A stretch of DNA of 64,000 nucleotides from Jonesia quinghaiensis DSM 15701 (GTDB lineage: Bacteria; Actinomycetota; Actinomycetes; Actinomycetales; Cellulomonadaceae): positions 186,001-250,000 of the forward strand of contig NZ_AUHN01000004.1 in NCBI RefSeq assembly GCF_000423205.1, given 5' to 3'. Shown here piece by piece: positions 1 through 64,000 of this stretch (the first letter of the stretch is position 1; the number at the start of each line of letters is the position of its first letter). The notes under the pieces were generated by a model. It ran no database searches. It worked only from the letters and a program-made list of their open reading frames with translations, and was not told where the DNA came from. The position numbers and the translations under genes are program-made.

Positions 1-758
1 CGGTTAGGTGCGCCAGCGCCGTTGGCTGGTGACTCGGTTGACTCAGGCGACTCCGGCACCGCCGGGGCGTCTGGTGCATCCGGTAAGCCGGAGGCGCCCG
101 ACGGACCAGGTGGGAAGCGACCAGCCGCGAGCGCGTAGGAGTCGCGCAGGGCGGCGTCGAGGTCGGTTGGGGTGTCGAGGTCTCGGCGTAGCCCGCTGCT
201 TGGTGGCAGGGTGAGGCGTTGGTAGCCCGCTGTGTGGTGGCGTTCGGCGGAGCCGACCCCGAACAGTGGTTGCCGGGTGCTGCCTGGCGCCAGGAGCAGG
301 GCTGTGGTTCCGGTGCCTTGGGCGTCAGGGATGAACCAGTCACAGGGGCGCTGGCTCTCACTGGTGGCACTGGCGCCGCTGGTGTAATTGGTCAGGTAGT
401 GGTGGTGTGCGTGGTTGAGGTCATCGACACTCAGCCATGGAAGGTCGGCGTGGATGACCAGCACTGGCCCGGTTGTGACGGTTGCTCGTGCCGCGGTGAC
501 TGCGCCGTTGAGGCCAGGGTGTTCGCCTTGGAGTATGTGGCGGGCTTTGGGTGAGGTGCTGTGCCAACCGAGTGGGGCATCGGACACGATGATGATGCTG
601 GTGCAGTGTTCCCACTGGTCAAGGACGCTCAGGGTGTGGTGGGCGAGGGCGCGGGCAACTGTTGCTGAGGGAACGTGCGGGTGGGCCCCGTTGAGGCGGG
701 ATTTCGCGGTGGTGAAGGACCGTACGGGAACAATGACTGTCCACAGGGCTGTGTTCAC
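1..758 (-). CDS. cofC: 2-phospho-L-lactate guanylyltransferase CofC/FbiD (3' end cut by window)
   Basis: Activates phospholactate or phosphoenolpyruvate with GTP for coenzyme F420 synthesis; its product feeds the CofD reaction encoded next door. Reading from a GTG at 758 with AAAGGA six bases upstream gives an open frame to the window edge, 252 residues so far. Family motifs appear in order: VPVRSFTTAKSRL near the N-terminus, HADLPWL in the middle, PDAQGTGTTAL, LFGVGSAERHHTAG and LRRDLDTPTDL near residue 200. After about residue 210 there is an unusual Pro/Ala/Glu/Ser-rich tail, longer than typical CofC, with its end outside the window. Divergent from cofD across about 180 bp, so both may share a control region. 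Identity is from motif recognition. Confidence 0.88.
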   Translation of the reverse strand, partial: MNTALWTVIVPVRSFTTAKSRLNGAHPHVPSATVARALAHHTLSVLDQWEHCTSIIIVSDAPLGWHSTSPKARHILQGEHPGLNGAVTAARATVTTGPVLVIHADLPWLSVDDLNHAHHHYLTNYTSGASATSESQRPCDWFIPDAQGTGTTALLLAPGSTRQPLFGVGSAERHHTAGYQRLTLPPSSGLRRDLDTPTDLDAALRDSYALAAGRFPPGPSGASGLPDAPDAPAVPESPESTESPANGAGAPN

Positions 759-938
759 GTGTGGTCCTTTCTGGCTGGTGGTTGCTGGTCTTTACGGTAC
801 TCGTGTGCGTGACACAATCGTGTTACTCACGATGTCACACCGGTTACGTGCCGCCTTGTTGGGTGGCGCGAAACCGCCGTAGGCGTGAGATGACTGCTGG
901 TCAGGTGCATGATGGCGTTGTTTGAACAGGAGAGCCAG

Positions 939-1946
939 ATGAAAGTCACAGTCCTGTGTGGTGGGGTTGGTGGAGCGAAGTTCCTTGAGGTGTTAGACAG
1001 GTGGAATACGCAACATGGCTCCCCGCATGAGTTGACGGCGGTCGTCAATGTTGGTGATGACTTCACGCACCTGGGTTTGCGGGTTTCCCCTGATATTGAT
1101 TCTGTGGTGTATCGCCTTGCCGGGTTGAATAACCCGGTTCATGGGTGGGGGCGACGCGATGAGACGCACCGTGTTGCCCAAGAAGTTGCCCGGCACTTGC
1201 CGGAGGTGACGTGGTTTGAGTTGGGTGACCTTGATATCGCGAACTGTGCCATGCGCACTCACTTACTCCATGAGGGGCATACTCTCAGCGAGGTGACGGC
1301 CCGTTTGGCTTCTTCTTATGGGGTGGGTGTGCGGGTTTTGCCGGTCACTGATGATCCTGTTCCCACGCTTGTGCAGTTGCCAGCTGAGGGGAGCGACCCA
1401 GCCTCTCTATCTGTCGATGCGCCGGGTGGGCAGGGCATCACCGTGCTGTTCCAAGAATGGTGGGTTCAACGTAAAGCGCAACCGGTTCCGTTGGGGTTTG
1501 TCAGTCATGGGGCCGGTGAGGCGCACCCCGCACCGGGGGTTCTTGATGCCATCGCACACGCTGATCTGGTGCTCATAGCCCCATCTAACCCGGTTGTTTC
1601 CATTACTCCGCTGCTCGCTATTCCCGGTGTGCGTCAGGCACTAACCTCTACCTCCGCGCGGGTGGTGGGGTTGTCCCCGCTTATTGGTGGGCGGCCGGTT
1701 CGTGGGTATGCCGACACCTGTTTGGCTGCTGTTGGCGTGGAGTCGACCAGCGCCGGGGTGGCGGGCATGTATGGTGCTCGCCAGGAGGGTGGGTTGCTTG
1801 ACGGGTGGCTTATCGATGCCGGTGATGAGCAGGATTTCGCGGCCACGAGCATCGGGCAGCGTGTGAGTTGGCGGGCGCTGCCCTTGATCTTTGGGCAGGG
1901 CAACGATGAGGTGATTGCCGCCGCCGCATTATCCGTTGACCTTTAG
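939..1946 (+). CDS. cofD: 2-phospho-L-lactate transferase CofD/FbiA
   Basis: Transfers the phospholactyl (or phosphoenolpyruvyl) group onto the deazaflavin Fo, the step of coenzyme F420 assembly after CofC. The N-terminus MKVTVLCGGVGGAKFLEVL is the classic CofD nucleotide-binding start; 335 residues is normal for the family. The ATG at 939 is preferred over the in-frame ATG at 909 because AGGAG lies six bases upstream and the family motif begins right there. LIAPSNPVVSITPLLAIPGV near residue 220 and SPLIGGRPVRG near residue 245 are further family signatures. Divergent from cofC; the next gene, on the opposite strand, ends about 45 bp downstream. Confidence 0.93.
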   Translation: MKVTVLCGGVGGAKFLEVLDRWNTQHGSPHELTAVVNVGDDFTHLGLRVSPDIDSVVYRLAGLNNPVHGWGRRDETHRVAQEVARHLPEVTWFELGDLDIANCAMRTHLLHEGHTLSEVTARLASSYGVGVRVLPVTDDPVPTLVQLPAEGSDPASLSVDAPGGQGITVLFQEWWVQRKAQPVPLGFVSHGAGEAHPAPGVLDAIAHADLVLIAPSNPVVSITPLLAIPGVRQALTSTSARVVGLSPLIGGRPVRGYADTCLAAVGVESTSAGVAGMYGARQEGGLLDGWLIDAGDEQDFAATSIGQRVSWRALPLIFGQGNDEVIAAAALSVDL

Positions 1947-1991
1947 CTTCCCTGCACCCTCTCCCTCTCGGTCCTCCCCTCGCTCCTTCGC

Positions 1992-3812
1992 TCACCTCGA
2001 AACGAAAGTGGGATTGTGCCCACTTTCCCTTTCGAAAGTGGGCACAATCCCACTTTCGACGGGGAGGGGGAGGGGGACGGGGAGGGGGAGGGGAGTAAGC
2101 AAGCGGGTAGCAGTAGTTTCCTGCAACACCCCGCCGTCCACGTGTAACACCAAGTCAGCCCCAGCAGCGTCCCCCAGCCTGTGAGTGATCTCAATGAGCG
2201 TGACCTCAGGGAATGCGGTTCGCAATGAGTCACGGACCTGGGCTGCGGTGGCTTCATCCAGGTGGGAGGTGTGTTCATCAAGGATCAGCACTCTGGCTCC
2301 GCTGAGTAGCGCACGAGCCAACGCAAGGCGTTGGCGTTGCCCACCGGAAATGTTCTCCCCAAACTCCCCTACCCGCGTGTCATAGCCTGCTGGGAAGTCT
2401 TCAATGTCTTGGTCAATGCAGGCGATACCGCAGGCCGTTTTGAGTTCCTTAAGCGTCGCATCAGGGTTGGCGAGGCGCAGGTTCTCTGCGATGCTGACGT
2501 TAAAGAGGTGGGTGTTTTGACTGACCAGCGCCACCGTTGAACGCAGTGTCGCTAGTGGGAGGTGACAAATATTTACCCCGCCCAGGTGGATGGTTCCCGC
2601 GTTGGGGTCCCATACTCGCAGGAGAAGATGCGCGAGGGTGGATTTACCTGCCCCCGACCGCCCCGCGATGACAGTGCGGGTGCCGGGGCGGGCTTCGAAG
2701 GTGACCCCGGTAAGGGCCGGTGCGCAACTTGGGCGCCCAGGTGCTGGCGGGTAGGTGAAGGTCACGTTGTTAAAGGACACCGCCAGTGGGCCTGCAGGCA
2801 GTTCCCGGGTTTCGCTTACAGGTGGGTCAGCGACGGCTGGTGGTGCGTCAGTCAGGTGGAAGAGGCGTTGAGCTGACGCGAGGGCTTTTTCGAGGTCAGT
2901 CATGACGTCTTCAAGCCCTCGAGCTGCGGAGTAGGTGGCGAACACGGCGGCCAGTGAAGCAGCGACCTCAGGCAAGCTCAGTTGCCCGGTTCCGTACAGT
3001 CCCAACCCCACAACGGCGAGGGTCACGAGCGACACGTACATGAGTGCTTGGGACGCACCTCGACGTAGTGCGACAAGTCGCCACATGGTCGATGTGTGGG
3101 TAACGATCGGGGCGTCGAGTATGGCGTGTTGTTGCAGGCGGGGATGCTCATACCCAAAATCAACGATGTCGCGCACACCTTGCACTGTCTCAGTGACGTG
3201 CATGGCCTGTTGAGCGCGCGCGGCGAGGAGCGCATCGGCGGTTTTGGCCCCGCGTCGGGTCCCGAGAAACGGGACCGCCCACGTCACCGCAAGAACAAAT
3301 GGCAGCGCCGTCAACGCCAAGGTTGGTGACGCCCACACAGCAAGTGTTGCCAGCGAACTGAGCGGAACAACCAGTGCGGCCGTGACAGGGGCGATGGTGT
3401 GTGCGAAAAACACTTCGATGCGGTCGATGTCCCTGGTGACTTTGGAGAGTATGTCACCGGTGTGGCTTGAGGTGGACATCGCTGGGGCTTGGGGCCAAAT
3501 ACGCCCGAAAGCCCACACCCGCAGGTGTTCAAGTGCGGAGAACGCCACGTAGTGGCCGGTGTACTGCTCTAGGTAGCGCAACACTGCTTTCACGAGGGCC
3601 AAAACAACCATGATTGTGAGGGTCCGGGTGATAGTGGCCGATGCGTCTGCCGGGTTTGTAGCACTTGTGGCGGCTCCGTAAGCGGCGACACTGAGTAAGG
3701 CGATACCCGCGAACTGGTCAAGGATCCGGCACAGGGCACTCAGTATCAGTGGGGTCATCACCGGGCGAGCCAGGGTAGCGAGGCGACGCATGAGGGATAG
3801 TCGTGGTGTCAT
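1992..3812 (-). CDS. ABC exporter-fold half-transporter (second subunit of pair 1), with element-derived C-terminal tail
   Basis: One polypeptide holds a six-helix membrane domain (about residues 15-310) and an ATPase domain. Walker A is AGRSGAGKS, the signature ISGGQRQRLALARAL and Walker B VLILDEH; the usual DEP is DEH. It overlaps the upstream subunit by ATGA, so the two are translationally coupled and should form a heterodimer. The iron box before the operon points to the IrtAB/YbtPQ group, which uses an exporter fold to take up siderophores; CydC is the main alternative, but no cydAB is present. The last about 35 residues (Leu/Pro repeats, then ESGIVPTFERESGHNPTF) are encoded by a C-rich tract and a 56-bp palindromic element, not by normal family sequence. 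Confidence 0.82.
   Translation of the reverse strand: MTPRLSLMRRLATLARPVMTPLILSALCRILDQFAGIALLSVAAYGAATSATNPADASATITRTLTIMVVLALVKAVLRYLEQYTGHYVAFSALEHLRVWAFGRIWPQAPAMSTSSHTGDILSKVTRDIDRIEVFFAHTIAPVTAALVVPLSSLATLAVWASPTLALTALPFVLAVTWAVPFLGTRRGAKTADALLAARAQQAMHVTETVQGVRDIVDFGYEHPRLQQHAILDAPIVTHTSTMWRLVALRRGASQALMYVSLVTLAVVGLGLYGTGQLSLPEVAASLAAVFATYSAARGLEDVMTDLEKALASAQRLFHLTDAPPAVADPPVSETRELPAGPLAVSFNNVTFTYPPAPGRPSCAPALTGVTFEARPGTRTVIAGRSGAGKSTLAHLLLRVWDPNAGTIHLGGVNICHLPLATLRSTVALVSQNTHLFNVSIAENLRLANPDATLKELKTACGIACIDQDIEDFPAGYDTRVGEFGENISGGQRQRLALARALLSGARVLILDEHTSHLDEATAAQVRDSLRTAFPEVTLIEITHRLGDAAGADLVLHVDGGVLQETTATRLLTPLPLPVPLPLPVESGIVPTFERESGHNPTFVSR
2003..2058. repeat. 56-bp palindromic element, family 1, copy 1
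   Basis: Two perfect 25-bp inverted arms (2003-2027 and 2034-2058) flank a six-base centre, CCTTTC. Each arm is itself a small hairpin (AAAGTGGG, six bases, CCCACTTT). The element lies inside the reading frame of the minus-strand transporter gene and supplies part of its C-terminal tail. The second copy at 5734-5789 has identical arms but the reverse-complement centre GAAAGG. A purine-rich G tract follows both copies on the right. Confidence 0.95.
2059..2097 (+). repeat. G-rich purine tract with G-quadruplex potential
   Basis: Runs of four and five G separated by single A or AC make up this stretch directly after the palindrome. On the plus strand it satisfies the usual G-quadruplex pattern of four or more G runs with short loops. 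On the minus strand it is read as Leu-Pro-Leu-Pro-Val repeats near the end of the transporter. The left flank of the palindrome (about 1950-1990) is correspondingly pyrimidine-rich. Confidence 0.75.
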
Positions 3813-5560
3813 GAGGTGACCTCCGTCAGGGTGCCGTTGTCGAGGTGAAGTACCCGATCTGCGGCGGCGATGAGCGTGGGGCGGTGGGCAACGGTGAGGA
3901 CCGTGTGGTGGCTGGGAATGTTTCGTAGTGCCTCAAGGATGAGTTGTTCACCGGCGAGGTCCACGTGCGCGGTGGGTTCATCAAGAATGAGAATGTCCGC
4001 GCCGGTCAGCAGTGCTCGCGCGATGGCAATGCGTTGGGCTTGCCCGCCGGAAAGGCCATGACCGCGTTCGCCAATAATGGTGTCAAGTCCGTGTGGCATT
4101 GCGCGAATATCAGCGGCGATGTTGGCCTGGCTGAGCGCTTTCCACAGGGCGTTGTCATCAGCCTGTGGATGAGCAATGAGGAGGTTATCCCGAACACTCG
4201 CCGTGAACAGGAAAGTGGACTGGTTCACTGTGGCAGTGCGCGCCCGCCCTTGACGGGCAGTCATTGACGTGACATCAGTGCCGTGAATCATGACTGCGCC
4301 CGGGTCGGTGGGCACATGGCGTTGCAACACCTTCAACAGGGTGCTCTTCCCCGCCCCGGTTCGCCCAGTAATCGCAACATGCTCCCCTGGTTGAACAGCC
4401 AACGACACATCGCTCAGCACTGGTGTATCACCGTAAGAAAAGTTCAGGGCGTTGAGGTTCACCGCTGGCACCGGAGCTGCGGACTCGCCGCGCCCAACAC
4501 CACCATTGTGCGCGCTTCCCGCACCCGGTGAGCCAATGCCAGCAGACGCATCGTCGTTGTCACTGATGTGGGGCTGCAGGGCCAAGAAACGCTTCATGCC
4601 CCGTTCCGCTGCCATCCCACCCATACCAACGTAAAAGAACTCCCCCACCTTATTCATGGGCTCCAAAAGCAACAGGGACAACAACACCAAAGCGACCGCC
4701 TGACCGGCAGTGATGTCTCCACTGTTGAACCGAATCATCGCCAAAGCGGCAGCCACCGTCACCATCCCCAAACTAAACAGCGCATCAGTGAGGAATATGA
4801 CCACCTGATTCACCGCCAACAAACGCATAATGGTCCGCCGGTTCACTTCACCCGCTGCGGCAAGTTTGCGGTGCATCCACCCAGCCGCACCCACAAACTG
4901 AAGGGTGTTCAACCCTTGCAGGGCATCAAGATAATCCGCAGCGAGGCGTTGACGTTGATCCCGCGAACGCGATGACACCGCCCCAAAAGCGCGGCGGAAA
5001 CCGCCAATAAGCCCTGGGATAAGAGGCACCAACGCGAGGAGAATCAGGGCAGCGACCACATCAATGCTCACGGCGATAACAACCAACACCACAAGCGGGC
5101 TCGTCATTGCCGCAATCGTTGGCCCCAGGAAAGTGAGGCGATAGGTCGCCGCGCGTTCCGCCCCATCAGTCATCATCGAGGTCAGTGCACCTGTGCGATC
5201 TGTGCCCTGTTGGTTTCCTGTGTCGCTGTGTTTGTTGGGTTCGCTGCGATCGGTTGGGCCTAACCGTAATACGTGGTTCATCAGTGTTGCACGCAGCCCT
5301 TGTTCTTCGCGTGCTGCACCTTGTCCGGTTATCACAATCGTGAGGGCAGTAAGGGCCGCTGACAGGCCAGCGCAACCAGCGGCAACTGCCACTAGCGGCA
5401 CGGCGATGACGCTAGTGGTGAGGTACGCATCGATAAGCGCGCCGATGCACACCATGAGTAGGGCAGCCGCGAGCGCTGCTGTACTGGTCAGGGCTATAGA
5501 CGCGCGGAGGATTGTTGTTGCTCGGGGCGAGTAGAGGGGCGGGGTGTGGGGTGCGGTCAT
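3809..5560 (-). CDS. ABC exporter-fold half-transporter (first subunit of iron-box-linked pair 1)
   Basis: Membrane domain with about six helices (residues 20-330) followed by an ATPase domain: Walker A TGRTGAGKS, signature LSGGQAQRIAIARAL, Walker B ILILDEPTAHVD. An ATG at 5560 behind GGTGG is chosen over an in-frame TTG at 5602. It is the promoter-proximal gene of a two-gene operon whose partner starts inside its stop codon. A DtxR/IdeR-type box at 5625-5643 sits 65-83 bp before the start, so the operon is probably derepressed when iron is short. Family similarity alone would allow CydD or a drug exporter; the iron box favours a siderophore transporter of the IrtAB/YbtPQ kind. Confidence 0.82.
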   Translation of the reverse strand: MTAPHTPPLYSPRATTILRASIALTSTAALAAALLMVCIGALIDAYLTTSVIAVPLVAVAAGCAGLSAALTALTIVITGQGAAREEQGLRATLMNHVLRLGPTDRSEPNKHSDTGNQQGTDRTGALTSMMTDGAERAATYRLTFLGPTIAAMTSPLVVLVVIAVSIDVVAALILLALVPLIPGLIGGFRRAFGAVSSRSRDQRQRLAADYLDALQGLNTLQFVGAAGWMHRKLAAAGEVNRRTIMRLLAVNQVVIFLTDALFSLGMVTVAAALAMIRFNSGDITAGQAVALVLLSLLLLEPMNKVGEFFYVGMGGMAAERGMKRFLALQPHISDNDDASAGIGSPGAGSAHNGGVGRGESAAPVPAVNLNALNFSYGDTPVLSDVSLAVQPGEHVAITGRTGAGKSTLLKVLQRHVPTDPGAVMIHGTDVTSMTARQGRARTATVNQSTFLFTASVRDNLLIAHPQADDNALWKALSQANIAADIRAMPHGLDTIIGERGHGLSGGQAQRIAIARALLTGADILILDEPTAHVDLAGEQLILEALRNIPSHHTVLTVAHRPTLIAAADRVLHLDNGTLTEVTS

Positions 5561-5624
5561 GGTTCCACCGTGTGATCTGCAAGTGACAGGTTGACGTGAC
5601 AAGGTGTCACCCGATGAATCTACG

Positions 5625-5643
5625 ATAGGTAAGGCTTACCTCA
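5625..5643 (-). promoter_or_regulatory. Iron box (DtxR/IdeR-type operator)
   Basis: The 19-mer ATAGGTAAGGCTTACCTCA matches the published DtxR/IdeR consensus TWAGGTWAGSCTWACCTWA at 17 of 19 positions by hand count. It lies 65-83 bp upstream of the likely ATG of the first ABC pair, a normal place for an operator overlapping a promoter. No similar box was seen upstream of the second ABC pair. Confidence 0.8.
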
Positions 5644-5733
5644 CTCGGGACGTTTGTCCTTGGTTCCCCTGTTTCCCCGAGGCGATCAGACACTGTCACC
5701 AACATCGTCACCAAACCAGCCCCCACACTCAAA

Positions 5734-5789
5734 CGAAAGTGGGATTGTGCCCACTTTCGAAAGGGAAAGTGGGCACAATCCCACTTTCG
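5734..5789. repeat. 56-bp palindromic element, family 1, copy 2
   Basis: Same 25-bp arms as the copy at 2003-2058 (5734-5758 and 5765-5789), with centre GAAAGG, the reverse complement of the other copy's CCTTTC. It is intergenic and upstream of the first ABC operon, so the two copies bracket that operon. A G-rich tract follows on the right, as in copy 1. Confidence 0.95.
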
Positions 5790-6025
5790 CCGGGAGGGGG
5801 AGGGGGGACGGGCGGGCCGGGGTTGGAGGCGCGGGGGGCGGGCGGGCCGGGGCTGGGCTGGGCGACAGCAGGGAAGTCGCCGGGCAAAACAAAGTGGGGC
5901 GGAGCGCTTTCGCACCCCACCCCACCTCAGTGGTCTTGCCTAAGTATTCACGTCACGCCAGTAAAGCGTGCGGTGAACTCGCTGAGGGCCAACGCCGATG
6001 CGCGGCCTCATACCAGCTACCAGCG

Positions 6026-6199
6026 TCAGTCGCGGAAAGCGTCCTTGACGTTTTCGCCAGCCTGCTTGGTGTTGGCCTTGGCTTGGTCGGCCTTACCTTC
6101 AGCTTCAAGACGCTCGTTATCCGTGGCGTCTCCGTAGGCTTCTTTTCCCTTGCCCTTGAGTTCTTCAGCCTTGTTGCTGATTTTGTCTCCGAGTCCCAT
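6026..6199 (-). CDS. CsbD-family stress protein
   Basis: A 57-residue, highly charged protein beginning MGLGDKISNKAEELKGKGKE, matching the CsbD pattern of Lys/Glu/Ala-rich amphipathic helices with a GKxKE motif. The ATG at 6199 is chosen because AAGGAGGA lies six bases upstream; an in-frame start at 6226 has no comparable site. CsbD proteins are general-stress-induced and of unknown biochemical function; here it probably acts as a soluble cytoplasmic protectant, which is inference. It stands alone between the two ABC operons. Confidence 0.88.
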   Translation of the reverse strand: MGLGDKISNKAEELKGKGKEAYGDATDNERLEAEGKADQAKANTKQAGENVKDAFRD

Positions 6200-6401
6200 G
6201 TGCTCCTCCTTCGGGCGAATGATCATGGTCGGGATTCACTGGTTGGTACCAGCTCGTCCCTGCACTATCTACACTGCCGCAGATTCTTGAGGTTCGCATC
6301 TTGAACGCTGCCACACACCCGCGATTGCATGGCATCCACCCCAGGTATACCTTGTTTGTTGCTCCTGCTCACCGCGCATCAAGAAAGTAAGGAATCTGCT
6401 G

Positions 6402-6653
6402 ATGAAACAGTTCATTCCAGCGCTCACCATCATTGGACTCACGGTCGCTGCAGCAATCACCTACGTGATCGCTGACAACCTCATTGTTGCGTTGCTCCTC
6501 GCAACGACGGCCGTACTTGTGTGGGGATTCACCAGCATCGGTGATCCGCCGCCACGCAGCGAAAACACCCCCACACCACGAGCAATCAAAACCTACCGAA
6601 AGCAACACCCAGGCAGTTCCATCGGTGACGCCGTACGCGCACTACGGAACTAA
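6402..6653 (+). CDS. Small two-helix membrane protein, hypothetical
   Basis: An 83-residue protein with two closely spaced hydrophobic segments (about residues 4-24 and 27-45) and a basic, hydrophilic C-terminal tail. AAGGA lies about eight bases before the ATG. I do not recognise the family. It points towards the convergent second ABC operon and is followed closely by that operon's end. Function unknown. Confidence 0.6.
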   Translation: MKQFIPALTIIGLTVAAAITYVIADNLIVALLLATTAVLVWGFTSIGDPPPRSENTPTPRAIKTYRKQHPGSSIGDAVRALRN

Positions 6654-6686
6654 ACACATGCGCACAGAAATGTGCACAGAAAGCTG

Positions 6687-8387
6687 TCACTCAGGGACGG
6701 TCGCGAGCACCTCACCGGCCGTCACCTGAGTGACAGAGCCATGATCAACCCGGAACACACAATCCGCCCCCACAGCGTCCTGTGGGCGGTGCGTGATTTC
6801 CACAATCGTTGCGTGAACGCGAGCCGCACGCAACGCCCGACGCACCCTCCCCGCAGTATCTTCATCGAGGCTGGACGTGTACTCGTCCAGCACAAACACA
6901 TCGGCATCACTCAACAATGCCCGCGCCAACGCGAGGCGTTGACGTTGCCCACCAGACAACGACTCACCGAACTCACCCACAACGGTGTCATACCCGTCAG
7001 GGAAACCGACAATGTCGTCATGCAGTTGCGCCACCTCGCACGCCGCCTGCAACTCAGTGGATGAAGCATCAGGGCGGGCAATGCGCAGGTTCTCGGCAAT
7101 ACTCATCGCAAACAAGTGGGTACGTTGCGATACCATCGCAACACGGGCCCGCAGGTCATCCTGCGCCACAGTGTTCACTGGCTCACCGCCCACGGAGATA
7201 ACCCCCGCATCGGTATCCCAATAGCGCAGCAGCAGATGCGCGAGAGTTGTTTTCCCAGAACCCGAGCGGCCCACAATCACCGCGCGGGCACCCGCCTGAA
7301 TCACCAGTGACGCATGCGTGACCGCTTCGGTGCGCGCGCCAGGGTAGGTGAACGTGACGCCGTTGAACTCAACACCGACCGGGCCAGCCGGGATCACCGC
7401 GGGTTGTTCTGGGTCACTTACCGCTGGCGGCTGCGATACCACCAAGCGCAGCCGATGCGCCGCAGAACCGGCCCGATCAAGGTCAGCAAGCAATGAATCA
7501 ATGGCTTTCACCGCAGAAAAACACGCCAACGTCACCGCTGTTGCAAGCGCCAACTGTTCCAAACTCAGCGTGCCACGCACAAGGCGGGCACCCCCATCAC
7601 CAAGCACAAGGAGCACCGTGGTCAGGGTGACGAACTGTGTCAAAGCCCGGCGTGCTGCTGTCAGAGCGCCTTCACGGCGGGCATCGTGTGTCATGTCAGA
7701 AGTCAGTTGCGTGGAGCGTTCCAGCCACGGCTTGTTGTAGCCGTACCCCACAATCTCACGCACACCTTGCACCGACTCAGTGGCGAACTGAGCGAACTCG
7801 CCCCGGCGCCCCGCACCACTCTGGCTTGCCCGTTGCAACGCGAACCACCCAACCGTTGGGATCGCAGCAGCAACGGCAAACACCCCTGCAGCCGCGATCC
7901 ACGCCAACACGGGGGAAGTTGTCATACCCATCCACGTCAACGCAATAATGGGCACCACCACGGCGCTGATCACCGGGGCAATAGTGTGCGCGAAAAACAC
8001 CTCAATCCGGTCAATATCTTTCGTCATCCGGGTCAGAAGGTCACCAGTTTTAGCGCTAGCAGTATTCGCTGGGGCACCAGGCCATACCCGCGAAAACGCA
8101 AACACACGCAGTTCCTCTAAAGCCTTAAACGCCACATAGTGCCCGGAGTACTGCTCAACATACCGAAACACCGCTTTAATCAGGGTCAACACCGCAAGCG
8201 TGATCACCAAGCGAGGAACATCAACCCCACCCACGACCGCCCGGGCAGCACCAGCGGCGGCTGTTGCCAGAATCGCGATGGCAAGAACCTGATCCACAAT
8301 GCGGCACACCGTCGACAGAACAAGCGGCCACAGCACGGAACGAACATGGCGCGCGCTCCACAACAGGGCAGAAAACGACGTGGTCAT
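6687..8387 (-). CDS. ABC exporter-fold half-transporter (second subunit of pair 2)
   Basis: 566 residues: membrane domain (about 15-300) then ATPase domain with Walker A VGRSGSGKT, signature LSGGQRQRLALARAL and Walker B VFVLDEYTSSLDE. It is clearly paralogous to the 1992-3812 product: both have RYxEQYxGHYVAF and DIDRIEVFFAHTIAP in the membrane domain, and both replace the Pro after DE in Walker B. It overlaps its partner by ATGA. No iron box was found for this pair. Substrate is unknown; an iron/siderophore role would rest on paralogy to pair 1, CydC on general similarity. Confidence 0.82.
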   Translation of the reverse strand: MTTSFSALLWSARHVRSVLWPLVLSTVCRIVDQVLAIAILATAAAGAARAVVGGVDVPRLVITLAVLTLIKAVFRYVEQYSGHYVAFKALEELRVFAFSRVWPGAPANTASAKTGDLLTRMTKDIDRIEVFFAHTIAPVISAVVVPIIALTWMGMTTSPVLAWIAAAGVFAVAAAIPTVGWFALQRASQSGAGRRGEFAQFATESVQGVREIVGYGYNKPWLERSTQLTSDMTHDARREGALTAARRALTQFVTLTTVLLVLGDGGARLVRGTLSLEQLALATAVTLACFSAVKAIDSLLADLDRAGSAAHRLRLVVSQPPAVSDPEQPAVIPAGPVGVEFNGVTFTYPGARTEAVTHASLVIQAGARAVIVGRSGSGKTTLAHLLLRYWDTDAGVISVGGEPVNTVAQDDLRARVAMVSQRTHLFAMSIAENLRIARPDASSTELQAACEVAQLHDDIVGFPDGYDTVVGEFGESLSGGQRQRLALARALLSDADVFVLDEYTSSLDEDTAGRVRRALRAARVHATIVEITHRPQDAVGADCVFRVDHGSVTQVTAGEVLATVPE

Positions 8388-10348
8388 CGGGTCACCTCAG
8401 TCAATATTCCGTCACGCAGGTTTAGTACACGGTCCACAGTTCGTAACGCCGATGCCCGGTGAGAGATCGACAAAACGGTGCGGTCAGTGGACGCCACAAT
8501 TCCGTCAATAGCAGCAATAATGGCCCGCTCGCTCGCCAGGTCCACTTGAGACGTGGGCTCATCCAACACGATCAGTGGCGCATCTGTGAGGAGAGCGCGC
8601 GCAATGGAGAGGCGTTGCGCCTGCCCACCGGAGAGCGTCATACCGCGCTCCCCCACAGCGGCATCCAACCCGCCTGGCATGTCTCGAATATCAGCGGCTA
8701 GGTGAGCTGCTTCAAGGGCAACCCACATGTCGTCATCTGTTGCATCGGGGGCAGCAACATGCAGATTGTCACGCACAGTGCCACTAAACAGGTAGGTGGT
8801 TTGTTGCACCACGGCGCTGAAAGCGCGCGCTGCGGGCAAGGTCAACTCGGTAGCATCTTGGCCGGCGAACAACAAGTCACCACCTTCTGGAGCAATGGAA
8901 CGTTCCACGATGCGTGCGATGGTGGATTTCCCGGAACCTGAGTGGCCGGTGAGTGCCACATGTTCACCCTGGTGGATGGTGAGGTTAGCCCCGTTGAGGA
9001 CTCGTAACTCACCGTACCCGCACACAACGTTGCGCAATTCGAGAAGAGGTGGGCGGGTATCATCAGCCGAAATCCTAGATTTCGGTGCGAGATCCTCACC
9101 GTCGTCAAGGATCTCAGTGCGAGATCTAGGATCTCGGCGCAGGGACGGGGAGGAGCCGCCTGTCACAGGAGCACGCGTGCCAAGGAACCTCGCGATGCCT
9201 CGCTCAGTGGCACGCCCACCCAGCCCCACGTAAAAGAACGAACCGACCTTCGCCAACGGCTCCAACAACACTGTCGCAAGAAGCACCAACGCAAGGGCCT
9301 GACCTGCAGTGATAATCCCATCTTGCAGGCGCACCACGGCGAGCACCGCCAACGCGGACACCATCACCAGGAAAAACACCGCATCCGTGACCAGGATGAC
9401 CACCTGATTCACTGCCAACAAACGCATCACAGAACGCCGGTTTCGCTCACCCGCAGCAGCAAGCCGCTCCTGCATCCACCGGGCGGCGCGCATCAACCGC
9501 AACGTCGTCAACCCCTGCAACGCATCCAAATAATCTGCGGCAAGCGCTTGGCGTTGAGCCCGTGAACGCCCCGAAACCTGACGGAACGCCTTCTGAAAAC
9601 CATAAATTGCAGCCGGAATAACAGGGATAAGAACCAGCAAAATCAGTGCTGTCACCCAGTCAATAAACAACGCAATAACCACGACCACCAACACCGGTGA
9701 AACGACCGAGGCTAGCGAGGGCCCCACAAAACCCATCCGGTACGCGGCAACCCGTTCAGCACCATCCGTCGCGGAAGCAACAATCGCGCCTGAACGATCA
9801 GAAGCCCGAGAAACCGGCCCAACATCAAGAATGTGAGAGACAATCCGGGTGCGCACCTGCGCTTCCTCACGCGCGGTGCCAGCCGTCGTCACCCACACCC
9901 CCACCGCCGTTAGTGAAGCTGCCAGCGCCGCGAGCGCAATCGCCAACCATCCACCAAAGCCTGGGCCGATGCCCGCCACTAGTGAGGCAAGGGGAGCCTG
10001 GTTGGTGTCGCTTAACGTTCCAAACGAGGCGATCTCGCTGGTTGCGCCTGATTTCACGAGGTATCCGTCAATGACCGCCCCGGCAACCACAAACAGGAGC
10101 GCCGTGACGACGGACGCGGCGGTGAGGATGATGGCGGATAGTCGGGTGGTGGTGCGCAGTTGTGGTGTGTACAAAATAGCTGGGTCTACTGTTGGTGGCT
10201 TGCCGCCACCGTGTCCCCCTGGACGGCCGCCAGGATGCCCTCCGCCACTGGGGGTGTGGCCTTGGGAATTGGGGCGTTGACCAGGGTGCTTTGCGGGGGT
10301 GTTCTCGCCAGCACGCCGGTGCGGGGACGATGCGTTGGAGGCAGGCAT
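8384..10348 (-). CDS. ABC exporter-fold half-transporter (first subunit of pair 2) carrying an in-frame palindromic element
   Basis: 654 residues. An unusual hydrophilic Gly/Pro/His-rich N-terminus (about residues 1-55, with a GGHPGGRPGGHGGGK stretch) precedes the six-helix membrane domain and the ATPase domain (Walker A TGHSGSGKS, signature LSGGQAQRLSIARAL, Walker B LIVLDEPTSQVD). Between the two domains, residues about 404-428 are encoded by the 73-bp palindrome at 9066-9138, giving DPRSRTEILD and SRISA. The ATG at 10348 has no strong ribosome site, so a shorter form starting after the His/Gly tail is possible. The His-rich tail could bind metal, which is speculation. Paralogous to 3809-5560. 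Confidence 0.8.
   Translation of the reverse strand: MPASNASSPHRRAGENTPAKHPGQRPNSQGHTPSGGGHPGGRPGGHGGGKPPTVDPAILYTPQLRTTTRLSAIILTAASVVTALLFVVAGAVIDGYLVKSGATSEIASFGTLSDTNQAPLASLVAGIGPGFGGWLAIALAALAASLTAVGVWVTTAGTAREEAQVRTRIVSHILDVGPVSRASDRSGAIVASATDGAERVAAYRMGFVGPSLASVVSPVLVVVVIALFIDWVTALILLVLIPVIPAAIYGFQKAFRQVSGRSRAQRQALAADYLDALQGLTTLRLMRAARWMQERLAAAGERNRRSVMRLLAVNQVVILVTDAVFFLVMVSALAVLAVVRLQDGIITAGQALALVLLATVLLEPLAKVGSFFYVGLGGRATERGIARFLGTRAPVTGGSSPSLRRDPRSRTEILDDGEDLAPKSRISADDTRPPLLELRNVVCGYGELRVLNGANLTIHQGEHVALTGHSGSGKSTIARIVERSIAPEGGDLLFAGQDATELTLPAARAFSAVVQQTTYLFSGTVRDNLHVAAPDATDDDMWVALEAAHLAADIRDMPGGLDAAVGERGMTLSGGQAQRLSIARALLTDAPLIVLDEPTSQVDLASERAIIAAIDGIVASTDRTVLSISHRASALRTVDRVLNLRDGILTEVTR
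9066..9138. repeat. 73-bp palindromic element, family 2, copy A (inside coding sequence)
   Basis: An imperfect inverted repeat with outer ends GCCGAAATCCTAGATTTCGG and GAGATCTAGGATCTCGGC. Its reverse complement matches the copy at 52423-52495 exactly for the first 35 bases and at about 62 of 73 overall by hand alignment. It is translated within the linker between the membrane and ATPase domains of the transporter, without disrupting the frame. Confidence 0.9.
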
Positions 10349-10486
10349 GTCAGCACGCTAACACAGCGGTAGTGCCTACACTCGGGGCACGGCGAACATC
10401 ACACTGATTCCGGGCATCTTCGCTGGTCACCTGACATTGCCTGGGGCGAGTGGCCACCGGTTTGGATCTGGCTCGTCAATGGTCTG

Positions 10487-11053
10487 TCACATGAGGTGGT
10501 GGGCTGCTTGCCACACTGCGCATTGACCGTAAAGCATGCATTCGATAAATAGCGCAACACCACCTATTGCAAGGGCAGTGAAGAAGCCGCGCTTGTCTCG
10601 GCGTTCCACCGCGAAAACAGCCAGAAACAGGGCGCACCAGAAACCTAGTGAAACAAATGGGCCGCTAGAGGCGAATGTCATGGCTGCTGCGGCGAAAGGG
10701 GCAGTGAGCGGGACGGCGCTAGCTATGGCCACAAGGACTGCACATCCAACAGTCACGAGCACTGCACCGAGAACAAGTGGGTATTCGGGTTGTGCGGGTT
10801 TCGCGGTGTGCGCATCGGGCTGGGAGGTGAACCAAAGCATCACGAACGGGATGATGAGCATGATCGCCAGGTGCGATGCGAGCCACCAGTTGCCGATATC
10901 ACCATGCGCGGTCGCCGGTGCCGACAACGTGATGACGTGATCGATGAGCAGGAGAGCAATGCCTGTTGCGGTAGCAGCGATCAGCGCAACAACGGGGCGC
11001 GTTAACGCCGAATCCCTGCGGAACTGAACGTTAAGCCTGTTGGCTATGGTCAT
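10487..11053 (-). CDS. Multi-pass membrane protein, hypothetical
   Basis: About 188 residues with four or five hydrophobic segments spread over its length, including one near the N-terminus (ALTRPVVALIAATATGIALL). I chose the ATG at 11053 with a weak CGAGG six bases upstream; a longer form from a GTG near 11095 or TTG at 11116 is possible. I do not recognise a family. It sits alone between the second ABC operon and the Abi-type gene, and nothing in the context fixes a function. Confidence 0.6.
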   Translation of the reverse strand: MTIANRLNVQFRRDSALTRPVVALIAATATGIALLLIDHVITLSAPATAHGDIGNWWLASHLAIMLIIPFVMLWFTSQPDAHTAKPAQPEYPLVLGAVLVTVGCAVLVAIASAVPLTAPFAAAAMTFASSGPFVSLGFWCALFLAVFAVERRDKRGFFTALAIGGVALFIECMLYGQCAVWQAAHHLM

Positions 11054-11257
11054 TGCGGCCTCGACTCTGTGCCCTGCTGTGGTGGGTTCATTCACCCTCT
11101 TGTGTCGCAACCGCAACTTCTCTTACATGCGGGCAGGGTGAAGATTGTGACTGACGATGCTGCGCGCGGGTTTAGCCGGGGGGCACTCGGGTATCGCGGA
11201 GTAGACATCCTCAGGCTTGACGGTGTCGGTGCGCCCCCGTAACCTTGAGGTAACACG

Positions 11258-11292
11258 ACAAGCTCGCTTCTCTAGATGAGACGCGAGCTTGT
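11258..11292 (+). ncRNA. Hairpin leader upstream of the Abi_2 gene
   Basis: ACAAGCTCGC (11258-11267) pairs with GCGAGCTTGT (11283-11292), and inside it TCTC pairs with GAGA around a five-base loop, with one mismatch between the stems. GTTCTTTATCT follows, a weak U-rich tail. An ATG at 11276 falls in the loop, so it is unlikely to be the real gene start. The hairpin could be an attenuator, a terminator of a short leader RNA, or the core of a regulatory RNA partner of the downstream gene. Confidence 0.5.
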
Positions 11293-11350
11293 TCTTTATC
11301 TACCCTATGCAACGCTTCTGAGCTTGCCGGGAAACAGGACGTTGAAGGTC

Positions 11351-12877
11351 GTGACAAGCCTAGATAGTACATACGCGAAACCGTTTCTCACGGTCCCGGC
11401 GCAGATCCGTCGCCTGCGTGACCGCGGGATGGACTGCGAAACGGATGCGTTCGCTACTGCGATTCTGGAACGTTACGGCTACTACCGACTCTCGGGCTAC
11501 TGGCACCCTTACCGGGAACTCCCCGCGCCTCCAGCACCCCGTGTTGACGCGGACGGTCGCGAGATCAGGCTCGACACATTCGTCCCTGATACCAGCCTCG
11601 CGCACGTAGTCGCACTGTACGATTTCGATCAAGCGCTTCGCACTCGCCTGAGTGAGCTGCTCAGCACGATCGAAATCTCGCTACGGTTCTTCATTGGACA
11701 CCGATTGGGTGGGGCCGACAAGTTCGCACACCGCAACCCAGTAATGCTCGAAACGATGAGGCAGGTAAACCCTGGCGACTCGCCTGAGCCAACCACCTCC
11801 TACAACGACTGGCTCGAAGAATACGACCGTCACGAAACGCGTGCCAGAGATGCCTTCGTCCTCCACTTCCGAAAGAAATACGGTCCCCACTTACCGATCT
11901 GGGTGGCAACAGAGGTCATGTCGTTCGGTGTATTGAGCAACCTATACACCTTGATGCCGCAACTGGACCAGGAGATCCTCGCTGCACGCTTCCAAGTCAA
12001 CACCGCAGACGGCAAAGGTGACCGGGGAGCACTAGCGAACTGGCTCAATAGTCTTCGAAATGTCCGAAACATCTGCGCACACTACGGCCGAATCTGGAAC
12101 CGCGCTTTCGACGTGATCATCGACGCCCCGGGCCACCTCCGTATCGACCCCGATCACCATTTGTCTCGGCTGGCAGACAAGAGTGTGACGAACAAGCTGT
12201 ACGGCGTTCTGCTGATCATGCAGCACCTGCTGTTGAGCATCGCACCCGACCGGCGCGATGTCCCCGATCTGCTTGGCTTCATCGACGAACAATCGAGGGT
12301 GGTCGGTTTCGACCTCGCCCAACTTGGGTTTCCTGAAAACTGGACCGCTGACGCGGTCTGGGGCACCCAATTCGAACTCGATCAAGCGCCCATGCGCGCG
12401 GCGAGTCTCCTTGACCGAGCACAGAGCCTCACCGCGGTCGAGACGCGGGACACGCTCACAAGCGCAAAAATCAAAGACCCCGACAAACAGCGCACTGCCC
12501 CGGAACTTTCCAGGGCACACAAAGCTGCTCAACGTCAGCTCCTACGCACCTATCTGCACTACAAGGTCGTCATCGAAATTGGTCTCGGAAAGACAAAGCA
12601 CTATCCGGCTTTCCAGTTCAGAGACGGGAAGATCATCAACGCTCTGGCAGAGATCAATCAGGCACTCATCGCGCAGTGCGGTGGTGTTGAGACTACTCAG
12701 ACGGCTGCCGCGCTCCTCGACTGGTGGCAGACTCCACACCCCGGACTCCCCACGACTTCAGACGGAACTCTTCAGTCTCCCGCTGACCTGCTCGCCACAA
12801 TACCCGAGACGGATTTCACCACCACGATCAAGGACGCAGACGCTGTGAACACCTTCGTTGTTCCTGAGACAGAATGA
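11351..12877 (+). CDS. Abi_2-family abortive-infection protein with HEPN motif
   Basis: Matches the AbiD/AbiF (Abi_2) pattern in order: KPFLTVPAQIRRLRDRGM at the start, YGYYRLSGYWHPYRE, LYDFDQALRTRLSELLSTIE, HFRKKYGPHLPIWVATEV, and LRNVRNICAHYGRIWNR near residue 240. RNICAH fits the HEPN ribonuclease motif R-x4-H. Family members act in phage defence, probably by cleaving RNA. About 200 extra residues follow the core, of unrecognised type. The start is uncertain: GTG 11351 is taken because the family core begins soon after, while ATG 11276 lies in a hairpin loop. It is the only defence-type gene seen in the window. Confidence 0.8.
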   Translation: MTSLDSTYAKPFLTVPAQIRRLRDRGMDCETDAFATAILERYGYYRLSGYWHPYRELPAPPAPRVDADGREIRLDTFVPDTSLAHVVALYDFDQALRTRLSELLSTIEISLRFFIGHRLGGADKFAHRNPVMLETMRQVNPGDSPEPTTSYNDWLEEYDRHETRARDAFVLHFRKKYGPHLPIWVATEVMSFGVLSNLYTLMPQLDQEILAARFQVNTADGKGDRGALANWLNSLRNVRNICAHYGRIWNRAFDVIIDAPGHLRIDPDHHLSRLADKSVTNKLYGVLLIMQHLLLSIAPDRRDVPDLLGFIDEQSRVVGFDLAQLGFPENWTADAVWGTQFELDQAPMRAASLLDRAQSLTAVETRDTLTSAKIKDPDKQRTAPELSRAHKAAQRQLLRTYLHYKVVIEIGLGKTKHYPAFQFRDGKIINALAEINQALIAQCGGVETTQTAAALLDWWQTPHPGLPTTSDGTLQSPADLLATIPETDFTTTIKDADAVNTFVVPETE

Positions 12878-12991
12878 ACGAGCAGACCTAGCGTTCCCTC
12901 CTGAACACCCAGCACATCGCGAAACACTTGACCACATATCAAGACACTTATTGCTCACCAGTCGGAATCCCTGCACACTGAGGTTGTTACG

Positions 12992-13098
12992 TTCCATCCA
13001 GAGCGGTCGAGAGTTCTGGCTCTATGACACCGCAGCAACCCATCTCCTGAGCGGAAGCCTCCACAGGGAAACGGGTGCTACCGCCAGATCCGATGGAG
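12992..13098 (+). ncRNA. SAM riboswitch (SAM-I/SAM-IV core), likely translational
   Basis: The leader contains the S-box hallmarks: GCGG pairing with CCGC around TGGCTCTATGACAC, then GCAACC, then GGGTGCTA. The P2 loop TTCTGG is complementary to CCAGA after GGTGCTA, the expected pseudoknot. TTCCATC (12992-12998) pairs with GATGGAG (13092-13098) to close P1, and that 3' strand contains the metF ribosome site GGAG. SAM binding should therefore hide the site and stop translation. I see no P4 stem between the pseudoknot strand and P1, closer to SAM-IV or SAM-I/IV than to standard SAM-I. Confidence 0.8.
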
Positions 13099-13106
13099 AA
13101 TTGATC

Positions 13107-14114
13107 ATGGCTTCCTTTGACGTATCGTCAACGGCCCGCGGTTTCCACCGCCCAGCAGTGTCCTTCGAACTCATGCCACCGCGCAACCCTGCGGCGGCAC
13201 CAAAGTTCTGGAACACTGCCCGCAAACTCGTCGAAGCTCACCCTGACTTTGTTTCGGTGACTTACGGCGCTGCTGGTGGTGACCGCAATACCGCTCGAAC
13301 CGTCGTGGAAACCTTGGTGAAGCACACCAACGTTTTGCCCATTGCCCACCTCACGTGTGTTGGGGCAACCAAAGACAGCGTCGCTGACACCATTGATGAT
13401 TTTCTTGCAGCTGGTGCCCGCACGTTCTTGGCATTACGCGGCGACCCGCCAAAGGATCACCCCAACTGGAAGCCACCAGTTGATGGTGTGAGTTCTTCGA
13501 TGGACCTCATTGCGTTACTGCGTGACGTTGAGGCACAACGTTGCCGGGCTGACGCATCGGAAGCTTTGCGGGGTGCGGCGAAACCCTTAACTATCGCGGT
13601 CGCTACGTTCCCAGAGGGGAACCGCGATGCAGGGACTAGCCGCCAGCAAGAGGCACAGCGCCTGCTGGAGAAACAGCAGGCCGGTGCGAACTTCGCTATC
13701 ACTCAGTTGTTTTATTCGGCGCAGGCGTACACGGAATTTGTGGACATTGCCCGCAGTGTTGGGGTCACCATTCCCATTGTGGCGGGCATTTTGCCGATGA
13801 CTGATCCACAGCGACTTCGCCGGGTTGAACAGTTAACAGGTGTGCCTGCACCACCGGACTTGTCCGCAACATTGGAGTCCATCACAAGCCCTCACATGAG
13901 GCATTCGTACGGCATTGCAGCCTCTGTTGAGCTCGCAAATGCCGTGATCGCAGCCGGGGCCCCTGGTCTGCACATTTACACCTTCAACAAGTATGAACCC
14001 GCACTAGACCTGCTCGAGGGCGTACACCTCGGCAGTCCACTTCCCGCTGCGTCGTCGCAGGGAACGGACTTGGCCAGTTGGCCGCAGGATGGCGCATCCT
14101 CATTGTCCGCCTAA
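13107..14114 (+). CDS. metF: Methylenetetrahydrofolate reductase
   Basis: Reduces 5,10-methylene-THF to 5-methyl-THF, the methyl donor for MetE encoded next. The start is set at ATG 13107 (MASFDVSSTARGFHRPAVS) because GGAGA lies about seven bases upstream and the MetF motif SFELMPPRN follows. The upstream open frame back to 12858 crosses the riboswitch and is not coding. Typical TIM-barrel motifs include HLTCVGAT, FLALRGDPP and GANFAITQLFY. 335 residues is slightly longer than E. coli MetF and normal for actinobacteria. Its translation is probably shut off by SAM through the leader at 12992-13098. Confidence 0.95.
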   Translation: MASFDVSSTARGFHRPAVSFELMPPRNPAAAPKFWNTARKLVEAHPDFVSVTYGAAGGDRNTARTVVETLVKHTNVLPIAHLTCVGATKDSVADTIDDFLAAGARTFLALRGDPPKDHPNWKPPVDGVSSSMDLIALLRDVEAQRCRADASEALRGAAKPLTIAVATFPEGNRDAGTSRQQEAQRLLEKQQAGANFAITQLFYSAQAYTEFVDIARSVGVTIPIVAGILPMTDPQRLRRVEQLTGVPAPPDLSATLESITSPHMRHSYGIAASVELANAVIAAGAPGLHIYTFNKYEPALDLLEGVHLGSPLPAASSQGTDLASWPQDGASSLSA

Positions 14115-14204
14115 CGTTTCAGCTTTTTGACCTCTGGCCTGCACGTTTCATGCTGTGACGTACCGGCGCAACACTCTCTCACAAACTACCCTCAAGGGAT
14201 GACC

Positions 14205-16541
14205 ATGCCTACACCTTCTGTTTTTCCAGCCGCAACCGTTTTGGGTTACCCCCGCATTGGTGACCGCCGTCAACTCAAGCGTGCACTTGAGTCACTGTGG
14301 TCTGGTAAGTCCAGTGCAGTTGATTTCGCCGACACGACGCGCCAGTTACGCCACAACACCCGCGAGCGCCTTGCCTCGTTGGGGTTGGGGCGTAATGATT
14401 CGTCGATTCCTGAGTCGTTTAGTTGGTATGACCAGGTGTTGGATGCTGCTGTGACGTTTGGTGTTATTCCCCAGCGGTTCCGGGATTTGGATTGGTCTGG
14501 GGATTTGGTGGGGGCGTACAGCACTGTTGCGCGTGGCGTTGGTGATCACACACCGTTAGAAATGACTAAGTGGTTTAACACGAACTATCACTATTTGGTG
14601 CCTGAGGTTGATGAGTCCACTCCTTTCACTCTGAACCCGGTGTTGGTGACAAACCTGGTGGATGAGGCTGCGGAGCAGGGTTTCACGACACGCCCTGTGT
14701 TGGTGGGGCCGGTGACGTTCTTGGCGTTGTCGAAAGCGGCTGCCGATGCTCCTGCCGGGTTTGACCCCCTTTCTCGCCTTGATGAGTTGGTGGGGTTGTA
14801 TGTCGAGTTGTTGGCTGACCTTGCGGCTCGCGGTGTGCAGTGGGTGCAGTTGGATGAGCCAGCGTTGGTGTCGGAGAACTTGTCGTATGACGCAGCACAA
14901 TTGGAGCAGGTTTTTGCTGCCGCGTACCAGCGGTTGACTGGCGCCGATGCTCGCCCACAGATTTTGGTGACTGCGCCGTTTGCGTCGTTGGGTGCGTTGG
15001 CGCAGCCGGTGTTAACCAGTGGCGTTGAGGCGGTTGCGGTTGACCTGGTGCACGGCGATGTTCCTGGTGGTGTTCCCCAGGGTGTGACGCTGGTTGCTGG
15101 TGTGGTCAATGGGCGCAATATTTGGCGGGCTGACCTTGATGTGGCACGCGGGCAGTTGGAGGCGTTGACTGCTTCAGGTGTGCAGGTGTCGGTAGCTGCG
15201 TCAACGAGTTTGCAGCATGTGCCGCATACGGTCGCTGATGAGCCTGAGTTGGATGCTGATTTGCGTTCGTGGTTGGCGTTCGCTGATGAGAAGATCGGCG
15301 AGATTGTTACGTTGTCGCGTGGTGTGCGTGACGGGTGGGACACCGTGGAGGCCACACTGGTTGAGTCGCGTGCTGCGTTGGCGCAGCGGGCCGCGGCTCC
15401 GGGGGTGAATGTTCCTGCGGTGCGGCAGCGCACAGCGGCGATCACGCCAGCTGATCTTGCCCGCACTAACGAGAAGGGGCAACGGGCGTCTATTGCGTTG
15501 CGGAAGGCATCGCAGCAGGAGCGGTTGAGTTTGCCGCCGCTACCGACCACCACGATTGGTTCGTTCCCTCAGACGGTGGAGATCCGTAAGGCTCGCGCCG
15601 CGTGGACTCGTGGTGAGTTGTCGCAGCAGGGTTATGAGGAGCAGATGCGCGCTGAAATTGAGCGGGTCATTCGCCTTCAGGAGGACCTTGGTTTGGACGT
15701 GCTGGTGCACGGTGAAGCTGAACGTAATGACATGGTGCAGTACTTCGCGGAGAATCTTGACGGGTTCGCTGTGACCACGAATGGTTGGGTGCAGTCGTAT
15801 GGTTCACGGTGCACACGTCCCTCTATTCAGTGGGGTGATGTGTCACGCCCGGCACCGATTACCACGGAGTGGGCGACGTTTGCGCAGTCGTTAACGGACA
15901 AGCCGGTGAAGGGAATGCTCACTGGGCCGGTCACGATCATGGCGTGGTCGTTTATTCGTGAGGATCTGCCGTTGGCGGACACTGCGAAGCAGATTGGTTT
16001 TGCCCTGCGTGATGAGGTGCAAGATTTGGAGGCTGCGGGCATTGCCGTTATTCAGGTCGATGAACCAGCGTTGCGTGAGCTGCTGCCGTTGAAGAAGTCT
16101 GACCACTCTGACTATGTGGATTGGTCGGTGTCATCGTTCCGGTTGGCGACCACGGGGGTTCGCCCTGACACCCAAATTCACACCCACCTGTGCTACTCAG
16201 AGTTCAACGACATTATTGATGCCATTGACCACTTGGGGGCGGACGTCACCTCCATTGAGGCGGCTCGTTCTCGCATGGAGGTGTTGGGGGCGTTGGCTGC
16301 TGCCGGGTATGGGCGCGGTGTTGGGCCTGGGATTTATGACATTCACTCCCCTCGTGTTCCGTCCTGTGGGGAACTTGCTGAGTTGTTGGAGCTTGCGGCG
16401 CGTTCTGTGAGCCCGGACTTGCTGTGGGTGAACCCTGACTGCGGGTTGAAAACCCGCCACTATGAGGAGACCGTCGCGTCGCTGCGTAACCTCGTGGATG
16501 CTGCTCATGAGGTTCGGGCAACGGTGACTGCAGGGGTGTAA
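14205..16541 (+). CDS. metE: Cobalamin-independent methionine synthase
   Basis: Transfers the methyl group of 5-methyl-THF-polyglutamate to homocysteine. 778 residues, the usual MetE length. The N-terminal barrel starts VLGYPRIGDRRQLKRALE; the catalytic barrel carries zinc ligands in THLCYSEF (His, Cys) and NPDCGLKTRHYEE (Cys), plus TTIGSFPQT at the domain junction. ATG 14205 is preferred over ATG 14199 because AAGGG is six bases before it. It follows metF by 90 bp on the same strand, so the riboswitch may influence both, although metE has its own ribosome site. Two strong hairpins follow. Confidence 0.96.
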   Translation: MPTPSVFPAATVLGYPRIGDRRQLKRALESLWSGKSSAVDFADTTRQLRHNTRERLASLGLGRNDSSIPESFSWYDQVLDAAVTFGVIPQRFRDLDWSGDLVGAYSTVARGVGDHTPLEMTKWFNTNYHYLVPEVDESTPFTLNPVLVTNLVDEAAEQGFTTRPVLVGPVTFLALSKAAADAPAGFDPLSRLDELVGLYVELLADLAARGVQWVQLDEPALVSENLSYDAAQLEQVFAAAYQRLTGADARPQILVTAPFASLGALAQPVLTSGVEAVAVDLVHGDVPGGVPQGVTLVAGVVNGRNIWRADLDVARGQLEALTASGVQVSVAASTSLQHVPHTVADEPELDADLRSWLAFADEKIGEIVTLSRGVRDGWDTVEATLVESRAALAQRAAAPGVNVPAVRQRTAAITPADLARTNEKGQRASIALRKASQQERLSLPPLPTTTIGSFPQTVEIRKARAAWTRGELSQQGYEEQMRAEIERVIRLQEDLGLDVLVHGEAERNDMVQYFAENLDGFAVTTNGWVQSYGSRCTRPSIQWGDVSRPAPITTEWATFAQSLTDKPVKGMLTGPVTIMAWSFIREDLPLADTAKQIGFALRDEVQDLEAAGIAVIQVDEPALRELLPLKKSDHSDYVDWSVSSFRLATTGVRPDTQIHTHLCYSEFNDIIDAIDHLGADVTSIEAARSRMEVLGALAAAGYGRGVGPGIYDIHSPRVPSCGELAELLELAARSVSPDLLWVNPDCGLKTRHYEETVASLRNLVDAAHEVRATVTAGV

Positions 16542-16560
16542 CACCTGCACAGGAACATGA

Positions 16561-16640
16561 TGGTGCGCACGTGAGTGCGCACCAGAAAAGAACCACCAAC
16601 GATGCGTGGGCTGGGCTGGTGCCTAGCCCACGCATCGTTG
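16561..16640. terminator. Double hairpin between convergent metE and P-type ATPase genes
   Basis: The first hairpin is TGGTGCGCAC, GTGA, GTGCGCACCA (16561-16584). The second has perfect 16-base arms, CAACGATGCGTGGGCT (16597-16612) and its complement (16625-16640). Neither has a clear U tract. They separate converging genes and probably end transcription from both sides. Confidence 0.7.
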
Positions 16641-16642
16641 TG

Positions 16643-19324
16643 TCACTGGAGGGCTGTGACGCGGCGCTGTACTGCTTTCCCGCTCTCGATGATGAAGAAC
16701 ACCACCACGGCAACCCCAATGGTCAACAGCCAATGGTCAAGCGGCAGAGGGGTGGACCCAAACCAGGTGTTCATGAAGGGCAGCACCGTGTACAGCAGTT
16801 GCACGGTGATGAGGGACAGCGAAGCGATCCACACCACTTTGTTGCCACGGAACACATCAAGGGTGATGCTGGAGCGGTGCAAGAACCGGCAGTTCAGCAG
16901 GTATGCCAGTTGCGCAAAAGCCAAAATCATCACGGCTGTGGTTTGAGTGATTTCCTCCGAAGAGCCACGTGACCGTTCAAACCACACTACTGCCAATGTC
17001 ACTCCACCAATAAGGAGTGAAACGAGCCCAACGTGCAAGAGTGCGCCTTTGGTGAGGACTCCTTCACGGGGGTTTCGTGGTTTGCGGTCCATCAACCCGG
17101 GTTCAGCGGGTTCGTAGGCCAACGCGAGGGACAGTGTCACGGCGGTGATCATGTTGATCCACAAGATTTGCGCTGGTGTGAGCGGCAGAGCTGCCCCAAC
17201 GAGAACCGCAAACAAAATGACCAAGGATTGCGCCCCGTTGGTGGGCAGGAGGAACACCACGGATTTTCTGATGTTGTCGAAAATCCGGCGTCCTTCTTCA
17301 ACGGCTCGTTCGATGGTGGCGAAGTTGTCGTCCGCCAAGACTATGTCTGCGGCTTCTTTGGTGGCTTCGGTGCCTTTGATTCCCATGGCGACACCCACAT
17401 CGGCGCGTTGCAGGGCTGGTGCGTCGTTCACCCCATCACCAGTCATGGCAACGGTTTCCCCGTTGGTTTGCAGGGCGCGAACAATGCGCAGTTTGTGTTC
17501 CGGGCTGGTGCGGGCAAATACCCGCACGGTGCGAACAGCTTCCTCCAGGCCCGATGCATCGAGGCCGTCAAGTTGTGCCCCGGTCATCATGATGGTTGCG
17601 TCGTTGGCGGTGTCAGCGGGCACGATGCCCATTTCCCGGGCGATGGTGGTGGCTGTCCCAGCGTGGTCACCAGTAATCATGACCACGTCGATGCCGGCAC
17701 GTTGGCATTCTTTGATCGCGTCAATCGCTTCAGGGCGGGGCGGGTCAACGATCCCAACCAGCCCGAGGAACGTCAGGCCTTCAACATCCTCCACGCTGAT
17801 GCTTTCAGTAGTGTCCCCCGCATGGTGTCGGTGAGCAACAGACAACACTCGCAGCCCTCGGGCCGCGAGCTCATCAATTTTGTTATCCCAGAATTCCTGG
17901 TCGAGTTCGGTTTGCTGCCCATCGGCGTTGTACTGGTGAGCGGAGCGAGCAAGGAGGCGGTCAGGTGCACCAACCGCGTGCAAAATAATGTCGTCACTGT
18001 CAGCAATGGCGTCGAGTGAGGCGGCGAACTTGTGTGACGACTCGAAAGGCACAGCCGCGAGGCGGTCAAAGTCTTGAGGCGCACCAGCCTTCATGGTCAG
18101 AACCCGCAACCCACCATCGGTGGGTTGGCCGACAAGTTTCCACTGATCGCCCTCTTGGCGCACATCGGAATCATTCGCCGCCGATGCCGCACAGACGAGG
18201 CGCCACAAGTCAGGTGTGTGACGGGCATCAATAGTCTCACCATCACGCTGAATGTCACCGTGCGGGGAGTAGCCCTCCCCCGTTACGGTGTACGTGTGTG
18301 ACGGCGTCACGACGGCTCGTGCGGTCATCTCATTTTTGGTCAGGGTTCCGGTTTTGTCCGAGCAAATCACCGACACCGACCCCAACGCCTCAACGGACGT
18401 CAGCTTCCTGGTGATCGCGTTACGGCGTGCCATCTGCTGGACGCCAAGCGCCAAGGTGATCGCTACCAGCGCTGGTAGCCCTTCAGGGATCGCTGCTACC
18501 GCAAAACCAATCGTTGCTGAAAGCAACTCATTACCGGTGAAGTCATACACAACACCCCCCAAGAACACCATGATCACGGCCATAACCGCCACGATCACGG
18601 CAATGCGCTTACCCAGCACATCAAGTTGGCGAGCCAGAGGGGTTTCAGTGCCCTCAGCATCGGACATGAGGTCTTGGATTTTCCCGATTTCCGTGCGGAG
18701 CCCCGTGGCCGTCACCTGGGCGAGACCAGTCCCAGTAGTGACCAAAGTTCCCGAATGCAGCATATTGGTTCGGTCACCAACCGCTGCATCATCGGGCACC
18801 GGGTCTGTTGTTTTCACAACAGCATCAGACTCACCCGTGAGCACCGACTCATCAGCTTGCAGGTTTGTTGCCTCAACAATGCGCATATCCGCTGGTATCC
18901 GGTCACCCGAACGGACCTTAACGATGTCTCCAGGGACCAATTCAGCTGCGGCAAGTCGCTGCCACTGCCCATCACGTAAAACACTGGCTTCCATAGCCAA
19001 CATGCTCTTAATGGAATCGAGGGCTTTCTCAGCCTTACCCTCTTGAATCATGCCGATAGCAACGTTAACAATAGCAACAACGAAAATGACTGAGAAATCA
19101 ACCCAATCACCCATGAAGGCTTTAATTATCGCAGCAGCGAGCAATAGGATAATCAATACATCTTTCATGTGCCCAAACAGACGGGCAAAGAAGCCCTCAC
19201 GTTGGGCTTCGGGGGTTGAGTTTGGGCCGTACTTACTCAGCGCATCGGCAGCCTCCGACGCCGTTAAGCCGCGCTGTGGGTCGGTGGTCACTGATCCGGG
19301 GTCGCCGTGGTTCGTTGTGGTCAC
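16643..19324 (-). CDS. P-type cation-transporting ATPase (P2A-like)
   Basis: ATP-driven cation pump of 893 residues. Motifs in order: N-terminal cation ATPase domain (GLTASEAADALSKYGPN), actuator TGES (LTGESDAV), membrane motif AAIPEGLPALVAITLALG, phosphorylation site CSDKTGTLTKNE, hinge MTGDGVNDAPAL, and a C-terminal helical bundle with ILWINMITAVTLSLALAYEP. PEGL and the long C-terminal bundle place it with Ca2+/Na+/K+-type P2 pumps rather than heavy-metal P1B pumps; the ion cannot be fixed. GTG 19324 is chosen (GGAG four bases upstream) over a longer open frame to 19426. Confidence 0.9.
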   Translation of the reverse strand: MTTTNHGDPGSVTTDPQRGLTASEAADALSKYGPNSTPEAQREGFFARLFGHMKDVLIILLLAAAIIKAFMGDWVDFSVIFVVAIVNVAIGMIQEGKAEKALDSIKSMLAMEASVLRDGQWQRLAAAELVPGDIVKVRSGDRIPADMRIVEATNLQADESVLTGESDAVVKTTDPVPDDAAVGDRTNMLHSGTLVTTGTGLAQVTATGLRTEIGKIQDLMSDAEGTETPLARQLDVLGKRIAVIVAVMAVIMVFLGGVVYDFTGNELLSATIGFAVAAIPEGLPALVAITLALGVQQMARRNAITRKLTSVEALGSVSVICSDKTGTLTKNEMTARAVVTPSHTYTVTGEGYSPHGDIQRDGETIDARHTPDLWRLVCAASAANDSDVRQEGDQWKLVGQPTDGGLRVLTMKAGAPQDFDRLAAVPFESSHKFAASLDAIADSDDIILHAVGAPDRLLARSAHQYNADGQQTELDQEFWDNKIDELAARGLRVLSVAHRHHAGDTTESISVEDVEGLTFLGLVGIVDPPRPEAIDAIKECQRAGIDVVMITGDHAGTATTIAREMGIVPADTANDATIMMTGAQLDGLDASGLEEAVRTVRVFARTSPEHKLRIVRALQTNGETVAMTGDGVNDAPALQRADVGVAMGIKGTEATKEAADIVLADDNFATIERAVEEGRRIFDNIRKSVVFLLPTNGAQSLVILFAVLVGAALPLTPAQILWINMITAVTLSLALAYEPAEPGLMDRKPRNPREGVLTKGALLHVGLVSLLIGGVTLAVVWFERSRGSSEEITQTTAVMILAFAQLAYLLNCRFLHRSSITLDVFRGNKVVWIASLSLITVQLLYTVLPFMNTWFGSTPLPLDHWLLTIGVAVVVFFIIESGKAVQRRVTALQ

Positions 19325-19553
19325 CTCTCCAGCACAACAGCAGCCCACCCGATAAGCAACTGGGCAGCGACTATTGCGTGCATTCTCTGGAATTTTCCTT
19401 GTGTAAGGTGGGTGCGAACACGACAAAAGTCCCTTTGTGTTTCACGTCACTTCGGATACGATTACCCATAATTCACCGCCAGACACAACGCTCACCCCGC
19501 CGTACGCTTCACCCGCCACTGAAGCAACTTCTCCACCGCCACCAGGAGTCACT

Positions 19554-20951
19554 GTGCCCGCGCCCGAATCAAGCAAACCTGACCCACCAGGCAGAACCCT
19601 CGTCACTCGCAGAACCGTGCTCACAGGAGGCCTCCTCACCGTAGGGTTCACACTGTGGGGTATCAGTGGCCGCCTATCCCCCGCGCAAATCCAGGCGCAC
19701 GCCACACTCGACACCAAACCACTGCATGCATCAACAGTCGCGTTCACCGGCCTGAGCACACGTGAAGCAGTATCTTCCGCGGCAGATCTCGTACCAGGTA
19801 CTCGCGTTGTCGCGAGCTCCCAATACGCTGACCTTCTCGTGCAACGCGAAAAATCATGGCTCGCCTCACTAGCCCCATGGACCCGAGAAGGCCCATACGC
19901 CGAACTCATCCGAGACGCATACCTCGACATCTTCGCGCTCAGTGAGGAACTCCCCGCCCCAGTAGCTGGCTGGTCCACCTACTGGCGTTACGTATGGCCC
20001 CGCGACACCGCACACGTGGCCGTGGCTTTCTCCGCAGCGGGAGACTCCGCACGTGCGCATCGGTCCCTTGATTTCCTCGCCCGGCTACCACGAACATCGC
20101 GCGGCTGGTTTGAAGCCCGCTACACCCTCGATGGCAGCGGCGCACCAGACGACCGGGCACCCCAATTCGACGGTTTAGGTTGGGCTGCCTGGGCATTGGG
20201 CTGGATACACGAGCACTCAGACAATCAAGAACAATTCCGCTCCCGCTACAGCGCCTTCGCAGCAGAACTGGCTGACTCGCTTGTGCACAACGTTGAGGCA
20301 ACCGACGGCCAAGTACCCGTGTCATCGGATTACTGGGAAATCCGCGAACGAACCATCACCCTAGGCACCGCCGCACCAACCCTCGCCGGGTTACAGTGGC
20401 TCATCCCGTTCCTCGAAGCCTCAGGGGACACCGACCGTGCAGAACGTTGCACAGCAGCAGCCCACAGTGTTGACGCGTACATTCTCGACGTGTTTGGGAA
20501 ACGCGGATACCCACGTCACGCCGACGGGTACACCTTAGACAGTGCGGTTGCGTTCCTCCTGCCCCCATATACCCGCGAAATAAGTAACCGGGACGGCGTC
20601 ATCGCGGCGATGCGGCGCGCAGAGACCATCATGCTGCAACCCGCAGGTGGGTTATCACCCGGGGAGGACTGGCATGAAGACGGGGTTTCTTGGACCCCCG
20701 AAACCGCCGTATTCGCGCTAGCGAACGCCACCCTCGGCACCGCTGACGGCACCATTGTGGGGCAGCGTGGCCTCACCTGGCTGGAATCACACCGCACAGA
20801 TGCTGGCACATTTCCGGAGAAAGTTCTAGCAGACGGCAACCCATCAGCAGTCGCGCCTTTGGCCTGGACAGCGGCGTGCGTTGCGCTCAGCGCACACGCG
20901 TTGCGGGTTCGCCGCCCTGCTGGGGCTGGTGCTGGGACAGTCGGAACATAA
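19554..20951 (+). CDS. Tat-exported glycoside hydrolase, GH15-like
   Basis: An (alpha/alpha)6-barrel protein of 465 residues. It starts at GTG 19554, five bases after AGGAG, which places TRRTVLTGGLL as a twin-arginine signal near residues 16-27. YWRYVWPRDTAHVAVAF resembles the WPRD region of glucoamylase-like GH15 enzymes, and GLSPGEDWHEDGVSWTPETA resembles the catalytic Glu region. It probably acts outside the membrane on an alpha-glucan or related sugar; the substrate is not shown. It is divergent from the ATPase gene. Alternative: another six-hairpin glycosidase family. Confidence 0.72.
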   Translation: MPAPESSKPDPPGRTLVTRRTVLTGGLLTVGFTLWGISGRLSPAQIQAHATLDTKPLHASTVAFTGLSTREAVSSAADLVPGTRVVASSQYADLLVQREKSWLASLAPWTREGPYAELIRDAYLDIFALSEELPAPVAGWSTYWRYVWPRDTAHVAVAFSAAGDSARAHRSLDFLARLPRTSRGWFEARYTLDGSGAPDDRAPQFDGLGWAAWALGWIHEHSDNQEQFRSRYSAFAAELADSLVHNVEATDGQVPVSSDYWEIRERTITLGTAAPTLAGLQWLIPFLEASGDTDRAERCTAAAHSVDAYILDVFGKRGYPRHADGYTLDSAVAFLLPPYTREISNRDGVIAAMRRAETIMLQPAGGLSPGEDWHEDGVSWTPETAVFALANATLGTADGTIVGQRGLTWLESHRTDAGTFPEKVLADGNPSAVAPLAWTAACVALSAHALRVRRPAGAGAGTVGT

Positions 20952-20960
20952 GCTTCGTTA

Positions 20961-21040
20961 GCACCCCGTTTCCTAACTTCTCGCGCGCATCGGCAGGCTT
21001 CTGCCTCCCGCGAGTTCGTGGTTGCGCAAGGGCGGGGTGC
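20961..21040 (+). ncRNA. Candidate structured RNA leader before pdxK
   Basis: Three nested stems: GCACCCCG (20961-20968) with CGGGGTGC (21033-21040); CTCGCG (20980-20985) with CGCGAG (21009-21014); GGCAG with CTGCC around GCTT (20992-21005). About 150 bases separate it from the pdxK start. It could be a terminator-like structure for the upstream gene or a leader element for pdxK. It does not match the TPP riboswitch motifs I know. Confidence 0.4.
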
Positions 21041-21191
21041 CAAATACATAAGCGGCGTCACGATGCGTGGTCACGATGCGGCGCTACTTGGGCATCATGC
21101 GCGGGAAGGCGTAATCTCAGACGCAGCACAGACTGTCCGCGCCGTGTTGGTTTTCCAGTTCACGGCGTGGCCTACGACTCTAAGGATCCCT

Positions 21192-21986
21192 ATGGTTCAC
21201 ACAGCTTTTGTTATTGCAGGTTCTGAAGCTTCCGGGGGCGCTGGTATTCAAGCGGACCTGAAAACTTTCCAGCAGCTTGGTGTGTATGGTGCTGGCGCGT
21301 TGACGTGCATCGTCTCGTTTGATCCGAAGAATAACTGGGCTCACCGGTTTGTTCCAGTGGATCCACAGGTCATTGCTGACCAGATCGAGGCTGCAACGGC
21401 TGTGCATAATCACACCACTGTGAAGATTGGGATGCTCGGCACTCCAACAACAATCGATGCTGTTGCGCAGGCTCTGGGGCGCCAGCAATGGGACACCATT
21501 GTGTTGGACCCTGTGCTGATCTGTAAAGGTCAAGAACCGGGTGCCGCCCTGGACACAGACACTGCGCTGCGGGAGAAAATCCTTCCCCTCGCCACGGTTG
21601 TGACCCCCAACCACTTTGAAGCGATGACGCTGGCGGGCATGGACTCCATTGACAGCGTTGATGACCTCATTGAGGCTGCGAAGCGCATTCAGGCGCTGGG
21701 TCCGCGCTATGTGGTTGCTAAGGGCGGTGTGGAGCTTCCTGGTGACTACGCTGTTGATGTTCTTGTTGATGGGGAAGAAGTCACCATCTACTCAGAACCG
21801 AAAATTGGCTCCGAGCGGGTCTCTGGCGCAGGCTGCACGTTCGCTGCGGCGATTACCGCAGAACTGGCAAAGGGCAGCAGCATCAAGGATGCTGTGACTG
21901 TGGCGAAGCAACTTGTCACAGCTGGTATTACCCACCGCCAACCATCGAATGCGCCTTTTGATTCTGTATGGCAGGGCGTGCTGTGA
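21192..21986 (+). CDS. pdxK: Pyridoxine/pyridoxal/pyridoxamine kinase (ThiD-like PdxK)
   Basis: Phosphorylates B6 vitamers (or, if a true ThiD, hydroxymethylpyrimidine). 264 residues. The ATG at 21192 is chosen because AGGA lies six bases upstream and AFVIAGSEASGGAGIQADLK follows. VSFDPKNNW and LDPVLICKG resemble the Bacillus-type PdxK more than thiamine ThiD, and GAGCTFAAAITAELAKG is the active-site anion hole with the Cys characteristic of that group. The open frame extending back to 21018 overlaps the structured leader and lacks a ribosome site. It is followed 26 bp later by an isomerase-like gene, possibly one operon. Confidence 0.83.
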   Translation: MVHTAFVIAGSEASGGAGIQADLKTFQQLGVYGAGALTCIVSFDPKNNWAHRFVPVDPQVIADQIEAATAVHNHTTVKIGMLGTPTTIDAVAQALGRQQWDTIVLDPVLICKGQEPGAALDTDTALREKILPLATVVTPNHFEAMTLAGMDSIDSVDDLIEAAKRIQALGPRYVVAKGGVELPGDYAVDVLVDGEEVTIYSEPKIGSERVSGAGCTFAAAITAELAKGSSIKDAVTVAKQLVTAGITHRQPSNAPFDSVWQGVL

Positions 21987-22012
21987 CTCGCTGAGCCCAC
22001 TAGGCTGAACTT

Positions 22013-22867
22013 ATGACAGGCCACGATATCAATATCACGCTCTCCACTGCCTCCGTGTTTCCACGGCGGGCCGGGTTCGCCTTTGAGTTGGCCTCACGCT
22101 TGGGCTATGACGGGGTGGAGGTGATGGTGTGGTCGGAGTCTGTGACTCAAGATGCAGTGCGGTTACAGAACCTTTCCGAGCACTACAACATGCCCATCAC
22201 CTCCATTCACTCGCCCTCTCTTGTTGTGTCACAGAGCGTTTGGGGGGTTCGCCCGGCACGGAAACTTGAACGTTCCGTGCATTTGGCTGAGCAGGTTGGC
22301 GCGAAGACGGTGGTGGTTCACCCGCCTTTTGCTTGGCAGTCAAAGTACGCGGAGACGTTCGCTGAGCATGTGAAGGCGCTTTCTGCAGCGACAGGTATCA
22401 CCATTGCGGTGGAGAATATGTACCCGTGGCGCAGCAAACGCAAAGACTATGTCGCTTACCTCCCTCATTGGGATTTGCTCACCCAGCATTACGACGCGGT
22501 GACCGTTGATCTTTCCCATGCGGGTACTGCGGGCCAGAACTCCTTGGAGCTGGTGCGAAAGCTTGGTGGCACTGTTCGTCATATTCACATGGCTGATTCC
22601 ACTGGTTCAGCTAAGGATGAGCATCTTGTCCCGGGTGTGGGTGACCAACCGTGCTTGGAAGTGATCGAACACTTGGTGAACTCTCATTGGCATGGGGATA
22701 TTGCCATTGAGATTGGGACACGGAAAGCGGACAACGCTGCACACCGTGTTGCGATGGTTCGCGAGGCGTTGGAGTTTACAAAAGCGGCTATTGCGGGCGC
22801 TCCTACCCCGGTGCCTGTGGTGTCGCTGGAGGAGCACGCTCACGAACGCCCCACCGACGCCTGGTAG
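22013..22867 (+). CDS. Sugar phosphate isomerase/epimerase-like TIM-barrel protein
   Basis: 284 residues of the xylose-isomerase-like/AP-endonuclease-2 fold. Typical features are FAFELASRLGYDGVEVMVW near the N-terminus, ITSIHSPS, VHPPFAW, IAVENMYPW with the metal-binding Glu, VTVDLSHAGTAG and IHMADSTG, with a final IAIEIGTR supplying another Glu ligand. These ligand positions suggest a metal-dependent isomerase or epimerase, but the sugar is not known. It follows pdxK closely and is probably cotranscribed. The ribosome site is weak. Confidence 0.78.
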   Translation: MTGHDINITLSTASVFPRRAGFAFELASRLGYDGVEVMVWSESVTQDAVRLQNLSEHYNMPITSIHSPSLVVSQSVWGVRPARKLERSVHLAEQVGAKTVVVHPPFAWQSKYAETFAEHVKALSAATGITIAVENMYPWRSKRKDYVAYLPHWDLLTQHYDAVTVDLSHAGTAGQNSLELVRKLGGTVRHIHMADSTGSAKDEHLVPGVGDQPCLEVIEHLVNSHWHGDIAIEIGTRKADNAAHRVAMVREALEFTKAAIAGAPTPVPVVSLEEHAHERPTDAW

Positions 22868-22924
22868 AAAAGTGAGTCAGGTCACGAACGGAAATGAAAT
22901 ATCGTTCGTTACTTGATGGTTCAA

Positions 22925-22958
22925 GTTTACGGGTGGGCGGAGGACTCTGCCCGTAAAC
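22925..22958. promoter_or_regulatory. Inverted repeat before the FMN reductase gene
   Basis: GTTTACGGG (22925-22933) and CCCGTAAAC (22950-22958) form perfect nine-base arms 16 bases apart, 22 bases before the gene start. It could be an operator or a leader hairpin close to the ribosome site GAGGAG; no known regulator is recognised. Confidence 0.5.
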
Positions 22959-22979
22959 ATCAGACCTTGAGGAGTACCT

Positions 22980-23531
22980 GTGACCGTCAACATCGGCTAC
23001 ATCGTCGGAAGCATTTCCAGCACATCGATCAACCGTCGAGTTTTTGAAGCGCTACGCAAACTCGCTCCCGAAGGCGTCGAGATCAACGAAATCCCCATTG
23101 CGGATCTGCCCATGTACTCCCCCGACTTCGATGGCGCCTACCCAGAAGCTGCCGCCGCACTCAAAAAGAGCGTCGAAGCAGCCGATGCTGTCATCATCTC
23201 CACCCCGCAGTACAACGACTCTTTCTCCGGCGCCGTCAAGAACGCCGTGGACTGGGCATCACGCCCTTGGGGTCAACACTCCTTTAGCGGCAAGCCCACT
23301 GCTGTTGCCAGTGCATCAATCGCCCCTCATGGCGGAGCGAAAGCAGGCGGCTTCCTTGCCGACATCCTCGCTTTTGGACAGGCCAAGGTACTTGAAACTC
23401 ACCTCAACGTGTTCGTGAACGACGACTCCTTCACAGATGATGGCTCCTTCGCTCAGCCTGAACTTATTGCTACGGCCCGGGACTACATCAACGCTGTTGT
23501 TGACCACAGCGGCGCAAGCTCCGCCGCATGA
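22980..23531 (+). CDS. NAD(P)H-dependent FMN reductase family protein
   Basis: A flavodoxin-like reductase of 183 residues. Start GTG 22980 lies six bases after GAGGAG. The N-terminus IGYIVGSISSTSINRRVFEAL is the FMN phosphate-binding loop, and AVIISTPQYNDSFSGAVKNAVDW is the family signature (usual form TPEYN..PG.LKNA.DW). It likely reduces FMN or quinones in the cytoplasm. It has a private inverted repeat upstream and a long hairpin downstream, so it is probably a single-gene unit. Confidence 0.85.
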   Translation: MTVNIGYIVGSISSTSINRRVFEALRKLAPEGVEINEIPIADLPMYSPDFDGAYPEAAAALKKSVEAADAVIISTPQYNDSFSGAVKNAVDWASRPWGQHSFSGKPTAVASASIAPHGGAKAGGFLADILAFGQAKVLETHLNVFVNDDSFTDDGSFAQPELIATARDYINAVVDHSGASSAA

Positions 23532-23559
23532 CCCCTTTTTAATGGTTCGTCGCTAAACG

Positions 23560-23603
23560 CGCGTGAGGGTGTATCCAGGAACTCCTGGATACACCCTCAC
23601 GCG
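23560..23603. terminator. Bidirectional terminator hairpin
   Basis: GCGTGAGGGTGTATCCAGGA (23561-23580) is exactly complementary to 23583-23602, closed by one more C-G pair, with almost no loop. It lies between the converging FMN reductase and Nudix genes. Confidence 0.75.
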
Positions 23604-23610
23604 TTATGTC

Positions 23611-24069
23611 TCATGGTTTCTCAGCGCCAGATGCCTCGCCAAGAAGTCCGCTAACATGCTCAACAATGCGGACATCGGCATCAAGCCATGGCACAGAGAA
23701 TAGATTCCCGCGGGACAACCATTCAATGTGATCGTGCTCAACTAGTGGTTGCGGCACCCCAGCAGTCACCCGGGCAAACCACAGTCGCATAATGTGCCGA
23801 TCGGTGATGATCCACGCGCCATTATCAGGTCCAGTGATCTCACGTCCTAGAGTGACCTCAAGGTCGAGCTCTTCCCGAAGCTCGCGATGAAGCGCCTGTT
23901 CTGGACTTTCTCCCGGATCAACTTTCCCGCCGGGAAATTCCCATTGTCCAGCAAGCTCTTTAGGATATGAGCGCCGCGCTGACAGCATCTGCGTAGGATG
24001 CTCAAGATCATCAACAATCGCCGCTGCGACAACTAGTCGTCGCTCTGTCTGTTCCCCTCGTGATGTCAC
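23611..24069 (-). CDS. Nudix hydrolase, MutT-like
   Basis: A (d)NTP pyrophosphohydrolase of 152 residues with a full Nudix box, GGKVDPGESPEQALHRELREEL, near residues 47-69 (shown here as the G-x5-E-x7-REUxEE pattern). QWEFPGG before the box is the MutT-type arrangement for 8-oxo-dGTP clean-up, although the substrate cannot be proven. The start is a GTG at 24069 without a strong ribosome site. The LuxR-type gene lies just upstream on the same strand, about 18 bp away. Confidence 0.88.
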   Translation of the reverse strand: MTSRGEQTERRLVVAAAIVDDLEHPTQMLSARRSYPKELAGQWEFPGGKVDPGESPEQALHRELREELDLEVTLGREITGPDNGAWIITDRHIMRLWFARVTAGVPQPLVEHDHIEWLSRGNLFSVPWLDADVRIVEHVSGLLGEASGAEKP

Positions 24070-24087
24070 GACATCACTATAGGGGAG

Positions 24088-24345
24088 TCATCGGTCAGCG
24101 TCCGCCTGGATCCCTGCTTCACGGGCCCATTGCACGGCGTCTGCGCGAGTAGACACACCAATTTTGCGGTACACGCTACGCACCTGTGACTTCACGGTGT
24201 TGCGTGTCACGAAAAGTTTGGAGGCAATTTGCTCCAAGGTGACGTCTTCTCGCAGGTTCGCTAGAACGATTCGTTCACGGCGCGTAAGGTCCTTTCCTCC
24301 TGCGTCGGTATCGAGCTCGCTGTTGACGGATTCTACTGTGCTCAT
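24088..24345 (-). CDS. Stand-alone LuxR-type HTH regulator
   Basis: An 85-residue protein that is almost only a LuxR/GerE DNA-binding domain: LTRRERIVLANLREDVTLEQIASKLFVTRNTVKSQVRSVYRKIGV. No receiver, PAS or ligand domain is present. The ATG at 24345 is chosen because AGGAGGA lies six bases upstream; a longer frame to 24411 has no such site. It may be cotranscribed with the Nudix gene. Target and signal are unknown. Confidence 0.87.
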   Translation of the reverse strand: MSTVESVNSELDTDAGGKDLTRRERIVLANLREDVTLEQIASKLFVTRNTVKSQVRSVYRKIGVSTRADAVQWAREAGIQADADR

Positions 24346-24625
24346 GTCGTTCCTCCTATTCTCGCCGGCGCCCACCCTTACGGTTGGGTCCCCCTCCGGT
24401 GATGAGAGCATTCACTTAAAGAGAGTGCCCTCACTAGGAATCATGACGCAGAATTTTCACCCATCTTCAGGCATGTTCATTCATGGGTCTGCATAAACAG
24501 TTAATAAGTCGGACTTACGCTACTTTGTGGGGGCGATTTCGCCCATTGTTGTGACGTACATCACACTTGATTTTGCGTCATAACAGCCGTCGCTTCACCC
24601 GTTGAGACAAAAATTGAACACTAAA

Positions 24626-25795
24626 TCACAGGGCATTTTGCCAATTTATCACCCTCTCCAGGGCTTGCTTCATGACCTGCGGCCGTTGCGCAAAACTCAA
24701 ACGCAGCCACTCATGACCTGCGACCCGATCAAAGTCCACCCCAGGCGTCATCGCCACGTCAGCCTCTTCAAGCAACCGGCGACACCACGTCACCGAATCA
24801 AGGCCCGAGTGTGAAATATTCGCCCACACATAAAAAGCGCCATCAGCCGGGGCCACATCACTCCACCCCAACGCAGGTAAGGCGTCCACCACCACATCCC
24901 GCGACAAGGAATACACGTCCACGTCAGCTCGCGCCGCACGGTACCCCTCCTCACTCAGCGCGGCTACAGCCGCATACTGCGACAACGCCGGCGGACACAA
25001 CGACACATTGCCAGCCAACGCATCGGCGGGGCCTACCAACTCAGGCGGAAGAACCAACCACCCAATCCGCCACCCCGTCATCGCCCAGTACTTCGAAAAC
25101 GACGACACAACAATTGCACCCTCGTCGCTAAAAGACGCCGCACTTGCCGCCACATCACCTGGTGGGTAAGTAATTCCGTGATAAATCTCGTCACTAATCA
25201 ACCGCACCCCACGCGCCACACACCACTGGGCGATACGTTCCAACTCGCGAGCAGAAATCATCGTCCCTGTCGGGTTCGCCGGAGACGCCACCACAAGCCC
25301 GGCCAACGGCGACTGCTGATGCATCACCTCCAATTGCTCAACCGTAGGTTGGAACCGACTCTGCGCACCACAAGGCAACTCAACAACCTCAACCCCCAGG
25401 GCCCGCAAAATATTGGCGTAAGCCGGATACCCAGGGCGGGCAAGCGCCACCCGATCCCCCACATCAAAAGCAGCAAGGAACGCCAACACAAACCCGCCAG
25501 ATGAGCCCGTTGTCACCGCGATACGTGATGGATCAACGTCCACCCCGTACCACCGCTGATAATGCTCCGACAAAGCTTGCCGCAACGCAGGCACACCCAA
25601 CGATTCGGTGTAACCCATAGTGCCCTCACGCAGCACCCGGGCAGCCTCATCACGCACCACATCGCTAGCACCGGCGGCAGGTTCGCCAGCACACAGATTG
25701 ATCACCGGCGCACCAGCAGCCTTCCGCGCATTAGCCTGAGCGATAATCTGCATCACGCTGAAAGGTGGAACCTCAGAACGATGAGAAGCTCTCAT
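24626..25795 (-). CDS. PLP-dependent aminotransferase, class I/II
   Basis: 389 residues of the aspartate-aminotransferase fold. VINLCAGEPAAG near the start, ASPANPTGTMIS, LISDEIYHGITY (cofactor-binding Asp) and VSSFSKYWAMTGWRIGW with the Schiff-base Lys are all present; WLRLSFAQRPQ near the C-terminus holds the substrate-carboxylate Arg region. Amino-acid specificity is not evident. Start ATG 25795, with only a weak ribosome site. The App1-type phosphatase gene lies 12 bp upstream on the same strand and the two are probably cotranscribed. Confidence 0.88.
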   Translation of the reverse strand: MRASHRSEVPPFSVMQIIAQANARKAAGAPVINLCAGEPAAGASDVVRDEAARVLREGTMGYTESLGVPALRQALSEHYQRWYGVDVDPSRIAVTTGSSGGFVLAFLAAFDVGDRVALARPGYPAYANILRALGVEVVELPCGAQSRFQPTVEQLEVMHQQSPLAGLVVASPANPTGTMISARELERIAQWCVARGVRLISDEIYHGITYPPGDVAASAASFSDEGAIVVSSFSKYWAMTGWRIGWLVLPPELVGPADALAGNVSLCPPALSQYAAVAALSEEGYRAARADVDVYSLSRDVVVDALPALGWSDVAPADGAFYVWANISHSGLDSVTWCRRLLEEADVAMTPGVDFDRVAGHEWLRLSFAQRPQVMKQALERVINWQNAL

Positions 25796-25807
25796 CAGCG
25801 CACCCGC

Positions 25808-27073
25808 CTAACTCAGAAGCCCGTGCTCACGCATCTGCCGCGCAAGGTCATCACCATCTGGGCCCATAACGAACGCTGTTTCCACGGTGGGCCCATCCGT
25901 GTTCTCTTCGGCTTGACGGTTCGCCTGGGTCGCTGTCGGCATACCGTGAGCCAAAACCGCTTCACTAAATGTCAGCTGACGGATCGCGACCATACGAACA
26001 TGATCAGGCATATCCACCACAAAATCACGATAGATCACTGGGTCATGCTGCCCATCGTCACCGACCAGGATCCACTGAACGTCAGGGAAATCATTCGCAA
26101 GGCGGCGCAAACTCCGCTCCTTGTGCTCGCGGCCCGACCGAAAGAACCCCGTATTGGTAGGCCCAAAATCTGTCATGAGCATTGGTCCGTGCGGGAACCC
26201 GTGATGCGCGAAGAAACGCAGCATCGTTGGGACAACATTCCACGCCCCGGTGGACAAGTAGAACACCGGGAAGTCATTGTGTTGCGCACCAAGTTGCCGG
26301 TATAGCCGAGCCATACCCGGCACAGCGGTGCGGGCATCCTCGTGGAGGATAAAAGAGTTCCAGATCGCCAACAAGGGGCGCGGCAAAGACGTCACGATGG
26401 CGGTGTCGTCAATATCGGAGATGAGTCCTGCCCGGGTATCGGGGCCTAAGACCCGCACTCCCAGAGTGGCTTGACCGCCGTGAAGTGTAGACATCTCTAC
26501 TTCATGCCAACCAGCCTCGGCAACACTGGGGATCACAACATCGATGTAGCCGTTGAGGTCTGAATGGACGAGAAACCGCTGCCCCGCTAGCATCAACCGA
26601 ACTGGGACGCCAGGGGATTGAACAGTGAAGAAATTGCGCCATCCGCGCACCGCACGCAACGCTTCGGCCCGCCCTGGAACTGAAGTTCGGCGCAATAAAA
26701 CACGTCGTTTAGGGGAGACAACAACTCGCGCGAGCACCCGCACCCACCCTGCTTTGGCGGCTGCTTGGGTTGGTGCGCTGAGTGAACTGTTCGTTGTGGC
26801 ATCAGTGCTGGTGGAGCGTTGTACGTCTTCGCTCTCAGCATCTGATGCCGAAACAGGTTCAAGAACCCGGTACGTGTCGGGGTCAGGTGAGGTGTGCGAT
26901 GCCATTCCCGGGGCAGCACCGTACCCCACATACGGTTCAATTCGTTCACGCCATCCTAGGCGTTGGAAAAACGATGAGAGCCACCGCACAACGCGCACCT
27001 CGACTCGGCGCGCCCAGTACGGTTTGCTTGTGGGTTGGTTCTTAGTTGGTGAGACCGCCCCAGATGACGTCAA
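25808..27073 (-). CDS. App1-type phosphatidate phosphatase (DUF2183)
   Basis: 421 residues. The C-terminal half carries LISDIDDTAIVT, the HAD-like DxDxT motif of the App1/DUF2183 family, followed by VFYLSTGAWN and ILVGDDGQHDPVIY, typical of these phosphatases. App1 in yeast dephosphorylates phosphatidate; the bacterial role is less certain. The first about 110 residues contain a low-complexity Ser/Thr/Ala linker. The start is a TTG at 27073 with AAGGGG five bases before it, inside the end of the upstream tyrosine phosphatase gene, so the two are translationally close. Confidence 0.83.
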   Translation of the reverse strand: MTSSGAVSPTKNQPTSKPYWARRVEVRVVRWLSSFFQRLGWRERIEPYVGYGAAPGMASHTSPDPDTYRVLEPVSASDAESEDVQRSTSTDATTNSSLSAPTQAAAKAGWVRVLARVVVSPKRRVLLRRTSVPGRAEALRAVRGWRNFFTVQSPGVPVRLMLAGQRFLVHSDLNGYIDVVIPSVAEAGWHEVEMSTLHGGQATLGVRVLGPDTRAGLISDIDDTAIVTSLPRPLLAIWNSFILHEDARTAVPGMARLYRQLGAQHNDFPVFYLSTGAWNVVPTMLRFFAHHGFPHGPMLMTDFGPTNTGFFRSGREHKERSLRRLANDFPDVQWILVGDDGQHDPVIYRDFVVDMPDHVRMVAIRQLTFSEAVLAHGMPTATQANRQAEENTDGPTVETAFVMGPDGDDLARQMREHGLLS

Positions 27074-27075
27074 AA

Positions 27076-27603
27076 CTACCCCTTGTTCAGTTCCATTTTC
27101 AGGAACTCGATGATTCCGTCAGTTGCTGCTTCGACCTGTTCCAAGCAGATCTGAAAGTCTTTCATCCCCCCGTACCAAGGGTCTTCAACATCCAGCAAAT
27201 ACTCGTCATGAAATGTTGCGGCACCTGGTGCTTGTGGATCAAAACTTCGGAACATCACAATGTGATCGGTTGCTTCCGGTGTGCCAGCTTGATCCGCTAG
27301 GCGGCGGATCGCGCGGGCGTGGGAGGTTGTCATCGCGAGGATGAGATCGTGGGAACCGATATCCGAAGCTTCTATCTGCCGGGCACGATGCGCAGCAATA
27401 GTAGCGTCGGTGTATCCGGCATCCAGCAGTGCCCGTCGGGCTCGATGATCGATGGGGTTTCCCGCTTCTTCATCGCTAACACCGCTTGATGCTACCCGGA
27501 CAACGTCTGCCAACCCATGCTGGCGTAACTTGTCATCAAGGACGTACTGCGCCATGGGGGATCGACAGATATTTCCGGTGCAGACCATCATGATTGCGTA
27601 CAC
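27076..27603 (-). CDS. Low-molecular-weight protein tyrosine phosphatase
   Basis: The N-terminus VYAIMMVCTGNICRSPMAQ contains the catalytic P-loop C-x5-R-S, and DVEDPWYGG near residue 150 carries the general-acid Asp. 175 residues is a little longer than typical. It removes phosphate from tyrosine residues, or from arginine in some family members. GTG 27603 is preferred (GGAG five bases upstream); the longer frame to 27642 has no ribosome site. Head of a run with the App1-type phosphatase, the aminotransferase following. Confidence 0.92.
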   Translation of the reverse strand: MYAIMMVCTGNICRSPMAQYVLDDKLRQHGLADVVRVASSGVSDEEAGNPIDHRARRALLDAGYTDATIAAHRARQIEASDIGSHDLILAMTTSHARAIRRLADQAGTPEATDHIVMFRSFDPQAPGAATFHDEYLLDVEDPWYGGMKDFQICLEQVEAATDGIIEFLKMELNKG

Positions 27604-27672
27604 GTGTGCTCCTTGCCATCCATGGTCTTCCCTTTCTGACAATGTAACAGGGGCACCCAGCCCTCACTGCAC

Positions 27673-28464
27673 CTACTCGCCCGTGCGACCCGTTTCGTTG
27701 AGCACCGTGACCTCTGAGGTTCTCACTGTGGACCACCCATCGAGCAGCCAGCGGCCTTTGTTCTGCGTTAATGTCGCGGTGAACTCAGCAGAGTATCCGA
27801 TGTTATTCGGGTTCGCATGGGCAGTCACATCGACGGGGAAGGTGATGGTGGGGTCGTCGTCGGACATTGAGAACCGCGGAATCCCCCAAAACCTGACTTC
27901 TAGTGAGCCGGTGGATATGTAGCGGACACCGTCAACTTTTGCCCACAGTCCATCGCGTGAGGTTTGCGGAGCGAATGACCCGATTGCTGATGAATCACCA
28001 CTTTCCGCAAGTTCGACGTATTCTACTATTTGGTCCCAGAGATCGTCAGTAACAATGGAGCGAATGGGTTCGTAGTAGCTCAGTTCGTCACCGGAACGCG
28101 CCCGATGCAGGGCGGTTAACCCTGCGTGAGTTCGGGCAGTGATATTTGCAGCCACCCCCACCACCTCAAGTGGTGTTTCTTCGTAACGTTTGCTGAAACT
28201 TGTGGGCGCAATGGTTTTGTCTAGCGCCGCTTCGAGACGCGCGTTGCGCGGCCAGGTTTCGATGCCAATATAGGGCACAAAAACCGGGTCAACAATGTCT
28301 TGCGGTTCGTCTTCTGGTTTCTCGTATGCGGTTTCTGCTGCGGGAGTTAATGGGGCTTCATCGGCTTGGCATGCACTCAGCGTGATGACAGCCATCACCA
28401 GGCACATGCTCCAAAAGCCGTGGACGATGCGCCGCGACCGCAACGTAAGGGCAGTCAGTTCCAT
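27673..28464 (-). CDS. Lipoprotein, hypothetical
   Basis: A 263-residue secreted lipoprotein: basic N-terminus, hydrophobic stretch, and lipobox ITLSAC with Cys at about residue 32. The mature part is acidic and includes aromatic-rich repeats (IRSIVTDDLWDQIVEYVE, WLLDGWSTVRT). I do not recognise a domain. Its start overlaps the end of the upstream gene, so it is coupled to the 28455-29888 product and both probably act at the cell surface together. Confidence 0.75.
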   Translation of the reverse strand: MELTALTLRSRRIVHGFWSMCLVMAVITLSACQADEAPLTPAAETAYEKPEDEPQDIVDPVFVPYIGIETWPRNARLEAALDKTIAPTSFSKRYEETPLEVVGVAANITARTHAGLTALHRARSGDELSYYEPIRSIVTDDLWDQIVEYVELAESGDSSAIGSFAPQTSRDGLWAKVDGVRYISTGSLEVRFWGIPRFSMSDDDPTITFPVDVTAHANPNNIGYSAEFTATLTQNKGRWLLDGWSTVRTSEVTVLNETGRTGE

Positions 28465-29888
28465 TTCGCCAGAGATAGTGACTCACGTGCGGGGTCAATG
28501 GAGATGAGCCAGGACATCTTTCCTGAGGTCTTTTGGGTTTCTGATTCAAACCGTGTCACCGTTTCCCACGCGTAGATGCGGGGGTTGTATTGGGTGACGA
28601 CCTGCGGGTAGGAGTACCAGAGCCGGAATTTCCCGGAGTAGGTCAGTTTCGATGAGGTTGCATCGAGGGTGAATTCCTCTGAGGTTGGGGTCCAGGTGAA
28701 ACTTTCGATCTGGTCTGCTGGGGCCAGCATGTCTTTAGCCTGGTTAGGGCATGCTTTTCCGTTGAGATCTTTCAGACATGACGCGATGATTTCTTCAGCG
28801 AGTGCTCGAGCGTCCTCTTCAAGGGCCTGCGTCGGCTGCTCAGTCAACGTGATGGTGTTGTACTGGTCGCTGACTCCAGCGGTCACGGTTTGAGTTGGAC
28901 CGTAGTTAAAGTAACGACCACGAGCAGGGCCTTCCACTGCGTAGATTCCAGGCAGAACAAGCTGAGAAACAGTGGACCCACTTGTGGCCTGGGCTTCACC
29001 GCCATTAATAACAGCCGCCCGCGCAGGGCCACTGGACCGAGGGGATGTCATGATGACATCAAGTTTGCGTTCTAAACCTTTGTCTAAAAGCCAGGTTGAA
29101 AACAGACCGAACCCGCCAGCTTCCTTGCGCAGGGTGAAGACGACGTCGTGCGTTTGGTCTTGTTGAGTGATCGTTGCACGTACTGCAGCAGTTGATTCGC
29201 CCTCATCCACCGAATTAATGGTGAAACTTGTGGGCCGCCCAGCTAGGTGGCGGTAGTTGCGGAGTGCTTGACTGGCGTAGGTGTCTGCCTGGCTTGCGGT
29301 AGAAGATGACAGTTGCAAGGCGCGAGGAGCATCACCGTCAACGAGCGCACCGAGGTATCTGTCGACCGTCGCCGATGGGCTAAAGAACGCAGCACGTGCG
29401 TAAAGGATTCCCGCAGCGATCAGCGCAAGGACCATCAATGCGATGACTGCTTTTGCCCACGGAGTCTTTACTGACTGCTGTGTCGAGGATTTTTGCGCGT
29501 CAGACGTTTGCTGGCTAGTGACGGTGGGAAGGTCTTGAGTAGGGGCGTTAGTGCGCTCATTTTGAGCGGGAATAGTGAAGTGTGGCATTCCTGAAGGTGG
29601 TGGGGGTTGATGCGGCGGTTCGTCGGTCGGGGTGCCGGGAACTGTTCGTACATTGTGGAGACGAGAACGCATGATGGTGTCGTCGTCTGGCTCATGCGCG
29701 GAGGCTGCGCTTGGGTGCCCCACTCCTGCAGTTGACGACTGCTCTAACGGAGCCTGAGCTGGTGGGGTAACCGGTGTTGCAGCGACATCAGGAGAAGAAG
29801 GAGCACGCCGGACGGGAACAGTGTCGTCGTTGACCGCGTCAGGGGGCATGAATGCCCGGTAGCGGGGTTGATGATCGAGAGCAGACAT
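28455..29888 (-). CDS. Single-pass membrane protein with extracellular domain, hypothetical
   Basis: 477 residues: a long, disordered, Pro/Thr/Ala-rich cytoplasmic N-terminus (about 1-145), one membrane helix (AVIALMVLALIAAGILYARA), and a C-terminal extracellular domain of about 300 residues with YLGALVDGDAPRALQLSS, a pattern seen in actinobacterial DUF-type surface proteins. Topology is inferred from hydrophobicity. Its stop overlaps the lipoprotein start. No catalytic motif seen. Confidence 0.75.
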   Translation of the reverse strand: MSALDHQPRYRAFMPPDAVNDDTVPVRRAPSSPDVAATPVTPPAQAPLEQSSTAGVGHPSAASAHEPDDDTIMRSRLHNVRTVPGTPTDEPPHQPPPPSGMPHFTIPAQNERTNAPTQDLPTVTSQQTSDAQKSSTQQSVKTPWAKAVIALMVLALIAAGILYARAAFFSPSATVDRYLGALVDGDAPRALQLSSSTASQADTYASQALRNYRHLAGRPTSFTINSVDEGESTAAVRATITQQDQTHDVVFTLRKEAGGFGLFSTWLLDKGLERKLDVIMTSPRSSGPARAAVINGGEAQATSGSTVSQLVLPGIYAVEGPARGRYFNYGPTQTVTAGVSDQYNTITLTEQPTQALEEDARALAEEIIASCLKDLNGKACPNQAKDMLAPADQIESFTWTPTSEEFTLDATSSKLTYSGKFRLWYSYPQVVTQYNPRIYAWETVTRFESETQKTSGKMSWLISIDPARESLSLAKWN

Positions 29889-30065
29889 GTTGAACTCGCG
29901 GGCGTGAGGAAGCGGGAAGACCTAGCTTGATCAGAGTATCCGTGAACATGATCGCTGTGGCAGAAACGTGGAGGTCTCCCCATGCGCGCGATCTGCGATA
30001 ACGCCCACAGCTACAGACTTCTCACCGGCCGCTCCCTACTATCCCCACCGTCACGTGGGCATGCA

Positions 30066-30099
30066 AAAAGCGGAAGTCGAAACCTCGACTTCCGCTTTT
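30066..30099 (-). terminator. Rho-independent terminator of tRNA-Leu
   Basis: On the minus strand AAAAGCGGAAGTCGA and TCGACTTCCGCTTTT form a 15-bp stem around GGTT, directly downstream of the tRNA, ending in a U-rich tract CTTTTTGC. Confidence 0.88.
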
Positions 30100-30107
30100 C
30101 ATTACCG

Positions 30108-30190
30108 TGCGTGTGGGGGGACTTGAACCCCCACGCCCTTGCGGGCACTGGCACCTGAAGCCAGCGCGTCTGCCATTCCGCCACACACGC
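30108..30190 (-). tRNA. tRNA-Leu (anticodon CAG)
   Basis: The minus strand folds to a complete cloverleaf: acceptor GCGTGTG with CACACGC, D-arm GGCGGAATGGCAGAC, anticodon stem CTGGC/GCCAG with loop TTCAGGT, giving anticodon CAG, a short variable arm typical of class II tRNA (TGCCCGCAAGGGC) and T-arm GTGGGGGTTCAAGTCCCCC. Discriminator base is A; CCA is not encoded. It has its own terminator just downstream. Confidence 0.95.
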
Positions 30191-30399
30191 GAGAACGGAT
30201 AAAACTGTACCACGCAAACCTTCCACAATTTCCATCAGGATGTTTCACTGAGGTCTAAGTAACATACTTGATGGCGGATTCTGAGATTTCCTGTGTGCAT
30301 CTGCCACTGGTTATGCGGATTCATGACATGACCACGTAGGCTTCTGTCAGACCGTAATCACTACCAGAAGCTCGGTGACACCCGCGAAAGGAGGTTTCG

Positions 30400-31116
30400 A
30401 TGAGTTTCCTCGACAAGTTCGAGCAGCGCGTTGAACGCGCCGTGAACAGCACCTTCTCAAAGGTGTTCCGCAGCGATATTAAACCCGTTGACCTAGCAAG
30501 CGCGCTCAGGCGTGAGGTAGACGATCGGACCGCAGTGTTCGATCGGTCCCGCACCGTCGTTCCCAACGACTTCACCATTGAACTCTCCGAGGCCGATTTC
30601 GCGCAGATCGAGAGTTGGGGGGCAGAGATGCTCGCCGACGAACTCGCTGTGAACGTCACCGAGTACGCTGCATCACAGCACTACGCATTCGTCGGTCCCG
30701 TGGTGGTCAGTTTTGAACTGACCCCCACCTTAGAAACCGGCCACTTCACTGTGCGGTCTTCTACACTTCGGGGAAACGTGGCACCTGGTCCCGCCGACCC
30801 ACGCAGTTCGCGCCACCCTTTGCTCGACATCGACGGACAGCGTTATTTACTTACCGGGCCTGTGACGATTATTGGTCGCGGTTCAGAAGCCGATATTGTC
30901 GTGGATGACCCGGGGGTATCCCGCCGTCATCTCGAGATCTCTGTAACCCCCAATGGCGTGATTGCCACTGATCTCGGATCAACCAACGGCCTGTTTGTTG
31001 AGGGCCACCAGGTTCCAGCAGCGACCCTGCTTGATGGAAACTCGCTGACCATTGGCCGCACCAGGATTATGTTCTGGTCTGGTGTTGCCGATGACAATAA
31101 CCGTGGAGATAGGTAG
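30400..31116 (+). CDS. fhaA: FHA-domain protein FhaA
   Basis: First gene of the conserved cell-envelope kinase cluster. An N-terminal DUF3662 domain (about residues 1-120, starting MSFLDKFEQRVERAVNSTFS) is followed by a C-terminal FHA domain (IIGRGSEADIVVDDPGVSRRH, LGSTNGLFVEG) that binds phosphothreonine. In mycobacteria FhaA binds the phosphorylated MurJ pseudokinase domain and tunes peptidoglycan synthesis. Here the linker is short: 238 residues against about 527 in M. tuberculosis. AAAGGAGGT lies five bases before the ATG. Leads the operon to pknB. Confidence 0.93.
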   Translation: MSFLDKFEQRVERAVNSTFSKVFRSDIKPVDLASALRREVDDRTAVFDRSRTVVPNDFTIELSEADFAQIESWGAEMLADELAVNVTEYAASQHYAFVGPVVVSFELTPTLETGHFTVRSSTLRGNVAPGPADPRSSRHPLLDIDGQRYLLTGPVTIIGRGSEADIVVDDPGVSRRHLEISVTPNGVIATDLGSTNGLFVEGHQVPAATLLDGNSLTIGRTRIMFWSGVADDNNRGDR

Positions 31117-31126
31117 TTCCGCTGAC

Positions 31127-31600
31127 ATGAGCGCATTGGCGATGACCCTGCTACGGCTGGGATTTTTAGTTCTTTTGTGGGCTTTTGTCTACTTTGTCAT
31201 TCGCGTTTTGCGCTCAGATCTCTACGGCACACGGATAACGGCGGCACCCGCACCGGTCCCCGCAGTGAGCGCTCCCGCAACTCCTACGCCAAGCCGCAAA
31301 GCCGCTGCTGGCCCCACCCGCCTTGTGGTCACAGCCGGCCCATTAACCGGCACCACGATCCCTTTGGGTTCGTCCGCTATCCTCATCGGACGCTCACCCA
31401 GTTGCACGCTGGTTCTGGAAGATGATTACTCATCTTCGCGCCACGCCCGCGTGTTTCCCCAGTCTGACGCATGGTTTGTTGAAGACTTGGGGTCAACGAA
31501 CGGCACGTTCCTCGGCAAGGACAAGGTAACGGAACCGACTCCGCTACCTTTAGGTGCACCAGTTCGTGTGGGTCAAAGCACGATCGAACTGCAAAGGTAA
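31127..31600 (+). CDS. fhaB: FHA-domain membrane protein FhaB (FipA-type)
   Basis: 157 residues: one membrane helix at the N-terminus (MTLLRLGFLVLLWAFVYFVIRVL), a Pro/Ala-rich linker, and an FHA domain (ILIGRSPSCTLVLEDDYSSSRHARV, LGSTNGTFLGKDKV). It reads phosphothreonine marks at the membrane, usually those of PknA/PknB, and is linked to septation. ATG 31127 is chosen because the family begins MSxLxLxLLRLGF; the ribosome site is weak, and an in-frame ATG at 31091 cannot be excluded. Ten bases follow fhaA. Confidence 0.91.
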   Translation: MSALAMTLLRLGFLVLLWAFVYFVIRVLRSDLYGTRITAAPAPVPAVSAPATPTPSRKAAAGPTRLVVTAGPLTGTTIPLGSSAILIGRSPSCTLVLEDDYSSSRHARVFPQSDAWFVEDLGSTNGTFLGKDKVTEPTPLPLGAPVRVGQSTIELQR

Positions 31601-31604
31601 GTCC

Positions 31605-33131
31605 GTGACAATTGCATTGAGGTACTCCACACGCTCCGACGTGGGACTCGTGCGTGCCAACAACCAGGATTCGGCCTTTGCCGGAGAGCAACTCCTACTC
31701 GTCGCTGACGGCATGGGCGGCCACGCAGGTGGTGATGTCGCATCCGCCCTGTGTGTCGCGTCGATAGCGCCTCTGAACAACGAAGCCGTGTCAACATCGT
31801 CCATGCTTGAACGCCTTGGTGAAGCCATCGAGCGCGCCCGCGTAGACCTCGTCAATCAAGCTCGCGGTCACCGTTCACTCGCTGGCATGGGAACCACCGT
31901 CACTGCACTGCTACTCGGCGAGAATAAACTCGCTATGGCTCACATGGGTGATTCACGTGGATATCTCTTGCGCGATGGAAAACTCACCCAGGTCACCAAA
32001 GACCACACGTTCGTTCAACATCTCGTTGACGCCGGGAAAATTACCCCTGACGAAGCAGAAACACACCCTCAACGTTCCGTTGTCATGCGGGTTCTCGGGG
32101 ACTTTGAGTTAGATCTCGTACCTGACCTGTCCATCCGTGAAGCACGCCCCGGTGACCGCTGGCTGCTGTGCTCTGATGGACTGTCGGGTTTTGTGCGTTT
32201 TGAGACCATGGAACAAACGCTGCGCGACGTCCAAGACTTGGAGTTGTGCTCCGAATATCTCATCCAGTTGGCTCTGCGTGGCGGTGGTAGTGACAACATC
32301 ACCTGCGTTGTCGCTGACATTTACGAAACCGAAGACTCCACAGTCATCCACGACCGTGAACTTCCCGCAGCCATCGCTGTCGGCTCGATCGCCTACGGCG
32401 AAGACCTCCCCGCAGCCCTTGAGGATGGCGGAGCGGCATCGGAAAGCAAAGAACTTCTACGTGAAGCACACGGCAAGGTAGAACAGGTCATCTTGTTCGC
32501 TGAGGCTCGACGCCGTGGCGACGCCGAACCACAAACCCAAACAGGTTCGCTGAATCTCAGCGAAGCGGACCTTGAAACTGCCGAACAACACCACGGCGTT
32601 CACAGCGATGACGTGGATGTTGACGATGTCATGGTGTCCACACCATCGCCACGCCGCGGAGTCGTCCGTTCGCTGATCAACACACTACTTGTCCTGATTT
32701 TGTTAGGCGCGGCTGGTTACGGTGTCTTCTGGTGGGGTTCCCAGCAATACTTCCTAGGTGTTCACCAAGGGAAAGTTGCGATATTCAACGGCTTCCCCCA
32801 GTCCATTGGGCCGGTACACCTGTCATCCACCGTTGACGTCTCAGACACCCCTGTCACGGGCCTGACCCCCTTTGAGTCCAGTCAGTTGTACTCAACCATT
32901 CGCGCCGACTCTCTCGCAGATGCACGCGAACGCCTGACTTACTTTGAGGATCTCGTGACGACGCGAAACCCAGAGGGTGACACAGATCCTGCTACCAGCA
33001 CAGATCCATCCACTGATCCCGCAACCGAGCCAGAACCCGCCAACGGCGACAGCACCACTGATACGGAATCCGCACCTGCTGACTCCACCACGAACGAGGC
33101 TGACACATCGGCTGCAACAGATAGGGGCTGA
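31605..33131 (+). CDS. pstP: PP2C-type Ser/Thr protein phosphatase PstP
   Basis: Reverses PknA/PknB phosphorylation. The catalytic domain (about residues 1-235) shows RSDVGLVRANNQDSAFAG, LLLVADGMGGHAGGD, AHMGDSRGYLLRDG, TKDHTFVQ and CSDGLSGFV, the metal-binding PP2C motifs. A long acidic linker leads to one membrane helix (LINTLLVLILLGAAGYGVFWW) and an extracellular tail rich in Thr/Asp/Pro at its end. The start is GTG 31605 after AAGGTAAGTCC; 508 residues. In the usual place between fhaB and rodA. Confidence 0.94.
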   Translation: MTIALRYSTRSDVGLVRANNQDSAFAGEQLLLVADGMGGHAGGDVASALCVASIAPLNNEAVSTSSMLERLGEAIERARVDLVNQARGHRSLAGMGTTVTALLLGENKLAMAHMGDSRGYLLRDGKLTQVTKDHTFVQHLVDAGKITPDEAETHPQRSVVMRVLGDFELDLVPDLSIREARPGDRWLLCSDGLSGFVRFETMEQTLRDVQDLELCSEYLIQLALRGGGSDNITCVVADIYETEDSTVIHDRELPAAIAVGSIAYGEDLPAALEDGGAASESKELLREAHGKVEQVILFAEARRRGDAEPQTQTGSLNLSEADLETAEQHHGVHSDDVDVDDVMVSTPSPRRGVVRSLINTLLVLILLGAAGYGVFWWGSQQYFLGVHQGKVAIFNGFPQSIGPVHLSSTVDVSDTPVTGLTPFESSQLYSTIRADSLADARERLTYFEDLVTTRNPEGDTDPATSTDPSTDPATEPEPANGDSTTDTESAPADSTTNEADTSAATDRG

Positions 33132-33133
33132 CG

Positions 33134-34867
33134 GTGAGCATCGACACTCCCCAAGTTCGCACCCGGCGCGGAAGTGAACTTTTTCTTCTTGCGTGCGGTC
33201 TCGGTATCGGCGCTATGGCCTATGCAATCATCGGGTTTGCGCTTGATGACTCCATTCCCGCTGAGTTCTTCACGTTCATAGCCACGATGAGTGTGCTGGG
33301 TTTACTTCTGCACGCGGTGATTCGTAAGGCAGCACCCTTCGCTGACCCATTGATCATGCCGATCGCGTTCGCGCTGAACAACGTCGGCCTTGCGATGATC
33401 TTCCGCATTTCCCGCGCAATGGACAGCGACCTGGCCACTAAGCAGCTCGGCTGGACGGCTGTCAGCATCGTTGCCTGCGCGGTTGTGGTGTTCTTTGTGA
33501 AGGATCACCGAATCCTTCGCCGGTACACCTATGTCACGATGCTGAGCGCCCTGGTCCTTGCCATGTTGCCGCTAGTACCGTTCCTGGGTAGAGAAATCAA
33601 CGGCGCGCAAATCTGGATTCACATTGGGCCGTTCTCTCTTCAGCCAGCCGAGTTTTCCAAGATTCTCCTGGCTGTCTTTTTTGCCGGTTACCTTGTTGAA
33701 AACCGGGATCGTCTTGCCCTAGCTGGACCGAAAATTGCGGGTATCCAACTCCCACGCATGCGCGACTTCGGCCCAATCATCTTGGTGTGGGTCACCTCCA
33801 TTGTCATCCTCGTTATGCAACGCGACCTAGGAACATCCCTGCTGATTTTTGGGCTGTTTGTAGCAATGTTGTACATCGCTACTGAGCGCATCAGCTGGAT
33901 TGTCATCGGCTTCCTGATGTTCAGCGTTGGTGTTGTCGCCGCACTAAGCCAGTTCACCCACGTACAGTCACGATTTGATGCCTGGCTACACGCCCTAGAC
34001 AACGAGGTATTTAACGCCGAGTTTGGTGGCTCAGGACAACTCGTTCGCGGAATGTACGGCATGGCGTCCGGTGGACTATTCGGCACCGGACTAGGCGAAG
34101 GCCGCCCCACCATTGTTCCGTTCTCCTACTCTGACTTTATTTTCGCTTCACTCGGTGAAGAACTAGGTCTCACCGGCATTTTCGCCATCCTGTTGTTGTA
34201 CGTACTCTTTGTGCAACGCGGTTTCCGCGTTGCACTGGGCACCCGGGATGGGTTCGGTAAACTCCTGGCCTCAGGGCTCGCATTTGTTATCGCCTGGCAG
34301 ATGTTCGTGGTTATTGGTGGCGTCACCCGCGTCATCCCACTCACCGGGTTAACCACACCATTCATGGCATACGGCGGGTCATCTCTGCTCGCCAACTGGG
34401 TTATCGTGGCCATTTTGCTTCGTATTTCCGACAATGCGCGCAGGCCTTCACCACTACCGCTCCGTGGGGCAACAGGCTCAGAAGACGACGGCACACGGCG
34501 CCGTTCCGCTGTCATTAACGACGCGAACGTTCAAGCCGTTGACCCACATGATCAGCCAGAACAAAACACTGAACACTTCCAGTGGATGAACCAGTTGGAC
34601 AACGCGGGCACCCAAGTAATCCAACGGCGGGACGTGATCTCCGCGCAGGAGGCTCCTGCCACCACAGATGCGCAACCTGTAGCACCTGGCGGAGAGAGCG
34701 GAAGGCCAACAACCGCCCCAACCCCACACGCTGCCCCATCGTTCCCCTCTGCCCGGTCAGCACAATCTCAAGGGTCGCCACGCACCTCACCTGACCTGCC
34801 AGCTGTTCCACAACCTGAGCAGGACCACACACCACCTCGATACTCCCGGAGGGAAGACAGTGAATAA
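33134..34867 (+). CDS. rodA: SEDS peptidoglycan polymerase RodA/FtsW-like
   Basis: Glycan-strand polymerase of the SEDS family with about ten membrane helices between residues 15 and 440. LPLVPFLGREINGAQIWIHIG, LQPAEFSKILLAVFFAGYL, VMQRDLGTSLLIFGLFVAM and PLTGLTTPFMAYGGSSLLANW are family signatures. A hydrophilic tail of about 140 residues (Pro/Ser/Gln-rich) follows, longer than in mycobacterial RodA. GTG 33134 starts three bases after the pstP stop. It works with the class B PBP encoded next, whose start overlaps its end. Confidence 0.93.
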   Translation: MSIDTPQVRTRRGSELFLLACGLGIGAMAYAIIGFALDDSIPAEFFTFIATMSVLGLLLHAVIRKAAPFADPLIMPIAFALNNVGLAMIFRISRAMDSDLATKQLGWTAVSIVACAVVVFFVKDHRILRRYTYVTMLSALVLAMLPLVPFLGREINGAQIWIHIGPFSLQPAEFSKILLAVFFAGYLVENRDRLALAGPKIAGIQLPRMRDFGPIILVWVTSIVILVMQRDLGTSLLIFGLFVAMLYIATERISWIVIGFLMFSVGVVAALSQFTHVQSRFDAWLHALDNEVFNAEFGGSGQLVRGMYGMASGGLFGTGLGEGRPTIVPFSYSDFIFASLGEELGLTGIFAILLLYVLFVQRGFRVALGTRDGFGKLLASGLAFVIAWQMFVVIGGVTRVIPLTGLTTPFMAYGGSSLLANWVIVAILLRISDNARRPSPLPLRGATGSEDDGTRRRSAVINDANVQAVDPHDQPEQNTEHFQWMNQLDNAGTQVIQRRDVISAQEAPATTDAQPVAPGGESGRPTTAPTPHAAPSFPSARSAQSQGSPRTSPDLPAVPQPEQDHTPPRYSRREDSE

Positions 34868-36311
34868 GCCCATCCGCCGGGTGTCTGTCATTGCACTACT
34901 GCTGTTCCTGTCACTGTTCGCCTCCTCCACGTGGATCCAGTACGTTAAAGCACCAGAACTCAACTCTGATAGCCGCAACGTGCGCTCGCTCTACCGCGAG
35001 TTCGGCACCAACCGTGGCGCCATCATTGTGGGAGGCGAAGAAATCGCCTCCACTATTCCCTCCGACGACGCCTTCAACTATCAGCGCACCTACGCTGACG
35101 GCCCGCTATACGCAGGTATCACTGGTTTCTACTCCGTGATCTATGGGCGCACAGGTGTTGAGCTTGCCGCCAACGAGTACCTCAATGGGTCATCTGACGC
35201 ACTAGCTTGGTCCCGGTTAGAAAACCTCATCACCGGCGTAGACCCGCAGGGTTCAGCCATTGAGCTCACCATCAACCCTGAGGCACAGAAAGCAGCTTGG
35301 GACGCGCTCGGCGATCAACGCGGTGCTGCTGTTGCCATTGATCCGTCGACCGGTGCGATTCTTGCTATGGTCTCCAAACCAGCTTTTGACCCCAACGACA
35401 TGGCGAGCCACTCCAGCGCCGATGTTCGCGCCACCTACCAGGCGCTTCTCAATGATGACGGTAACCCCCTCATCAACCGCGCCATCGCAGGTGACACCTA
35501 CCCGCCAGGTTCCGTATTCAAGCTTGTGACCGCTGCCGCGGCACTGGAAGACGGGTACACCGAAGACTCCCAAGTAGATGCACCCAACACCTACCGGTTA
35601 CCTGGTACCCAAACGGATCTCCCAAACTTTGGTGGAGCATCGTGCACACCTGGTGAAACGATGCCGCTATCGGACGCATTAAAAATCTCTTGTAACACTG
35701 CTTTCGCAATCCTCGGCAATGACCTTGGGCAAGAAAAGATCCTCGCCCAGGCGCAAGAGTTTGGTTTCGGCGACTCCATTCAAGTGCCTCTGTCAGTCAC
35801 TCCATCCCGCTACCCAGAGAACGAAAACGACGCGCAAACAGCGCTGTCCGCAATTGGTCAACAAGATGTGCGCGTCACGCCTCTCCAGGTAGCCATGGTC
35901 AGTGCCGCGATCGCCAACGAGGGCACCCTCATGAAGCCCTACCTGATTGATCAAGTTCGCAACCCTGATTTGAGTGTCTACTCCACAACCAAACCCGATG
36001 CCTACGGTGATCCAATCTCGGAAGAGACAGCACGCCAACTCACCGACATGATGACCTCTGTCGTTGCTGATGGAACCGGTAAAGCCGCGCAAATTTCCGG
36101 GATTGATGTGGCTGGGAAAACCGGCACCGCAGAAACCGGTGGAGAGGCCTCAGCGCACGCCTGGTTCACGGCGTTCGCCCCTGCTGACAACCCGCAAATC
36201 GCGGTGGCCGTCGTTGTAGAAAACGGCGGGTCAGCGGGAAGCGAGGCAACAGGTGGGGCGGTGGCCGCTCCGATCGCTCGACAGATCATGGAGGCGGTGA
36301 TCACCAAGTGA
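34860..36311 (+). CDS. pbpA: Class B penicillin-binding protein PbpA
   Basis: Peptidoglycan transpeptidase partner of the SEDS protein. One N-terminal membrane anchor (VSVIALLLFLSLFASSTW), then the transpeptidase motifs in order: SVFK (SxxK, PPGSVFKLVTA), SCN (ISCNTAF) and KTGTA (VAGKTGTAETGG). 483 residues. GTG 34860 with GGAGGGAAGACA just before it overlaps the rodA stop by eight bases. It is translationally linked to rodA and pknA, a common arrangement in this cluster. A likely substrate of PknB in this pathway by analogy. Confidence 0.94.
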   Translation: MNKPIRRVSVIALLLFLSLFASSTWIQYVKAPELNSDSRNVRSLYREFGTNRGAIIVGGEEIASTIPSDDAFNYQRTYADGPLYAGITGFYSVIYGRTGVELAANEYLNGSSDALAWSRLENLITGVDPQGSAIELTINPEAQKAAWDALGDQRGAAVAIDPSTGAILAMVSKPAFDPNDMASHSSADVRATYQALLNDDGNPLINRAIAGDTYPPGSVFKLVTAAAALEDGYTEDSQVDAPNTYRLPGTQTDLPNFGGASCTPGETMPLSDALKISCNTAFAILGNDLGQEKILAQAQEFGFGDSIQVPLSVTPSRYPENENDAQTALSAIGQQDVRVTPLQVAMVSAAIANEGTLMKPYLIDQVRNPDLSVYSTTKPDAYGDPISEETARQLTDMMTSVVADGTGKAAQISGIDVAGKTGTAETGGEASAHAWFTAFAPADNPQIAVAVVVENGGSAGSEATGGAVAAPIARQIMEAVITK

Positions 36312-38050
36312 AAGCAGCACCCGGCGTCGCGTTCTCTGGGCGCTATCGACTTGTCCGCCAGATCGCAGTCGGTGGCATGGGAGAAGTGTGGGTTGCTCGC
36401 GATGAATCCCTTGCCCGCGACATCGCCGTCAAGGTACTGAAACCAGAGTTCGTTGGAAACACTGACTTTCTCGCGAGATTCCGTACTGAAGCCCGTAACG
36501 CTGCGTCGTTGTCACATGCCAACATCGCCCAGCTCTACGACTACGGCGAGCAGGGCGGTTCTGCTTACCTGGTGATGGAACTGGTCAGTGGCGAGCCAAT
36601 GTCTGACCTCTTAGAACGTGAACCTGTCCTCAATTCTGCACGGCTTTTGTCGATCCTGGCGCAAACCGCACGGGCGCTGCATGCTGCCCATGTTGGTGGG
36701 GTTGTTCACCGCGATATCAAGCCTGGAAACATCCTGCTTGAGCACGGTGGTGAAGTAAAAATCACTGACTTCGGGGTATCGCTTGCAGCAAACCAAATTC
36801 CGATGACTGCAGCAGGTATGGTCATGGGAACCGCGCAGTACTTGTCACCAGAACAAGCCGTGGGACGGCCTGCAACAGGCGCATCGGACATTTATGCGCT
36901 CGGTATCGTTGCGTACGAGGCAATCGCAGGTAACCGACCTTTCACCGGGAAAACACCCGTAGATATTGCGGTAGCTCACGTCAACGAACAGGTCCCACCA
37001 CTACCGAAAAACACGCACCCTGACTTAGCAACTCTCGTCATGAAGATGCTCGCCAAAGACCCTTTGGAACGCCCACGTTCTGGCGCAGCTTTGGCCCACA
37101 CGTTTGAAGACCTCGCCCGGAAAATTGCCGAGAACCCTTGGCCAGTTTCTACACCTCGGGAACGCCAAAACCCCGACCCAACACGCCACCACTCCATTGA
37201 AGACACCGGGCCACAGATCTTCCGCGGCCAACCCCGGCCAGGTACGAATCAAGCACCAGCACGTCCATCGCAAACTCCTCTTGCCGGTGGAGCGCCCCCA
37301 GCCTCAACTCGCTTAAACAATCACGGAGGGCCAGGTTCGCGCCCGCCACAGGAACCATTCGCGGGCTCGCCATCGGCGCCTCATGCTGGATCTCAAGCCT
37401 CAGCACCTGAAGCATCAGCCTACGGTCGCGCTGGCGCGCACTCCGGGGCACCGCAAGTAAACCCACAACGATCAGTACCCCAAGAGCACCCATCCGCGGG
37501 GCCTCAGTCCGTAGGGCCTCAGTCCACTCAACGCTCGCGCCAGTCGAACAACCGACCTCGCTTGAACCCAGACGATTACGATGAGTTAGGTGCAACCCGG
37601 CCACGCGGCCAACTCTCTGACCTCAAACGCGGCGGACCAGGTGCATCGTCTACTGGGGGCAACACCTCAACCGGTGGGCCACACTCAGGACGATCCGCAC
37701 AAAGTGCTGGCGGATCGTCACCACGAGGGCGACGAGACACAACATCTGCACAGACAGTGGGGAGTTCTCCACGAAGCCATCACACCCCGCCCGCTCAAAC
37801 TGGTTTACTGGACCGTGTAAGAAACTTGGGCTGGTTTACATTAACTCTGGTGGGGCTCGTTGTGATCATTATGCTGGCCACGCTCGTGAAGGGGCTTGTG
37901 AGCCCCGGCTCATCCCAGGATTCCGCGAATCGTATCTCCGAGCACCAAACACCAGTAGAATTCATCTCAGCATTGCCGATAACGCAAGGTTTGTTTTCTC
38001 AAGGCGAAACCTCAAGTTTTGCCCTCATAGGTAAGGACGTGCAGTGGTAA
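36308..38050 (+). CDS. pknA: Ser/Thr protein kinase PknA
   Basis: Membrane eukaryotic-type kinase. The N-terminal kinase domain shows GGMGEVWVARD, VVHRDIKPGNIL, DFGVS and GTAQYLSPEQA. A long Pro/Ser/Gln-rich linker (about residues 270-500) ends in one membrane helix (LGWFTLTLVGLVVIIMLATL) and a short outside tail; no PASTA repeats, which separates it from PknB. GTG 36308 overlaps the pbpA stop by four bases, GTGA. Controls cell shape and division with PknB in actinobacteria. Confidence 0.94.
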   Translation: MKAAPGVAFSGRYRLVRQIAVGGMGEVWVARDESLARDIAVKVLKPEFVGNTDFLARFRTEARNAASLSHANIAQLYDYGEQGGSAYLVMELVSGEPMSDLLEREPVLNSARLLSILAQTARALHAAHVGGVVHRDIKPGNILLEHGGEVKITDFGVSLAANQIPMTAAGMVMGTAQYLSPEQAVGRPATGASDIYALGIVAYEAIAGNRPFTGKTPVDIAVAHVNEQVPPLPKNTHPDLATLVMKMLAKDPLERPRSGAALAHTFEDLARKIAENPWPVSTPRERQNPDPTRHHSIEDTGPQIFRGQPRPGTNQAPARPSQTPLAGGAPPASTRLNNHGGPGSRPPQEPFAGSPSAPHAGSQASAPEASAYGRAGAHSGAPQVNPQRSVPQEHPSAGPQSVGPQSTQRSRQSNNRPRLNPDDYDELGATRPRGQLSDLKRGGPGASSTGGNTSTGGPHSGRSAQSAGGSSPRGRRDTTSAQTVGSSPRSHHTPPAQTGLLDRVRNLGWFTLTLVGLVVIIMLATLVKGLVSPGSSQDSANRISEHQTPVEFISALPITQGLFSQGETSSFALIGKDVQW

Positions 38051-40101
38051 ACCCCGCCCCCCGCACTTTGGCGGGACGTTACGAGGTAGGCGAACTCATC
38101 GGCCGTGGAGGCATGGCCGAGGTTCACATCGGGCGAGACAACCGCCTCGGTCGAACCGTCGCCATCAAGATCCTGCGTTCTGACCTAGCCCGTGACCCGT
38201 CCTTCCAAGCGAGGTTCCGACGCGAAGCTCAAGCTGCCGCGTCCCTCAACCACCCATCTATTGTCGCTGTTTATGACACTGGAGAAGACACCTCCACCGA
38301 ATCAGGTGGCGGTGTCGCTCATGTTCCCTTCATCGTCATGGAATACGTTGAAGGCCACACCGTCCGCGACATTCTGCGCGACGGCGCAGCAGTACCTATC
38401 GACGAAGCCATCGAGATCACCTCTGGTGTGCTTTCCGCTTTGGAATACTCCCACCACGCGGGCATCGTGCACCGTGACATCAAACCAGCGAACGTGATGC
38501 TCACCCCAGCTGGCGCAGTCAAGGTCATGGACTTTGGCATTGCCCGTGCGCTTGCTGACTCCTCACAAATGACGCAAACCCAAGCTGTCATTGGAACTGC
38601 ACAGTACCTTTCCCCCGAGCAAGCCCGCGGTGAAACTGTTGACACCCGTTCAGACCTCTATTCCACCGGCTGCCTACTCTACGAACTCCTCACTGGACGC
38701 CCACCATTCATTGGTGATTCACCGGTAGCAGTTGCATACCAGCACGTGCGTGAAGAACCCATTCCACCAAGCCAAGTCGCTCAAGACATTCCCCGTGTCC
38801 TTGACGCTGTGGTGTTGAATTCCTTGGCGAAAGCCCGCGATGACCGCTACTCCACTGCCGCTGAGTTTCGCTCCGCCCTTGAAGCGGCGGGGCGCGGCGA
38901 GCAGGTCGCTGCCACCCAAGCGTTTGCTGCTGTAGCACCGTATGACACCCAAGCAACACAGGTCCTTTCACCAACCTCTGCAGGCGCTACTCAAGTCTTC
39001 GGTACACCTGCTGGTGGGTCAGCTCCTTGGCAAGGCCAGCAAAACCCACCCCAGGATCTTTTGGCCGGTGGCGATGACGACGAAGACGAAAACAACTCAA
39101 AACGTAAAGTCATCTGGACCCTTGTCGCTGTTGGTGTTGTTGCGCTCCTCGCGATCTTGGGCTTCACTCTGCTAGGCGGCGGCGAAGAAGAACCAGACAC
39201 AGGTCGCGTACCGACAATGTCAGGTATGACCATTGAGGAAGTACGGGCGGCCCTCACCGAAGCAGGGTTCACTAAGGATCCAATACCTAGCCGGGCGGCA
39301 AGTACCGACGTGCCTGAAGGCGAGTTCATCGAGTCTGATCCTCCTGTTGGGGAGGATGTGCCACTGAACACTGAGATCACCGTTGTGATGTCAGCAGGGC
39401 CAGATGCCACCTCGGTGCCTGATGTCACCGAGATGACCCAAGACGAAGCGATCGCAGCCCTCGAAGAGGCGGGTCTGCGTGTTTCTGGTGGGGCATCTTC
39501 AGAGAACTCAGCCAGAATCCCCAAAGACAGCGTCACTCGCACTGACCCAGAAGCGGGTGCAGCTGTCAACGAGGGCGATTCCATCAAACTGTTTGTTTCT
39601 AACGGGTTTGTTGAAGTTCCTGATGTCAGAAAAAGCTCACTCAGTGAAGCGCGGTCTGTTCTCGAAGGCATAGACATGACCGTGGTGGTTGAAGAACGCG
39701 AAGTCGAAGAAGGCGAAGACGGAACCGTTCTCGAGCAGTCACCTGGGCCTGGACAGGTCGAGCAGAAGAGTTCCATCACCCTAACCGTTGCGAAGGTTGT
39801 GGAAGCAGAAAAGGTTGCTGTGTCCAACGTCGTGGGATGGCAACGCGGCGACGCTGAGGAAGAAATTCGACGCCTCGGGCTCATCCCCGTAGTTGAGGAA
39901 ATCAACGACAACGGCATTCCAGCCGGCCAAGTTATCCGCACCGACCCGCAGGGCGGTCAACAGGTTGACCTCGCTACCCGAATAAAGATCGTTGTGTCCC
40001 TCGGTCCAGAGCAAACCGAAGATCCAGGGTGGGGCGATAACGGCCAAGGCAATGACGGTGACCAGGGAAATGGCGACCAGGGCGACGAGGGTGACGACTA
40101 G
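38044..40101 (+). CDS. pknB: Ser/Thr protein kinase PknB with four PASTA repeats
   Basis: Kinase domain residues about 10-275 (GRGGMAEVHIGRD, VHRDIKPANVM, DFGIA, GTAQYLSPEQARG), juxtamembrane Gln/Pro linker, one membrane helix (VIWTLVAVGVVALLAILGFTLL), then four PASTA repeats, each with a PDVxxMTxxEAxxxLxxxG-like core (RVPTMSGMTIEEV, SVPDVTEMTQDEA, EVPDVRKSSLSEA, AVSNVVGWQRGDA). PASTA domains sense peptidoglycan fragments. The extreme C-terminus is Gly/Asp/Gln-rich. Start GTG 38044 overlaps the pknA stop. Last gene of the operon; a terminator follows. Confidence 0.96.
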   Translation: MVNPAPRTLAGRYEVGELIGRGGMAEVHIGRDNRLGRTVAIKILRSDLARDPSFQARFRREAQAAASLNHPSIVAVYDTGEDTSTESGGGVAHVPFIVMEYVEGHTVRDILRDGAAVPIDEAIEITSGVLSALEYSHHAGIVHRDIKPANVMLTPAGAVKVMDFGIARALADSSQMTQTQAVIGTAQYLSPEQARGETVDTRSDLYSTGCLLYELLTGRPPFIGDSPVAVAYQHVREEPIPPSQVAQDIPRVLDAVVLNSLAKARDDRYSTAAEFRSALEAAGRGEQVAATQAFAAVAPYDTQATQVLSPTSAGATQVFGTPAGGSAPWQGQQNPPQDLLAGGDDDEDENNSKRKVIWTLVAVGVVALLAILGFTLLGGGEEEPDTGRVPTMSGMTIEEVRAALTEAGFTKDPIPSRAASTDVPEGEFIESDPPVGEDVPLNTEITVVMSAGPDATSVPDVTEMTQDEAIAALEEAGLRVSGGASSENSARIPKDSVTRTDPEAGAAVNEGDSIKLFVSNGFVEVPDVRKSSLSEARSVLEGIDMTVVVEEREVEEGEDGTVLEQSPGPGQVEQKSSITLTVAKVVEAEKVAVSNVVGWQRGDAEEEIRRLGLIPVVEEINDNGIPAGQVIRTDPQGGQQVDLATRIKIVVSLGPEQTEDPGWGDNGQGNDGDQGNGDQGDEGDD

Positions 40102-40132
40102 CACCTCTCGCCCGTAGGGCAGAACACTAAAG

Positions 40133-40170
40133 AGGGCGGCACGATGGGGAAACCATCGTGCCGCCCTTCC
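40133..40170. terminator. Terminator after pknB
   Basis: AGGGCGGCACGATGG (40133-40147) and its exact complement (40153-40167) flank GGAAA, followed by TCC. It separates the plus-strand kinase operon from the minus-strand amidotransferase gene. Confidence 0.83.
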
Positions 40171-40247
40171 TACATCTCACACAGGTGTTGCTCTCCTCAA
40201 GACACCTTGCGCCGTTCCCGAGGCAAAGAAACACCTGACAACCTCAC

Positions 40248-40889
40248 TTAACCGCGAGCACGCACCAGCGGGGCAAGATTCTGCGCCTTCGCAACAGCAT
40301 CAGGTGAGCCGCACACCTCTAGCCAGTTTGCGAGGAGTTTGTGCCCCCCTTCAGTGAGGACTGACTCTGGGTGGAACTGAACACCATACAACGGCAAATC
40401 ACGATGCTGCAGGCCCATGATGATCGGACCTGATGTGCCATCAACCGTTGCTGTGACCACCAGGTCATCAGACACAGTCCCGTTCACCACCGCCAGTGAG
40501 TGGTACCGCGTTGCGGTGAATGGTGACGGCAAATGAGCAAAAACCCCGCCACCGTCGTGGCTCACTTCGCTTGTTTTGCCATGCATCAGTTCAGGCGCGT
40601 GCGTGACGGTGCCACCAAACACCTCACCCAACGCTTGATGCCCCAGGCACACCCCAAGCATCGGCATACCTGTGTGTGCGCAGTCCCGAATGACCTGGAG
40701 CGACTCACCCGCACCTGCCGGCGTTCCAGGCCCAGGAGACACGAGAATACCGTCAAATTCAGCGCGGTCTTCTCGCGGAGGCACAGCATCATTACGCACA
40801 ACAACAGTTTCTGCGCCCAGCTCGTTGAGATAGCCGACGATTGTGTAAACAAAAGAGTCATAGTTGTCGATGACAAGGATCTTGACCAT
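40248..40889 (-). CDS. Glutamine amidotransferase TrpG/PabA-type
   Basis: Supplies ammonia to anthranilate or aminodeoxychorismate synthase. KILVIDNYDSFVYTIVGYL at the start, GVCLGHQALGEVFGG with the catalytic Cys, and YGVQFHPESVLT with the catalytic His are the class I motifs. 213 residues. ATG 40889 is chosen because the family begins there; the longer frame to 41009 is upstream sequence. Commonly found next to the pknB cluster in actinobacteria; which synthase it serves cannot be told from the window. Confidence 0.9.
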   Translation of the reverse strand: MVKILVIDNYDSFVYTIVGYLNELGAETVVVRNDAVPPREDRAEFDGILVSPGPGTPAGAGESLQVIRDCAHTGMPMLGVCLGHQALGEVFGGTVTHAPELMHGKTSEVSHDGGGVFAHLPSPFTATRYHSLAVVNGTVSDDLVVTATVDGTSGPIIMGLQHRDLPLYGVQFHPESVLTEGGHKLLANWLEVCGSPDAVAKAQNLAPLVRARG

Positions 40890-40971
40890 AGTGCCGCCTC
40901 GGGGTCGCACGTTATCAGCGCTTGGATTTAGGGTGTGACGATCATAGCGCGGCACCCAGAGCAGACGGGCA

Positions 40972-41724
40972 TCAGCCCCACAGGTCGGTCCCTTCAGGGA
41001 CTGCCGCATGCTTCAGCTTTGGCGAGTTATGTGCTGCCGGAATCTCCAACTTATCCACAGACTCCAAAGCCCAGCCCAACTGGATGACATCCACATAGGC
41101 ACGATAGTTCTGGACCTCTGGTGAACTGTCTAACGCATCATTAAGTGTTTCTCGGTCCCCAACGGCTTCAACCACAAATGGTGGAGAATACACTTGACCG
41201 TGGAGCAGTAACACATTGCCAACGCAACGAAACGCCGTTGTAGGGGTTACCCGCTGACCTTGAAGCGTCATCGCTTCAGCGCCACCTGCCCACAGAGCAT
41301 TAATGACAGATTGTAAATCTTGTTGGTGGACAACAAGATCGTCAGGCCGGTAACCCAAAAGATTCTCTTCGGTTTGTGGAGCGTCCCACAGCGAAACTTT
41401 CAACCCTGGGCCTGTCACAGGTGTGGCCCCTGTAGCGACCTCTGAGGAGGTTTTTACCTCGGAAGGCAGCGCTGGAAGTTCTGCACTCGCAAGTGCTGTC
41501 ATGTCCTCAACAGATTGTTCTAGGCCAGAAAGTGTGGCCACGAGTTCCGTTTGCCGGGCAGCTTCATCTCGAACCACGTCAGAGAGGTCTTCTGGGTGGC
41601 GGACATCGTTGTTGTTCGACATTTTTGCACTGGCCGTAATCATCCATACGGATAAAAACATCACGACCCCAACGGCTACTGCCGTGCGGAACTTATTGCG
41701 CACGACGGCGGTTGTGCGTGCCAT
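40972..41724 (-). CDS. DUF881 membrane protein
   Basis: 250 residues with one N-terminal membrane helix (FRTAVAVGVVMFLSVWMITASA), a coiled-coil-like region and a DUF881 domain (VTGPGLKVSLWDAPQ, LVVHQQDLQSVINALWAGGAEAMTLQGQRVTPTTAFRCVGNVLL). The family is a common neighbour of crgA and the pknB cluster and is thought to act at the division site or envelope; its mechanism is unknown. ATG 41724 is supported by GGGGGATAAGC. Divergent from crgA. Confidence 0.87.
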   Translation of the reverse strand: MARTTAVVRNKFRTAVAVGVVMFLSVWMITASAKMSNNNDVRHPEDLSDVVRDEAARQTELVATLSGLEQSVEDMTALASAELPALPSEVKTSSEVATGATPVTGPGLKVSLWDAPQTEENLLGYRPDDLVVHQQDLQSVINALWAGGAEAMTLQGQRVTPTTAFRCVGNVLLLHGQVYSPPFVVEAVGDRETLNDALDSSPEVQNYRAYVDVIQLGWALESVDKLEIPAAHNSPKLKHAAVPEGTDLWG

Positions 41725-41847
41725 GCTTATCCCCCGGATCGATGTACTGCTGTGATACCTAGGGTAGTGCACTTTACCCCGTGAGTTGAGAGGCAAGGGT
41801 GACGTATGCTGTCTCTCAAGAGAATTCGTTCATCCTTGGAGTAGATT

Positions 41848-42108
41848 GTGCCTGTTTCCCGGTCACGCAAAAAGCGTAACGACGACACTGTCGAGCCTGT
41901 GGCGCAGAAGCCACAGCGCATCGGTAATCCCGCTTGGCTTGTACCTACGATGGTGACTCTGCTCATTGTTGGATGTTTGTGGGTGGTGCTGTATTACCTC
42001 ACTGCAAGCAACCTGGGGCTTCCACTCCCGTGGATCGGTCAGTGGAACATCGCAGTAGGCTTTGTCATCATGTTGGGCGGTTTAGGGCTAGCGACCCGCT
42101 GGCGCTAA
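41848..42108 (+). CDS. crgA: Cell-division protein CrgA
   Basis: 86 residues. Basic N-terminus (MPVSRSRKKRNDD), then two membrane helices (WLVPTMVTLLIVGCLWVVLYYL and WNIAVGFVIMLGGLGLATRW) with GNPAWLVP before the first, matching CrgA, which bridges FtsZ/FtsI complexes in actinobacteria. Start GTG 41848 with GGAG seven bases upstream. A strong terminator follows. Confidence 0.93.
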   Translation: MPVSRSRKKRNDDTVEPVAQKPQRIGNPAWLVPTMVTLLIVGCLWVVLYYLTASNLGLPLPWIGQWNIAVGFVIMLGGLGLATRWR

Positions 42109-42131
42109 ACCCCCTGTTGTTTGAGTAAAAG

Positions 42132-42172
42132 GGCTGGGGCAACGAGATTTTCTTCGTTGCCCCAGCCTTTTT
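42132..42172 (+). terminator. Rho-independent terminator of crgA
   Basis: GGCTGGGGCAACGA (42132-42145) pairs with TCGTTGCCCCAGCC (42154-42167), followed by TTTTTC. Confidence 0.92.
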
Positions 42173-42233
42173 CGTCACCACCCCAAAAACTTATCCACAC
42201 GTTTATCCACAGGTGTGGATAAGGCATCGGCGA

Positions 42234-43106
42234 CTAAAGGTACCCCACCGCCGCGTACTTTCCTAGTGCTGCACCAATCAACACCACAGCCACAAGAACC
42301 GAACCCACAACAGCGACCAGGCCCTTCTTGTCACGGGGTGCGCGCACATACAGCGCAGACAGCGCCAGGCCTGTTACAAGCCCACCCAAGTGGCCTTGCC
42401 ACGAAATGTTGGGTATCACAAACCCCAACACCACGTTGATCGCAATAAGACCAGTGATGCCACGCAGATCCCCGCCCACCCGACGTATCACCGGCACCAG
42501 CGCACCAAACAAACCGAACACAGCACCTGAGGCCCCCAAAGTCCCCACAGCCCACGAGTCGCTCAATGGTGACGCCAAAAGCAGCACCGCAACGTGCCCA
42601 CCAATTGCAGACAACACATACAAGGTGATGAAACGCGCTCGCCCAAGAATCAACTCCAACTGGGACCCCACAACCCACAACGCCCACATGTTGAAGGCAA
42701 TGTGCAACAGCCACCCAGTGGAGTGCAAGAGCGCAGCAGTAACAAAACGCCACGGCTCATCAAGGCCCAAGAACGGGGCGAACACAAAGTACTGAGTGAA
42801 TGAGTCCCACCCCAACAGCATTTGCGCTGCAAACGCCACCACACTCACGCCAATAATGCCGTAGGTGACAACCGGCTTGGTGTTACCAATCTCAGCTCCG
42901 GCAACGGTGCGCGGCGTGCGGACATTTTTCTTTCCCGCATCGACACACTGGGGGCACTGAACTCCAACTGCCGCCTGACGAGTACAGTCCGAGCAGATCG
43001 GTTGGTCACAGCGCTGACAGCGCACATAGGTTGGGCGGTCAGCATGGTTACGGCACACAGGCACTGACTGTTGCGGCCCGTGTACACCAAAAGCAGATTC
43101 AGACAC
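42234..43106 (-). CDS. Rhomboid-family intramembrane serine protease with N-terminal zinc finger
   Basis: 290 residues. A B-box-like Cys/His module at the N-terminus (VCRNHADRPTYVRCQRC, ICSDCT, CPQCV) is followed by six or so membrane helices. The catalytic Ser is in LGASGAVFGLFGAL and the His in WQGHLGGLVTGL; HIAFNMWALW is also a family mark. It cleaves helices inside membranes; the substrate is unknown. GTG 43106 is chosen because AAGGAG lies five bases upstream. It sits beside cyclophilin in the usual pknB-crgA neighbourhood. Confidence 0.92.
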   Translation of the reverse strand: MSESAFGVHGPQQSVPVCRNHADRPTYVRCQRCDQPICSDCTRQAAVGVQCPQCVDAGKKNVRTPRTVAGAEIGNTKPVVTYGIIGVSVVAFAAQMLLGWDSFTQYFVFAPFLGLDEPWRFVTAALLHSTGWLLHIAFNMWALWVVGSQLELILGRARFITLYVLSAIGGHVAVLLLASPLSDSWAVGTLGASGAVFGLFGALVPVIRRVGGDLRGITGLIAINVVLGFVIPNISWQGHLGGLVTGLALSALYVRAPRDKKGLVAVVGSVLVAVVLIGAALGKYAAVGYL

Positions 43107-43196
43107 GTTGTCTCCTTCACCCGTGACAGGGTGAGTCAGTGGGCACATAGACAAGCGACCGGGCAGAAATTGCCCGGTCGCTTGTCACACATGATG

Positions 43197-43736
43197 TCAG
43201 TCTTCGATGGAAACCGAGTTGATGGTGATGTCCTCAACGGGACGGTCACCTGGGCGGGTTTTCACAGCAGCAAGCTTGTCCACAATGGCGCGGGAGGCAT
43301 CGTCAGCCACCTCACCAAAGATGGTGTGCTTACCGTTGAGCCACGTTGTCTGGTCAACAGTGATGAAGAACTGGGAGCCGTTCGTCCCTGCAGGCTGACC
43401 AGTGATGGGGCTCATGCGCTTTCCAGCGTTGGCCATAGCAAGCAGGTAGGGCTTTGAGAAGGTGAGCTCTGGGTGGATCTCGTCATTGAAGGTGTAGCCT
43501 GGGCCACCTGTTCCTGTGCCCAATGGGCAACCACCCTGAATCATGAAGTTCGGGATGACACGGTGAAAGATCAGACCGTCGTAGAACGGGTCCTTGCGCT
43601 CTTCACCTGACTTGGGGTCAGTCCATGCTTTTGTGCCCTGTGCAAGACCGACGAAGTTCTCGACAGTCTTAGGCGCATGGTTGGGGAACAGTTCAATGCG
43701 GATGTCACCAGCAGTGGTGTGCAGTGTTGCGAACAT
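43197..43736 (-). CDS. ppiA: Peptidyl-prolyl cis-trans isomerase (cyclophilin)
   Basis: Cytosolic cyclophilin of 179 residues. ATLHTTAGDIRIELF, FYDGLIFHRVIPNFMIQGG with the catalytic Arg, and NGSQFFITV are the family motifs; no signal peptide. The ATG at 43736 is taken as start; GAAGGA lies immediately before it, with unusually short spacing. The longer frame to 43946 is not supported. Confidence 0.92.
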   Translation of the reverse strand: MFATLHTTAGDIRIELFPNHAPKTVENFVGLAQGTKAWTDPKSGEERKDPFYDGLIFHRVIPNFMIQGGCPLGTGTGGPGYTFNDEIHPELTFSKPYLLAMANAGKRMSPITGQPAGTNGSQFFITVDQTTWLNGKHTIFGEVADDASRAIVDKLAAVKTRPGDRPVEDITINSVSIED

Positions 43737-43866
43737 TCCTTCATTGTTCCATGAATCGCGGGGCCTCGTTGTCCTGAACTTATGAACATCTCGTGATTTC
43801 CCCTGCAGGCTAACCCACAAAGTGAGAGAGTAAGGATAAGAGAAAGAAACCCCTAAGGAGTTCTTC

Positions 43867-45033
43867 ATGTCCGACCACATCAAGAAGTTCGCTCGAGCGA
43901 CCTCTGACACTATCGATGCCGACAAGATCAAAGACCAAGCCGGCAACGTTGCACACCACGCGCAGGACTACGCACATGAGTTCTCCGTGAAAGCGCGCGA
44001 AACAGCGCTAGGCGTCAAGGACTGGGGCACACCCAAGGTTGAGGCATTCGTCGAATGGGCCACACCCCGCGTAGAGCAGGCATGGAACGAAGCTGTTAAG
44101 GCAGCAGCGCCACGCGTCGAAAAGGTTGCCGAGAAGGCTACCCCCGCTGTTGGTATTGCCCACGACAAGATCGTTGATGAAGTCCTACCGCGACTCGTCA
44201 CCATCTTTAACGAAGCAGCTGACCGCGCAGCCGCAGCAGCAGAAACTGTAGCGACAGGCACAAATAACGCCATCGACGGTAAAGCTATCGGCGAGGCTAT
44301 CGATGCGCGCACCGCGAAATTCGCAGCTGCCACAACCGCTGGCGCAGCTACTGCCGCCGCAGCAGGGAAGAAAATGAGCAAGCGCGCCAACAAGCGAGCC
44401 ACTAAGCAAGCAAAGCACCTGGCAAAGTCCTTGGAGAAAGCATCCAAGCGCGGGCCAGCTAAACTCTCTGAGGCTGCCCGTAAAGCCGAAAAGTCATCAA
44501 AGCGTTCTGGTAAAGGATGGCTCATCGTTGGTGGTGCTGCCGCCGCAGGTGGCGCCTACCTGTTGTGGCGTCGTTCCCAGCCCACCACTGACCCATGGGC
44601 TGAGCCATGGGAGCAGGATGACAACAACTTGCGGTTCTCTGACACTGTAGACACAGCTAAAGAGAAGATCGGCTCCGCAGCTGAGGCTGTTGGTGAAGCA
44701 GCAGGTCACACTTACGCTAAAGGTCGCGATGTGACTGGGAAGCTCGCTGAAGCGGCCCGCGATGCGTCTGAGGACATTAAAGAAACCTCCGAAGAGCTCG
44801 CTGGCAAAGCATCCGAGAAGATCGCTGAAGTACGCGAGACTGCAGCGAAGAAGGCACCTCGCCCCGGTGGTCGCCCAAAGACTAAGAACGCGACCGGGCA
44901 AGCAGCAGACATCAGCGGGGAATCAACTCCCGTAGCTGACGCCGTTGATAATGCAGCGAACAAAGCCGCAGATGTCGCGAAAGATGCCGCTGAAACAGTT
45001 GAAGAGGCCACCAAGCCAGATTCAGACAAGTAA
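43867..45033 (+). CDS. Ala/Lys/Glu-rich helical membrane-anchored protein
   Basis: 388 residues of repetitive amphipathic helix, rich in Ala, Lys, Glu and Thr, with recurring ATPxVE, AAETV and AKEKIG units, resembling LEA/apolipoprotein-like proteins. One hydrophobic segment near residue 220 (GWLIVGGAAAAGGAYLLWRR) is flanked by a very basic block (KRANKRATKQAKHLAKSLEK) and an acidic Trp-rich patch. AAGGAG lies six bases before the ATG. Probably an envelope-associated stress or structural protein; no enzymatic motif. Confidence 0.7.
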   Translation: MSDHIKKFARATSDTIDADKIKDQAGNVAHHAQDYAHEFSVKARETALGVKDWGTPKVEAFVEWATPRVEQAWNEAVKAAAPRVEKVAEKATPAVGIAHDKIVDEVLPRLVTIFNEAADRAAAAAETVATGTNNAIDGKAIGEAIDARTAKFAAATTAGAATAAAAGKKMSKRANKRATKQAKHLAKSLEKASKRGPAKLSEAARKAEKSSKRSGKGWLIVGGAAAAGGAYLLWRRSQPTTDPWAEPWEQDDNNLRFSDTVDTAKEKIGSAAEAVGEAAGHTYAKGRDVTGKLAEAARDASEDIKETSEELAGKASEKIAEVRETAAKKAPRPGGRPKTKNATGQAADISGESTPVADAVDNAANKAADVAKDAAETVEEATKPDSDK

Positions 45034-45039
45034 GTCACT

Positions 45040-45122
45040 CGTGTGAGGTGCGCTCGGCGCACCTCACACGACACAACGCATCGTGGGGGTAACGGAATGT
45101 TCCGTTACCCCCACGATGCGTT
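45040..45122. terminator. Tandem hairpins ending converging genes
   Basis: The first hairpin, CGTGTGAGGTGCGC with its complement around TCG (45040-45070), is followed by one with perfect 23-base arms (45075-45097 and 45100-45122) and almost no loop, ending in TTTTC. It separates the Ala/Lys-rich gene from the converging 45155-46186 gene. Confidence 0.85.
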
Positions 45123-45154
45123 TTCGTCAGTTTTTGTGTTTCGGTGTGTATTTG

Positions 45155-46186
45155 TTAGGCAGCGAGCCACAGGTCGCCGTTGCCGACAGCCTTGTGTTCC
45201 CACTCTTGCGGCGATGAGCCGCCCACAACACAGTTCCCAATCCAGTAGGTGACGTCTGGGGACCAGCCAGCGAGCATCGTCGAGCCACCTGCGATAGGCA
45301 AACGACGGGTCGCGGTTTCCAAGTACGCCACTGCGCTGAGGTGTACCGCCTCGTATTCTTTGGCGATCAGGCCCCAGTGCGGAATGAACCACTCATCGAC
45401 TGAACCAGTCACCCGGTACCAGTCATGCAACCTAGAGCGAGTCATTCTCAGTGGGTAGCGTTCCACAAGTTTGACGTAGTCTGCTGCGCTGCGAATTTCC
45501 AGCACCTTCGAGGGACCAACGATCTCAATTGGCCACGTCACCGCGTGTTGGCTGACGGACATGTCCTCTTGAGCCCACAGTCCCACCGGGCCAAGATCGC
45601 CCAATGAACGTGTTGTGGCCGGAACCGCCTCGTGGGCAGGGGTTGACCACCACATGCCAGAGATCTCAGCCTCTGGGTCAGTGTCATGCTGCTGCGAGTG
45701 GAGTTCCTCAGCCATAGCCCTGCGGTACCACTGCTGGACGCCCGCCGCTGCCTCCCATGCCGCCGGGTCGCTGAAGGGGATCGCCGTTTCCTCTTGGACA
45801 CGGCGTTGTTGCCCACCCATGTCACTCGACCACCACTGCGGCACAACCTCAGCAACTGCTTTAGCGAGCGGGCGCAACGCGGCTGCAACCGACTGTTGGG
45901 ACAGGAGAGCATCCTCAATATCTGGGGACTGCCAGTACTGCGCCGATGCGACGGTTTCGCGCAGCGCCAAGAGTAGTTCGTACTCGTTAGGCGGTTCTGC
46001 TTCTACTGCTGCAACAGAGCGACCCAACTCAACAATTACTTGAGCGCGGATATGGGAATCCAGTCCACCAGCGACGCTCTGAATGAGTAGCTTTTCAAGA
46101 ACCTCGTTACGTGAGGAGGCAAGCTCAAGCAGAAGACGGCGCCCGCGAGGACCGGATAACAACTGACTGGAATAGACGCCACTCAT
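45155..46186 (-). CDS. Hypothetical protein, no recognised domain
   Basis: 343 residues if begun at ATG 46186, eight bases after GGAGG; an upstream in-frame ATG at 46201 and the longer frame to 46342 are less likely. The N-terminal half is helical (RRLLLELASSRNEVLEKLLIQ), the C-terminal half rich in Trp and Ser (WYRVTGSVDEWFIPHWGLIAKEYEAVHLS, YWIGNCVVGGSSPQEWEHK). No signal peptide or membrane helix. The start MSGVYSSQLLSGPRGRR may be a recognisable actinobacterial family, but I cannot name it. Confidence 0.65.
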   Translation of the reverse strand: MSGVYSSQLLSGPRGRRLLLELASSRNEVLEKLLIQSVAGGLDSHIRAQVIVELGRSVAAVEAEPPNEYELLLALRETVASAQYWQSPDIEDALLSQQSVAAALRPLAKAVAEVVPQWWSSDMGGQQRRVQEETAIPFSDPAAWEAAAGVQQWYRRAMAEELHSQQHDTDPEAEISGMWWSTPAHEAVPATTRSLGDLGPVGLWAQEDMSVSQHAVTWPIEIVGPSKVLEIRSAADYVKLVERYPLRMTRSRLHDWYRVTGSVDEWFIPHWGLIAKEYEAVHLSAVAYLETATRRLPIAGGSTMLAGWSPDVTYWIGNCVVGGSSPQEWEHKAVGNGDLWLAA

Positions 46187-46568
46187 CCGTAGAACCTCCA
46201 TGAAGATGTTGCGTTGCAGCAGGGGCGGAATGATGGGGGTGGAGATGTCACCCGACGTGAAATGGCGTGCAACGCCTAACCTGACGGTAAAGGATGAAAA
46301 ATCCCAACGAAAGAGACGTTTTCGGTGAGCACTCCCCATCATTGCGCCGCTCGATCACGCTTCCTGCACACAAACCGCATACCTGGGCGGTTTTCTTCTA
46401 GCGCCCAGGAAAAACCGGGACAGGTCTCCCCATCGGCGGCGACCCTATAGGACATCAAAATGAGGAGGTTAACGCCCCCACGCAATGACCGCGCGGCCCG
46501 TTTCCACCCTGCCGTGCACCGGCGCCCTCCAGAGCCCCTGCACACTCAACTCACCCCAAGGAGCCTTC

Positions 46569-47213
46569 GTGCGCGCACGCGTTGCCCTCACCACCCTGTC
46601 ACTAGCAACCCTCCTCGCCCTACTGTCAGGTTGCGGAAACTCAACGACCACACCAGCGGAGGAAACCACCGACACTGCCGCAACCCAAGAAGACAACAAC
46701 CCAGCTGATGCACCAAAAACCGACTTCACAAACGGTGGGGCTTGCACCGATGGAACTGATGTTGTGGTGCGCGGCAGTAACCTCACCCCCGTTATCACCG
46801 GGCAGTGCGGCCGAGTCCACATCGAAGGCATCGGAATCACAGCAAATATAGAGTCCGCGCAAACAGTGTCGATCTTAGGCGAGGACCACAACCTCACCGG
46901 TGACACCTGGGGAAACGTGACACTACAAGGCCAAAACACAACACTTGACTCCCCGATAACCGGTGACGTTGACCTTGCTGGTACCGGCATCACCTTGACC
47001 ACCACCACTCCCAGTGCCATTGAAGTCAAAGGCGAGAATACGCGGATCACTGCGCAGAGCATCGACGCTCTGACCCTGTACGGGGTGAACCACACGGTGC
47101 GGGCCACAACCATCAACAAACTAGAACTCCGTGGCACCTCAAACACCGTGGTGTGGAAAGAAGGAGTGAAAAAACCTGACGTCAACGAAGGAGACAACAC
47201 ACTAAAGCGGTGA
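46569..47213 (+). CDS. DUF3060-type lipoprotein
   Basis: 214 residues. Signal ALTTLSLATLLALLSGC ends in the lipobox LSGC; a Thr/Glu linker is followed by a repetitive beta-rich domain of short Val/Ile/Thr-Asp repeats (IEGIGITANIE, VTLQGQNTTLDSPI, VDLAGTGITLTTTT), as in DUF3060 proteins. Start GTG 46569, AAGGAG five bases upstream. Anchored outside the membrane; function unknown. A 16-bp unit is duplicated across its stop codon, and a hairpin follows. Confidence 0.8.
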   Translation: MRARVALTTLSLATLLALLSGCGNSTTTPAEETTDTAATQEDNNPADAPKTDFTNGGACTDGTDVVVRGSNLTPVITGQCGRVHIEGIGITANIESAQTVSILGEDHNLTGDTWGNVTLQGQNTTLDSPITGDVDLAGTGITLTTTTPSAIEVKGENTRITAQSIDALTLYGVNHTVRATTINKLELRGTSNTVVWKEGVKKPDVNEGDNTLKR

Positions 47214-47235
47214 AACACCAAAGCGGTGAAACACA
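47204..47235 (+). repeat. 16-bp direct duplication at the lipoprotein stop codon
   Basis: AAAGCGGTGAAACACC (47204-47219) is followed immediately by AAAGCGGTGAAACACA. The stop codon TGA lies in the first unit, so the second unit duplicates the coding end just outside the gene. Confidence 0.88.
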
Positions 47236-47236
47236 A

Positions 47237-47289
47237 AGTGCCGTGACCGCTGCGCTCCCCCGGTAAGGGAACGTCGCAGTCACGGCACT
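47237..47289. terminator. Terminator hairpin between converging genes
   Basis: AGTGCCGTGAC (47237-47247) pairs with GTCACGGCACT (47279-47289), with further partial pairing inside, between the DUF3060 and LysE genes. Confidence 0.68.
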
Positions 47290-47316
47290 CGTGGTTATCT
47301 CTCGCGCAAAAAACGG

Positions 47317-48126
47317 TCAGCCGTGGAAGAGTTCGACTGCCAGCTTCGTGGCGAGAAAGAGCATCATCAGACCGATAAGAGCGTCAAGAACACGCCAGGC
47401 TGATGGGCGACGGAAAATCGGAGCGAGTACTCGTGATCCAAACCCCAACGCGAAAAACCAGGTGATCGTTGCCATGAAAGCTCCAATCGCGAAGCTCCAT
47501 TTCAACGAACCATACGTCGACGCCACTGACCCCATCAGCACCAACGTATCGAGGTACACATGCGGGTTGAGGTACGTAACAATCAGGATCTGAATGATTA
47601 CCGCACGGCGGGAAGACATCCGTGGTTTAGGCACCTCAACGTGGGTCTCCGCTGGTGCGGCGATGGGCATCGGAAGAACTGCCGTTCCAGTTGTGGCACC
47701 CGGTGTGACTAACCCCGACTGGCCGCCCTCAAGTGCGGGGTCACCGACAACGTCGGGGGAACTCACGGAACCCGCCGGGACAACGGGTGTTGGCTGAAGA
47801 TCAGGCGCATCGACATCAAGCGCCTCCGGGCGAATTGCCCGGCGAAACGCCAGCATCGCGTACCAAAAAAGGAATGACACTCCGAAGAACGTGACAATGG
47901 GGATCACCCACGGCGCCTTCGCAACAACGACACCAAAGCCTGCGATACCCGCAGAAATAAGGATGATGTCAGAGGCAATACAGATCGCAATAAGAATACC
48001 GACATGCTCGCGCTTCAGACCCTGCCGTAGGACAAAGGCGTTCTGCGCGCCAATGGCGACAATAAGGGACAGGCCAAAGCCAAGGCCAGCGAGAATGACG
48101 GGGAAGGAAATCACGCGTCCTACCAT
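47317..48126 (-). CDS. lysE: LysE/ArgO-family basic amino acid exporter
   Basis: 269 residues, six membrane helices. The N-terminus GFGLSLIVAIGAQNAFVLRQGL and IQILIVTYLNPHVYLDTLVLMG are clear LysE signatures. Exports lysine and arginine to prevent toxic build-up. A cytoplasmic Pro/Ser/Gly-rich loop of about 75 residues between helices 3 and 4 is longer than in Corynebacterium LysE. Divergent from its likely regulator; the shared interval of 57 bases should contain both promoters. Confidence 0.92.
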   Translation of the reverse strand: MVGRVISFPVILAGLGFGLSLIVAIGAQNAFVLRQGLKREHVGILIAICIASDIILISAGIAGFGVVVAKAPWVIPIVTFFGVSFLFWYAMLAFRRAIRPEALDVDAPDLQPTPVVPAGSVSSPDVVGDPALEGGQSGLVTPGATTGTAVLPMPIAAPAETHVEVPKPRMSSRRAVIIQILIVTYLNPHVYLDTLVLMGSVASTYGSLKWSFAIGAFMATITWFFALGFGSRVLAPIFRRPSAWRVLDALIGLMMLFLATKLAVELFHG

Positions 48127-48183
48127 GACAGCGGGGGTAACCTCAGTACAGTTAATGAAACTGTTCCTGATGAAGGTGGGCTA

Positions 48184-49065
48184 ATGATGAAGGTGGAACT
48201 CGGGCATCTCGAAGCCCTGCTTGCCGTTGTTGACGAAGGTTCCTTCGACGGCGCCGCCGCCGTCCTGCGGGTATCACCCAGCGCAATCAGCCAACGCATC
48301 AAATCGCTCGAAACCGCCGCCGGGCAAGTCCTCATCCAACGCACAAAACCCGCACGCCCCACCCCAGCAGGCATTCCATACGTGCAAGCAGGCCGTCAGA
48401 TCGACGCAGTGCTCTCCCAAACCCTCGGACAAACAGATCTCGTGTCCACCGGACCACCCGACATCCCCCTCGCGGTGAACTCCGATTCACTAGAGACGTG
48501 GATCATCCCAGCGCTCGCCTCCATCCGGGACACAGCGAACTTCCACATCCTTCGCGATGATCAAGATCACACCGCTGAAATGCTGAGAACAGGCACCGTC
48601 CTCGCCGCCGTCACATCAGTCGCTGACCCCATCCAAGGCTGCGAGTCATACCGGCTCGGAGTCATGCGCTACCTCCCCGTTGCCACGCCCGCCTTCGCCG
48701 CCCGGTGGTTCCCCCGCGGCCTGACACCCGCCGCACTGGAAAAAGCACCCACCGTCGTCTTCGACCGGAAAGACAAACTCCAACACCTACTCCTGCAAGC
48801 CCACGGTGTTGACCCCGACGCACCCTCACGATGCTATGTGCCGTCCAGTTACTCGTTTGTCCACGCCATAGAACAAGACATGGGCTGGGGTCTCGCCCCA
48901 GAAATACAAATCGAAGATGCCCTCGAAACCGGTGAGCTTATCCACCTGTCTGAACACTTTGACATCACCTTGTACTGGCAACAATGGAAACTGGAATCAC
49001 CAGCACTCAACACACTGCGGCAAGCCATCCAAGATGCCGCAGCTTACGCGCTACGCATTAAGTGA
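48184..49065 (+). CDS. lysG: LysR-type regulator LysG/ArgP
   Basis: 293 residues. Winged-helix DNA-binding domain at the N-terminus (ALLAVVDEGSFDGAAAVLRVSPSAISQRIKSLE), then the effector-binding domain of the IciA/ArgP type. Activates lysE when lysine or arginine is high, as in C. glutamicum. ATG 48184 (or 48187) follows AAGGTGGGCTA. It ends inside the last 15 bases of the converging glycosylase gene. Confidence 0.92.
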   Translation: MMKVELGHLEALLAVVDEGSFDGAAAVLRVSPSAISQRIKSLETAAGQVLIQRTKPARPTPAGIPYVQAGRQIDAVLSQTLGQTDLVSTGPPDIPLAVNSDSLETWIIPALASIRDTANFHILRDDQDHTAEMLRTGTVLAAVTSVADPIQGCESYRLGVMRYLPVATPAFAARWFPRGLTPAALEKAPTVVFDRKDKLQHLLLQAHGVDPDAPSRCYVPSSYSFVHAIEQDMGWGLAPEIQIEDALETGELIHLSEHFDITLYWQQWKLESPALNTLRQAIQDAAAYALRIK

Positions 49066-49725
49066 GCGCCCTGCCCTAAAGGGCGACACATAACGGTCGC
49101 CAAGAATATAGAACCGCCACGGAAAAGCATCGGTGCCTGCAACCCCTGATACTCCGGTACGCGGGGAGGTGCCGATACTGTCAGGGTGCACGGCATATTC
49201 AGAGCCGGGAACAGGCAGCACGATGCTTGCCATGCCACCACCTAGAGCATCGGTCCCGTCGTGTATGGGGTAAGTGATACCCAACGCTTGGGCAAGGCGG
49301 CCCGGCCCACGGGCCAAATCTCGGGGTGTCGTGGCTGCTGGGCGGCGTGACTGCGCGATGTCCGCACCGTCGACAACTTCACCAGCCCGCAACAGTAACC
49401 CTGATGCGGTGCCAGTTGGGGAGCACACCACGTTTGCTGCGCTATGAATCCCGTAGGACAAATACACATACATATGCCCTGGTGGGCCAAACATGGTGGC
49501 GTTTCGTGCGGTGGGGCCCATCCGGGCGTGGGAACCGGAGTCAGGCACCGCGTCCATGCCAGGCCCGTGGTAGGCCTCAACTTCTGTGATGCGTACGGTA
49601 ACGGGGCCAGGTTCAAAGAACGTTGTGATCCGGGCGTTCAGTAAAGCGGGGGCGACCTCGCGGGCAGGCCGTTCGAAAAAGTGGCGGTCGGGCACAAAAA
49701 AACCGTTCGGGCACGCATCAACCAT
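49051..49725 (-). CDS. mpg: 3-methyladenine DNA glycosylase, AAG/MPG type
   Basis: Removes alkylated purines. 224 residues. VRITEVEAYHGPGMDAV with the catalytic Glu, ARNATMFGPPGHMYVYLSYGIH, GLLLRAGE and LARGPGRLAQALGI are AAG/MPG signatures. ATG 49725 (MVDACPNGFFVPDRHFFE) is chosen; the longer frame to 49824 runs into repeat sequence. Overlaps the end of lysG by 15 bases, convergent. Confidence 0.92.
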   Translation of the reverse strand: MVDACPNGFFVPDRHFFERPAREVAPALLNARITTFFEPGPVTVRITEVEAYHGPGMDAVPDSGSHARMGPTARNATMFGPPGHMYVYLSYGIHSAANVVCSPTGTASGLLLRAGEVVDGADIAQSRRPAATTPRDLARGPGRLAQALGITYPIHDGTDALGGGMASIVLPVPGSEYAVHPDSIGTSPRTGVSGVAGTDAFPWRFYILGDRYVSPFRAGRSLNA

Positions 49726-49807
49726 GGGCGTCAGCGTACCCGAACGGTGTAGATCAGGCAGGTGGGCGGCGCTATGTGTGATCAGGCTCAAGGAGCGGCC
49801 GGAGGCC

Positions 49808-49890
49808 GGTGAGCGGCAGGTCACCGGTTAGCGGCAGGTCACCGGTTAGCGGCAGGTCACGTGTTAGCGGCAGGTCACGTGTTAGCGGCC
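49808..49890. repeat. 18-bp tandem repeat, about 4.6 units
   Basis: Four units of 18 bp (49808-49825, 49826-49843, 49844-49861, 49862-49879) plus a partial unit share the core TAGCGGCAGGTCAC. The array abuts the stop codon of the small Cys-rich gene and the region upstream of mpg. No spacer variation, so not CRISPR. Confidence 0.9.
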
Positions 49891-50067
49891 GAAGATCTTG
49901 GACAAGAACCCACCCTGGTTGGTGGATGCTTGTGCTTGCTCAGCGTCAGTGTGTTGGCCGTTGCACCATTGGGCGGCAGGCACCATAGCTTTGACGTCAC
50001 CAACGTGCTGACCGCAGCCAGCCCACGTGGTTTTGCCACATACTTTGCATGAAACTGGACGGCACAT
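49882..50067 (-). CDS. Small Cys-rich zinc-ribbon-like protein
   Basis: 61 residues beginning MCRPVSCKVCGKTTWAGCGQH, then WCNGQH. Six Cys and two His in the first half can hold one or two zinc ions or an iron centre; the second half is a Gln/Ala-rich helix ending FLSKIFGR. AGGAG is seven bases upstream of the ATG, supporting it as a real gene. It resembles short, conserved actinobacterial proteins of unknown role. The last codons fall in the 18-bp repeat array. Confidence 0.78.
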   Translation of the reverse strand: MCRPVSCKVCGKTTWAGCGQHVGDVKAMVPAAQWCNGQHTDAEQAQASTNQGGFLSKIFGR

Positions 50068-50157
50068 ATTTGTTCTCCTTGGTGTGATGGTGCTGTGAGA
50101 GGGGAATGCTGTTGAGGTACTGCGTTGCTTGTGAAGCGTTTGTAGCGCCGAGCTGAA

Positions 50158-51906
50158 CTACTCGGTCACAAGGATGTCGTGCGCTGCGTCACCGAGGTGC
50201 GCTTTGAGGGTAAGCATGCCCCCGGACAAGGTCGCTGAATCGAAACCTGCCTGGTCGAGGATCCGATGCGCCAAGTAGGAGCGCATCCCCGAGTGGCACA
50301 TGACGCGCACTGGGCGTCCCGCTGCTGCCTCACGTACCTCGTCGAGGCGTTCGCGCAGGTCAGTGTGTGCAATGTTGAGGGCACCAGGCACGTGCCCACC
50401 AGCGTACTCACCGGCACCACGGACATCGAGAATCAGTGCGTTGTCGCGCATCTGCTGTAGTTGCCACGGGTACCACAGCCGGATAGCGCCACTCATGACG
50501 TTCGCACCGTTCATTCCAGCGAGGTTTACGGGGTCTTTTGCCTGACCAAACGGTGGTGAGTACGCCAAGTCAAGGTCAATGAGGTCCTCAATGTTCATGC
50601 CCGCACGAATCGCTGTGGCGAGAACGTCGATGCGCTTGTCGGCACCGTCTTTCGCTGCGGCCTGGGCACCGAGGATGCGACCGTCCGCCTGTGCAAAGTG
50701 GACAACCAGCGAGATGGCGTTTGCGCCAGGGAAGTACCCGGCGTGGTTGAGGGGATGCAGGTAGATCGAGTGAAAAGCAATGCCAGCATCAGTCAGGACT
50801 TTGCGGCTTGCACCGGTCATAGCCACCCCGTACTCACCGATGCGCACAATGGCTGTGCCAACTGGTTGCGGGATGGGGCGGGCGGTGGCTGGGTTGATGA
50901 TGTGGTCAGCCACGAGCCGCCCGGCACGGTTCGCTGGGCCTGCCAACGCAACGGGACGGCGAATGCCGGTCACTGCATCGGTCGATAGGGTTGCGTCGCC
51001 GACTGCCCACACGTTGGGCAGGTTGGTTTGACCGTGGTTGTTGACGATGATCGCGCCGCGTTCTGTGTCCAGGCCAGCGTCTTGGAAGACTTGGGTGTCT
51101 GGGCGCACGCCCACTGACAGCACAACAAGGTCAGTGTCGATCCGGGTGCCGTCCGCGAGGATCACGGTGTCGTGGGTGTCATGGTGTTCGATGCTTTGCG
51201 CAGCAACCCCGGTGTGTAGGTGCATGCCGAGGCGGGTCAGTTCTTTGGTGACGACGTCGGCAATTTCGGTGTCTAGGGGTGGCAGTACGTGGTCTGCGAG
51301 TTCCACCACGTGCACCTCGAGGCCTTGTGCCTCGAGTGCTTCTGCTGCTTCCAGCCCGATGAATCCTGCCCCGAGGACCACGGCGCGTTTCGCTCCTGCT
51401 TCAACAGTGTTGCGCATCGCGATGGCGTCTGGGACGGTGCGCAGGGTGCGCACCCGTGGGGAGTCGATGCCGCTGATGGGTGGGGTGATGGCCACGCCAC
51501 CTGGGGAGAGGATCAGCGCGTCATAGGGCAGCGTGTAACTGTCGGTGTCACCGGTGGTGGGGTCGGTGTGGATGACGGTGACGGTTTGGGCTGTGTGGTC
51601 CAGGTGGGTAGCTTCAGAGTGGATGCGCACATCGAGGTTGAGTGATGCACCCAGGCTTTGTGGGGTTTGGACTTGGAGTTTGTCGGCTGTGGCGATTTCT
51701 CCACCGACGTAGTACGGCAAACCACAGTTCGCGAAGGACACTTCGGCGCCTTTTTCCAGCACAATGATGTTCGCGGTTTCTGCGATGCGCCGCGCCCTGG
51801 CGGCGGCGCTCATGCCGCCGGCAACGCCGCCGATAACAACAATGTTGTGCACATTGGTAGCGTTGGTGCTGGTGGCGCTTTGTGATGCCGATGTCTGGTG
51901 TGGCAT
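50158..51906 (-). CDS. CoA-disulfide reductase-rhodanese fusion
   Basis: 582 residues. N-terminal pyridine-nucleotide disulfide reductase: FAD motif IVVIGGVAGGMSAAARARR, catalytic Cys in SFANCGLPYYVGG, NAD(P) motif VVLGAGFIGLEAAEAL, VWAVGDA. C-terminal rhodanese domain (from about 480) with active loop CHSGMRSY. Fusions of this kind reduce CoA disulfide, persulfide or polysulfide. It is divergent from a CstR-like persulfide sensor across a shared operator, so it is probably induced by reactive sulfur. ATG 51906, AGGGAG upstream. Confidence 0.92.
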   Translation of the reverse strand: MPHQTSASQSATSTNATNVHNIVVIGGVAGGMSAAARARRIAETANIIVLEKGAEVSFANCGLPYYVGGEIATADKLQVQTPQSLGASLNLDVRIHSEATHLDHTAQTVTVIHTDPTTGDTDSYTLPYDALILSPGGVAITPPISGIDSPRVRTLRTVPDAIAMRNTVEAGAKRAVVLGAGFIGLEAAEALEAQGLEVHVVELADHVLPPLDTEIADVVTKELTRLGMHLHTGVAAQSIEHHDTHDTVILADGTRIDTDLVVLSVGVRPDTQVFQDAGLDTERGAIIVNNHGQTNLPNVWAVGDATLSTDAVTGIRRPVALAGPANRAGRLVADHIINPATARPIPQPVGTAIVRIGEYGVAMTGASRKVLTDAGIAFHSIYLHPLNHAGYFPGANAISLVVHFAQADGRILGAQAAAKDGADKRIDVLATAIRAGMNIEDLIDLDLAYSPPFGQAKDPVNLAGMNGANVMSGAIRLWYPWQLQQMRDNALILDVRGAGEYAGGHVPGALNIAHTDLRERLDEVREAAAGRPVRVMCHSGMRSYLAHRILDQAGFDSATLSGGMLTLKAHLGDAAHDILVTE

Positions 51907-51949
51907 CTGCTCTCCCTTGGGTGTGGTGGTGTGAATCTCTATTCCTTAA

Positions 51950-51967
51950 TATACCCCCAGGGGTATA
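51950..51967. promoter_or_regulatory. CsoR/CstR-type operator
   Basis: TATACCCC (51950-51957), two bases CA, then GGGGTATA (51960-51967): a perfect palindrome of the kind bound by CsoR/CstR-family repressors, placed between the divergent reductase and cstR genes. Confidence 0.82.
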
Positions 51968-52048
51968 GAATGTCATATGGTCATGCGTCACACAATGACC
52001 GCACCAGAGGGGACAATAATGAAGACCACACACGCACCAGAGGGAATC

Positions 52049-52351
52049 ATGAAAGCCGACACCGAAGAACAACTCGCCGCCCGCAAGCGAATCGTGAACC
52101 GCCTGAAACGAGCAAACGGCCAGCTCGCTGGACTCATTGCTCAAGTCGAATCAGGCGCAGAATGCCGAGACGTTGTCACGCAACTCTCCGCAGTTTCCTC
52201 GGCCCTCGACAAAGCCGGGTTCGCCATCATTTCATCTGCAATGAAGGACTGCGTTCTTGACCCTGAACGCCAAGAAGAAGCCACCGAAGAAGGCAAAAAG
52301 GGGCCACTCACCCTCGACGAACTCGAAAAACTCTTCCTCACCCTGGCGTAA
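52049..52351 (+). CDS. CstR-like persulfide-sensing repressor (CsoR family)
   Basis: About 100 residues of the DUF156/CsoR fold (RIVNRLKRANGQLAGLIAQVE). Two Cys are 29 positions apart (ECRDVV and AMKDC), as in CsoR, but the His expected four residues before the second Cys is Ala. CsoR uses that His for copper, whereas CstR needs only the two Cys to sense persulfides. The divergent sulfur-redox fusion supports the same reading. Start ATG 52049 or 52019; each has an AGGG site in a near-duplicate leader (GCACCAGAGGG at 52001 and 52034). Confidence 0.85.
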   Translation: MKADTEEQLAARKRIVNRLKRANGQLAGLIAQVESGAECRDVVTQLSAVSSALDKAGFAIISSAMKDCVLDPERQEEATEEGKKGPLTLDELEKLFLTLA

Positions 52352-52422
52352 CCAGCTCAGCGGGACCTCAGCATCACCACCTCACCCACGGCGCGCATCG
52401 CCCCCTCCCTCACACAAAAAAG

Positions 52423-52495
52423 GCCGAGATCCTAGATCTCGCACTGAGATCCTTGACCGCGCAAAGGATTTCGATGCGAGATCTAGGATCTCGGC
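52423..52495. repeat. 73-bp palindromic element, family 2, copy B (intergenic)
   Basis: Perfect 20-base outer arms: GCCGAGATCCTAGATCTCGC (52423-52442) and its complement (52476-52495), with weaker pairing inside. Shares its first 35 bases exactly with the reverse complement of copy A at 9066-9138 and is also 73 bp long. It lies between cstR and the DUF2249 gene. Confidence 0.9.
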
Positions 52496-52586
52496 GCATA
52501 GGGAGGCGCATAAGGGAGGTACGTAAAGAGGTGCGTATGGAACCGCGAGTGGGAGTGCGTAAAAGGGACGCGCGAAGAGGATGCGC
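52494..52586. repeat. Degenerate tandem array
   Basis: After copy B, a run of imperfect 12-15 base units follows, each resembling GCGTAAAGAGG (GCATAGGGAGG, GCATAAGGGAGG, CGTAAAGAGG, GCGTAAAAGGG, GCGCGAAGAGG). It ends at the stop codon of the DUF2249 gene. Confidence 0.6.
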
Positions 52587-52886
52587 TTATAGGCGAACGA
52601 ACTGAACCCGGTAAACCTCTGGACCTTCCTCCAGGTAGGTCACATCAAACTGACCAGGCGCCCGCTCTTCCAACTGCGTAAGCAACGGAACAGGGTTGTG
52701 ATTAGCAACAATCACCATTCCGCGGCCCTCAACAATTGACCCCAACGCACCAAAGATCGTGGCGTGCCGGATCGCGTGCGGGATGACCCGGGTGTCAAGT
52801 TCAGGGTAGTCAACAACGTCATGGTCACCACAGGCGCAACCGCTCGTTGGTTTTTCGCCAATTTCTAGGCCTGTTTGCTTACTCAT
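52587..52886 (-). CDS. DUF2249 domain protein
   Basis: 99 residues, a complete DUF2249 domain: YPELDTRVIPHAIRHATIFGALGSIVEGRGMVIVANHNPVPLL with a CACGDHD motif near the N-terminus that could bind metal or iron-sulfur. DUF2249 proteins are often linked to nitric oxide or hemerythrin-related iron repair; here it lies next to the nitrite reductase operon, which fits that theme. ATG 52886. Confidence 0.85.
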   Translation of the reverse strand: MSKQTGLEIGEKPTSGCACGDHDVVDYPELDTRVIPHAIRHATIFGALGSIVEGRGMVIVANHNPVPLLTQLEERAPGQFDVTYLEEGPEVYRVQFVRL

Positions 52887-53017
52887 GGGATACGCCTTTC
52901 ATCAGAGGAACACGATGCGCGGGAGTGCTGACCCAACTACGCAGCCACCCATCACACTCCCCCAACATTAACCACGGAGAAGTTCGTTTTAAATGACTTA
53001 AGTCCCGCCAAAGATCG

Positions 53018-53029
53018 TTGATTTATCAA
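53018..53029. promoter_or_regulatory. TTGAT palindrome upstream of the nitrite-reductase operon
   Basis: TTGATTTATCAA is a perfect 12-bp palindrome about 50 bases before the regulator gene. It looks like an FNR/CRP-type site but with a two-base instead of four-base centre. TTAAGTCC occurs twice nearby (52998-53005 and 53072-53079, the latter right at the start codon). Confidence 0.4.
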
Positions 53030-53079
53030 CCACCAATAGTCCTAGGCTGGATTCGTTTTTATTGACTAGTGTTAAGTCC

Positions 53080-53889
53080 GTGAAAAACAATGCCGTCAGC
53101 GACCCAGCGGAACCACACCGACGCAGTGGTCCTCGGGCCTGCGGCCATACCGGCGCCAGTAAGCGCACACGTGCGCTTTCTCCTTCGCGCCTCGCTGTTC
53201 TGCGAGAACTCGAACAACACCCAACACCGATAACCCTGACCTGCCTTGCCAAAATCATTGGCCTGCACGAGAACACTGTGCGTGGCCACCTTGAAGCGTT
53301 ACTGATTGATGGTTATGTGATGCGCACTCAAGGCCCAAGTGATGGCCGCGGCCGCCCGGCGTGGTTATGGCGGGCTGTTGTCACCCAAGAGAACGAGTAC
53401 GCCCATTTGGCTACGGCTCTTGCTGCAACCATCCACCGCACCGCACCGGCACCTGAACTTGCTGCCCGTGAAACGGGGCACGAGTGGGGGAAGTCTTTGG
53501 CAGGCCAATTAGGTCTTTATGCTTCGAAGGTGCGCGGCACATCCGACACTGAGGCTGCCGCGACACATATCACCGGTCTTCTTGCGCATCTGGGTTTCGC
53601 CCCCCGCCTCAGCGACACCACAGTGAACACGGGTGCAGGCACAGCTGTGTCAGGGGTTGGGACTGATGAACGCATTGAGCTTACGCAGTGCCCACTCATT
53701 GATGCGGCCCGCAAATATCCGGGCGTGGTGTGCAGTGTGCACCTTGGGCTCATTGAAGGTGTGGCTCACACGTTGGGACACGACGCCACAGGGACACAAC
53801 TCATTCCTTTTGCTACGCCCGATGCTTGTGCCCTGCATCTGCGCCTGCGCAGTGCTACCACCCCTCACAACGTGAGCTCTTCACCGTGA
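53080..53889 (+). CDS. Winged-helix regulator with Cys-rich C-terminal domain (SufR/NO-type)
   Basis: About 269 residues. HTH: LAVLRELEQHPTPITLTCLAKIIGLHENTVRGHLEALLIDGYV. The C-terminal half has LTQCPLIDAARKYPGVVCSVHLGLIEG and a further Cys near the end (ATPDACALHLRL), the three-Cys plus His pattern of SufR-like regulators that bind an iron-sulfur cluster. It probably senses NO, oxygen or redox and controls the downstream nitrite reductase; its stop overlaps the next start. The start is probably GTG 53080; an in-frame TTG at 53062 is possible. Confidence 0.78.
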   Translation: MKNNAVSDPAEPHRRSGPRACGHTGASKRTRALSPSRLAVLRELEQHPTPITLTCLAKIIGLHENTVRGHLEALLIDGYVMRTQGPSDGRGRPAWLWRAVVTQENEYAHLATALAATIHRTAPAPELAARETGHEWGKSLAGQLGLYASKVRGTSDTEAAATHITGLLAHLGFAPRLSDTTVNTGAGTAVSGVGTDERIELTQCPLIDAARKYPGVVCSVHLGLIEGVAHTLGHDATGTQLIPFATPDACALHLRLRSATTPHNVSSSP

Positions 53890-55007
53890 CAACGACGCCC
53901 ACTCCCCCACCTGCTTCACGGACCCGCCCAACTGTGCCGTTGCGCGCCCTCCTCATCCTCCCTGCAGGCGCGGCCCTGTTGTTGGGGCTCAACGCTGCGC
54001 TTCAACTGCTAGGCACGTGGGCACCCGTCACCTCATCACGGTTGGCTGACCAGCACGGGTACCTCATGACGTTGGGGTTTGTGGGAACACTCATCGCCCT
54101 GGAACGGGCAGTGGCGTTGGGGCGCCTGTGGGGCTATGCCGCACCTGTGCTGTTGAGCGTGGGGAGCATCGGCGCTATTACTCCGCTGCCCACTGCGGCT
54201 GGTGCGTGGCTGATGGTTGCGGGCGCGAGCGTTCTCGCGGCGATCTACCGGCCGTTGTGGTTGCGTAACCGTGATGAGGCGGTCCTTGTGCAGGCGTTGG
54301 GTGCCGTGTGCGCGGTGATAGCTGCTGCGTTGAGGGCTGGTGGTGTTCCGGTGTCAGTGCTCATTGCGTGGCTGGCGGGTTTTGTCATTCTCACCATTGC
54401 TGGCGAACGCCTTGAACTTGCCCGGTTTGCGATGGGGCCGCGGGCTAACGCTTTACTCTCCAGTTTCGCGTTGGCTTATTGCTGCGCTGCGGTGGTTGCC
54501 TTGTTGTGGCCTGGCGTGGGGTACCCACTGTTGGGGGTTGTTGTTGTGGCACTCACTGCGTGGTTGGCGGCGAATGATGTTGCTAACAAGATGATCCGCA
54601 CTACCGGGCATACCCGTTTCATGGCGGCGTGCATGCTTGCCGGGTATGGGTGGTTGCTTGTCGCCGGGGTGGTGTGGGTCGGTGGGCCAGCGTTTATGGG
54701 TGGGCCATACGATGCGGTAATTCATGCAGTGTTCATTGGGTTCACCATCTCGATGATTATGGCGCATTCGTCGGTGATTTTGCCTGCGGTGATTCGCCGA
54801 CCGTTGCCGTATCGGCCCGTGATGTGGGTGGCTGCGCTGGTGGTGCATGGCGGTTTGGTGGCCCGCATTTGGTTGGGTGATCTGTTGGGTATTCCGCTGG
54901 CCCACATGGTTGGTGGGGTTGCCAACGTTGTTGGGGTTGCTGGTTTCTTCGTGATTGCGCTGGGTTCTGCGCTCCTCGCTACTCGTTCTCAGGGAGTGTC
55001 ATCGTGA
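53886..55007 (+). CDS. NnrS-like heptahelical membrane protein
   Basis: 373 residues, about ten to twelve membrane helices. DQHGYLMTLGFVGTLIALERAVAL and HAVFIGFTISMIMAHSSVILPAVI resemble NnrS-type haem/copper membrane proteins of denitrifiers, including conserved His. NnrS counters NO stress; here a role in assembling or protecting the nitrite reductase is likely. GTG 53886 overlaps the regulator stop (GTGA) and its own end overlaps the next start, so all three genes are tightly coupled. Confidence 0.78.
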   Translation: MTTTPTPPPASRTRPTVPLRALLILPAGAALLLGLNAALQLLGTWAPVTSSRLADQHGYLMTLGFVGTLIALERAVALGRLWGYAAPVLLSVGSIGAITPLPTAAGAWLMVAGASVLAAIYRPLWLRNRDEAVLVQALGAVCAVIAAALRAGGVPVSVLIAWLAGFVILTIAGERLELARFAMGPRANALLSSFALAYCCAAVVALLWPGVGYPLLGVVVVALTAWLAANDVANKMIRTTGHTRFMAACMLAGYGWLLVAGVVWVGGPAFMGGPYDAVIHAVFIGFTISMIMAHSSVILPAVIRRPLPYRPVMWVAALVVHGGLVARIWLGDLLGIPLAHMVGGVANVVGVAGFFVIALGSALLATRSQGVSS

Positions 55008-57832
55008 CGATGCGTTCATTGCCCATTGCCCACGCCGATTCTGCGCGGCCAACGAGCCGCGGTTTTCAGCCGATGCGCGACCTACCTGCCGTGGTGTGGC
55101 TTGTTCTTGCCGTGGTTGCGACGTTGGTGCATCAGTGGGTTCCAGCGCCGCGTTGGCTCATGCTCCACCTGGTGTTCCTTGGCGCGATCAGTCATTCGAT
55201 TCTGGTGTGGTCTCAACATTTCGCTGTGGCGTTATTGCATGCGCAAATCACTGACGTGCAGCGCCGCCACCAAACTGTGCGTTTGGTGTTGTTGAACGCG
55301 GGCACTGTCGTGGTCATTGTTGGCGTGCTGGGCATGTGGTGGCCGGTTACCGCGGTGGGGGCCAGCGCCATTGGTGCGGGTGTGTTGTGGCACGGTGTGT
55401 CGCTGTGGCGTAGGTTGCGTTCAGCGTTGGGGACGCGTTTCGCTTCGACCGTCCATTTTTATACTGCGGCTGCTGTGTTTTTACCGGTGGGTGCGGTGTT
55501 GGGCACGTTGTTGTCGCATGGTTTTGCTGACCCTACCCATGCACAGGTGAAGTTCTCTCATGCCCTGTTGAACGTGTTGGGGTGGATGGGTTTGACGATC
55601 CTTGGCACGTTGATCACGCTGTGGCCCACGATTTTGCGCACTAAATTGCGTGATGATTCGTTGCCTGCGGCCCGCCGGGCGCTTCCGGTTCTTGTGGGCG
55701 GGGTGGTTATTGCTTCAGCGGGGTCGTTGGTTGGTTGGTTGTGGCTGGTCGCAGTGGGCTTGGCGGTGTATATCGCCGGGGTTGTGGTGTTAGAAGTACC
55801 TTTGGTGCGCACTGCATGGTCAAAAAGGCCCGTCACCTTTGCGGCACAGTCTGTTGCCGCCTCCCAGGTGTGGCTTGTTGGTTGTTTGGTGTACCTGACC
55901 GTGTGGGTGGCGATCGCTTCTCCACGGAACGACTGGGTTGTTGCACAGGATCATTTCACGTGGATTACCCCGTTCCTTGCTGCCGGGGTGGCTTTGCCGG
56001 TTCTGGTGGGGGCGTTGTCTTATTTGGTGCCAGTGTCGGTATCTCGTGGCCCTGCTTCTGCGAGGGCAGCAAACCAGGTGATGGACCGTGGCGCCTGGTT
56101 CCGTATTACTGCCACACACGGCGCTCTTATCGTGTGTGCGCTGCCGGTTCCGTCTATTGTCCGGGTGGCAGCATCGTTGCTGTACGTGGGTGTGATGGCG
56201 TCTTTCTTGGTGTTGATGGTGCAGGCGATGCGTGCCGCGAAGCAGGCACAACGTGACCCCAGCGCCCACCTAGCTGCTCCTGAACATACTGGGCCGATGT
56301 CCGCCACCGGGGACCGGCCCCGCGGCCAGTTAGTGGGTCAAGCAGCTACCGGCCTGATCGCTGTGGCGTTGACCGTGGTTGTTGGGGTGATCGCTGACCC
56401 GTCTGCTCTTGGCCAAACGGCTCTTGGTCAAGGCGCTGACGCTGGGCGGTGGGGTGTTTCTGTTAGTGGTGGGGTCGTCGGCGATTCGGCAGCACACGAC
56501 GTTCCCGCCACAGGTGACACAGTCACTGTTGACGTGGAGGCTCGGGACATGCGGTTTTTCCCCGACTCCATCACGGTGAACCCTGGTGATCAGTTGGTCA
56601 TCAATCTCACCAACACTGATGGTGCTGATGTTCACGACCTGGTTTTAGCCAATGGCGCTAAGACTGGGCGGATCGCCCCTGGCGACTCCGCGACGTTGGA
56701 CGCGGGTGTGGTGTCTGGGGCGCTTGATGGGTGGTGTTCCATTGTGGGACACAAGAACATGGGAATGGTATTCACGGTCCTCACCAGTGGCGAGAAAAGC
56801 ACCCAACCCTCTGCTGACGATTCCAGCGATGCCCCCACAGATTCGGGGACGGACCACTCAGCTATGGGCCACGGCACCACAGGAACCGATGGTGCAGCTA
56901 CCGATTCTGCTGCGACCGATTTTGACCCTATGGCCACCCCACCTGCCGATTTCACGGCACGTGACGCAAGCCTGCCTCCGCTGTCCCCAGCACCTAGCGA
57001 TGGCAGCCCAACGGTGCATCGAGAAACGTTTGAGATTGTGGAGAAAGACATTGAGGTAGCCCCAGGTGTCACTCAACGCTTGTGGACTTTCAATGGGGCT
57101 GCCCCAGGGCCTACCTTGCATGGGCGGGTGGGGGACATTTTCGAAATCACGTTGGTCAACAACGGCAGCATGGGGCACTCCATTGATTTCCACGCCTCAA
57201 ATCTGGCCCCGGACGGCCCTATGCGCACCATCCCACCAGGTGAATCGTTGGTGTACCGGTTCACTGCGGAGCGCGCCGGGATCTGGATGTACCACTGCGG
57301 GACAATGCCCATGACCGCACACATCGCTAATGGGATGGCCGGGGCGGTCATCATTGAACCAGATGACCTGCCAGCGGTTGACCGCTCCTACGTGCTCACA
57401 CAATCGGAGTTCTACCTTGGACCGCAGGGCGGAACCGTCGATGTTGACCGGGCTTTGTCCGGTGGTCACGCCGCCGACGTGGTGGCCTTTAACGGGTATG
57501 CCAGCCAGTACGCAGCCCATCCACTCACCGCCGTCACCGGTGAACGGGTGCGGGTGTGGGTGCTCGACATTGGCCCCAATAAGCCGTCTTCGTTCCACAT
57601 TGTGGGTGGCCAGTTTGACCGGGTGTGGTTTGAAGGACAGTACATTCTTGGCTCCGAAAAGGGCCCAGCTGACCCGGCCAATGGCGGCTCGCAAGCACTC
57701 GGTATGCAAGCCGCCCAGGGCGGTTTTGTGGAATTGACGTTCCCCGAAGCTGGAAACTACCCGTTTGTCACCCACATTATGGCGGACGCCGAAATGGGGG
57801 CTCGAGGGGTATTTAGCGTGAGCGCCCGGTGA
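55004..57832 (+). CDS. nirK: Membrane-cupredoxin-NirK fusion: copper nitrite reductase
   Basis: 942 residues in three parts. Residues about 25-475: ten or more membrane helices of the NnrS/copper-oxidase type (HLVFLGAISHSILVWSQHF). About 505-605: a blue-copper cupredoxin with His (DVHDL), Cys, His and Met (WCSIVGHKNMGM). About 668-942: AniA/NirK-type nitrite reductase, where HSIDFHA gives type-1 His, catalytic Asp and type-2 His, MYHCGTMPMTAHIANGM gives type-2 His and type-1 Cys, His, Met, SSFHIVGG the catalytic His and FVTHIMAD the last type-2 His. The cupredoxin may feed electrons into the NirK head. A Ser/Asp/Thr linker joins them. Reduces nitrite to NO outside the membrane. Confidence 0.93.
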   Translation: MTMRSLPIAHADSARPTSRGFQPMRDLPAVVWLVLAVVATLVHQWVPAPRWLMLHLVFLGAISHSILVWSQHFAVALLHAQITDVQRRHQTVRLVLLNAGTVVVIVGVLGMWWPVTAVGASAIGAGVLWHGVSLWRRLRSALGTRFASTVHFYTAAAVFLPVGAVLGTLLSHGFADPTHAQVKFSHALLNVLGWMGLTILGTLITLWPTILRTKLRDDSLPAARRALPVLVGGVVIASAGSLVGWLWLVAVGLAVYIAGVVVLEVPLVRTAWSKRPVTFAAQSVAASQVWLVGCLVYLTVWVAIASPRNDWVVAQDHFTWITPFLAAGVALPVLVGALSYLVPVSVSRGPASARAANQVMDRGAWFRITATHGALIVCALPVPSIVRVAASLLYVGVMASFLVLMVQAMRAAKQAQRDPSAHLAAPEHTGPMSATGDRPRGQLVGQAATGLIAVALTVVVGVIADPSALGQTALGQGADAGRWGVSVSGGVVGDSAAHDVPATGDTVTVDVEARDMRFFPDSITVNPGDQLVINLTNTDGADVHDLVLANGAKTGRIAPGDSATLDAGVVSGALDGWCSIVGHKNMGMVFTVLTSGEKSTQPSADDSSDAPTDSGTDHSAMGHGTTGTDGAATDSAATDFDPMATPPADFTARDASLPPLSPAPSDGSPTVHRETFEIVEKDIEVAPGVTQRLWTFNGAAPGPTLHGRVGDIFEITLVNNGSMGHSIDFHASNLAPDGPMRTIPPGESLVYRFTAERAGIWMYHCGTMPMTAHIANGMAGAVIIEPDDLPAVDRSYVLTQSEFYLGPQGGTVDVDRALSGGHAADVVAFNGYASQYAAHPLTAVTGERVRVWVLDIGPNKPSSFHIVGGQFDRVWFEGQYILGSEKGPADPANGGSQALGMQAAQGGFVELTFPEAGNYPFVTHIMADAEMGARGVFSVSAR

Positions 57833-58360
57833 TTATGCTGTTGCGCAGAGTTCGTCGAATGCAGTGCCAGCGATTTGAACTTCAAGGGCAACCTCTTGGA
57901 ACCGGGCTGCTTGCTCTTGGTATTCCTTGACTTCTGCTTCATCGGTCATGTCAAGGTTTTCGGGGTTGAGGTCACCCATCATGCCTTGGAACTCTTCAAA
58001 AACGACGCGCATCTCGGTGGCAGCGGTCTGTACCTCGGTATTGGTGACCTGTTCTTCGGCACCCTTGAGGGCTGTCACGAGGCGTCCCATTGCCTCTGTT
58101 GCAGCGTCGAAGTCATCACTTTCAAGGTTCGCCATAGCGCCTTGGAGAGCGTCTGCTTCTTGGTTCATGGTGTCATTGATCGTTGCACAGGCTTCAGCAA
58201 CTGTTTCGCCCTCAGTGGCTTCTGCTGGAGCTTGTGACTCTTCAGCCGCAGTTGGCTGCTCTGCGTCGTCAGCAGAGTCACTTGAGCACGCGGAAAGGCC
58301 GATGGTTAGTGCGACAGCTGCAACAAAAGCGGAGGCGCGGCGGCCAGAGCGTGTAAACAT
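57833..58360 (-). CDS. Lipoprotein, hypothetical (paralogue of the next)
   Basis: 175 residues. Lipobox LSACSS after a signal MFTRSGRRASAFVAAVALTIG; the mature part is acidic (Glu/Ala/Asp-rich helix) ending FDELCATA. It is about half identical to the 58516-59043 product, including the same signal (GRRASAF) and the same end. ATG 58360 with AGGA eight bases upstream; the longer frame to 58426 is not used. Converges with the nirK gene. Confidence 0.77.
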   Translation of the reverse strand: MFTRSGRRASAFVAAVALTIGLSACSSDSADDAEQPTAAEESQAPAEATEGETVAEACATINDTMNQEADALQGAMANLESDDFDAATEAMGRLVTALKGAEEQVTNTEVQTAATEMRVVFEEFQGMMGDLNPENLDMTDEAEVKEYQEQAARFQEVALEVQIAGTAFDELCATA

Positions 58361-58469
58361 GCGTGAGGTCCTATCACAGTAAAGGTCAGAAAGTCTGACG
58401 CTATCACCTCGCTGTGACACTGACACGTCAATGTGCAGTGACCTCTACTGATGCTTTTCAAGGAAAGTG

Positions 58470-58511
58470 TTGCTGCTCTCAAGCCACCGCGTGATGGGTT
58501 GAGAGCAGCAA
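58470..58511. terminator. Terminator hairpin between the two lipoprotein genes
   Basis: TTGCTGCTCTCAA (58470-58482) pairs with TTGAGAGCAGCAA (58499-58511), with six T next to it on the plus side. Confidence 0.72.
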
Positions 58512-58515
58512 TTTT

Positions 58516-59043
58516 TTATGCAGTTGCGCAGAGTTCGTCGAATGCAATACCAGCCTCTTGAACTTGCGTTCCGATCTCTTCAAAGTCACCAGCGAGTTTT
58601 TCAAACTCTTCGACGGATGCTTCGTCAGTGATGTCGAGGTTTTCGAAGTCCAATTCAGCAAGTGCGGTTTGGAATTCTTCGAAGGTGGTGCGCAGTTCTG
58701 TAGTGGCTGCTTTCACCTCTGCGTTTGTCACTTGACCTTCTGCTTCGTTCAACGCACCAATGAGACCATCGATGAGATCGACGGCGATTTGGGTGTCGCC
58801 TGACGTTGCGGAGGTCATGGCGTTTTGAAGTGCATCTGCTTGCGCACTTAGCGCTTCATTTACCGCGTCACAGGATTCAGCGACATCTCCAGTGTCAGTT
58901 GTCTCTGCTGGTGCTTCTGACTCTTGGGAGGCGGTTGGCTGCTCTGTTTCTTCGGTGGTGTCACCAGAGCAGGCAGCGAGCCCAACAGTTAAGGCAACTG
59001 TGGCAAAAAATGCGGAGGCCCGGCGGCCTGAAAGTGAAAACAT
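58516..59043 (-). CDS. Lipoprotein, hypothetical (tandem paralogue)
   Basis: 175 residues, the same layout as its neighbour: signal MFSLSGRRASAFFATVALTVG, lipobox LAACSG, acidic helical mature part with LTNAEVKAATTELRTTFEEFQ, and identical ending AFDELCATA. Clearly a tandem duplication. No known domain; the coiled, acidic form suggests an envelope-associated binding or chaperone-like role, which is speculation. ATG 59043. Confidence 0.78.
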   Translation of the reverse strand: MFSLSGRRASAFFATVALTVGLAACSGDTTEETEQPTASQESEAPAETTDTGDVAESCDAVNEALSAQADALQNAMTSATSGDTQIAVDLIDGLIGALNEAEGQVTNAEVKAATTELRTTFEEFQTALAELDFENLDITDEASVEEFEKLAGDFEEIGTQVQEAGIAFDELCATA

Positions 59044-59244
59044 GCGCTCAATCCAATCACGTCATAATAAAACGTCTTGACGCTACCAGAAACGTCGAGC
59101 CTGAAATATTCCTATTCCCAGGAAAAGGCTTTTAAGTCCAGGCGAATGCGCTCTTGCTCGGGGACTTCTCACCCGCTTTTCCCTCTTCGAAGCTCAAACA
59201 GGCAATGAACATCTCTACCCGTGGACTCACACAACACGCAAGCT

Positions 59245-60507
59245 TTAGGCCACTGACACTGCGGTGATTCTCCGCCCATCAACCTCAACTACTCGGATTG
59301 TTCGCGAATCAACGGAAATTTCGTCGCCTACCTCGGCGAGACGCCCTAACTGGGCTAAAACAAACCCTGCAACCGTTTCGTAGGGTCCATCAACGAGAGC
59401 TATCCCAGTCTGCTCCGCAAATTCTTCAATCGTCAACCCTGCATTGTATGTACCGGCTGCTTGGACAACATAAAGGGGGTCATATTCGTCGCGAATATCC
59501 CCCACCAGTTCCTCGACGAGGTCTTCCATCGTCACGATTCCGTCAGTGCCACCGTACTCATCAACGACCAGCGCAACATGGATTCCTTGCGCCTGCATTG
59601 TTCGCAATGAGGGGAGAAGTTTGTTTGTCACCGGGAACTCGATCATGTGGCGCACCACGTCACGCACGGTCACTTTCGCAGGTGACCTGCCCAGTGGGGC
59701 TTGCAAAATATCGCGAATATGAACGAACCCATGAATGTCATCGAAGCCATCGCCGATCACCGGATACCTGGAATACGGTTGATCCCGTACCACGTCCGCA
59801 GCATCAGCGAGAGTCATGGAGGCGTCGACGAAAACAACCTCTCCACGTGGCCGCATGACCTCACCAATGGAGCGCTCTGCTGCGCTAAAAACGTCGGATA
59901 AAAGTTGTCGTTCATCATCTGGGAGCCCTTCGTGAGCGATAACAATCTCTCGCAACTCCTCTTGTGACATGTCTTCCGTGCGGGCCGTCGGGTCACCGCC
60001 AAGTAGCCGCACAACCGCGTTTGTGGAGCGGGACAGCAACCAAATGACGGGACGCATCAGCGTGGCAAAGCGGTCTAGCGGTGGCCCCACGGCCAAGGCC
60101 ACTTGTTCGGAGCGTTGCAGGGCAATGCGTTTGGGAACGAGCTCTCCAAAAACCAACGACAGGTAGGCGATCATGAGCGTGAGACCTAGCAGCGCGGCGG
60201 GTTCAGCGACGGCCTCTGGCATCCCTAGGCGCAGGAGCACTGGGACAAAATCTGGTGCCAACGTAGAGGCGCCGTAGGCTGCCGAAAGGAACCCGGCAAC
60301 GGTTACCCCAATTTGTACTGCTGCGAGAAATCGGTTGGGGTCGCGCGCAACGCTGGCTACGCGGCGACCCCTGGGACCGCGTTGTTCGATTCGGTTGATC
60401 TGGGATTCGCGCAGGGACACGAGAGCAAATTCGGTCCCGGCAAATACTCCGCCAATAAATACAAAAAGGAACACTAAGCCAATATTGGCGAGGGTGTCAG
60501 CATCCAT
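59245..60507 (-). CDS. CNNM/CorC-family membrane protein (hemolysin-like)
   Basis: 420 residues: DUF21 (CNNM) membrane domain with four helices (IGLVFLFVFIGGVFAGTEFALVSL), two CBS domains (VMRPRGEVVFVDASMTLADA, VRHMIEFPVTNKLLPSLRTMQ with ALVVDEYGGTDGIVTMEDLVEELVG) and a CorC/HlyC transporter-associated domain at the end. Family members are implicated in Mg2+ or Co2+ efflux and magnesium resistance, probably gated by nucleotide binding at the CBS pair. ATG 60507. The small membrane gene lies eight bases upstream. Confidence 0.9.
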   Translation of the reverse strand: MDADTLANIGLVFLFVFIGGVFAGTEFALVSLRESQINRIEQRGPRGRRVASVARDPNRFLAAVQIGVTVAGFLSAAYGASTLAPDFVPVLLRLGMPEAVAEPAALLGLTLMIAYLSLVFGELVPKRIALQRSEQVALAVGPPLDRFATLMRPVIWLLSRSTNAVVRLLGGDPTARTEDMSQEELREIVIAHEGLPDDERQLLSDVFSAAERSIGEVMRPRGEVVFVDASMTLADAADVVRDQPYSRYPVIGDGFDDIHGFVHIRDILQAPLGRSPAKVTVRDVVRHMIEFPVTNKLLPSLRTMQAQGIHVALVVDEYGGTDGIVTMEDLVEELVGDIRDEYDPLYVVQAAGTYNAGLTIEEFAEQTGIALVDGPYETVAGFVLAQLGRLAEVGDEISVDSRTIRVVEVDGRRITAVSVA

Positions 60508-60515
60508 CAGGTCGG

Positions 60516-60878
60516 CTACTTTCCGGTGTGGCGCAGGTCGGGTGGCAGGACGAGGTCGGGGAGTTTCGCAGCTTTACGGCGGCGCATGATGTATGCGGTG
60601 TGCCACTGCGGATTTGCCATGTGTTCGTGGGTTGCCCGGATTGTAGAGACCCATTCGTCGTTCCAGGTGGCGTGCGGGAGTGTGAATCCTTTTGCTTCTA
60701 GTCGGATGCGGGCGTTGTATCCGGTGACTGCGTCGCGGCGGTGTTGCCAGGTGTCAGCGAGGAGGACCTGCCCGTCGTCTGTCATGTGGTGGTCTGGCCG
60801 TTGGCGTTCCTTGCGAACGGCACGGATCACAAGAATGACGCCCGCGAGTAGTATCGCGGCGGCAATGGCGTACATCAT
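60516..60878 (-). CDS. Small single-helix membrane protein, hypothetical
   Basis: 120 residues: one membrane helix (MMYAIAAAILLAGVILVIRAV), then a soluble tail with many aromatic and charged residues (ATWNDEWVSTIRATHEHMANPQWHTAYIMRRRKAAKLPD). ATG 60878 is preferred because AGGA is five bases upstream; an ATG at 60890 starts four codons earlier. Probably cotranscribed with the CNNM gene just downstream. Family not recognised. Confidence 0.68.
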   Translation of the reverse strand: MMYAIAAAILLAGVILVIRAVRKERQRPDHHMTDDGQVLLADTWQHRRDAVTGYNARIRLEAKGFTLPHATWNDEWVSTIRATHEHMANPQWHTAYIMRRRKAAKLPDLVLPPDLRHTGK

Positions 60879-60995
60879 GGGGTTCCTCATGCGGTTGTGG
60901 TTGGCGCAGTCGTTGCGTTGTGTCAGGGGTGTCGCTGGCTCCCAGAATACGCTGTGGCGGTATGTGCAGATTCAACCGGCTGGGACCGCTATCGG

Positions 60996-61011
60996 ATGTT
61001 GACGTAAACAT
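60996..61011. promoter_or_regulatory. LacI-type operator, copy 1
   Basis: ATGTTGACGTAAACAT, a near-palindrome around ACGT (TGTT...AACA). An exact second copy lies 85 bases downstream at 61081-61096. Confidence 0.72.
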
Positions 61012-61080
61012 TTTTCCCCCACTCATTTCGCTTCACGCTCTTGACGTGACCCAGCGCACATGAAACCCTCATACACGATC

Positions 61081-61096
61081 ATGTTGACGTAAACAT
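61081..61096. promoter_or_regulatory. LacI-type operator, copy 2
   Basis: Exact repeat of ATGTTGACGTAAACAT, 43 bases before the GH43 start codon. The 85-base separation is near eight helical turns, which would allow a repressor to loop the DNA between the two sites. Confidence 0.72.
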
Positions 61097-61138
61097 GTGA
61101 GGTTTCTGCTCAGCGTTGAGAAGAAAGAGACACATCCG

Positions 61139-64000
61139 ATGACAACGACGTCACCCGCCCCTCCCCGACGAGCGCTCAGCACCACAGTGGTGCTTGGGCT
61201 ATGCGCAGCAGGGCTCACTGCCCCGCCCGCCGCTGCACAACCCCTCACTCTCAATACCCCCGTCCGTGCCACAGACACCGTGTGGGCTGCCACCTATGCT
61301 GGCCAAGACCCAGAATTACCCGACACCGTCCAGGTCACCACCGATTCTGGGGCAACCCGGGACGCTGCGGTGGAATGGCATCTACAAGATCTTGATTTTG
61401 ACCAGCACTATCGAACATTTCAGGTCCCTGGACTTGTTGAGGGAACCATCGAAACAACAGCGTTTGTTGAGGTCGTCCCCTCTGATCTGCTGTATTTTGT
61501 GGATGCTGGCGCTACAACTTCCCCGGCACACAACGCTGTGTCGGCGTTAGACGGTATGTCGCTCAAGAACACCACTCCCGATGCGCGCAGTACCGCATCG
61601 GGCTGGGGGTACCTGGCCGATGCCGGCTATGACGGAACCCGCCCCACACCTGCCGGCGCGCGGGCCGACAAAGCAACCAGCGGTCACTACGGGAAAAACA
61701 ACTCCAGTGCGGCCCTGTCTTACCTGCTGCCAGACCTAGAAGCTGGCGACTACACCATCACCGTTGGGGTCACAGAGTGGTGGTCTGGGCCGCGGACGAT
61801 GGCGTTGTCGGTGACAACCGCTGATGGTGAGGTAACTCAGGTAGGGTCCCCCGCGACGGTCAGCTCCGCAGCCGGTGCCCGCACCGCTGTGATGTCTGGG
61901 TCATTTACCCAGCAGGTGGCAGGCAGTGTGACAGCGTCCATGGCGCGCACAGCAGGCACCGAAGCCCCAGTCATTGCGTGGCTGGCTGTGTCTGCGGGGG
62001 TGGTGGACGTTGATACCAGCACCCCCACCGTCGATGCGCCAACGATTTCCCCTGCTGGGGATGTTTATGCTGCCCCGCGTGAAGTCACACTCACAGCGCC
62101 TGAAGGTGCCGCCGTTTTTTACACAACGGATGGTTCAACCCCCGGCGTGCTGAGTGGCACCCGCTACACGGGGCCGTTTGTGGTGGCCCAAGACACGACG
62201 GTGCGTGCGGTCGCAGCGCGCAACGGCATCGTCTCAGGGGAAATATCAGCTACCTACACAATCACTGAGCTACCCGAGGAGGGCTACACCGATGTGCCAG
62301 TAGGGCAACCCTGGTTCGATACGCGCGGGGAAAAAATCCAGGCGCACGGGGGCGGGTTCCTTGAACATGAGGGCTGGTATTACTGGGTTGGCGAAAACAA
62401 AGAACACGACTCGGCTCTGTTCCGCTCTGTTCGCTTGTACCGTTCACAAGACCTGTTGAACTGGGATTTCGTCAACGACATTTTGACGCAGTCCTCCCAC
62501 CCAGACCTGGCCGACTCCAAGGTGGAACGCCCCAAACTGGTATACAACGCCACCACAAAGAAGTTTGTGTTGTGGGGCCACTGGGAGCGCAGGCAAGATT
62601 ATGCGGCGTCCCACCTGATGGTGGCGGTGAGCGACACCATTGACGGTGATTACACCTTCATCAAGCATTTCCGCCCCGGTGTGGGTGAGGTGTCAACGGA
62701 TGAGGCTGACCCAACGTACACCGGTGGTGACAGCAAGTGGGGTTATGGGTCGCGGGACTTCACGGTGTTTATTGACCCAGACACCGCTAAGGGGTATTTG
62801 TTCTCCGCGCAGGACCACGAGAACATGCGCATTTACCCGCTTAATGATTCTTATGAGGATGTTGATTGGCGTAACTCGTACCAGGCGTTTGTGGGCGGGC
62901 ACCGCGAAGCGCCCGCTGTGGCAAAGGTGGATGACCACTATGTGATTGTCACCTCCGGGCAGTCGGGGTGGTACCCCAACCAGTCCCGGTTTGCGTACAC
63001 CCAAGATCTTGATGATCCCGATGGTTGGTCTCAGCAGTACTTGGTTGGTAACAACACCTCCTTTAAGAGCCAACCAACGAACATCATGACGCTGACCGAT
63101 TCGGCGGGGAAAACCTCGTACGTGTACATGGGTGACCGGTGGGACCCTAAGAAGTTGGGGTCGTCCACTTACGTGTGGTTGCCCATGGATATCACGACGG
63201 GCAGAGACGGTGTGCAGATGGCTTTGGACTACCGGCCGGGTTGGCGGCTTGATGCCCAGACGGGTGGGCTTTCTTACCCTGAGTTCCCGCTGCTCTCGCA
63301 AGGTAAGCCTGCTTCGGCGAGCAGTGAACTGAGCGGATCACCGGCATCACGCGCTAATGATGGGGACAACCAGAACACCACTCTCACCGGGGATAGTTCA
63401 GCGTATTTTGCGCCCACGAGTGTGCCGTTTACCTGGACGGTGGACTTAGAGGAGAACCACGAACTCAGCCGGGTTGATCTGAGTTGGCGTCAGTGGAATG
63501 GGTCTGAAACGTATGCCACCTACACGGTGCGTGGCTCCGTTGATGGTGTGAGCTGGGTGGATCTAGCGGATCGCACAGGGAACAAAACAGTGGGGTTCAC
63601 CAGTGACGCGCTGGCTGGAACATACCGGTACGTTGCTATTGAGGTGGCATCAGTCATTAATGACCACAACGGTAACGCCGCCCCGTGGGCGGCGGGGATC
63701 GTTGAAGCTCAGGTTTATGGTGCAGCGCAAGTTACTGTGCCACCAGACCCCGAACCGGACCCAGATCCTGAGCCCGATGTTCCTGCTGCTGCCACAACAA
63801 CAACGCTGCGTGTGAATAAAGCCACCGCCGTGTATGGGGCGTCGTCACGCCCTACCGCCACGGTGAAAGTTACTGCACCGCGCGGGGCGAAACCGGTTGC
63901 CGGGAAAGTTGCCATCACTGATGGTGCAAAAACGGTGGCGACACTACGAGTGGGCAGCAGTGGCACAGCTACGTGGAAAGTTCCAGCGACCTTTGCGGTC
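61139..64000 (+). CDS. Secreted multidomain GH43 (subfamily 24-like) enzyme, 3' end beyond window
   Basis: Open frame of 954 codons to the window edge. Signal peptide (residues 1-36, TTVVLGLCAAGLTAPPAAA), Ig-like domain, galactose-binding-like domain (about 150-290), chitobiase C-terminal-like domain (about 300-375, AVFYTTDGSTPGVLSGTRYTG), GH43 domain (about 390-715), CBM32-like F5/8 domain (about 725-860), an acidic DPEPDPDPEPD linker and the start of another Ig-like domain. EKIQAHGGGF, SRDFTVFID and HREAPAVAK fit the beta-1,3-galactanase group (GH43_24), where the usual catalytic base is absent. ATG 61139. Regulated by the two LacI-type operators upstream. Confidence 0.87.
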   Translation, partial: MTTTSPAPPRRALSTTVVLGLCAAGLTAPPAAAQPLTLNTPVRATDTVWAATYAGQDPELPDTVQVTTDSGATRDAAVEWHLQDLDFDQHYRTFQVPGLVEGTIETTAFVEVVPSDLLYFVDAGATTSPAHNAVSALDGMSLKNTTPDARSTASGWGYLADAGYDGTRPTPAGARADKATSGHYGKNNSSAALSYLLPDLEAGDYTITVGVTEWWSGPRTMALSVTTADGEVTQVGSPATVSSAAGARTAVMSGSFTQQVAGSVTASMARTAGTEAPVIAWLAVSAGVVDVDTSTPTVDAPTISPAGDVYAAPREVTLTAPEGAAVFYTTDGSTPGVLSGTRYTGPFVVAQDTTVRAVAARNGIVSGEISATYTITELPEEGYTDVPVGQPWFDTRGEKIQAHGGGFLEHEGWYYWVGENKEHDSALFRSVRLYRSQDLLNWDFVNDILTQSSHPDLADSKVERPKLVYNATTKKFVLWGHWERRQDYAASHLMVAVSDTIDGDYTFIKHFRPGVGEVSTDEADPTYTGGDSKWGYGSRDFTVFIDPDTAKGYLFSAQDHENMRIYPLNDSYEDVDWRNSYQAFVGGHREAPAVAKVDDHYVIVTSGQSGWYPNQSRFAYTQDLDDPDGWSQQYLVGNNTSFKSQPTNIMTLTDSAGKTSYVYMGDRWDPKKLGSSTYVWLPMDITTGRDGVQMALDYRPGWRLDAQTGGLSYPEFPLLSQGKPASASSELSGSPASRANDGDNQNTTLTGDSSAYFAPTSVPFTWTVDLEENHELSRVDLSWRQWNGSETYATYTVRGSVDGVSWVDLADRTGNKTVGFTSDALAGTYRYVAIEVASVINDHNGNAAPWAAGIVEAQVYGAAQVTVPPDPEPDPDPEPDVPAAATTTTLRVNKATAVYGASSRPTATVKVTAPRGAKPVAGKVAITDGAKTVATLRVGSSGTATWKVPATFAV

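Follow-up and report, generated by a model that had tools for sequence, protein, structure and literature searches.

A dispersed palindromic repeat with four sites at fixed pitch, located in frame in a CydD-like transporter gene of Jonesia quinghaiensis and recurring in related actinobacteria

Introduction

Short palindromic repeats which lie between genes and are also fused in frame within protein-coding genes have been described as Rickettsia palindromic elements (RPEs), which measure 105-146 bp, form long stem-loops and carry terminal inverted repeats (PMC2229807). The repeat reported here resembles RPEs in occurring both between genes and in frame inside genes (in one copy, termed copy A, and at three independent sites in another genus), and differs in its length of 72 or 73 bp (82 bp in the genome G141), the comparison being one of lengths, in its four sites at fixed pitch and in being actinobacterial. 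REPs are present in many copies, are intergenic, mainly between convergent or codirectional genes with some inside genes, and occur in several phyla (PMC3733652). The present repeat shares with REPs, REPINs and BIMEs the many intergenic copies, the preference for convergent and codirectional gaps and the occasional location in genes, but it has no GTAG or CGTC tag, has four sites at fixed pitch, and no RAYT was found in its genome. Compensatory changes are common in REPIN hairpins (PMC3116915), whereas compensatory arm changes appeared here in some lineages only. Correia/NEMIS, ERIC and RUP elements are likewise short, dispersed and bounded by terminal inverted repeats; target-site duplication and TA ends are given for them in PMC2229807, whereas neither was seen by eye here.

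In the open-licence literature searched, no title or abstract opening described such a repeat in Jonesia or its relatives, and the large repeat family of related actinobacteria is apparently undescribed. The present study characterised this repeat starting from the window, i.e., the whole analysed stretch of 64,000 nucleotides from J. quinghaiensis DSM 15701 (contig NZ_AUHN01000004.1, positions 186,001 to 250,000). Handles beginning with G, C and L denote genomes, contigs and loci, G000 being the genome of the window.

Results

Copy A in the linker of a CydD-like ABC exporter

The initial annotation had placed a 73-bp palindrome in frame between the two domains of an ABC transporter (Table 1), and this was borne out by the open frame and by the Pfam domains: the minus-strand frame is open throughout its 654 codons, ABC_membrane covers residues 73-365 and ABC_tran residues 451-600, and copy A, which encodes residues 404-428, falls between them. 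The best NCBIfam match of the protein was CydD, at 271 bits and under the cut-off of 435. A weak, shallow AlphaFold model (5 sequences, mean pLDDT 61, pTM 0.44) gave pLDDT below 50 at residues 391-449, insert included, a weak indication that this predicted region fits a loose linker.

Table 1. Features of the window bearing on the repeat (window coordinates).
Feature	Position	Strand	Remarks
Copy A, 73-bp element	9066..9138		Inside CydD-like gene; peptide RRDPRSRTEILDDGEDLAPKSRISA read on the minus strand
Copy A site 1, GAAATCC	9069..9075	+	Alignment columns 4-10; one change from GAGATCC
Copy A site 2, GAGATCC	9089..9095	+	Alignment columns 24-30; 20 bp from site 1
Copy A site 3, GGATCTC on the plus strand	9109..9115	-	Alignment columns 44-50
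Copy A site 4, GGATCTC on the plus strand	9129..9135	-	Alignment columns 64-70; 20 bp from site 3
CydD-like ABC exporter gene, 654 aa	8384..10348	-	Copy A in membrane-to-ATPase linker; Pfam ABC_membrane + ABC_tran
CydC-like partner subunit	6687..8387	-	NCBIfam TIGR02868, 340.3 bits (cut-off 329.05)
Copy B, 73-bp element	52423..52495		Between convergent predicted genes 52019-52351 (plus) and 52587-52886 (minus)

The nearest orthologue (65% identity), from the same-genus genome G001, matched the CydD-like protein at residues 3-401 (71% identity) and 432-653 (62%), and only 21 bases separate the two matched stretches in its gene. The comparison of linker length with an element-free orthologue, which had been proposed as a check, gave 81 residues here and 58 in G001 from the FFYVG motif to the start of the ABC domain, a net difference of 23 residues at copy A; since 73 is not a multiple of three, other small changes must have come with the insertion. 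By eye, the peptide DPRSRTEILD...SRISA was present in none of 40 other aligned homologues, most of them distant ABC exporters and not orthologues (the paralogue in the window, 29 whole-genome loci and 10 genome-contig loci), and the paralogue (46% identity) carries a different stretch of 75 residues at this position.

These comparisons support the proposal of the initial annotation that a dispersed repeat has been inserted in frame, as copy A, into the linker. That the segment is instead a conserved part of CydD proteins, present without any insertion, has practically no probability left: conservation across distant orthologues had been the observation to look for, and the opposite was found, the peptide missing from the other aligned homologues and from the G001 orthologue, a comparison which already refutes this reading, while just one of the 26 genomic copies described below lies inside a predicted gene.

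Copies in the genome of the window

Matched on opposite strands, copies A and B share 84.9% identity across 73 bp (E 1.1e-21), and the intergenic partner reported by the initial annotation was thus recovered, flanked by convergent predicted genes. The claim that both copies yield similar peptides in the same frame stood as sequence likeness but not as coding, as the copy B peptide, RDPRSRTEILDRAKDFDARSRIS on the plus strand, lies in no predicted gene; the likeness therefore reflects the repeat and not protein conservation. Eight matches to the core 16-mer, with up to 3 mismatches, were present in the 64-kb window, against 0.21 expected from shuffles, and the suggested genome-wide search located copies by BLAST in at least 26 places of the 3.04-Mb genome. 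A covariance model built from these 26 copies recovered all of them on both strands and none besides above threshold; because 150 of 1,173 first-look candidates were scored in this search, 26 is a lower bound. Each copy was trimmed to 73 bp before alignment, and MAFFT aligned all of them at this length without a gap. According to our own gene caller and tally, nine copies lie in convergent, ten in codirectional and three in divergent contexts, one in a gene (copy A), and three were unassigned. Four of the six reading frames are usually open (in 21, 24, 24 and 25 of the 26 copies), the remaining two almost never (1 and 0).

No element was found in G001. The gap of G001 orthologous to that of copy B (158 against 236 here, by coordinate differences) showed by eye no element and an ordinary hairpin in its place; its counterparts of C8:54863 and C1:334494 were likewise devoid of the element by eye. 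At C8:54863 itself, a terminator-like hairpin was seen by eye adjoining the element. Two identical elements in the same orientation are located 649 bp apart at G000:C7:113565 and 114214 (L037, 3004 and 3653), with a small predicted gene between them.

A second, unrelated palindrome with GAAAGTGGG-type arms occurs at window positions 2003-2059 and 5734-5789 and in 16 distinct places of the genome. The initial annotation had placed this second family inside a similar ABC gene; the family is real, but the copy at about 2003-2059 supplies C-terminal residues of a CydC-like protein and not an internal linker. Over the matched part, identity was 97-100% in 13 of the first 14 matches listed, query included, so this family is probably young. 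By eye, G-rich tandem-like sequence follows both window copies of the second palindrome. Elsewhere in the window, an 18-bp tandem repeat (49794-49889) overlaps the minus-strand open frame 49051-49824 at its 5' end.

Four-site architecture and distribution among relatives

Each strand of the element carries two GAGATC-type sites, which makes four in all (two direct and two inverted), mirrored about the centre. Across the copies of G000 the sites occupy columns 4-10, 24-30, 44-50 and 64-70 at an exact 20-bp pitch, with invariant or nearly invariant site columns. Most relatives examined carry a 72-bp element with a pitch of 19 bp, the 73-bp form with a pitch of 20 being that of G000, G013 and G063 (one G013 copy has 72 bp), while all four copies of G141 measure 82 bp and correspond to the 72-bp form with 10 bp, about one helical turn, added in the centre.

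The layout GAGATC-12/15-GAGATC-14/30-GATCTC was matched in 82 of the 221 genomes of the taxonomic family, and the reversed pattern gave zero matches in every one of them. As an isolated match to the pattern is often fortuitous, a genome was required to have two or more matches in both the forward and the reverse direction to count as a carrier, and strong recurrence of the layout was counted, in our own tally, in 40 of the 221 genomes and 10 of 25 genera. One single match recurs nearly unchanged in several genomes, including G000, and looks coding. A control with shifted spacing (first gap 16-19) gave 15 scattered matches in 14 of the 221 genomes, with at most two per genome. In an order-wide sample the layout was matched in 70 of 396 genomes; outside the family seven genomes qualified as carriers, namely 6 of the 24 genomes counted in family f13 and G461 of f19, whose match looks different. 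The element was not matched in phages (one query) or plasmids (two queries), and among viral contigs an 18-base gapped pattern is expected to match so large a collection by chance.

Site types and site conservation in G212 and G178

In G212 and G178, 79 elements scored above threshold and none did on reversed sequence. At least four kinds of site occur in them, GAGATCGG, GAGATAGG, GAGTTCGG and GAGGTCGG, and the types within one element agreed in 270 of 312 pairs (shuffles: average 40%, maximum 48%). Where three or more sites of an element could be typed, 48 of 62 elements were of a single type. Agreement was seen both between stem partners (46/50 and 54/59) and between sites which are not stem partners (37/44 to 46/55); beside the site core, non-partners and stem partners matched at 0.86 and 0.84, respectively, in G212 and at 0.82 and 0.79 in G178. 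The corresponding values in G000 were 0.55 for non-stem and 0.86 for stem pairs; outer and inner sites differ there, and joint change of type is therefore a property shown for G212 and G178 and not for G000.

Fifteen locus pairs of G212 and G178 share a gene more than 70% identical, and in 13 of the 15 an element lies beside the orthologous neighbour in both genomes, a figure which gives no retention rate, as the loci were fetched because they bear elements. Eleven orthologous copies, same-type and gap-free, differed at 28 of 396 site and 105 of 396 spacer positions (our sums of rows; 61/576 and 202/576 in the script total, which includes cross-matches), a comparison favoured towards site conservation by the finding of copies through likeness to intact sites. 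The two pairs left out were L354/L140, with an apparent indel, and L362/L382, where the element in the shared gap is GAGTTCGG-type in G212 and GAGATAGG-type in G178, a difference which may reflect independent insertion or type switching. Arrays of direct tandem repeats with a period of 19 bp, some of them built from element-like units, were observed at L140 (about 2342-2413), L123 and L124, and the unit may therefore also spread by tandem duplication.

Pairing of the arms

The four copies subjected to DNA folding were more stable than their shuffles (z from -4.8 to -18.7), with z -4.8 for copy A and -9.0 for copy B. Two copies of G000 form almost perfect palindromes (68/73 and 64/73), each with its own arms. 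In the true register, 84.6% of cells in the G000 alignment were paired, against 24.8-47.3% in slid registers, as would be seen for any inverted repeat; covariation was slightly above the shuffle mean, both members being changed in 9 pairs against 7.9, a level reached by 36 of 500 shuffles. Among 37 copies of G190, G212 and G178, covariation fell below the shuffle mean (437 of 500 shuffles reached it) and direct arm matching gave p 0.58; the relatives' set allowed up to 4 site mismatches, copies with more than 2 being dropped for the latter test and for alignment A2.

When sites were set aside (at most 2 site mismatches, G079 left out), the outer arms matched within copies beyond shuffles in G475 (0.71 against 0.40, p 0.001), based on 7 copies retrieved with an arm-blind pattern. 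An excess was likewise seen in G061 (p 0.0085) and G014 (p 0.024), in copies selected with the aid of a pairing model. There was no excess in G000 (p 0.34), G178 (0.95), G190 (0.99), G013 (0.73), G063 (0.49), G305 (0.14) and G370 (0.26); G212 was borderline (p 0.052) and G141 gave p 0.08 on 4 copies. Before the sites were set aside, arm matching had reached p 0.049 in G305 and 0.033 in G141; in that first test, site mismatches removed three loci (one each from G014, G305 and G370), and L452 and L462 were poorly placed. Beyond the sites, stem partners matched more often than non-partners in all twelve genomes. The palindrome is thus real at the level of the consensus, with active upkeep of pairing in some lineages only; that the arms never co-vary is ruled out by G475, G061 and G014. 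The G475 elements (family f13, L465-L471), whose arms match within copies unlike those of G000, are the better material for testing a role of pairing.

Two specific structural roles were rejected. A cloverleaf fold of three hairpins paired 59.3% of cells, with every shuffle at least as high, and intrinsic termination with a U-tract as a general role was set aside on the T content of the ten outward nucleotides (0.168 in G000, 0.07 in G212 and G178), which is too low for a U-tract.

Genomic context and in-frame copies elsewhere

The 79 elements of G212 and G178 were distributed over convergent (43), codirectional (25) and divergent (6) gaps and the interior of genes (5), whereas element-free gaps longer than 80 bp at the same loci were convergent in 9, codirectional in 39 and divergent in 23 cases (Fisher p 1.3e-8). 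Elements lie at a median of 49 bp from gene 3' ends (n = 111) but of 162 bp from 5' ends (n = 37). A set compiled earlier, of 45 elements from five genomes, G212 and G178 included, gave 22, 17, 3 and 3 in the same order of contexts.

All five in-gene copies of G212 and G178, which belong to another genus of the family, are in frame 0 and represent three independent sites. One lies between the halves of an MFS transporter, in both genomes; another follows the N-terminal domain of a glycosidase-like gene, again in both, the predicted frame of the G212 case continuing into a second gene; the third separates the group 1 and family 2 glycosyltransferase domains of one protein. For the MFS protein, the carriers have 73 and 89 residues in the aligned stretch, the others 52 to 91, and with so variable a loop the insertion is less clear than in CydD. 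The repeat is therefore found both between genes and in frame inside genes, where the open frames would imply its translation.

Element neighbours (40 loci of other genomes and the loci of G000) included no candidate mobilizer, transposase or binding protein. One protein family, which we take to be ABC ATPases, recurs beside several elements, and other likenesses among neighbours link few loci. Terminal inverted repeats, as expected of MITEs, are present; no target-site duplication was visible by eye in the flanks.

Tandem repeats were observed within 150 bp of 11 of the 26 G000 copies (2 of 53 control gaps; Fisher p 4e-5) and of 28 of 45 elements of other genomes (12 of 47 control gaps; p 7e-4). 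In G000 the strand reading toward the element is strongly enriched in C over G on both gene sides. A rut-like C bias was rejected as a general function, being absent in G212 and G178 and present on promoter sides too. Error-prone repair near palindromes is one idea for the clustering of tandem repeats and the C bias.

Discussion

The fixed four-site layout suggests recognition by a putative DNA-binding protein, and as an explanation of the whole we hold it marginally probable that the element is a four-site array recognised by such a protein, dispersed through the genome and tolerated in protein linkers. The fixed spacing, the concerted change of type and the lower rate of change in sites than in spacers would all follow if a putative sequence-specific protein acted on the four sites as a single assembly, and from its action on all four sites we infer that the joint-type pattern of G212 and G178 would arise; conversion between copies, which counts against this explanation, could also keep the sites alike. 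The same or a linked activity would spread the repeat, and in some lineages arm pairing may also play a part. Selection would leave copies where harm is small, within genes only where the frame stays open in a domain linker or loop; the extra residues of the CydD-like protein would most likely just lengthen a disordered linker. A broader reading, speculative and on the whole doubtful, would have arrays co-evolve with cognate putative DNA-binding proteins of differing specificity, so that several orthogonal site types with the same 72-bp geometry coexist in one genome, as parts of a mobile or chromosome-organising system of Cellulomonadaceae-like actinobacteria which also supplies protein linkers.

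The explanation based on a bound array overlaps with a purely selfish one, in which a non-autonomous MITE-like transposon, moved by a putative transposase, would have no role in place. This is a serious possibility, though one we lean away from: it accommodates the patchy copy numbers among relatives (with G001, where none was found, and G000, with at least 26, as extremes), the frame kept open by in-gene copies and the scarcity of copies in divergent, promoter-side gaps, but no target-site duplication was seen by eye, no carrier transposase was found among element neighbours, and the slower change of sites than of spacers between orthologous copies (28/396 against 105/396) indicates more constraint than a dead insertion would show, even if ascertainment favours intact sites. 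Mobility by a RAYT (Y1 transposase), as for REPs and REPINs, is very improbable despite the palindromy, dispersal and 3'-end location, which resemble those of REPs (PMC3733652): Y1_Tnp (PF01797) was found in 2 of the 221 family genomes and not in G000, in a search whose controls gave a signal in 5 of 14 cases, and the consensus ends, GCCGAGATC...GATCTCGGC, show neither a GTAG nor a CGTC tag. An RAYT was accordingly rejected as the mover.

The enrichment in convergent gaps and the elements beside orthologous neighbours in 13 of 15 pairs, at loci selected for elements, would also suit a bound but non-mobile chromosomal site which, like BIMEs, would serve architecture or insulate convergent genes; this is unlikely in view of the lack of any element found in G001, a member of the same genus, of the copies within genes, and of the orthologous gap at L362/L382 with different site types in two species. 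Less likely still is that a DNA or RNA hairpin is itself the selected form, as a bidirectional terminator, an mRNA stabiliser or a spreading fold. The strong predicted folds of four copies, the excess of arm matching in G475, G061 and G014, the proximity to gene 3' ends and the ordinary hairpin in the G001 gap at copy B all agree with it; against it stand seven genomes with no arm signal beyond the sites, covariation that was weak or below the shuffle mean, the T-poor outward bases and the separate terminator-like hairpin beside the element at C8:54863.

In-frame palindromic repeats have precedents in Rickettsia and, among REPs, in several further groups; the present repeat, which is built differently, does the same in high-GC actinobacteria. 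Its four independent in-gene cases fall at junctions between domains or, in a transporter, in the central loop. A DNA-binding partner is a clear and testable prediction of the fixed spacing and the jointly changing sites, and the patchy occurrence of the repeat in many related genomes provides material for finding it.
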